Shown piece by piece: positions 1 to 22,735 of a stretch of 22,735 nt of DNA. The stretch lies in the IMG/VR virus record IMGVR_UViG_3300021378_000176, positions 1 to 22,735 of that record; one strand, written 5' to 3'. Position 1 is the stretch's first letter. Every line of letters begins with the position of its first letter. This DNA is from a virus. The notes below the pieces were generated by a model. The model worked only from the letters and a program-made list of their open reading frames with translations. It ran no database searches and was not told the origin of the DNA. A program made the position numbers and the translations under genes.

Positions 1-542
1 CAAACCAAAGCGGTGATGCTGATCCATCATATCCATCGTTTAATAAAAAATCTGGAATAGGGAATATAGACTTGGATTTAGATGGAAACACTAACATTGA
101 AAAAGCATTTAATTTCTTTGTTTCAGAAGAAGGTGGTGATTATACTGTAGAACAAGCTTGTGGTATTATAGGTAACTTTTGTGTAGAATGTGGTCCATCA
201 CTGGATCCAACAACAGTATCAGGATTTCAAGGCGAAGGTTCAGTTGGAATAGCACAATGGAATCCAGCGCAAGCAGCCGGTAATAGACTAGGTCAACTAA
301 GAGAATATTCAGCTAACTTAGGTTTAGATCATTTAACACTAGGCGCACAGTTATTATTTACTAAGTACGAGTTAGAAACATTTAACTACCTAGGTGATGG
401 CCCATTAAGAAAATCAACTACAGTCAAAAGAGCAGCAGAATTATTTCAAGATAATTATGAAAGACCTAATAAACAATTTGCACATACAGAAAAAAGAATA
501 AGCTACGCAAAAGAAGTATTCGATAAATTGGTGAACGTATAA
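1..542 (+). CDS. C-terminal part of a phage tail lysozyme-domain protein (5' end outside window)
   Basis: The frame is open from the left edge (first full codon at base 3) with no stop before 542, so this is the 3' part of a larger gene. A TTG at 72 could be a start but has no convincing ribosome binding site, and the reading continues through it. The visible part begins with a polar linker. It is followed by a domain resembling the Phage_lysozyme2/tail lysozyme family: an aromatic helix (KAFNFFVSEEGG), then GIIGNFCVECG with the likely catalytic Glu, then SVGIAQWNP, the usual GIAQW signature. It probably cleaves peptidoglycan glycan strands locally during tail penetration. It lies directly before the hub/spike genes, and its TAA overlaps the next ATG (TAATG). 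T4 carries its tail lysozyme inside gp5; here it is a separate gene from the beta-helical spike. The nature of the missing N-terminus is unknown. Confidence 0.8.
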   Translation, partial: NQSGDADPSYPSFNKKSGIGNIDLDLDGNTNIEKAFNFFVSEEGGDYTVEQACGIIGNFCVECGPSLDPTTVSGFQGEGSVGIAQWNPAQAAGNRLGQLREYSANLGLDHLTLGAQLLFTKYELETFNYLGDGPLRKSTTVKRAAELFQDNYERPNKQFAHTEKRISYAKEVFDKLVNV

Positions 543-2644
543 TGGCAACTAAAATATTTTTAAATTCTAATAAGCTTCAAATACCTCCTGGAGCTCTTCT
601 TCATAGTGTAAGAAGTAGACTTGATTATACTCCAGAACAAATTAAAGTTTTAGGTTTAAAAAGTCCTCAGTATCAAGATCTTGATGGTTTATATAAGTAT
701 AATGAAGTTGCAGGTATAATAAATTTAATCCGTGCAGTTGATAAAGTTGAAGTTTCATTTTCAGAAACTGGTTTTGCACAAAGAGATCAGTTTGGTCAGT
801 TGATTACAAAAGAAGATGTTAATCGAGCTGCTAAAAACAATCAACCTTTCTTTTCTACAAAATTAGAAAATACACAAACTAATAAAATTAGTAACGAAGG
901 TACAACCATTGGTAATTTAAAAGAAGTCAATGGATTTAAATCTTTAACACCATTTGCTAAAGAAAGCGAAACAATAACTAAAAGAGCAATGCCAGTTAAA
1001 CTAACAGGATCAGCGGGTGATGGAAGTTTAACATTAAATACTACTAATGCATCTCAACTCACGAGTATATTCGGTGTTGCACCTGCAGCTTCAGGTTCAT
1101 TGAAAAAAATAGTTACTAGTGGATCTCCAGCATCTTTACTTAAACAAATGCAAAAAAACTTTTCAAATCTTTCTCCAGAGAAAATAAGAACATATGCATC
1201 AAATGTTTCTATAAGTCCATCAAGGACTATTGAATCTTTAAAACCAGAAAACAATCCTTCAACAGTTGCTGTGCAAACTTCATCCAAGATTTATAAAGAT
1301 AAATTAAAAGACAAATTGAATTCAGCAGGCTTTAACTTAAATCCACTTGCAGCATTTTCTGGATTAGGTAGAAGTAAACAAAATTTAGGTGCGCAATTTG
1401 TAGCTGGTTTGTTGAATAAAGTATCAAGTGCATTTGGTGATATTAAAAATGGAATATCTGGAATTGCTGGTGCCGCTTTAGATTTAATTGAATCTGGTGG
1501 AAGTCAAACTAATGTAGCTGATTACATGAGTAGAGGAAACTTAGTAAGTGTTAGTACACCGAAAATATCATATGTATTGCAAGATCAAAATGCATTTGCT
1601 GGATACGCAACACCTGAAAGTTATGAATTTACTTTCGTTAGTTCCGTAGAAGAATTAATCACAGAATTTAAAAATTGTAATAGAGGTCCAAAGAATGATG
1701 GTGATGATTTTATAGGAGGATTGTTTATTCATGAACCTAAAAAATACACCGGTCTTCCAGAAAAAGCTAATGCTAAAGATATGCAAGAAAGAGTTAAAAA
1801 AGCCCAATTACGTGTATTAACAAGAGAAATCGAAAATACAAATACAGCTGCTGACGGTAAAACTGCAGCAGAAACCGCACTTGAAAGAATATCAATAAGA
1901 CCTAACGAATATGGAATAAACTCTCATTATTTAATTTTAACAGATGGAAGTTTACAGAGAGGAAGACCAATAGATAAAACTCGTACACCTATAGCATATC
2001 CAAGATTTTATAAAACTGGTGCACAACTAAGTATACTTTCTGGCGGATCACCTCCTAACGCTAAACAATTTGAAACATATGATAGATTTTTAAAAGCTTG
2101 GTTTACAGTATTTCCAGATTGTGGTGTATATGGTACAAGTGAAGCAAGTGATCGTGTAGTAAATACTTTTGATGTAAGACAAAATGTAAAATCTAAATAT
2201 AGATTTGTGTATAGGTATGACGATCTTACTGATCTTGATGAGTTTCCACCGAAGCTTCAAACGGCAGTAACAAGACCTGCAACTATTGCTAAAACATCAT
2301 CAACAATACAAAAACCTGTATCTTATGCAGAGGCAAATAAAACTATTACGGATCTTGCAGAAAGTAAAAGATTTAATAACGATATTAATGGAATGTTTAA
2401 GAAAGCAGGTGCTGCGTTAGCATCTTTAAACGGTGATAGCAAAAATGCAATAAGTGATAAATTTGGTGCTGAAAATTTACCTGATGGAGATTTAAAAGCA
2501 AATTTCGACACAGATTACAAAGCAGCTCAAGCTAAAATGAAAGAAAACAATAAGTTGATTAATAATATTGTTAACAAAGTTAATACAGATGCAAATAGTG
2601 TTAAAACTCTTGGTTCTACTTTAAAACAAAATAGGAGTACTTAA
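542..2644 (+). CDS. Baseplate hub-region protein with a degenerate N-acetylmuramoyl-L-alanine amidase-like domain (700 aa)
   Basis: The ATG at 542 shares a base with the upstream stop (TAATG), implying translational coupling. The first half has no family I recognise. Around residues 266-320 there is a Gly/Ala-rich hydrophobic stretch that could be helical. From about residue 365 to 570 the pattern resembles an amidase_2/PGRP fold: a strand with His397 (FIHEP), the strand-turn SHYLILTDGSLQRGRP with His462, and a later FDV at about 543-545, like the FDV that follows the last zinc ligand in T7-type amidases. The usual second zinc His (GH) is replaced by YGTSE near 530-534, and no Cys sits before FDV, so the zinc site looks incomplete. 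It may bind cell wall or be purely structural rather than act as an enzyme. The position between the tail lysozyme and the spike suggests a hub or spike-adjacent location. The C-terminal 100 residues are Ala/Asn/Lys-rich and probably helical. Confidence 0.65.
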   Translation: MATKIFLNSNKLQIPPGALLHSVRSRLDYTPEQIKVLGLKSPQYQDLDGLYKYNEVAGIINLIRAVDKVEVSFSETGFAQRDQFGQLITKEDVNRAAKNNQPFFSTKLENTQTNKISNEGTTIGNLKEVNGFKSLTPFAKESETITKRAMPVKLTGSAGDGSLTLNTTNASQLTSIFGVAPAASGSLKKIVTSGSPASLLKQMQKNFSNLSPEKIRTYASNVSISPSRTIESLKPENNPSTVAVQTSSKIYKDKLKDKLNSAGFNLNPLAAFSGLGRSKQNLGAQFVAGLLNKVSSAFGDIKNGISGIAGAALDLIESGGSQTNVADYMSRGNLVSVSTPKISYVLQDQNAFAGYATPESYEFTFVSSVEELITEFKNCNRGPKNDGDDFIGGLFIHEPKKYTGLPEKANAKDMQERVKKAQLRVLTREIENTNTAADGKTAAETALERISIRPNEYGINSHYLILTDGSLQRGRPIDKTRTPIAYPRFYKTGAQLSILSGGSPPNAKQFETYDRFLKAWFTVFPDCGVYGTSEASDRVVNTFDVRQNVKSKYRFVYRYDDLTDLDEFPPKLQTAVTRPATIAKTSSTIQKPVSYAEANKTITDLAESKRFNNDINGMFKKAGAALASLNGDSKNAISDKFGAENLPDGDLKANFDTDYKAAQAKMKENNKLINNIVNKVNTDANSVKTLGSTLKQNRST

Positions 2645-4014
2645 TGGCTGAAATTGATGATATAGATCCTAGAGAATTTGAATCTATAAAAAATCCAGAT
2701 GATGGAAGATCAGACCCAGATAAAAGATTTCCTAGGAAAGAATACGTAGGTGTTTCTGGAGTAAACAATATTGCACGTGGTACACGTGTTGCAAATGTGT
2801 ATATTGGTGGAAGTGTGCCTGGTGTTGATTTAGAATTAAATGATGAGCCTTCTACACAATATCCAGAAAATCAAGTCAAAGAAACTGCATCAGGTCATAT
2901 AATAGAATATGATGATACTAATGGCCGTGAAAGAGTTATGATTCGACATAGAACTGGTTCAGGCGTAGAGATGCGTGCAGACGGAACTGTAATTTATAGT
3001 TCTACAAATAATGCATTAAGAATTGTAGCGGCCAATGAAAAAGTCATAGTTGAAGGCGATGGTGAAGTAGTATATAATGGTAATTTAAAAATGAAAGTTG
3101 CAGGTGATTTTGATTTAGAAGTTGGTGGTGATTTTAATGTAAACGTTGTAGGTGATAAAGAAGAAATAATAAAAAGTAATTCAATACAAAGCGTCACTAA
3201 AAATAAAACTACAGACATAGGTCAAAACAAAGCTGAAACGGTTTTAGGTACAGATACACAAACAGTCTTAAGTGATAAAAACCAAATAGTTAAAGGTAAT
3301 TATGAAAACAATGTTCAAGGCATAATTGAATTAGATGCTGGCGGACAATTAGTTATGACAAGTGAACAAAAGATAATTACATCTTCACCAGATATAAACA
3401 TTACTGCAACAAGTTTAACTGCAGTTGGAAACACTGGAACAATAGGTGGCGATCAAGTAACTTTTTATTCACAAAATATATTCGGCAAATCATCAACTTT
3501 TACTAATGGTGTAACTGCACCAACATTTCATGGTGATGTTAAAGGCACAGCTGATAAAGCAGTTGAAGCTCAAAAATCTGGAACAGCAGGAGCTATCGGC
3601 GCAAGCGGATCTGCATCAGCTCCAACAAACACTGCAACTGATACTGTTCAAACAGCAAGACCAACATCAACTGAAATAAATTCTGCGTTAGCTAATCCAG
3701 AATATGGTGTTAGACAAGTTGAAATAGATACGTTTGATGATTTAAAATTTACAGTTGATAGAAGTAGAAACTATGGCGGAATAACCGTGACTGATTTGAA
3801 TGCAAAATCTACTCGATCAAAGTTACGTGATCCTAAGACTCTTGCTAATGAAACATTTGTTGGTGAGGTTATATCAGAAGGATTGGTTTCAAAAGATTTT
3901 GCAAATACTATTCCACCAAAATTTGGAAAGTCTGTAAGTATTAAAGATAAATCACAAAGAGGAAATGAACCTATGGGACCTTCTAATCCTAAATCGAAAG
4001 TATACAACACATAA
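2644..4014 (+). CDS. gp5: Baseplate central spike protein, gp5/VgrG-like beta-helix (456 aa)
   Basis: The start is the ATG of TAATG, with a strong ribosome binding site (AGGAG) just upstream. An N-terminal segment ends in TASGHIIEYDDTNGRERVMI at about residues 80-100, followed by RHRTGSGVEM. This is the classic junction of gp5/VgrG/gpV spikes, where the OB-fold leads into the needle. Residues about 100-290 are short repeated strands rich in G, D, V, N and K (for example GDFDLEVGGDFNVNV), as expected for the triple-stranded beta-helix that punctures the outer membrane. A further segment (APTFHGDVKGTADKA) is common at the end of such needles. There is no lysozyme domain inside, unlike T4 gp5; a lysozyme domain lies two genes upstream. 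The C-terminal 120 residues are unassigned. The symbol refers to the needle part of T4 gp5. Confidence 0.8.
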   Translation: MAEIDDIDPREFESIKNPDDGRSDPDKRFPRKEYVGVSGVNNIARGTRVANVYIGGSVPGVDLELNDEPSTQYPENQVKETASGHIIEYDDTNGRERVMIRHRTGSGVEMRADGTVIYSSTNNALRIVAANEKVIVEGDGEVVYNGNLKMKVAGDFDLEVGGDFNVNVVGDKEEIIKSNSIQSVTKNKTTDIGQNKAETVLGTDTQTVLSDKNQIVKGNYENNVQGIIELDAGGQLVMTSEQKIITSSPDINITATSLTAVGNTGTIGGDQVTFYSQNIFGKSSTFTNGVTAPTFHGDVKGTADKAVEAQKSGTAGAIGASGSASAPTNTATDTVQTARPTSTEINSALANPEYGVRQVEIDTFDDLKFTVDRSRNYGGITVTDLNAKSTRSKLRDPKTLANETFVGEVISEGLVSKDFANTIPPKFGKSVSIKDKSQRGNEPMGPSNPKSKVYNT

Positions 4015-4964
4015 TGGCACGTACACAAGATATATTACCTGATTCTCAATACGATCCAACTTTTCAATCTGAAATAACAGGACGTACACGATTAGCACAT
4101 AGTATTACACTATCTAAATTTTTAGGTAGTTACAGTGATCCTAGTAGTTTAAATCATTTAGCAACTCCTGATAAACTGTTATTAGCTAAACAATATTACT
4201 TACATGCTCAAGTAATGCAATCAATAAATTCATCACCGGGTTTACGAGGTGCAAAAGGTTTTGAAAATTTTAGATTAGTAGTATCTGAAGGTTTTTATAG
4301 AGAAGGGCCAAACGAAGATTTAGATGTAACAGATGGTATAAATTACTTAAAAACAAATGGAAGAGCTGTAGTGTATGAATTGATTGGTGATGATGGAGAA
4401 ATAGCATTTGATAAAACATTCGATCTTGCGGTTTATCTTAAAAATAATATAGATTATGATAAGATAATATTAAACTATGACAGCTACAATACAAATGGTA
4501 GATTGCATGTTGATATAGTGCTAATCATGCCTGAAATAATAGCACCATGGAATGTAACATATAATGAAGTTATTGAAACAAGATTTAATAATGCTGTTCA
4601 AGCCACAGGTGAATTTTTAGAAGTTGGTGAAGAAGAAACAACAACTTCATCTGCACCACAGCCATTAGATGAATCTAAACCTTATGCAGTTTATGGTACA
4701 AGTAATTTTGGAAGTACATCAGACCAAAAAGGTTATTTCTATCCGATTTATTTAGATAGTAGTAAAGTTGGTGAATCATTCCACAAGCACACATTTACAG
4801 AATATCCGGAAATAGAATTCTATATGCCTCTATCAAATCAAAATCATGCTAAGTCAGATTATAATGCAAATATATACACACTATATCCTTCTAATGAAGT
4901 AAGTACTTCTTCAAGTGGTGGAACTAGTTCCGGCTCATCATCTGCAGGCTTAGGAAATTACTGA
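4014..4964 (+). CDS. Baseplate-region protein with an M15-peptidase-like fold, probably without full zinc site (316 aa)
   Basis: The start is coupled to the spike gene by TAATG; no good ribosome binding site is seen. The N-terminus (LAHSITLSKFL) and a segment from about residue 80 to 180 follow the layout of D,D-carboxypeptidase-like (M15) domains: VSEGFYREG, NGRAVVYEL, a helix ending NNIDYDKIILNY, and NGRLHVDIVLI. The final His-containing strand (LHVDI) is retained. The expected S-x-H-x-x-G-x-A-x-D zinc signature is degraded to YLKTNGRAVVYEL, losing the His and Asp. A second conserved-looking region (YPIYLDSSKVGESFHKHTFTE, then FYMP) follows, and the protein ends in a Ser/Gly-rich tail. Assignment to M15 is a by-eye fold comparison. 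The placement beside the spike supports a structural or cell-envelope-binding role. It is the last gene before a late promoter. Confidence 0.5.
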   Translation: MARTQDILPDSQYDPTFQSEITGRTRLAHSITLSKFLGSYSDPSSLNHLATPDKLLLAKQYYLHAQVMQSINSSPGLRGAKGFENFRLVVSEGFYREGPNEDLDVTDGINYLKTNGRAVVYELIGDDGEIAFDKTFDLAVYLKNNIDYDKIILNYDSYNTNGRLHVDIVLIMPEIIAPWNVTYNEVIETRFNNAVQATGEFLEVGEEETTTSSAPQPLDESKPYAVYGTSNFGSTSDQKGYFYPIYLDSSKVGESFHKHTFTEYPEIEFYMPLSNQNHAKSDYNANIYTLYPSNEVSTSSSGGTSSGSSSAGLGNY

Positions 4965-4966
4965 TG

Positions 4967-4986
4967 TTTTTATGTATAAATAGAAC
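4967..4986 (+). promoter_or_regulatory. T4-type late promoter (TATAAATA) upstream of gp25
   Basis: TATAAATA occupies 4975-4982 in the 41-base gap between the M15-like gene and gp25. The surrounding 20 bases (4967-4986, five T, then ATG, then the octamer, then GAAC) are identical to 8326-8345. T4 late promoters consist of this octamer at about -10, with no -35 element, read by RNA polymerase carrying the phage late sigma gp55 and clamp-loaded gp45. Transcription should begin about 5-7 bases downstream, leaving a short leader with the gp25 ribosome binding site AAGGA at 4994-4998. Confidence 0.85.
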
Positions 4987-5005
4987 AAATACTTAAGGAA
5001 ACAGA

Positions 5006-5479
5006 ATGCCTACAAGAGTTTTTTCGAATGAAGATGGAAATCTTAATAAAAACACTATAGCTGTTTCGCGAAAACGTGTTGATCAAGATATTGATCTATC
5101 ATTTGCTGCAAAATTTATAGGATTAGATAGTGATGGCATAAATTTACCTGCAGATGTTTTTAAAAAAACAAGTGGAGCCGCTGTAAAACAAGCAGTGAGA
5201 AATTTACTATTAACTAATTTTACTGAAAGACCTTTTATGCATAGGTTTGGTGGTAACCTTTCTGCCATGCTGTTTAGATTGAGCACTGAAATAGATGATG
5301 TAAATTTAGAGAGTGATATTGCAAGCGCCATTGAAGCGTTTGAACCGAGAGCTCGAGTAATAAATATTACGAGCGTAGTAAGTCCAGATATGCACGAAGT
5401 AAGAGTTAAAGTAAATTTTTTAATAGTAGCTACTTTACAACAAGATTCAGTAGAATTAAATTTAACAAGGTTAAGATAA
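5006..5479 (+). CDS. gp25: Baseplate wedge protein gp25 (157 aa)
   Basis: gp25 is the GPW/gp25 family wedge protein that joins gp6 and helps trigger sheath assembly at the baseplate. The sequence shows DIDLSFAAKFIG near residues 27-38. It then shows AVKQAVRNLLLTNFTERPFMHRFGGN at about 59-84, the family signature, and the conserved EPR core motif at residues 113-115 (FEPRARV). Its length is close to that of T4 gp25 (132 residues). The ATG at 5006 has AAGGA at 4994-4998 and is the first gene after a late promoter. The stop at 5477-5479 is immediately followed by the gp6 ATG. The gp25-gp6 order matches T4-like phages, and W-J in P2. Confidence 0.95.
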   Translation: MPTRVFSNEDGNLNKNTIAVSRKRVDQDIDLSFAAKFIGLDSDGINLPADVFKKTSGAAVKQAVRNLLLTNFTERPFMHRFGGNLSAMLFRLSTEIDDVNLESDIASAIEAFEPRARVINITSVVSPDMHEVRVKVNFLIVATLQQDSVELNLTRLR

Positions 5480-7336
5480 ATGGCAACAACAATAACATCA
5501 ACAGATCTCGATTTCGATAGTATCAAAACACGACTTAAAGATTACTTTAAAAGACAAAGTGAATTTGCTGATTATGATTTTGAAGCTTCTGGTTTAAGTA
5601 ACATACTAGATGTATTAGCTTACAATACACACTTTAATGGATTGACAACTAACTTTGCACTTAATGAAAGTTTTTTAAATACTGCACAATTAAGAAGTTC
5701 TATTATATCTCATGCAGAAGCTTTAGGTTATGTTCCAAGATCTTATGCTTCATCACTAGCTAAACTTGCAATCACCATCACTATAGCAGATGCTGCTAAC
5801 AGACCGAGCCTTATTACTTTACCAAGAAATACACAATTCACCACTTCAATAGACAGTGTTAGTTATACTTTTCAAACAAGAGAAGCATATACTGCAGTGC
5901 CTAATTCGTCAGGAACATACATATTTAAAACATCTCAAGGCTTATCGGATATTCCAATTTATGAAGGAATAGAAAAAACAAAAACATTCTTTGTAGGCGA
6001 CACAACTGATTCACAGATATATGTCATACCTGATTTAACTATGGATACGACTACAATACGTGTTAGAGTATTTGATGATGCAGGTGGTTCTACCTTTGAT
6101 ACTTACACTAACATTAAAGAGGCAACTAGAATAACTGCTGCTTCCACACATTATCAAATTAAAGAAGTACCTAACGGGTATTATGAAGTAATATTTGGAG
6201 ATGGTATAAGCACAGGAAAAGCTCCAGAAGCAGGTAATAAAATTGTAATAGATTACTTATCTACAAAAGGACCTGATGCTAACGGAGCAAGTATCTTTTC
6301 AACAACAGCACAAGTGAGTGGTGTTAATGTTGTAAGTACTACTACATCGGCTGCAGCTGGTGGATCATTTAGAGAAGGCATAGAATCAATCAGACAAAAT
6401 GCTCCTTTATATTTTACATCTCAAAGACGAATGGTAACAGCTGAAGATTACACTGCACAAATTTTAACTAATTATGGATCATACATCGATGATGTTACAT
6501 CTTGGGGCGGAGCAGACAACGATCCTCCTGTTTACGGTAGAGTGTACGTGTCAACAAAATTTAAATCAGATGTTGATGATGCAACTCAGTTAGACGTTAA
6601 AACGCGAATCATAAGTGAGTTAACGGATAATTTTGCAGTTGCTAGTATCGATACGGTGTTTATAGATCCACAAACTACATTTTTAGAATTAACTACTACA
6701 TTTAATTTTGATCCGGATTTAACTAGTAGTACGTCAGGTGCTACACAAGATTTAATACAAACAAACATCAATACATTCTTTGCAAATAACTTAAAAAAAT
6801 TTGGAAGTGTGTTTAGAAGATCAAATTTATTAACTATTATTGATGATATAGACGAAGCTATATTAAACACAAAAATGACAATAAAAGTTCAACAAAAGTT
6901 GATACCATCTGTAGGCATAGCTAAAAATTATAATATAACATTTCCTGTAGCATTGGCTGCATCAAATGATACATTTAAAATTATAACATCTTCAAGATTT
7001 ATTTTCAATTCAAGAGAATGTACAATTGAAAATAGGCTAAACTCTAATGTTTTACAGATAGTAAACACCGATGGAGTAGTAGCAGTTGATAACATAGGTT
7101 CTTACAATACTGTAGCTGGAAGAGTTGATTTAGTTGGATTCAATCCTACAAGTTTTTCAGGAGATGCAATTAAATTCTCAGCCACACCTGCAAATCAAAG
7201 TACAATACGACCACTGAGAGCTACTGTTTTAGATATTGATGCTGCAGCTTCAAAGGCATCTGCGGTACTTGACTATCAAGAAACTCAAGTTTCTCTGGGT
7301 GGAAGTTCTAATAGCACAACGAGTTCGAGTTACTAA
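5480..7336 (+). CDS. gp6: Baseplate wedge protein gp6 (618 aa)
   Basis: gp6 forms the continuous ring of wedge dimers in the T4 inner baseplate and is related to the Baseplate_J family. The N-terminus contains the conserved stretch from DFDSIKTRLKDYF through EASGLSNILDVLAYNTHFNG, NESFLNTAQLRSS and ALGYVPRSYASS (residues about 9-90). The middle has YYEVIFGDGI and APLYFTSQRRMVTAEDY, also typical of J/gp6 proteins. Its length is near that of T4 gp6 (660). The C-terminus ends in a short Ser/Thr-rich tail (SNSTTSSSY). The start abuts the gp25 stop, and the stop overlaps the next start as TAATG, so gp25, gp6 and the next gene form one translational unit. Confidence 0.95.
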   Translation: MATTITSTDLDFDSIKTRLKDYFKRQSEFADYDFEASGLSNILDVLAYNTHFNGLTTNFALNESFLNTAQLRSSIISHAEALGYVPRSYASSLAKLAITITIADAANRPSLITLPRNTQFTTSIDSVSYTFQTREAYTAVPNSSGTYIFKTSQGLSDIPIYEGIEKTKTFFVGDTTDSQIYVIPDLTMDTTTIRVRVFDDAGGSTFDTYTNIKEATRITAASTHYQIKEVPNGYYEVIFGDGISTGKAPEAGNKIVIDYLSTKGPDANGASIFSTTAQVSGVNVVSTTTSAAAGGSFREGIESIRQNAPLYFTSQRRMVTAEDYTAQILTNYGSYIDDVTSWGGADNDPPVYGRVYVSTKFKSDVDDATQLDVKTRIISELTDNFAVASIDTVFIDPQTTFLELTTTFNFDPDLTSSTSGATQDLIQTNINTFFANNLKKFGSVFRRSNLLTIIDDIDEAILNTKMTIKVQQKLIPSVGIAKNYNITFPVALAASNDTFKIITSSRFIFNSRECTIENRLNSNVLQIVNTDGVVAVDNIGSYNTVAGRVDLVGFNPTSFSGDAIKFSATPANQSTIRPLRATVLDIDAAASKASAVLDYQETQVSLGGSSNSTTSSSY

Positions 7337-8319
7337 TGGCTGAAATTAAATATCATCAAAATCGTAGACCACGTAACTTTATCCATAGAAAAGTACGTGA
7401 TGCTTTACCTGAATTTTTTACACAAGATTTTCCAAAGCTCGTCACTTTTTTAGAAAAGTATTATGACTACTTAGATTCAGATGATGTTAGTTCCTTTGAT
7501 AATCAACTAAGACAAATATATCAAACACGTGATACTCAAGAAGTACCTTCAAAGCTTTTAAGTACATTGATATCAGAAATAGCTGCAGGCAACACTGGTG
7601 ACAACTTCACTGATCCTAATTTTTATGCACAAAGAATACACGAATTACATAGAACTAAAGGTAGTAGGTTTTCAATTGAAGAATTTTTTAGAGCTTTCTT
7701 TCAACAAAATGCAGAAGTAGAATATCCAAAGAGAGATATATTTACGGTAGGCCATGATTCTGCTGGACCACTAAGCAGAATTGGTGCAGAATCAAATAAA
7801 CTTATTAGAAATAATGCGCTATACCAGGTTTATTCTATATTAATAAAAAGCCCATTATCGCAAACCACTTGGATAGAACTATATAAAAAGTTTGTGCATC
7901 CTGCAGGGTTTTACATTGCAGGAAGTGTTGTAACAGACACTGAAGCTATAGGAAATGCATCTGCACCATTAGCAAATCTCGATAGTGCATCTAGAGTACT
8001 AGAAGGCATTGGAATTGGATCAGCATTTGTACCATTTACACAAATGACTGCACTGCTTGATTCTGATGGAACATCTATCAGAGTAGGCCTTGACCAAAAA
8101 ATTAGTGTATATCAGTCACTTACTGCTTTACAACTTCAGGGATTTTATAGAAACGTTGAAGAAATCATTACGCCTAATTCATTTACATTTGATGATAGTG
8201 GCCAAGGAAAAGACTTTGTTGGTGCATTAGGTGATAGTGCTGAAGCAGCTGCACCAGATTTCTCACTTACTCTTGAGACAATGGATAACGCACAGTTCGA
8301 TTCATCTTTTAACACATAA
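7336..8319 (+). CDS. Baseplate wedge component resembling P2 tail protein I / N-terminal part of T4 gp7 (327 aa)
   Basis: The ATG overlaps the gp6 stop (TAATG). The N-terminus (RDALPEFFTQDFPKLVTFLEKYYDYLD, residues about 22-48) belongs to a family found right after gp6 in marine T4-like phages. Around residues 98-120, ELHRTKGSRFSIEEFFRAFF resembles the HR-x-KGT-x-x-A signature of P2 gpI, the protein that follows gpJ and corresponds to the N-terminal part of T4 gp7. Position and motif together suggest the wedge component that completes the gp6-gp25-gp7 heterotrimer. It is far shorter than T4 gp7 (about 1030 residues), so peripheral domains are missing or encoded elsewhere. The motif match is by eye; the structural role is secure, the gp7 equivalence is inferred. 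Confidence 0.6.
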   Translation: MAEIKYHQNRRPRNFIHRKVRDALPEFFTQDFPKLVTFLEKYYDYLDSDDVSSFDNQLRQIYQTRDTQEVPSKLLSTLISEIAAGNTGDNFTDPNFYAQRIHELHRTKGSRFSIEEFFRAFFQQNAEVEYPKRDIFTVGHDSAGPLSRIGAESNKLIRNNALYQVYSILIKSPLSQTTWIELYKKFVHPAGFYIAGSVVTDTEAIGNASAPLANLDSASRVLEGIGIGSAFVPFTQMTALLDSDGTSIRVGLDQKISVYQSLTALQLQGFYRNVEEIITPNSFTFDDSGQGKDFVGALGDSAEAAAPDFSLTLETMDNAQFDSSFNT

Positions 8320-8325
8320 CGATTA

Positions 8326-8345
8326 TTTTTATGTATAAATAGAAC
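8326..8345 (+). promoter_or_regulatory. T4-type late promoter (TATAAATA) upstream of the gp10-like gene
   Basis: TATAAATA at 8334-8341 lies in the 42-base gap after the gpI/gp7-like gene, inside a 20-base block identical to that at 4967-4986. The leader that follows carries AGGAAG at 8351-8356 before the ATG at 8362. It likely drives the gp10-like, gp8, DUF4815 and fibre genes as a second late unit. Confidence 0.85.
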
Positions 8346-8361
8346 TTATTAGGAAGATTAA

Positions 8362-9294
8362 ATGACTAGACAAAATATTGGTATAGGCAGTTCAGCTAAT
8401 GACGGTAATGGTGATACATTACGACAAGCCGGAACAAAGATAAATTCAAACTTTGCTGAAGTATATGCATTACTCGGTGGAGGTGATAGTAGTAACTTAT
8501 CAACACAAATCACTTTAGAAAATGATGCAGTAACATTTGAAGGTTCAAGTGCCAATGATTTTGAAACAAGATTAAAAGCAACAAACGCTACACAGGACAA
8601 TGTTATTACATTACCAGATTCTACAGGAATTATTACACTTGACAATGCAATTCAGACGTTAACTAACAAAACACTAACAGCACCAATAATCGCATCAATA
8701 AAGAATACAGGAACATTAACTCTACCTACATCAACAGATACACTTATAGGAAGAGCCACAACAGATACATTAACTAATAAAACATTATCTTCACCATTAA
8801 TAAATAATCCGAAAATTGGTACACAAATATCAGATTCAACAGGTAACGAATTAATTAAATTTGTAAAAACTGGAAGTGCAGTAAACGAATTAACAATTGC
8901 AAACGGTGCATCAACTACTGGTCCTACACTTTCTGCAACAGGAGGTGGAGCTAATTTAAATATTATAATGGCACCTAAAGGTACAGGTTCGGTAGAATTA
9001 AATAAGGCAGCTTTTAGTTCTTCAACTATAACTGCAAACGGTGCGGCAAGTACAGCAGCAACTTTAATAATAGGAAATAAAAGTTCTCAACTAGATGTAT
9101 CATTAGCTGATGGAACAACAGTAGGTGAATATAAAATTTTTACAAATAAAGGTGCAGGTGCAATGCATGTTACACCTGCAAATTTTGCTCAAGGCACTAA
9201 GTTTGTATTAGCACAAAATGATGGTTGTACCTGTATTTGGGATGGAACTAATTGGTTCTTAATAGGTAACCAAGGCGAAGTAACGGTATCATAA
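8362..9294 (+). CDS. Baseplate/short-fibre protein with gp10-like N-terminus (310 aa)
   Basis: The first 40 residues (RQNIGIGSSANDGNGDTLRQAGTKINSNFAEVYALLGGGD) parallel the N-terminus of T4 gp10, which reads QNINIGNVVDDGTGDYLRKGGIKINENFDELY. This is the part of gp10 that lies nearest the wedge. The remainder is a fibre-like repeat region: TLTNKTLTAPII at about residues 100-111 and TLTNKTLSSPLI at about 133-144 are copies of the TLTNKTL repeat common in tail fibres. They are followed by GTGSVELNKAAFSS and a C-terminal beta segment (CTCIWDGTNWFLIGN). It is half the length of T4 gp10 (602) and lacks its C-terminal domains. It is the first gene after a late promoter, with AGGAAG before the ATG. 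It probably links wedge to fibres. Confidence 0.75.
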   Translation: MTRQNIGIGSSANDGNGDTLRQAGTKINSNFAEVYALLGGGDSSNLSTQITLENDAVTFEGSSANDFETRLKATNATQDNVITLPDSTGIITLDNAIQTLTNKTLTAPIIASIKNTGTLTLPTSTDTLIGRATTDTLTNKTLSSPLINNPKIGTQISDSTGNELIKFVKTGSAVNELTIANGASTTGPTLSATGGGANLNIIMAPKGTGSVELNKAAFSSSTITANGAASTAATLIIGNKSSQLDVSLADGTTVGEYKIFTNKGAGAMHVTPANFAQGTKFVLAQNDGCTCIWDGTNWFLIGNQGEVTVS

Positions 9295-9304
9295 GGAATA
9301 GAAT

Positions 9305-10675
9305 ATGTCAGCAATAATAACAGACTCGTTTAAAAAACAATTCATGCAAAAAATATTTGATGAAGCTTCAGGTTTAACTGCAAGATATTATATAGGTATT
9401 GGAAAAAATGATCAATGGAACTCAACCGAAACTGTTCCAACGCCGACAGATACACCTAAAACAATAAGAGAAGCACAAAATGCTTTACAATCCGTAAAAG
9501 CTGTAGGCTCAACATCCTTTGTAATACCAAGACACAATTGGAGCTCTGGTAGCGAATATAGCGGTTATGATGACGATTATAGCACAATACCATCAAATAC
9601 TTATTATGTTCTTACTGAAGATAACCATGTTTATATTTGTTTACAGCAAAGCAAAAGCGGAACTGGTACTATAAATAAATCAACAGTTAAACCTACTGGC
9701 ACATCACCAAAACCATTTAAAACTTCAGATGGGTACACTTGGAGGTTTTTATATGGATTATCTGGTAGTGATACAGCTGCATTCTTATCGGCTAACTTTA
9801 TTCCAGTTAAACTTGTAACCACTGCCAGCGATACGTTTGAAATACAACAAAAAGCTGCGCAAGACTCTGCAGATGCAGGTAGAATACTTAATATTGTAGT
9901 AGAGAATCAAGGGTCAGGATACACAGGCACTCCTATTGTTACAATAACAGGAAACGGTGGCGCTATAGGTGATAGTGCACAAGCAACTGCAATTGTATCA
10001 GGTGAAAAAATTGTTAAGATTGACATGTTAAATGAAAGTGCAGGTTCAGGGAAGAATTTTACAAATGCAACAGTTACAATTTCAAGTGGCGGTGGAAGCG
10101 GTGCAACAGCAAGAGCTGTGCTCGGTCCACCTGATGGAATTGGTGCAGATCCAAGAGATGAATTGAAAGCTACATCATTGATGTTTAACTCTAAACCAGC
10201 TGGAACAGAAAATGGAGATTTTTTAACAGGAACTAGTCAAGACTACAGACAAGTAATGTTGATTAGAAATCCACGTACTGACTCAGCTAATGGAACAATT
10301 CTTACTGCAACTACTGCTAAAGCTTTAAAATATTTACAAGTGGATTCAGCTTTTGGAAATCAATTATCTATTGACGAATTGATTACAAATAGCTTAACAC
10401 CACCAGCAAAAGCATACGTTAATGAAAAAGTAAATTTTGCTGCCTCTAGTATGAAAGTTTACTATCATCAAACCGACAGTACCGGTTATACACCGTTCTC
10501 AGTAGGAGATACTCTTACTGACGAAGGAAGTCAAACCGGAACAATTGCTGTAGTTGCAGATTCAAATGAGTTATACATTAACACTTCTGGAGAAGTTTTA
10601 TATATAGAAAATAGAGCACCAGTTATTAGAACTTCTACACAAACAGAAGATATTAAAGTAGTAGTTACACTATAA
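9305..10675 (+). CDS. gp8: Baseplate wedge protein gp8 (456 aa)
   Basis: gp8 is a dimeric wedge protein that binds gp6, gp7 and gp10 in T4. The N-terminus (ITDSFKKQFMQKIF ... YYIGIGKNDQWN) and the block VIPRHNWSSGSEYSGYDDDY (compare T4 VIPRRDWGDTRYPDPY) match gp8. So do DGYTWRFLYGLS (compare DGYVWEYLFEIP) and the very end, YIENRAPVIRTSTQTEDIKVVVTL (compare YMENRPPIIMAMDQTEEINILFTF). It is longer than T4 gp8 (334). The extra length includes a Gly-rich beta insertion at about residues 197-275 with two related units (QGSGYTGTPIVTITGNGG and AGSGKNFTNATVTISSGGG). The ATG at 9305 is preceded by TAAGGAATAG, a good ribosome binding site. Confidence 0.93.
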   Translation: MSAIITDSFKKQFMQKIFDEASGLTARYYIGIGKNDQWNSTETVPTPTDTPKTIREAQNALQSVKAVGSTSFVIPRHNWSSGSEYSGYDDDYSTIPSNTYYVLTEDNHVYICLQQSKSGTGTINKSTVKPTGTSPKPFKTSDGYTWRFLYGLSGSDTAAFLSANFIPVKLVTTASDTFEIQQKAAQDSADAGRILNIVVENQGSGYTGTPIVTITGNGGAIGDSAQATAIVSGEKIVKIDMLNESAGSGKNFTNATVTISSGGGSGATARAVLGPPDGIGADPRDELKATSLMFNSKPAGTENGDFLTGTSQDYRQVMLIRNPRTDSANGTILTATTAKALKYLQVDSAFGNQLSIDELITNSLTPPAKAYVNEKVNFAASSMKVYYHQTDSTGYTPFSVGDTLTDEGSQTGTIAVVADSNELYINTSGEVLYIENRAPVIRTSTQTEDIKVVVTL

Positions 10676-10687
10676 TAGGATATTAAT

Positions 10688-13600
10688 ATGGCGACAACAT
10701 TCACAGAAACCAGTTTAGCAACCACATATAAAGATGATTTTCGTGATAGTGATAACTATCATAGAATATTATTCAATACAGGTGTTGGATTACAAGCAAG
10801 AGAGTTAACACAACTTCAAACGATATTGCAAAGTCAAATAGAAAGATTTGGTAATAACGTATTTAAAGAAGGTGCTGTAGTAAAACCAGGCGGAGTAAAT
10901 GTAAATCCTCAATATGAATTTATAAAACTCGATACAACTGATCCATCGCATGTTTTACCAACAGATATAACAACACTTGTAGGTAAAACTGTAACAGGGC
11001 AAACTTCATCAATAGTTGCAACAATACTAGAAGTGGTTGCTGCAGTAGGCAGTGATCCTGCAACTCTTTATGTTAAGTACACAAACACAAGTTCAGCTCA
11101 AGGCAGCACTGATGTTGTAACACAACGAATGTCTGGTAACGAAGTAATGGATGTGTCAGACGGAACTGATTTAAAAGTAAAACTTTCTACAATAGCAGAT
11201 CCATCAACTGGAAAAGGAACACAAGTTACGGCTTTAGGCGGTATATATTATGTAAGAGGTAATTTTGTATTAACTCAAGATCAATCTAAGATAATATCAA
11301 AATATACTGATATACCAGATACTGATATCGGATTTAAAACAGTTGAAGACGTTGTAACTGCAAGTGATAACAATGCATTATACGATAATCAAGGAAGTGT
11401 TCCGAATGTTTCTGCTCCAGGCGCTGATAGATATCGTATAACGCTTACAATAGCTGAACGTAGTGAAATGACATCAAGTGATAACTTTGTTCATGTTGCA
11501 ACAATTAAAAAAGGTCAGATATATAGTGCAGTTGCCACAACAAATTCATATAATATACCTAATGAACTTATTGCAAAGAGAATAGAAGAGAATTCTGGTG
11601 ATTATATAGTCAAACCTTTCTCTGCTAGATTTGACTTAGATTCACAAAACACACATTTACTTTTAAATGTTAGTGACGGTGTTGCAGTGGTTAGAGGTTT
11701 TAGATCAATTGTAACAAAACCTTCAACCTTTAGAATAACAAAACCAGCTGTAACGACCACTGTAAACAACGAACCAGTGGGTGCAACTCATGGAGCATAT
11801 GTATTTGTAGATGTGGCACATAGCGGTTTAGGAAAAACAAAAGGTATACCAAACTTCAATCAATTAGAAGAAATGAATTTAAGATCAGCTGTCACGCATG
11901 GTGGAAGTACAATTGGTACAGCACGAGTTAAAGCAATAACTAAAAGTGGTACTAATTTAAAAATGCATCTCATAGATATTAATCTTAATTCTGGCGAAGT
12001 TTTTAGAGATGTCAAAAGTATAGGCACATCTACTAGTAACTTTTTTAATATTACACTTGAAAACTCTAAAGGTGTACTAAAAGAACCTTATGAAAAATAT
12101 AATTTTTTCTCATTACCTAATCCAAGGCCTACAGCTCTATCAGATTTAACTTACACAGCTCAAAGAAGATTTCCAACTCTGTCTGCAAATGGTTCGGGTG
12201 TAGTAACACTTACGGGATTAACAACAGCTGGAGAAATTTATACACAGACAGGTGATTTTGTTTTTGCAAAGGCAGATAGTGATGTATCGGCAGCTACACC
12301 TTCATATTCTTTAACACCTAGTGCTTCAGCACCAACAGGTGGTACTGCAAACTTTGGAACAGCTGCAGATGTTGCAACTATTTCAAGTTCTTCTAATATA
12401 GAACTCGCAGCATTTGTAAGTAAAACACAAACAACTCCTAAAACTAAAACATTGACAAATATGACTTTAACAAATACTGTTGAATCAGATGGTGCAGGTT
12501 TTAAATTTGTTAATATGAAACGTGCAGATATTTATGAAGTAGATGAAATTGTTAATGCATCTGACAGTAATGAAAGCTATGCAACGAGGTTTATTGTTGA
12601 CAACGGTCAACGCCCATCACATTATGATGTTGGTAGACTAATATTAAGATCAGGTCAATCGGCGCCGTCTGGAAGTGTTTCTATGAAATACAAATTCTTT
12701 GATCCAACTGGCGGTGGAGATTACTTTTCTGTAAATTCGTATGCTGGTCAAGTTGATTATGATAAAATACCTAATTATAATTTAGGTGGAGGCCAGTTAA
12801 TAAATTTAAGAGATGTCATAGATTTTAGGTCAGTATCAGATTCTGCTGGAAACTTTAATACCAGTGGTGCAACTATGTTAGAAACTCCTCAAGATGGAAG
12901 CACTATAACTGCAGATGTTACTTACAATTTAGCTACTCCAGCAAAACTAGTCATAGATAAAAACTCAAAATTAGATTTTGTATTCGGAGCTCCTGGATTT
13001 AATCCGATTTTGCCTGTAACTCCAGATGGTAGTTTACCATTATATGATATAATAATGAATCCTGGTGTACTAAATGATTCTGACGTGTCTTTATCAAAAT
13101 ACAATTTTAAAAGATTTACTATGAAAGATATAGGTAAATTAGAAAACAGAGTAGAGAGACTTGAAGAAACAACTACATTAAATTTATTAGAAACTGATAC
13201 TAAATATTTACAAGTTTTAGATTCTTCTGGAAATGATAGAACTAAGAGTGGCTTTTTTGTAGATGCATTTAAAGATCATCGCGGTGCAGAAATGTCAGTG
13301 CCGTATGAATATAGAGCTTCAACTGATTTTACAAATCGAGTAGTAAGGCCTATGACAAGACATGATCAAATACGATTAACATATGATTCAGCATCATCTA
13401 CTAACACTATAAAAAGAGGTGATAACGTTTATATAAAGTATGATCAAAGTGAATACATAAATCAGACAACAGCAAGTAAAGCTGTTAAAGTTAATCCGTT
13501 TTCAGTTACTATATATGAAGGAACAATTACACTGTCACCTTCTTCTGATGAATGGAGAGATGTAGAAAGAGTTCCTGACAAGATAATTCAAGGAGGCACT

Positions 13601-14902
13601 CTTATTTCACCTATACCCGCTTATCAATTTAATGATCACATCGCAAACTGGGCTGGAAATAGTGGTAAAGATGCTGTTCCTGCAGTTGCAACTGGAGAAA
13701 CGTTGTTGAATATAGTAAATGATAGAATTATTGAAACTACAACAGCAAATTTTATGAGATCAAGAAAAGTTTATTTTAGAGCTGAAGGTTTAAGACCTAA
13801 TACACGAGTATTTACTTTCTTAGACGGAGTCAATATTACAAGCTTAACAAACGGTGGCGGCGGTCCTACTTTGTTCCAACATTATTCAGACACAGATTCT
13901 GATTTTGGTAATACACTAAGTGATGTAACAATACACCCATCAGGATCTTCAACACTCGTTACAGATGCAAATGGAACAGTTTCTGGATCATTTATAGTGC
14001 CAAACAATGATACAACTAGAATACGAACTGGAACTAGAGAATTTAAAGTGTTAGATATAAGTGTAGACAAAGAGACTGATGCTGCAGCAATGGCTTCAAC
14101 TAACTACACTTCGCAAGGGTTTTTAGACACTAAACAAGCTACATATGAGTCTACTCGAGTCATAGTGCAAACTGGAGGTTTAATATCATATAACGAGGGT
14201 GGAGACCATAAATCACCAGTCACTGATGATTGGGGTGTTAACTTAGCTACAGCCGTAGTGAGTTTAGGCTTAATTGATCAACAATTTAGCAATTATGCTG
14301 ATGCAAATGGATATGGGCTAAACTATACCGATCCAGCACCAAAATCTGGGTACCTGTCACACTCAAATGCAATCAATGCAATCAATAACGCCATTGCATC
14401 TAAAGTAGGTGTGCACTTAGGTATACCTACCTATACTAATAATAATCAAGACGATGGTCCTGGCGGCGGCATGAATGGTGATGAACACGGTTATACTGAT
14501 GATAACGGTTATGGTGTGGCATGTCTATTAGAAGATATGTTAGTAATGTTGAATGGTGTGTTATCGACAGTGGTAAATGTTAAAGTAGGAGATATTGTTT
14601 CTGGAAGCTTAGTGACAGAGGTTATGCAAAAACACATGAGAAATGCTTATTACATAATTAATAATGAATTAAAAATAACTAATGATCACCCTGTTTTAAC
14701 TAACTTAGGTTGGAAGAGAACAGAAGAGGTTGAAATTGGTAACTATATAAATGGCGTAAAAGTAGAAACCATAGATTTTATTGAAAAAATTATTCCTACA
14801 GTTTATATAGGAACAACTAATGAAAGCTTTGATGTGTATTGTAACAATAACATTTACACAGTTCATGGCCAATATAAACAATTATTAAAAAAGGCGAGTT
14901 AA
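10688..14902 (+). CDS. Large virion structural protein, DUF4815-type, with C-terminal Hint domain (1404 aa)
   Basis: The start has AGGA at 10677-10680. The N-terminus (TTFTETSLATTYKDDFRDSDNYHRILFNTGVGLQARELTQLQTILQSQIERFG) is the signature of the DUF4815 family of large tail/baseplate-peripheral proteins in marine T4-like phages. At about residues 810-840 a short coiled coil (MKDIGKLENRVERLEETTTLNLLETDT) is also typical. After about residue 1190 come a fibre-like segment, then a Gly/Asp/Asn-rich linker (GGGMNGDEHGYTDDNGYG). A 126-residue Hint domain begins at Cys1279 and is annotated separately. The family usually continues into a domain containing P-[IL]-A-Q-[ST]-F; here that domain is encoded by the next gene, so the protein seems to be split at the Hint domain. 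The exact virion location is unknown; neighbours suggest the outer baseplate or fibre base. Confidence 0.85.
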   Translation: MATTFTETSLATTYKDDFRDSDNYHRILFNTGVGLQARELTQLQTILQSQIERFGNNVFKEGAVVKPGGVNVNPQYEFIKLDTTDPSHVLPTDITTLVGKTVTGQTSSIVATILEVVAAVGSDPATLYVKYTNTSSAQGSTDVVTQRMSGNEVMDVSDGTDLKVKLSTIADPSTGKGTQVTALGGIYYVRGNFVLTQDQSKIISKYTDIPDTDIGFKTVEDVVTASDNNALYDNQGSVPNVSAPGADRYRITLTIAERSEMTSSDNFVHVATIKKGQIYSAVATTNSYNIPNELIAKRIEENSGDYIVKPFSARFDLDSQNTHLLLNVSDGVAVVRGFRSIVTKPSTFRITKPAVTTTVNNEPVGATHGAYVFVDVAHSGLGKTKGIPNFNQLEEMNLRSAVTHGGSTIGTARVKAITKSGTNLKMHLIDINLNSGEVFRDVKSIGTSTSNFFNITLENSKGVLKEPYEKYNFFSLPNPRPTALSDLTYTAQRRFPTLSANGSGVVTLTGLTTAGEIYTQTGDFVFAKADSDVSAATPSYSLTPSASAPTGGTANFGTAADVATISSSSNIELAAFVSKTQTTPKTKTLTNMTLTNTVESDGAGFKFVNMKRADIYEVDEIVNASDSNESYATRFIVDNGQRPSHYDVGRLILRSGQSAPSGSVSMKYKFFDPTGGGDYFSVNSYAGQVDYDKIPNYNLGGGQLINLRDVIDFRSVSDSAGNFNTSGATMLETPQDGSTITADVTYNLATPAKLVIDKNSKLDFVFGAPGFNPILPVTPDGSLPLYDIIMNPGVLNDSDVSLSKYNFKRFTMKDIGKLENRVERLEETTTLNLLETDTKYLQVLDSSGNDRTKSGFFVDAFKDHRGAEMSVPYEYRASTDFTNRVVRPMTRHDQIRLTYDSASSTNTIKRGDNVYIKYDQSEYINQTTASKAVKVNPFSVTIYEGTITLSPSSDEWRDVERVPDKIIQGGTLISPIPAYQFNDHIANWAGNSGKDAVPAVATGETLLNIVNDRIIETTTANFMRSRKVYFRAEGLRPNTRVFTFLDGVNITSLTNGGGGPTLFQHYSDTDSDFGNTLSDVTIHPSGSSTLVTDANGTVSGSFIVPNNDTTRIRTGTREFKVLDISVDKETDAAAMASTNYTSQGFLDTKQATYESTRVIVQTGGLISYNEGGDHKSPVTDDWGVNLATAVVSLGLIDQQFSNYADANGYGLNYTDPAPKSGYLSHSNAINAINNAIASKVGVHLGIPTYTNNNQDDGPGGGMNGDEHGYTDDNGYGVACLLEDMLVMLNGVLSTVVNVKVGDIVSGSLVTEVMQKHMRNAYYIINNELKITNDHPVLTNLGWKRTEEVEIGNYINGVKVETIDFIEKIIPTVYIGTTNESFDVYCNNNIYTVHGQYKQLLKKAS
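14522..14899 (+). other. Hint (intein/hedgehog-type autoprocessing) domain, residues 1279-1404 of the DUF4815 protein
   Basis: The domain begins CLLEDMLVMLNGVLSTVVNV-KVGDIV, matching the Hint pattern of a nucleophilic Cys followed by D-x-x-V and K-V-G-D. Block-B-like T-x-x-H is present as ITNDHPVLTNLGWKRTEEVEIGNYI (Thr1331, His1334). The last block is SFDVYCNNNIYTVHGQYKQLL. By hand alignment the terminal His-Asn of true inteins is absent, and only a few residues follow. There is no endonuclease domain. Known Hint domains with Cys1 and T-x-x-H perform an N-to-S acyl shift, giving cleavage or ester transfer at the upstream bond (Ala1278-Cys1279). Activity here is inferred, and full splicing is unlikely. 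Confidence 0.75.
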
Positions 14903-14905
14903 AAT

Positions 14906-16489
14906 ATGTCAGTAACATCAACCGGATATAGAGTTGGAAAGCAACCAATAGCTCAATCGTTTTACATCGATGATCCTGCAGGAATTTATTGCACTAAAGT
15001 AGATTTATTTTTTAAAGCAGCTGATGAAAACGCTCCGATACAAGTACAAATTAGGCCTATGGTTAATGGGTTTCCTTCATCGAACACTATAATCCCAGGA
15101 ACTATAAAATCATTACCGGGTAGTACGTTTTCAGGTGGAGCAAGTATATCTGCAGATGCTACTACAGCAACTACATTTGAATTTGATGAGCCTACGTATT
15201 TGAAAGGATTAAATGAATATGCATTAGTAGTCATAGCAGATTCAAAAGATTATGAAATTTATATAGCTGAAATTAATGATTTTGTAGTAGGTTCTACAGA
15301 GAAGCGTGTAAATAAACAACCTGTATTAGGAAGTTTATTCTATTCACAAAATGGCTCAACATTCACTCCTTCACAAAATCAAGATTTAACTTTTAAAATA
15401 TATCAAGCAAAATTTAAACATTCAACTGCGACTATAGCATTACATAATGCGCCAGTTCCTAAGCAACTACTTAATCCAAATCCTTTAAAAACTATTTCAA
15501 CATCGCAAACAGTAAGAGTGACTCATGCTAATCATGGTATGCAAGTTGGTCAACCTATAACTTTATCTGGTGTTGATTCTGCAGGTGTAGGCGGAATATC
15601 TGCTTCAACATTAAATCAGCGTCATACTATTACAGCAATTGATCACACTGGTTATACTTTCACATCAGATTCTGCTGCAGATTCAGATGCTTTCGGTGGA
15701 GGAACTATTATTCAATCTACTAAAAATATATTGTATAATAACATATATCCATCAATAGCTGCGTTAATACCTGCAGGCCAGCAATTTAATGCTAGTGTTA
15801 AAACTACTACCGGAAAATCTTACGCAGGAATTGAGACAGCATTTCAAAAACAATCATCATTTGAATCTGTGCAAATTAATGAAAACAATACTAAAAGTAC
15901 TTTAATGATGATAGCTCATGACAGTGCTGAAACAAGTGATATTGGTGCTGGAATAAAGTCTCTAGATTTTAATATTTCAATAGTAAATGCTGATTCTAAT
16001 ATGGCACCTATGTTAGATTTACAAAGAACTTCTGTAGGACTAATAAGTAATATAATTGACAAACAAAATGAAACTATATTAGATAATCACAATGTTCCAT
16101 TAGCATATGTAGACGAAACTTCAGCGAGAGGTGGAAGCAGTGCAGCTAAACATTTAACTAAGACAATAGTTTTAAATGAAGAAGCTGTAGGATTAAAAGT
16201 ATTGTTGTCTGCTAACAGACCATCGACTGCTGATTTTCAAGTTTATTTTAGAACAGCTGATGCCGATACTTCTATAGTGACACAAAATTTTATCTTAGCA
16301 TCTCAAGAAACAGTTATTCCAACTGATGAAAACCCTAGCATTTTTAGAGAATACACGTATCTTATAGGAGGCCAAGGCGGAGATATAGCAGCATTTACTA
16401 AATTTCAATTAAAAATAGTATTTAGAAGTACTAACCAAGCACTTGTTCCATCAATATCTTCATTACGCGCTATAGCATTGAGCGCGTAA
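14906..16489 (+). CDS. Virion structural protein, apparent C-terminal half of the DUF4815-type tail protein (527 aa)
   Basis: It begins only three bases after the previous stop, with an AAGGCGAG purine run about 11 bases upstream. Residues about 10-170 form a domain I know from large marine myovirus tail proteins: GKQPIAQSFYIDD, TKVDLFFKAAD, VQIRPMVNGFPSS, TTFEFDEPTYLKGLNEYALVVIADSKDY and VNKQPVLGSLFYSQNGSTFTPSQNQDLTFKIYQAKF. In relatives this domain is, to my recollection, in the same polypeptide as DUF4815 and contains the motif DPLAQ[ST]F. The rest is beta-rich with no clear family. It presumably assembles with the 1404-residue protein at the baseplate periphery. The last codons, with unusually GC-rich CGC GCT and AGC GCG, form one arm and part of the other arm of a 13-bp hairpin. 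Confidence 0.75.
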   Translation: MSVTSTGYRVGKQPIAQSFYIDDPAGIYCTKVDLFFKAADENAPIQVQIRPMVNGFPSSNTIIPGTIKSLPGSTFSGGASISADATTATTFEFDEPTYLKGLNEYALVVIADSKDYEIYIAEINDFVVGSTEKRVNKQPVLGSLFYSQNGSTFTPSQNQDLTFKIYQAKFKHSTATIALHNAPVPKQLLNPNPLKTISTSQTVRVTHANHGMQVGQPITLSGVDSAGVGGISASTLNQRHTITAIDHTGYTFTSDSAADSDAFGGGTIIQSTKNILYNNIYPSIAALIPAGQQFNASVKTTTGKSYAGIETAFQKQSSFESVQINENNTKSTLMMIAHDSAETSDIGAGIKSLDFNISIVNADSNMAPMLDLQRTSVGLISNIIDKQNETILDNHNVPLAYVDETSARGGSSAAKHLTKTIVLNEEAVGLKVLLSANRPSTADFQVYFRTADADTSIVTQNFILASQETVIPTDENPSIFREYTYLIGGQGGDIAAFTKFQLKIVFRSTNQALVPSISSLRAIALSA

Positions 16490-16493
16490 TGAA
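16459..16493 (+). promoter_or_regulatory. 13-bp perfect inverted repeat over a stop/start junction
   Basis: The left arm is 16459-16471 (TTCATTACGCGCT), the loop is 9 bases, and the right arm is 16481-16493 (AGCGCGTAATGAA). The right arm contains the stop codon of the upstream gene (16487-16489) and the ATG of the next gene (16489-16491). In the mRNA this hairpin would bury the second start codon until a ribosome finishing the first gene opens it. This fits translational coupling or throttling. A T-run typical of an intrinsic terminator is missing (AAATATTTAAAAG follows), so termination is less likely. Confidence 0.7.
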
Positions 16494-16704
16494 ATATTTA
16501 AAAGTTGAAGGAAACGGCAACTTAGTAAGAGATACATCTACAGGAGCTATTTTGAATATAAATAAAGATGAGATCAGTGCGGCAAGAAAAAGAAAGCTTG
16601 AAAGAAGACAAAAAGAAAAAGATTTTGAAGATTTAAAAAACGATGTTACTGAAATGAAATCTATGTTACAGAAATTAATAGAGGGAAAAGATGGCAGTCA
16701 CTGA
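16489..16704 (+). CDS. Small coiled-coil structural-region protein (71 aa)
   Basis: The start overlaps the previous stop (TAATG) and lies inside a strong hairpin. The N-terminal 30 residues (VEGNGNLVRDTSTGAILNINKDE) resemble the conserved start of a small protein found among tail genes of marine T4-like phages. The rest is a highly charged helix (ARKRKLERRQKEKDFEDLKNDVTEMKSMLQKLIEG), likely coiled coil. Function is unknown; the family is usually a virion-associated or assembly protein by position. The gene overlaps the next start by 14 bases. Confidence 0.75.
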   Translation: MKYLKVEGNGNLVRDTSTGAILNINKDEISAARKRKLERRQKEKDFEDLKNDVTEMKSMLQKLIEGKDGSH

Positions 16705-17296
16705 AATATTATTATCAGATCCGGTAACTACTCTAGTTACTAAGACAAATACAATAGCTAGCAACCTAGGTGATGTAGCTACACTGAGTACCACTGCAAC
16801 AAATTTAGTCGCAGCAATAAATGAGATCAATATTCAAGATAAAGTTGATTCGGCTGATGTTATAAGTTTAATTCAAGCTAACGCTATGGACTCAGCTGAA
16901 GTGCTTGCTTTAATCAGAGCAGATTCTGGTGAAACAAGCATTATGTCTAACTTTCAAAAAGACAGTGCAAATGGAATTGGCTTTGATTCGAGTGAAGGCA
17001 GATTCTTTATACCTTCAAATACTATTAATTCATCAATGCTTGAACCACTTTCAGTTACTTTAGCTAAAGTTGCTGCAGATGCAATAGATGGAACAAAACT
17101 TGCTGATAATGCTGTAAATTCAGAACATTATACTGATGGATCAATTGACACTATTCATATTGGAGACTTACAAGTAACAACGGCAAAGATTGCAGATGAC
17201 GCTGTAGGTTCAGTTCAATTAAAAACACTATCAACGTTATTAATAAAAAATTCAGCAGGAAGCACACTAAAAACGATACACGGCGCAGGGGCCTAA
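16691..17296 (+). CDS. Fibre-like virion protein with short A-D-x-A-x-x repeats (201 aa)
   Basis: GAGGG at 16681-16685 precedes the ATG at 16691. Residues about 45-80 contain two VDSADVISLIQAN / MDSAEVLALIRAD units. Residues about 130-185 contain repeats of the form D-A-[IV]-x-G-x-[KQ]-L (DAIDGTKLADNAV, GSIDTIHIGDLQV, TTAKIADDAVGSVQL), the pattern seen in trimeric tail-fibre shafts. The C-terminus is LKTIHGAGA. It is probably a small fibre or fibre-connector protein. No enzymatic motif is seen. Confidence 0.65.
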   Translation: MAVTEILLSDPVTTLVTKTNTIASNLGDVATLSTTATNLVAAINEINIQDKVDSADVISLIQANAMDSAEVLALIRADSGETSIMSNFQKDSANGIGFDSSEGRFFIPSNTINSSMLEPLSVTLAKVAADAIDGTKLADNAVNSEHYTDGSIDTIHIGDLQVTTAKIADDAVGSVQLKTLSTLLIKNSAGSTLKTIHGAGA

Positions 17297-17300
17297 TATC

Positions 17301-18224
17301 ATGGCGGTTGTAAGTCCTTTATATTGGGATGGAAGCAGTCTTCAAGAAATGTCTTCGGCACAGCTGTTAGACTTACAACAGCGAGCCGTTTATGTTTATG
17401 GATCTAATCCTTCTGCTCTACTTACAGTTGTTGGAAGTTCTGGAAGTTTGGACAGTATGTCAGATACCAGAATGCAAGCTGGTGCATCCACAACAGATGT
17501 TACTAATTTTGATACGGCCGGCGAGACTCCTAATGTTTCTCAAGTAACTCCAATAGTTTATGATAAGATAAATCAAGCTAATTCAAGCGTAAGCACTCCT
17601 ACAGACACTAATAATAAATTCTATCCTGTGTACTACGACGGCACAGATATAAGAGCCATGAGCGCTACTGATGTGTTTGATACTATTATAAATGCTGCTA
17701 TAGGTACGCTAGTTGATGGAAATGACAGAGGTGGTACGTTTAGAATACATACTGCAACTTCTTTATCTCTTAACACTTTAATATCTTCAACCCCCGTTTT
17801 TACTGACACAATAGCAAATGTATCGGCTTATACTGCAGGCGGAATTGGTGAAACACAAGATCAACCTACGACAATAACTAACTACTATTTATTTCGAACT
17901 AATCAAACTGTTGCTACAAGTTTTCAATCACCTCTGCAAATAACGAGTGGTAATGATTTACAAATATATACTGATGCTAATCTTGATGCAATGTTATTAG
18001 CTGAAATGAGACATCATACAGTAAACACTGCAGGTTCTAGAATTACTTATTCTATAAATGGAAGCGGAGCTAATAGAGGGACTGGTATGGTAGATACACG
18101 TCTTGACGGAGCAGGAAATTATCAAACAAGGTTTGTGAATGCCAATGATTATCGTACTCAAGAATTTCCTAATGGTACAGCACAAACTGTAAGTACATAC
18201 TTTTTAAAAATTGCAAGGAGTTAA
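17301..18224 (+). CDS. Virion structural protein of the marine T4-like phage type (307 aa)
   Basis: The start is four bases after the previous stop, with a purine-rich AGGGG upstream. The protein contains two related units: SPLYWDGSSLQEMSSAQLLDL at residues about 5-25, and YPVYYDGTDIRAMSATDVFDT at about 107-127. This suggests an internal duplication. The C-terminal third (TDANLDAMLLAEMRH ... RFVNANDYRTQEFPNGTAQTVSTYFLKI) is a conserved-looking end. I recognise the family as an uncharacterised structural protein of marine myoviruses, probably fibre-associated; there is no T4 counterpart I can name. Confidence 0.6.
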   Translation: MAVVSPLYWDGSSLQEMSSAQLLDLQQRAVYVYGSNPSALLTVVGSSGSLDSMSDTRMQAGASTTDVTNFDTAGETPNVSQVTPIVYDKINQANSSVSTPTDTNNKFYPVYYDGTDIRAMSATDVFDTIINAAIGTLVDGNDRGGTFRIHTATSLSLNTLISSTPVFTDTIANVSAYTAGGIGETQDQPTTITNYYLFRTNQTVATSFQSPLQITSGNDLQIYTDANLDAMLLAEMRHHTVNTAGSRITYSINGSGANRGTGMVDTRLDGAGNYQTRFVNANDYRTQEFPNGTAQTVSTYFLKIARS

Positions 18225-18226
18225 TT

Positions 18227-18706
18227 ATGGCAATCCCTGGACATGAATTTGTAAGAGCACATTTTTCAAATAACGAAAGAACAATAGTTGAATCGTTTTG
18301 GACTGATGGGAAAGTAGAAAGAGTTGAATACATTGAAGCTAAAGAAGGTGATCCTAATTTTGAAAATCTATTAACTCATATTGATATTGATAACTTGCAC
18401 GAAGCAACGTACAAACATATTAGAGAACAGCATGAAGCATTTGAAGATACTGTTATCACACTGGCAAAAGATAGAGGATTAATATACGATTTTAATGAGC
18501 AACACACTGATGTTCATAAAGCTTTAGCTCAATTTTTATTTAATGAGTTTGACGCAGAAAGAGATAAAGAAAAACTATTTCTTTACAAACTGCAATTATT
18601 CGAGACACCTGCTATTAAAAAATCTACAAAGGCAAGTAAGAAAAAAGAATTGAGACAAGCAAAGACTATTAAAGAAGCCACATTAATCGCGTTGTCTATG
18701 AGTTAA
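18227..18706 (+). CDS. Conserved phage protein of unknown function (159 aa)
   Basis: A strong ribosome binding site (AAGGAG) precedes the ATG at 18227. The sequence is mixed alpha/beta in the first half (FVRAHFSNNERTIVESFWTDGKVERVEYIEAKEGDP). It becomes helical and charged later, with a Lys-rich tail (KKSTKASKKKELRQAK). Similar small proteins follow fibre genes in marine T4-like phages, but no role is known. It is the last rightward gene of the unit, and its final 24 bases overlap the end of the leftward radical SAM gene. Confidence 0.6.
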   Translation: MAIPGHEFVRAHFSNNERTIVESFWTDGKVERVEYIEAKEGDPNFENLLTHIDIDNLHEATYKHIREQHEAFEDTVITLAKDRGLIYDFNEQHTDVHKALAQFLFNEFDAERDKEKLFLYKLQLFETPAIKKSTKASKKKELRQAKTIKEATLIALSMS

Positions 18707-19828
18707 TCTAAACTGGCCTTCTTTATACTTATTTGAACAGCTGTAAACACAGTTTCTTATTGGATTCTCAGATTGTATTACGTAAGGTAACTCTTTCCAC
18801 CAATCATTTTTTAGTATATCTTCTAATTTATTTTCATAAATATTGTTATTATAATCGTAATACTTTCGAGCAAAAGGGTGTTGCTTCATCCAGCTTTTCT
18901 TGTTCATAACAGAAAAGTTTCCAAAAAAACAACACGGCCAGACGTTTCCATCAAAATTAATATTTAACGTATTAGTTAACGACCAGCCACAAGTTGGTTT
19001 ATTATCTAAATCTGCTATTGTAGTTCTGTTTATTTGAGCTCCACGTTTTTTAAATTCATCTGTCCAATCTTCAGTCACTTTATTTAAACTTAGTTTTGTG
19101 TTGTTCTCATCGTAAAAAGTGTATACGTTACGATTTTCAACTTGTGGATCGTCTTCACCAAACCTATCACTTATAACTGACGAATGTTTTTCAGCTCCGT
19201 GTTCTTTACATAACTTAGTAATTTCTTCTAAGTAGTCTTGATTGTGCTTAAATAATACGGTCTGAGTTTCAACTAGAACTGTTTCTTTAAACTCGGAACA
19301 TATCTTTACGTGGTCTAACACTTTTTGTAGATTAGTATTTCTTCTATAAAGACCGTGCATATCTTGATCGATACCATCTACTGCAAAAACAATGTGTAGT
19401 CTTTTACTATGATATCGTGATTTATGTTTTATCGCCAAAGAACAAAGTTTCCACCAATATAATTCATCTCTCATGCTTCCATTAGTGTTTATAGTAACTA
19501 TTATACGCCAACTAGAACTTAAGAAATGTTCCACAATCTCAGCAGCGTGAGGATGCATCATGTGATCTCCCCATGTAGGACAAAGTTGTATAGAATGATA
19601 TTTTAATAGTTCTTGTTGAGTAAACGTCTTTTTTATTTTTTCAAAAGGCACGTGTATCAATGGAAGTTCTTTTATTACATTCCCAGTAAAAGATAACTTT
19701 GCGCCTTCAGTAGAGTTTATTCTATGACATTGAGGACATTTTGCGTTACAATACGTCGTTGTGTCTAAAACTATATTATAATATGGTCTCCAACTTTTAA
19801 ATTTACTTGAGTCTAGAGATTGTTTCAT
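18683..19828 (-). CDS. Radical SAM enzyme with SPASM/twitch-like C-terminus (381 aa)
   Basis: The radical SAM cluster motif CX3CX2C is at Cys27, Cys31 and Cys34 (CNAKCPQC), following the TTTYCN strand. The C-terminal region has Cys280, then G294-x4-Cys299 with Cys300 (FDGNVWPCC), then Cys360 and Cys364. This is an abbreviated SPASM/twitch pattern able to hold an auxiliary iron-sulfur cluster. Such enzymes generate a 5'-deoxyadenosyl radical and often modify peptides or proteins, though some act on sugars or nucleotides. The substrate here is unknown. The ATG at 19828 has AAGGA five bases upstream on the minus strand. It overlaps the upstream glycosyltransferase by 26 bases and is the distal gene of the leftward operon. 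No precursor-peptide gene is visible nearby. Confidence 0.85.
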   Translation of the reverse strand: MKQSLDSSKFKSWRPYYNIVLDTTTYCNAKCPQCHRINSTEGAKLSFTGNVIKELPLIHVPFEKIKKTFTQQELLKYHSIQLCPTWGDHMMHPHAAEIVEHFLSSSWRIIVTINTNGSMRDELYWWKLCSLAIKHKSRYHSKRLHIVFAVDGIDQDMHGLYRRNTNLQKVLDHVKICSEFKETVLVETQTVLFKHNQDYLEEITKLCKEHGAEKHSSVISDRFGEDDPQVENRNVYTFYDENNTKLSLNKVTEDWTDEFKKRGAQINRTTIADLDNKPTCGWSLTNTLNINFDGNVWPCCFFGNFSVMNKKSWMKQHPFARKYYDYNNNIYENKLEDILKNDWWKELPYVIQSENPIRNCVYSCSNKYKEGQFRLTHRQRD

Positions 19829-20600
19829 GAAAATCCTTATTTACTTGGTGTATTAAATGTACGCCAGACGTTACTTTAGTTACGATATCGTCTAAAATAT
19901 AATTCCATTGTATTCCTATATTATTAAAATCTATGTTGTATCTTTCTAAAAGATAAGAAAGATAAACTTCATTATTTTTTATCCACGCTTTTGACATTAA
20001 CTCTGGATATAAATTATCGTTAATAGCAATACTTAATTTTTTATTCATATCATTCATTCTTTCTGTAAAAGATAGTTCTTCTGCAGATTTTTTATTTGCG
20101 CATACTACACCAGTGTTGACAATATTTTCATTTCCAATTATATCGTCTATCATCAACATGGCGTTCTTAGCACAAACTTTAGAATACATCATCATAGGAG
20201 AAATACATTTTTTATCTTTAGTAGTTTCTGATATGTGCTTTATGGTTTCCCTATTATTTATTTTTACAGTATAATCGTACACGCCAATTTTATTAAAGTT
20301 AAAACTTTTAAATATATTTTTTTTAGTAATAGGAACTATATCCATGTCAAAATATACTACGTTGTCATAGTACTTAGTAAGTTCTTCAAGCTTAAATATC
20401 TTATCGAACTGAACGTTCGTGTAATCTGTTGACTTAGGCGTAAATACTTCATAATCAGCTTTACAAAAGTATGCATAATTCTTTTGCAATTCAATTAACT
20501 TTTCTTTGTATTTTTTAATTGATTCTTTTTTATAATCATTTACAGATGAATGTTGTTCTGTTAAATCTGACCATATACTATAAATGATATTTTTTGGCAT
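19803..20600 (-). CDS. GT-A-type glycosyltransferase, second tandem copy (265 aa)
   Basis: I place the start at the ATG at 20600 (MPKNIIYSIWSDL), 23 bases inside the previous gene, because the upstream in-frame residues look like out-of-frame coding sequence of that gene. A nucleotide-sugar-binding fold is suggested by the DxD motif at residues 85-87 (YFDMDIVPI), then NTGVVCANKK and the closing VHLIHQVNKDF. These features match GT8/GT32-like transferases acting on sugar nucleotides with a divalent metal. It parallels the neighbouring gene throughout (IDFDVVPL, YNTGIVLANK, VHAINKNF), so the two are diverged tandem duplicates. The acceptor is unknown. Confidence 0.75.
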   Translation of the reverse strand: MPKNIIYSIWSDLTEQHSSVNDYKKESIKKYKEKLIELQKNYAYFCKADYEVFTPKSTDYTNVQFDKIFKLEELTKYYDNVVYFDMDIVPITKKNIFKSFNFNKIGVYDYTVKINNRETIKHISETTKDKKCISPMMMYSKVCAKNAMLMIDDIIGNENIVNTGVVCANKKSAEELSFTERMNDMNKKLSIAINDNLYPELMSKAWIKNNEVYLSYLLERYNIDFNNIGIQWNYILDDIVTKVTSGVHLIHQVNKDFHETISRLK

Positions 20601-21477
20601 ATGCTTTAATAAATTTAAAATTCTTGTTAATTGCGTGCACGAATTTAGTTTCTTTAGGTATATAATTAATTTTTTTTCTGTAAGGAAAATGCCAAACATC
20701 ATCTAGTTCTATTAAGTTGACATTATTAATTTTCATCTTAAAGCTAAATAATGTTTCGTTATCGTATCCAAAACAATTTTGTATAAACTTAGGCCAAAAT
20801 CCTTCTTCATTTTTTATTCTGTGCATAAATTCTAAGGTGTCATTAAAATTTTTAAAATAATTTAATTTTTTTAAATTATCTTTATTCGCTAAAACAATTC
20901 CAGTATTATATACATCATTGTTACCACTTAGTCCTTCTTCCATTAGTAAAGCTCTACAGTTCCAATATTTAGCTTTAGGATCTCGTTCAGAAAAAGTTCT
21001 ACCAGTTTTTAAAAAAGCTTTCTCTCTTTCTTTAATAATCTTAGGACTTAAGAAAGTCAAATAACTTTCTGGATTTCTTTCATGATTAACTTTGCAAGCA
21101 ATACCATTTGCAACGTCTATGTTGTCAAAAATATTATCTTGAGTTAATGGCACTACATCAAAATCAATGTACAGTATTTCATCATAAGTTTTGCATAAAT
21201 CATACATGATATGTATTTTATAAAAATTAATTATATTGTACTTAGAGATAAAAGGATAATTATCTTCAAAGTGTTTTCTGTAAGCTCTCCACTTCTCGTC
21301 GTCTTCATATAATATATAGGTTATACCTAATTTACGAGCGTAGTTCTCTTGTTTATGTTTTAAAAAATTATAATTGTTTTTAAATTCATTTTTATTTTTA
21401 ATATTTTTTTGATAATCATGATCTTCCTCAAAGTCATCATTATTAAAATCTATGTAAATGCTAAATATAACTCTCAT
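20578..21477 (-). CDS. GT-A-type glycosyltransferase, first tandem copy (299 aa)
   Basis: The ATG at 21477 overlaps the methyltransferase stop as ATGA. After an N-terminal strand (RVIFSIYID) come a helix-rich region and the metal-binding DxD motif at residues 105-107 (YIDFDVVPLTQDNIF). These are followed by YNTGIVLANKDNL and a C-terminal FVHAINKNFKFI. Its composition is strongly Asn/Lys/Ile-rich, more AT-biased than the tail genes. It likely transfers a sugar from a nucleotide donor to a virion protein, a phage or host glycan, or DNA; the sequence does not say which. It is the paralogue of the downstream gene. Confidence 0.78.
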   Translation of the reverse strand: MRVIFSIYIDFNNDDFEEDHDYQKNIKNKNEFKNNYNFLKHKQENYARKLGITYILYEDDEKWRAYRKHFEDNYPFISKYNIINFYKIHIMYDLCKTYDEILYIDFDVVPLTQDNIFDNIDVANGIACKVNHERNPESYLTFLSPKIIKEREKAFLKTGRTFSERDPKAKYWNCRALLMEEGLSGNNDVYNTGIVLANKDNLKKLNYFKNFNDTLEFMHRIKNEEGFWPKFIQNCFGYDNETLFSFKMKINNVNLIELDDVWHFPYRKKINYIPKETKFVHAINKNFKFIKAYAKKYHL

Positions 21478-22118
21478 TTGCCGATTATCATAAATCTATC
21501 GTATTCATCTTTGTGTCTCTTTGTTCCAGAATATAATACGTTTTTTAAAGAAATGCTTTTTATAAAATCTTCTAAATTATCTTTACAGTTAATATGGCTA
21601 TCAACTTCATAATAATTATTAGATTGTAAACAAACTATCATGTTTGGATGTTTTTGTTGTAAAACAAAAGATAGTTCTTCATCGTCTATGTGTTCGCACG
21701 CTGTGCACACGAGTATTCTATCATAATAATTATGATTTAAAAAGTCTTCTAAACCATCTATTGTTTTAAAATGAATATTATCGTGCATCCTTAATTTTCG
21801 CGCAATCTTATTACAAACTTCATCTAATTCTATGTTAAGTATTTTATTTTTAAATCCAGATTCAGCGAACAAATGTGAGAACAAACCATACCAGCTTCCT
21901 ATTACCACGCATTCTTTGTATTCACTGTCAATTAACTTATTTAATTCTTCTACTGCCCACACTTTATTCATAATTTGACCCTCACTAAAAGAATCGAGTA
22001 CATCTTTAAGTCTAAATAAATCGCCTCCAAAAGATTCTTTATCGTAAGTTGTCGTAGTATAGATGTCAGTTATAATATTAAGTATCTTTCGATACATCGA
22101 TGGTGTTATATATTCCAT
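21474..22118 (-). CDS. Class I SAM-dependent methyltransferase-like protein (214 aa)
   Basis: A Rossmann methyltransferase motif I is seen as CVVIGSWYGLFSHLF (about residues 70-84 from this start), followed by an acidic second strand ILNIELDE. A later motif (YYDRILVCTACEHIDDEELSFVL) matches the strand-IV region of class I methyltransferases. I chose the ATG at 22118, with GGAG about 10 bases upstream. A TTG at 22166 and ATGs at 22148 and 22097 are alternatives; all overlap the previous gene. The stop overlaps the next start as ATGA. Together with the glycosyltransferases it could methylate a sugar, but no specificity can be read. Confidence 0.7.
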   Translation of the reverse strand: MEYITPSMYRKILNIITDIYTTTTYDKESFGGDLFRLKDVLDSFSEGQIMNKVWAVEELNKLIDSEYKECVVIGSWYGLFSHLFAESGFKNKILNIELDEVCNKIARKLRMHDNIHFKTIDGLEDFLNHNYYDRILVCTACEHIDDEELSFVLQQKHPNMIVCLQSNNYYEVDSHINCKDNLEDFIKSISLKNVLYSGTKRHKDEYDRFMIIGK

Positions 22119-22629
22119 TGTCAAAGTTTCTCCACTGTATCTTTTCATGCCAAAAAAATCTGTCAATTCCTTTATATTTTCGTGTATGGTAATCTATGTT
22201 TTTACTAAAGATATTCCAAATATAAGAATTTTGTTTAGACGTCCAAGCAAGAACTGAGCTATTTAATTCTGTATCATATGCATGCTCGCTAAAGAACTTA
22301 TCTTTTTTCCAACCGTCTCTCATGAATGTAGGGTAGTTCCAGTCAATATTGTTTATATATGGGAATGGATCGGAAAGTATTTTGATATCTAGATCAAATA
22401 ATACGCACTTACCTTCTATTTCAAAGTCTTCTCTAAATAAATGCATTTTATTCCACCACCTCATAAGTTTAGGTTTCTTTGGAATGTCAATGCAATCTAT
22501 AATTACATTTGTTTTATCTTCAGTGAAACAATAAAAATTTGCAGAAGTATAATCTTTTAGAGAATGATAAATTTCATTTACATCATCAGCACTATATTTA
22601 GTACCGTGTTTTAATAATATAATATTCAT
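22078..22629 (-). CDS. Small glycosyltransferase-like protein, first gene of the leftward operon (183 aa)
   Basis: The start is taken at the ATG at 22629, where MNIILLKHGTKYSADDVNEIYHSL forms a typical first strand and helix. Upstream in-frame residues overlap the promoters and the opposite leader and are unlikely to be coding. The pattern NFYCFTEDK, KLMRWWNKMHLF, CVLFDLDIKIL (DxD at residues 79-81), SSVLAW and IDRFFWHEK is that of a phage glycosyltransferase family with a GT-A fold. No ribosome binding site precedes this ATG. A late promoter octamer ends six bases before it, suggesting a leaderless message. Confidence 0.72.
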   Translation of the reverse strand: MNIILLKHGTKYSADDVNEIYHSLKDYTSANFYCFTEDKTNVIIDCIDIPKKPKLMRWWNKMHLFREDFEIEGKCVLFDLDIKILSDPFPYINNIDWNYPTFMRDGWKKDKFFSEHAYDTELNSSVLAWTSKQNSYIWNIFSKNIDYHTRKYKGIDRFFWHEKIQWRNFDNGIYNTIDVSKDT

Positions 22630-22634
22630 AAATT

Positions 22635-22642
22635 TATTTATA
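22635..22642 (-). promoter_or_regulatory. Leftward T4-type late promoter of the sugar/radical SAM cassette
   Basis: TATAAATA reads on the minus strand from 22642 to 22635, the only such octamer I found in that orientation. The late start point, about 5-7 bases downstream, would coincide with the ATG at 22629. This would make the cassette a late transcript with little or no leader. Confidence 0.6.
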
Positions 22643-22663
22643 ACACTTATAAAACTTAATTTG

Positions 22664-22671
22664 TATAAATA
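22664..22671 (+). promoter_or_regulatory. Rightward T4-type late promoter before the next structural gene
   Basis: GTATAAATAG occurs here as at the two other rightward late promoters. It lies 21 bases from, and back to back with, the leftward octamer. Expected transcription from about 22677 gives a roughly 49-base leader before the ATG at 22726. Confidence 0.75.
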
Positions 22672-22685
22672 GTTTAAAATGGCAG

Positions 22686-22699
22686 GGGCGATATCGTCC
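22686..22699 (+). promoter_or_regulatory. Possible leader hairpin in a GC-rich 5' untranslated region
   Basis: Bases 22686-22690 (GGGCG) can pair with 22695-22699 (CGTCC) around an ATAT loop, with one G-U pair. The leader from 22681 to 22700 is clearly richer in G+C than the surroundings. Such a stem near the 5' end could stabilise the message. The evidence is structural only. Confidence 0.35.
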
Positions 22700-22725
22700 G
22701 ACAAAGAAATCAACCGGAGTATTTC

Positions 22726-22735
22726 ATGGCCACAT
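22726..22735 (+). CDS. Start of a rightward late gene, cut by the window edge
   Basis: GGAG at 22716-22719 lies six bases before the ATG at 22726, the same spacing style as other genes here, and a late promoter lies upstream. Only the first codons (Met-Ala-Thr) are visible, so no product can be named. An alternative ATG at 22679 opens a different frame to the window end but lacks a ribosome binding site. Confidence 0.5.

Follow-up and report, generated by a model that had tools for sequence, protein, structure and literature searches.

Hint modules at the break of split VrlC baseplate genes in marine phages suggest a possible self-cleavage step in the completion of some virions

Known Hint systems and the VrlC locus

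In phages, Hint domains are known chiefly from terminases, polymerases and reductases, where they are selfish inteins, and in Hedgehog the Hint thioester is passed to cholesterol. B-type BILs possess every intein motif but the C-terminal one and are cleaved at their N-terminus (PMC7765530). C-terminal Hint-like domains on bacterial proteins were noted in 2008, and the C-terminal motifs of Vint domains are weak or absent (PMC2362128), as they are in the domain described here. The fold and the chemistry are already known, and the NCTB tail protein BN7874_136 (LT598654) is an earlier annotated C-terminal Hint on a phage tail protein. VrlC is reported to be part of two-layered baseplates and to replace T4 gp7 in marine T4-like phages (PMC7029224). 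No paper on Hint cassettes at split baseplate genes was found in a literature searched mostly outside subscription journals.

The window is the whole stretch of DNA analysed, 22,735 nt from an uncultured marine virus with a bacterial host (IMG/VR record IMGVR_UViG_3300021378_000176). In it, the 126 C-terminal residues of a large baseplate protein form a Hint module, here called type 1. The features of the locus are as follows.

10688..14902, + strand: VrlC N-part, a DUF4815 / phrog_358 baseplate protein of 1404 aa with the Hint at its end
14228..14521, + strand: variable linker, residues ~1181-1278, Gly/Asp/Asn/Ser-rich toward its end, last residue Ala1278
14522..14899, + strand: type-1 Hint domain, residues 1279-1404, final domain of the ORF (AF2, Foldseek, Pfam Vint/Intein_splicing)
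14522..14524, + strand: Cys1279, predicted N-S acyl shift nucleophile by its invariance; predicted cleavage point Ala1278/Cys1279
14678..14689, + strand: block B, T1331-N-D-H1334, invariant in 32/32 members and also kept in the distant L208
14828..14869, + strand: block F-like FDV...YTVHG, residues 1381-1394, with His-Asn absent afterwards
14906..16489, + strand: VrlC C-part, a separate 527-aa ORF that begins 3 nt past the Hint stop codon

The N-part ORF closes with ...DDNGYGVA-CLLEDMLVML...VKVGD...KITNDHPVL...FDVYCNNNIYTVHGQYKQLLKKAS-stop, and its translation bears out all of the motif positions of the original prediction: Cys1279, KVGD (residues 1299-1302), TNDH (1331-1334), FDV (1381-1383) and VHG (1392-1394). 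The same prediction had held that a terminal His-Asn and an endonuclease are lacking, which is true of the module in the window and of every type-1 member. The 1404-aa ORF has no intein C-terminal His-Asn, +1 nucleophile or C-extein, its terminus being VHGQYKQLLKKAS-stop; the module is 126 aa only, with no homing endonuclease and nothing further in the ORF; and a terminal His-Asn, C-extein or endonuclease occurs in no type-1 member.

The module resembles B-type BILs in its Hint fold, N-terminal Cys, block B Thr/His and lack of both a C-terminal motif and an endonuclease; in a motif test blocks A, B and F-like were kept and block G was absent. The variable context is also alike, since modules are swapped at the slot and linker amino acid identity between contigs is 50-79%, versus 93-98% for the Hint. 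Unlike B-type BILs, whose likeness to it is judged here by motifs, the module is always the last domain of virion proteins, has no C-flank and only a predicted activity, and is common to unrelated phage structural genes. Hedgehog Hog shares a C-terminal Hint and the first N-S shift alone, but its sterol/adduct recognition region is absent here, where nothing follows the Hint. Class 1 and class 3 inteins (gp41-1, mycobacterial DnaB) are the closest folds by Foldseek, yet the module has no His-Asn, C-extein or endonuclease and, unlike class 3, it has Cys1. BN7874_136, the only phage-collection sequence match with a depositor-named intein domain (E 9e-3), is likewise a virion protein with a Gly-rich linker and a C-terminal Hint, but it is a collagen-like tail fibre and its Hint is larger, with Ile-His-Asn near the end.

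Fold and conservation of the type-1 module

Scanned alone, the window sequence matched Pfam Intein_splicing (PF14890) at E 0.0022 and Vint at E 0.045, with bit scores of 18 versus 35.8 and 14 versus 27, respectively; both lie under the curated cut-offs, which are sensitivity thresholds and no biological feature. Because these single-sequence matches are weak, the motif reading needed independent support. The best PDB match by phmmer was the Mtu RecA intein, at only E ~0.4, and no Hint model was matched in an NCBIfam scan. Among 33 distinct type-1 family members, however, Vint matches 22 (best E 5e-7) and Intein_splicing 15, and in the PDB the family profile scores best against 8r2c, a Vint domain from Tetrahymena (E 0.046). 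Vint is thus the family's best match both in Pfam and among PDB sequence profiles, but Vint domains belong to eukaryotic proteins with VWA and Vwaint, whereas DUF4815 lies upstream here, and no PDB E-value is below 0.04. A match to an IF-2 model may reflect an intein inside that model, and Hsp82 matches of the family profile in the PDB look like chance.

An AF2 model of residues 1279-1404 built from 38 sequences reached pLDDT 91.3 and pTM 0.84; one built from three near-identical sequences (pLDDT 37) was set aside. The larger alignment contains HintA rows and may be biased toward Hint, but the type-1-only family still matches Vint by profile. All 48 Foldseek matches above noise in the PDB are intein, BIL, Hedgehog or Vint structures, with TM to ~0.76, and a structure search of viral models returned proteins named Hint among the top matches. 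The motif order VGD..TxxH[PV]..[FY]D[VL] arose in none of 200,000 shuffles of the 126 residues. As modelled, residues 1279-1404 are a genuine Hint superfamily fold. The original prediction had looked to profile searches and structure prediction for a Hint signal; the former give it weakly for the window and more strongly in relatives, and the latter gives it confidently. Fold, family profiles and the VrlC/DUF4815 match likewise uphold its placing of the Hint as the C-terminal end of a baseplate protein.

About 37 further IMG/VR contigs carry the type-1 module, nearly always exactly 126 aa long and at 53-98% identity. Although the search patterns that gathered this family did not include Cys1, all 32 distinct members keep Cys1 (C1279), T53 (T1331), H56 (H1334) and some 40 further residues without variation. 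Block F D104 (D1382) is Asp or Asn. The VHG His, which had been put forward as a Hint hallmark, did not hold up: one distinct sequence (contigs L187/L190) has Tyr in place of H115 (H1393), and a residue that varies in this way is not a catalytic hallmark. In every member, those on unrelated carriers included, the Hint is the last domain of the ORF, behind a flexible linker. Pairwise comparison of the window with two close contigs gave a Hint dN/dS of ~0.06-0.09, and the module is under purifying selection. In the same contigs the Hint also has less synonymous divergence than the sequence on either side of it, as though it were exchanged as a block.

Split VrlC genes and exchange of modules

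The 1404-aa ORF matches Pfam DUF4815 (E 1.6e-47) and phrog_358 (E 5.6e-222, profile positions 577-1394 of 2056), and ORF 14906-16489 matches phrog_358 from profile position 1421 onward (E 6.7e-113). Since the profile continues into the next ORF, the Hint sits at the break of a normally continuous VrlC. Gene order, with a gp6-like gene and other baseplate genes upstream, fits a VrlC baseplate protein. The two parts are a single ORF in C48C1, HTVC008M and Mosig; in the T4-like marine phages HTVC008M and C48C1 the homologous VrlC/DUF4815 carrier is thus one ORF without a Hint, as against two ORFs and a Hint here. The original prediction was right that the carrier is a baseplate protein but missed that it is the VrlC N-part only, with the C-part in the next ORF.

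Among non-redundant relatives of the C-part, 48 VrlCs are fused, none of them with a module, and 39 are split, and these counts give an association rather than a frequency, because the Hint-bearing split VrlCs were partly collected by Hint-based searches. The split set comprises 14 with a type-1 Hint, 11 with a type-2 Hint, five with an HCCTA.. tail, two with an ICTA.. tail and seven that are bare. All 25 Hint-bearing VrlCs are two ORFs, and the 48 one-ORF VrlCs are without Hint. Tails of the HCCTA.. kind (L015, L019, L023, L025, L029) and of the YICTA.. kind (L020, L021, L024) lie upstream of the VrlC C-part and, as in Hints, have a Cys start behind a Gly-rich linker; neither has a Pfam, PHROG or confident NCBIfam match.

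The type-1 Hint is a mobile C-terminal cassette, a property overlooked by the original prediction. On the C-part tree the type-1 label needs seven changes, at least four of them forced by well-supported branches. L101 (type 2, split) groups with the fused HTVC008M, both on long branches, and splitting with a Hint therefore probably arose more than once. The carriers of split VrlC are myophages, but seventeen distinct type-1 modules reside in podovirus-like phages on a head-module protein unrelated to VrlC, whose gene lies between a portal-like one (phrog_332/1216) and a gene upstream of the major head protein. The VrlC versions in L183 and L189 group with this podovirus-like Hint set (98/100), which means that the domain has passed from one virion protein to another, unrelated one. 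A third type of carrier is the 650-aa ORF of L208 (2414-4363), which matches a protease PHROG (phrog_3677) and bears a distant type-1 Hint.

In L013, which lacks the Hint, the N-part closes with ...NDDTTSTAEDF-stop; this is one residue before the position of Cys1 in L203 and L176, in which the residues before Cys1 are ...NDDTSSTAEDFA|C and ...NDDTTSSAEDFV|C, respectively. The L013 N-part is a natural Hint-less protein with nearly the end expected from the predicted cleavage. A terminus at the junction favours simple removal of the Hint, and shows that a covalent anchor is not required in every phage of the clade.

Type-2 Hints, CF(L/I)xGT...TDYF, are ~140 aa long, are unlike type 1 in sequence and occur on many different phage proteins.

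Type-2 loci: L089-L168, e.g. L026:5522-5983, L116:5416-5880
Contigs with tandem Hints: L102, L103, L109, L111, L113, L119, L131, L132, L151, L165, L168

In 80 type-2 loci Cys1 is present in all, the block B His in 79, a Gly preceding Cys1 in 77 and a His-Asn in none. Proteins of the tandem contigs have a first Hint ending Val-His-Asn and, directly behind it, a C-terminal type-2 Hint, a layout that recalls BIL arrays. In 67 of 74 cases type 2 is followed by a conserved small gene (phrog_17252), which usually overlaps its end. Profile tests do not support an identification of this gene as a GNAT acetyltransferase (Pfam Acetyltransf_1 at E 0.025 in just 2/19; no PDB match), and where relatives of the small gene occur in cultured phages of Tenacibaculum and Cellulophaga, no neighbouring gene is annotated as an intein or Hint.

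Searches of 50,697 phage records with type-1 and type-2 queries yielded nothing significant, the window query retrieving only NCTB (E 9e-3) and one weak match; a metagenomic view is therefore needed to see the Hint family. In 84,980 species genomes the one match is a VrlC-bearing phage contig within a MAG. This contig (L222, NZKY01000163.1, from a MAG labelled Opitutia) has the same VrlC-Hint-C-part arrangement, and is probably either misbinned or a phage of that host.

Predicted autocleavage and its alternatives

We consider it probable that the module is an active, B-type-BIL-like Hint that serves as a removable end-piece of the VrlC N-part by autocleavage at its own N-terminus. After translation, Cys1279 would attack the Ala1278 carbonyl in an N-S acyl shift assisted by T1331 and H1334, yielding a thioester. 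Splicing could not follow, because the terminal Asn and the C-extein are absent. Attack of water (or a small nucleophile) on the thioester would be the simplest resolution: it would set free a Hint of 14 kDa, and the remaining VrlC residues 1-1278 would end in a flexible tail rich in Gly and Asp. The C-part, translated separately from the next ORF, would join the baseplate non-covalently. We infer the cleavage, its timing and the agent that resolves the thioester from the sequence, in which the predicted requirements for the acyl shift at Ala1278/Cys1279 are all kept and selected and those for C-terminal cleavage or splicing are all absent. Acyl-shift parts kept and C-terminal parts absent match the published description of B-type BILs (PMC7765530). 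Weighing against active cleavage are the window profile scores below the Pfam cut-offs and the Asp to Asn change of block F in some members.

The chemistry would be identical up to the thioester if the latter were instead passed, as in Hedgehog, to a specific acceptor (a virion protein, glycan, lipid or host surface molecule) that becomes a covalent anchor or modification. The long flexible tail before Cys1, the invariance of H38, R40 and other non-core residues, and the pairing of type 2 with its small gene (67/74) all speak for such a transfer, which we nevertheless hold to be unlikely: there is no adduct-recognition region, the ORF ending ~11 residues or fewer past the last predicted strand; type 1 is without a conserved partner gene; and Hint-less relatives with the same split VrlC exist. 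Slightly less likely still is the broader idea that the exchangeable cassettes are a general tagging device, converting unrelated virion C-termini to thioesters for a covalent acceptor, with the small type-2 gene as helper. It is improbable, too, that the module is a non-cleaving structural or binding unit on a tether, one among alternative C-terminal decorations. The VrlC slot does hold Cys-starting modules without a recognised Hint motif, presumably structural or binding, or nothing at all, but Cys and His are never lost in 32 type-1 members, and Cys is kept in 80/80 of type 2 despite the different sequence.

An intein that invaded VrlC, lost its C-terminal block and is now decaying, the gene having been rescued by a stop and a new start, could account for a Hint placed exactly at the VrlC break and for L101 as a separate split beside HTVC008M-like fused VrlC. 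This history is very unlikely, given that the module has the same length and end point in two unrelated carriers, the strong purifying selection with a conserved C-terminal strand, the repeated gain or loss on the VrlC tree and the split VrlCs that lack any Hint. Scarcely likely at all is capture of the N-part thioester by the N-terminus of the C-part, restoring one long VrlC. The two parts are adjacent here and continuous in other phages, and residue 2 of the window C-part is Ser, but that residue varies among type-1 carriers (Ala 8, Ser 4, Thr 1, Pro 1) and Hint-less split relatives start similarly, which makes re-ligation unlikely; the podovirus-like carriers, moreover, have no C-part. By eye, there is no C-intein at the start of ORF 14906-16489, which begins MSVTSTGYRVGKQPIAQSF. 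A pretoxin HINT releasing a C-terminal toxin has a negligible chance of being correct: PT-HINT domains are in the same superfamily, but the reading was ruled out, as nothing follows the Hint in the ORF of any type-1 member. Assignment as a class 3 intein was also ruled out, as Cys1 is present and many members have Thr instead of the Cys near block F.

The Hints described here look like resident, selected parts of virion proteins, not selfish inteins; they look like cassettes that different marine phages exchange among baseplate and head proteins, and their presence goes together with the splitting of a conserved baseplate gene. Should they cleave, phage assembly would include a C-terminal maturation step by autoproteolysis, with no protease required, and the family is a source of many small candidate N-cleaving Hints.

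Elsewhere in the window, the product of a minus-strand gene (18683-19828) combines radical SAM and SPASM domains (Pfam E 1.7e-6 and 3.5e-5). Four minus-strand ORFs without a Pfam match (19803-22713) adjoin it; two of these have DxD-like motifs and are perhaps glycosyltransferases.

Follow-up and report, generated by a model that had tools for sequence, protein, structure and literature searches.

The host recognition cluster of the pelagimyophages, described by its authors as hypervariable, holds radical SAM cassettes as well as GT8 glycosyltransferases, for which a modification of the host O-chain was proposed (Zaragoza-Solas et al. 2020, PMC7029224). For the cyanophage P-SSM2, 24 LPS genes were reported and a change of the host surface was proposed (PMC2984593). 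In the algal virus PBCV-1, the protein A064R unites two glycosyltransferases and a sugar methyltransferase for the capsid glycan (PMC9614988).

The stretch of DNA analyzed here (the window, 22,735 nt, representing an entire IMG/VR record) belongs to a marine T4-like phage, kin of phages infecting SAR11 bacteria. Its glycan locus (genes named as in Table 1) is a pelagimyophage host recognition cluster: on the T4-like backbone, the cassette region directly follows VrlC in the structural module, and the fibre genes are accompanied by radical SAM and GT8 genes, the latter class being assigned by the Pfam matches of relatives. A previous sequence-only reading had found no match to a described phage system, a statement that is not supported, as Pelagibacter phage Mosig EXVC030M (MT647606.1, operon 60990-71305) also has a homologous operon in the same convergent arrangement, comprising homologs of fib2, c18227, GTb and MT and a GTa-like gene. 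The Mosig operon is much larger, with aminotransferase, carbamoyltransferase, nitroreductase-like and several radical SAM genes, and its fib2 is only 47% identical to that of the window; in MT647606.1, fib2 occupies 72526-73446 and c18227 occupies 71292-71801. In contrast to the hypervariability described for the published cluster, a defined module with a GTa and MT core recurs here, showing gene fusions, a constant linkage to fib2 and c18227 and a predicted leaderless late promoter.

With chlorovirus A064R, the cassette shares the combination of two glycosyltransferases with a sugar methyltransferase, virus-encoded and soluble. However, identity is as low as ~15%, radical SAM enzymes are absent from the A064R system, and A064R is a single polypeptide while the window genes are separate; in some relatives, GTa and MT are fused or two GT8 units are joined. 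Furthermore, the acceptor in PBCV-1 (an N-glycosylated capsid protein) is known and the glycosyltransferase genes are expressed early, whereas an acceptor is only proposed for the window cassette. P-SSM2 is likewise a T4-like marine phage with glycan genes, but it distributes them over two clusters, and the window is devoid of sugar-nucleotide biosynthesis genes.

Gene layout and enzyme classes

Five overlapping leftward genes, all present as ORFs, fill positions 18683-22629 in the order GTa, MT, GTb, GTc, and rSAM (Table 1). The sequence-only reading had described them as one operon of three glycosyltransferases, a methyltransferase and a radical SAM enzyme, in agreement with the ORFs, domains and folds found here and with overlaps of 47 nt for GTa/MT (41 nt with the ATG start), 4 nt for MT/GTb, 23 nt for GTb/GTc, and 26 nt for GTc/rSAM. 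At its 3' end, rSAM overlaps the convergent c18227 by 24 nt. The cassette is flanked on this side by rightward baseplate/fibre genes (the VrlC-like gene, a 71-aa gene, fib1, fib2, and c18227, in this order) and on the other side by a giant tail-fibre gene. The next rightward gene starts at position 22727; in a longer, near-identical contig (L002), this place holds a 117-aa ORF and then a tail-fibre ORF, whose length is at least 1579 aa. The published cluster has its end at the neck gene gp14, and the window stops at position 22735, still inside the region. A Pfam search with fib2 gave no match.

Table 1. Features of the cassette, its upstream region and the adjoining structural genes in the window.
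Feature	Position	Strand	Assignment and basis
VrlC-like gene	14906-16489	+	phrog_358/877; tblastn match to VrlC of Mosig and HTVC008M
fib1	16691..17296	+	tail-fibre-like protein; phrog_892 tail fiber protein, 1e-10
fib2	17301..18224	+	putative conserved fibre-type virion protein, candidate target; virion role suggested by position
c18227	18227..18706	+	conserved convergent gene without assigned function, adjoins cassette; in 45/45 fib2-seeded relatives
rSAM	18683..19828	-	radical SAM/SPASM enzyme; CxxxCxxC and auxiliary cysteines
GTc	19803..20600	-	GTb paralog; DxD at D85/D87
GTb	20578..21477	-	GT8-like glycosyltransferase; DxD at D105/D107, predicted GT-A fold
MT	21474..22124	-	class I SAM-dependent methyltransferase by predicted fold; TTG start 22124 or ATG 22118
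GTa	22078..22629	-	GT-A type glycosyltransferase; phrog_1962 glycosyltransferase, 1.3e-6; conserved DxD (D79, D81)
T4-type late octamer TATAAATA	22635..22642	-	starts exactly 13 nt before the GTa ATG; leaderless mRNA predicted
Second late octamer	22664..22671	+	for the gene that begins at 22727 and runs rightward, divergent from the cassette

Structures were predicted for GTb and MT, while GTa and GTc were judged by sequence based on the presence of the DxD motif, which is invariant in the alignments of all three glycosyltransferases. A PDB sequence search with the profiles of GTa, GTb, and GTc gave no match. The MT model (pLDDT 87.7) matched class I methyltransferases with Z ~15, the SAM motif being kept in the alignment, and in relatives an ATG stands at the position of the TTG start. 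GTb and GTc are paralogous to each other (hhalign E 3e-40); the start of GTc was chosen from relatives, its longest ORF extending to 20702. As neither has a Pfam match in the window, falling short of the gathering score of GT8 (Glyco_transf_8), they are named GT8-like only; relatives do match this family (best 1.8e-6; three of 11 members of the GTb alignment). The GTb model (pLDDT 91.7) matched GT-A enzymes with Z 12.6-16.2, topped by domain 1 of PBCV-1 A064R (Z 16.2; first other protein 13.8).

The rSAM protein carries the radical SAM motif (C27, C31, C34) and SPASM/twitch-type cysteines (C280-x13-G-x4-C299 and C360-x3-C364), all of these cysteines being invariant in the alignment. Pfam matches were obtained to SPASM (3.5e-5, 24.4 bits, cut-off 21.5) and, just under the cut-off of 29.5, to Radical_SAM (1.7e-6, 28.7 bits). 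A weak PDB profile match to cytosylglucuronate decarboxylase (E 0.002) was not adopted as its identity.

Late promoter and recurrence in relatives

The 13-nt spacing between the exact octamer and the start codon of the first gene is identical in the window, L003, L004/L005, L007, and L114, and six of the eight octamer letters are found at the same position in L009, L119, L120, and L133, consistent with the earlier proposal of a late promoter. An octamer likewise lies 13 nt ahead of the first ATG of the Mosig convergent operon, while the exact octamer was not found before most other convergent operons examined. In T4-like late promoters, this octamer is centred on about -10 relative to the start of transcription. 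Within the window, the octamer occurs at chance frequency (6 observed versus 4.9 expected); therefore, only its position was used as evidence. In 14 of 45 relatives collected through fib2, every glycosyltransferase and methyltransferase gene runs in the direction of fib2, and in several of these relatives the genes begin only a few bases from fib2 or c18227. Promoter position and this co-direction with structural genes together suggest late expression, and from the sequence the cassette transcript is predicted to be late and leaderless.

The search for the gene set in other marine phages, as recommended by the sequence-only reading, showed its recurrence: all 45 distinct relatives carried GTa, 44 carried MT, 37 GTb, 26 rSAM, and 23 GTc. 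This sample was gathered by fib2 alone and represents the closest relatives; it replaces an earlier count of 82/82 loci, which was partly circular due to some loci having been fetched with cassette genes. Unrelated single insertions, named in advance as a refuting outcome, were not seen in the relatives, the genes traveling as a set. Moreover, GTa is fused to MT in 10 ORFs among the relatives and double-GT8 fusions occur, indicating that the cassette enzymes act in one pathway. The earlier suggestion of a multi-step modification pathway is supported.

Starting from GTb, 47 of 51 relatives were found to carry c18227, the other four being cut off within 2.1 kb. Among 84,980 cellular genomes, GTb relatives were confined to five phage-like contigs, four with c18227 (three also with fib2) and the fifth (L193) with GTa and MT. 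Of 50,697 phage records, Mosig was the only one matched by fib2, and likewise the only one matched by GTb and by MT; neither fib2 nor the glycosyltransferases had a match in HTVC008M. From these distributions, the GTb family seems to be specific to phages and to go with fib2/c18227, not to be one that host LPS loci also use.

Copies of fib2-c18227 without the cassette were also observed, leading directly into gp13-like neck genes (L040 and L046). A further copy, near-identical to the L046 type (L044), is the second one on a contig also bearing a cassette-linked fib2 (L041). C48C1 was discarded as an empty-site reference, since the genes it has at this site show no recognizable homology to fib2 or c18227 (hhalign probability <1%).

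Proposed function and rival explanations

Most likely, the five enzymes build and decorate a sugar chain that is carried by the virus particle or by the surface of the dying host, and there is good support for a glycan modification that is late and dedicated to the phage. We give an even chance to the more specific reading of a late module for assembling and decorating a glycan, dedicated to the fibre/host-recognition locus, with a fibre protein as the likeliest acceptor. Three soluble glycosyltransferases would assemble a short chain from host nucleotide sugars, the methyltransferase would cap or tailor it, and the radical SAM/twitch enzyme would probably alter a sugar by oxidation, deoxygenation or epimerisation. 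Such sugar chemistry is favoured by the enzymes added at the same locus in Mosig and relatives, namely a DegT aminotransferase, a carbamoyltransferase, a nucleotide-sugar epimerase and further radical SAM enzymes. The acceptor, presumably fib2 or the giant fibre, would be a product of the same late region, and its glycan may change receptor binding, stability or recognition, comparable to PBCV-1 glycosylating its own capsid protein with soluble enzymes. In the literature searched, most subscription papers lying outside the search, we found no direct precedent for phage fibre glycosylation.

Even more tentatively, and short of an even chance, a widespread family of SAR11-type T4-like phages may glycosylate its own tail-fibre protein, be it fib2 or the giant fibre; the glycan would be methylated and tailored by the radical SAM enzyme, and a phage-only GTa-MT-GT8 module would build it from late leaderless transcripts. 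SAR11 phages are very abundant in the ocean, and the usual interpretation of their glycan genes is that they modify host LPS. With a late module locked to fibre genes, the decoration by a phage of its own receptor-binding apparatus becomes directly testable in Mosig, cultured on HTCC1062.

The main rival, possible though we consider it the less probable reading, is that the late enzymes alter LPS or surface glycans of the infected cell, thereby blocking rival phages or keeping newly made virions from adhering to the lysing cell and to debris. GT8 enzymes are often LPS enzymes, the LPS galactosyltransferase LgtC is among the GTb fold matches, the cassettes of relatives contain sugar-activating enzymes, and host surface modification is the view favoured by the authors of the pelagimyophage study (PMC7029224), similar to that for P-SSM2 (PMC2984593). 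A fibre acceptor is further challenged by the fib2-c18227 copies without cassette, by the adjacency to fibre genes, which would also be expected of a mere cargo hot spot, and by the shared GT-A fold, which does not specify the acceptor. On the other hand, a polymerase, a flippase and a membrane protein are all absent from the five cassette genes, none of whose products contains a hydrophobic segment; the apparent phage specificity and fib2/c18227 linkage of the GTb family also argue against this rival, and late timing would serve early superinfection exclusion less well.

We regard it as improbable that rSAM is a RiPP-like peptide maturase, with the SPASM enzyme, glycosyltransferases and methyltransferase cross-linking or glycosylating a small protein such as c18227 or fib2. 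Its NCBIfam matches are indeed to SPASM maturases, albeit weak and far below cut-offs, and c18227 constantly adjoins the cassette. However, c18227 has no variable core, and a Nif11 match as expected of a precursor was seen in only one of 12 members, C-terminal and below the cut-off, which we took as chance. In addition, ~40% of the relatives are without an rSAM of the window family within 8 kb, and the radical SAM genes of relatives are accompanied by sugar-nucleotide enzymes.

Phage glycosyltransferases can modify DNA, and the T4 enzymes BGT and AGT have a GT-B fold. Hypermodification or glucosylation of DNA bases by the cassette is nevertheless very improbable, in line with the preference of the sequence-only reading for a fibre or cell surface target: a late promoter precedes the cassette, GTb (the protein used for the fold test) folds as a GT8-like GT-A enzyme, and the locus is tied to fibre rather than replication genes.

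Position and conservation of the cassette

The window, a complete IMG/VR record of 22,735 bases, covers a baseplate/tail region of a T4-like phage, whose closest named relatives (Phage C48C1, Methylophilales phage Melnitz, and the Pelagibacter phages HTVC008M and Mosig) share 30-42% identity with it. The relationship to Mosig, the sole basis for naming a host, suggests that the phage may infect SAR11. The five leftward genes, encoding three glycosyltransferases (GTa, GTb, GTc), a methyltransferase (MT), and a radical SAM/SPASM enzyme (rSAM), overlap by 47, 4, 23, and 26 nt. The sequence-only reading had taken them for an antisense insert flanked by rightward genes, which was borne out, since in the near-identical contig L002 a 117-aa ORF and then one for a tail fibre (1579 aa or more), both rightward, follow past the cassette. 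The cassette is AT-richer than what precedes it in the window (G+C 0.284 vs 0.341). The C-terminus of a 1404-aa tail protein is Hint/intein-like, with matches to Intein_splicing (E 0.0018) and Vint (0.033) that both fall below the cut-off.

Features of the window and of related loci
Feature	Location	Direction	Remark
gp6-like baseplate wedge gene	window	rightward	
gp8-like and gp9/10-like genes	window	rightward	
1404-aa tail protein, C-terminus	window, 14516-14899		Hint/intein-like
VrlC-like gene	window, 14906-16489	rightward	
Gene for 71-aa virion protein	window	rightward	
fib1	window, 16691-17296	rightward	tail-fibre PHROGs
fib2	window, 17301-18224	rightward	beside fib1
c18227	window, 18227-18706	rightward	beside fib2 and the cassette
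Cassette	window, 18683-22629	leftward	five genes
Homologous convergent operon	Mosig, 60990-71305		
Dioxygenase cluster	HTVC008M (L196), 15403-18682	leftward	
Split radical SAM (among others)	L053, 2382-3357; L055, 10152-11127; L014, 7911-9081; L022, 3913-4931; L070, 12210-13249		
Octamer 13 nt before ATG of unrelated genes	L108, 7988; L127, 2299; L172, 3034; L185, 1104; L014, 2346; Mosig (L189), 2978		

Searching with rSAM retrieved 28 viral loci, and the window and the related loci L002, L003, L004/L005, L007, L008, and L009 have the complete five-gene set in common, identical in order and location. In order to avoid circularity, the fibre-type gene fib2 alone was used as query, and 45 distinct loci were counted in which the downstream sequence extends 4.5 kb or more. 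The adjoining gene c18227 and GTa were present in all 45, MT in 44, GTb in 37, rSAM in 26, and GTc in 23; the orientation of the glycosyltransferase and methyltransferase genes was convergent in 24, co-directional in 14, and mixed in seven. With GTb alone, 51 distinct loci were recovered, 47 having c18227 nearby (44 of them also fib2); in the remaining four, the sequence stops within 2.1 kb. Ten ORFs are GTa-MT fusions, and two GT8-like domains are joined in L193-L195, the double domain being aligned in detail for L194.

The cassette is absent from two shorter fib2-seeded loci (L040 and L046), where, as read from the sequence, gp13-like neck genes directly follow fib2-c18227. The fib2 of L044 is near-identical to that of L046 and shares its contig with the cassette-bearing L041, at a distance of ~15 kb by coordinates. 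Considering this shared contig and the cassette-free L040 and L046, the fib2-c18227 pair may be present twice in one phage, on either side of the host-recognition region, without both copies having to carry the cassette.

Late promoter and predicted expression

In the window, L003, L004/L005, L007, and L114, the T4-type late promoter octamer TATAAATA spans -13 to -6 relative to the GTa ATG, the intergenic sequences otherwise differing. It is likewise found 13 nt upstream of the GTb ATG in L166 and of the first gene of the convergent operon in Mosig, and six of its eight letters are retained at the same position in L009, L119, L120, and L133. Over the 1,202 genes that the loci contain, the exact octamer turned up eight times at distance 13 (some being orthologs, thus not all independent) and never at 9-12 or 14-16. 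As T4 late transcription initiates a few bases past the octamer, this spacing would place the start of the cassette mRNA at or adjoining the GTa ATG. Since the exact octamer was not found at the start of most other convergent operons, the promoter evidence is good for the window clade only. Where relatives have the cassette co-directional, it comes immediately after fib2 or c18227, an arrangement that lends independent support to late co-transcription. The exact 13-nt spacing recurs before unrelated genes (see table), which suggests that leaderless late mRNAs may form a class of their own in these phages.

Enzyme classes and phage specificity

rSAM matches the Pfam families Radical_SAM and SPASM and carries the motifs CxxxCxxC and C-x13-G-x4-C ... 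C-x3-C, with cysteines invariant in ten aligned sequences. Judged by known twitch/SPASM motifs, its four auxiliary cysteines would agree with one additional cluster of the twitch type. Two overlapping ORFs encode the radical SAM enzyme of many relatives, one for the core and a separate small one, the ATG of which lies a few codons upstream of the first auxiliary-cluster cysteine. As the overlap varies from 4 to 52 nt, two coupled subunits seem likelier than a programmed frameshift.

GTb and GTc are paralogs (hhalign E 3e-40), three GTb relatives match GT8 (best 1.8e-6), GTa matches the glycosyltransferase PHROG 1962, and DxD is retained in all three enzymes. The predicted structure of GTb (pLDDT 91.7) adopts a GT-A fold with domain 1 of chlorovirus PBCV-1 A064R as top match (Z 16.2, 3.3 Å over 188 residues), followed by xyloglucan xylosyltransferase, LARGE1, glycogenin, and UGGT (Z at most 13.8). 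That of MT (pLDDT 87.7) is a class I SAM methyltransferase. A membrane-like segment was found in none of the five cassette proteins.

Scanning 84,980 cellular genomes with GTb returned five loci, four with c18227 (three of these also with fib2) and the fifth (L193) with GTa and MT next to a GTb in fused form; all five resemble phage contigs that were binned into genomes. L191, L192, L194, and L195, which bear the phage locus, come from MAGs labelled Flavobacteriaceae, Rhodobiaceae, and Rhodobacteraceae, and are probably mis-binned phage DNA.

Proposed pathway and its acceptor

A late, phage-dedicated glycan-building pathway is the best-supported account of the cassette. The glycosyltransferases would join host nucleotide sugars into a short chain, which MT and rSAM would tailor. 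Modification of the host surface, the interpretation published for this region (PMC7029224), is plausible but less likely. A fibre protein, to which we give an even chance, appears the likelier acceptor in view of the association with fibre genes, the phage-only glycosyltransferase family, the lack of membrane/export functions, and the A064R-like fold. On the capsid glycan of PBCV-1, A064R attaches two rhamnoses and one methyl group, and the PBCV-1 glycosyltransferase genes are expressed early (PMC9614988), so that the parallel is one of chemistry, not of timing.

The available part of PMC7029224 describes the pelagimyophage host recognition cluster as hypervariable and as containing GT8 genes along with radical SAM cassettes, thus covering the region and the gene classes. 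Within it, we found no mention of a constant GTa-MT core, of the fusions, of the close linkage to fib2/c18227, of a leaderless late promoter, or of a similarity in fold to an enzyme of virion glycans.

Across 50,697 phage records, searches with fib2, GTb, and MT matched a single record in each case, Pelagibacter phage Mosig. Its homologous convergent operon additionally encodes a DegT aminotransferase, a carbamoyltransferase, and radical SAM enzymes, while the gene for an epimerase is located between fib2 and c18227; other relatives, too, have DegT, epimerase, and additional radical SAM families. Since these are sugar-modifying activities, rSAM may well be a sugar-modifying enzyme, too. In HTVC008M, where no fib2 or glycosyltransferase match was detected, a cluster that includes four genes for 2OG-Fe(II)/phytanoyl-CoA dioxygenases takes the equivalent place and might be a modification cassette of another kind.
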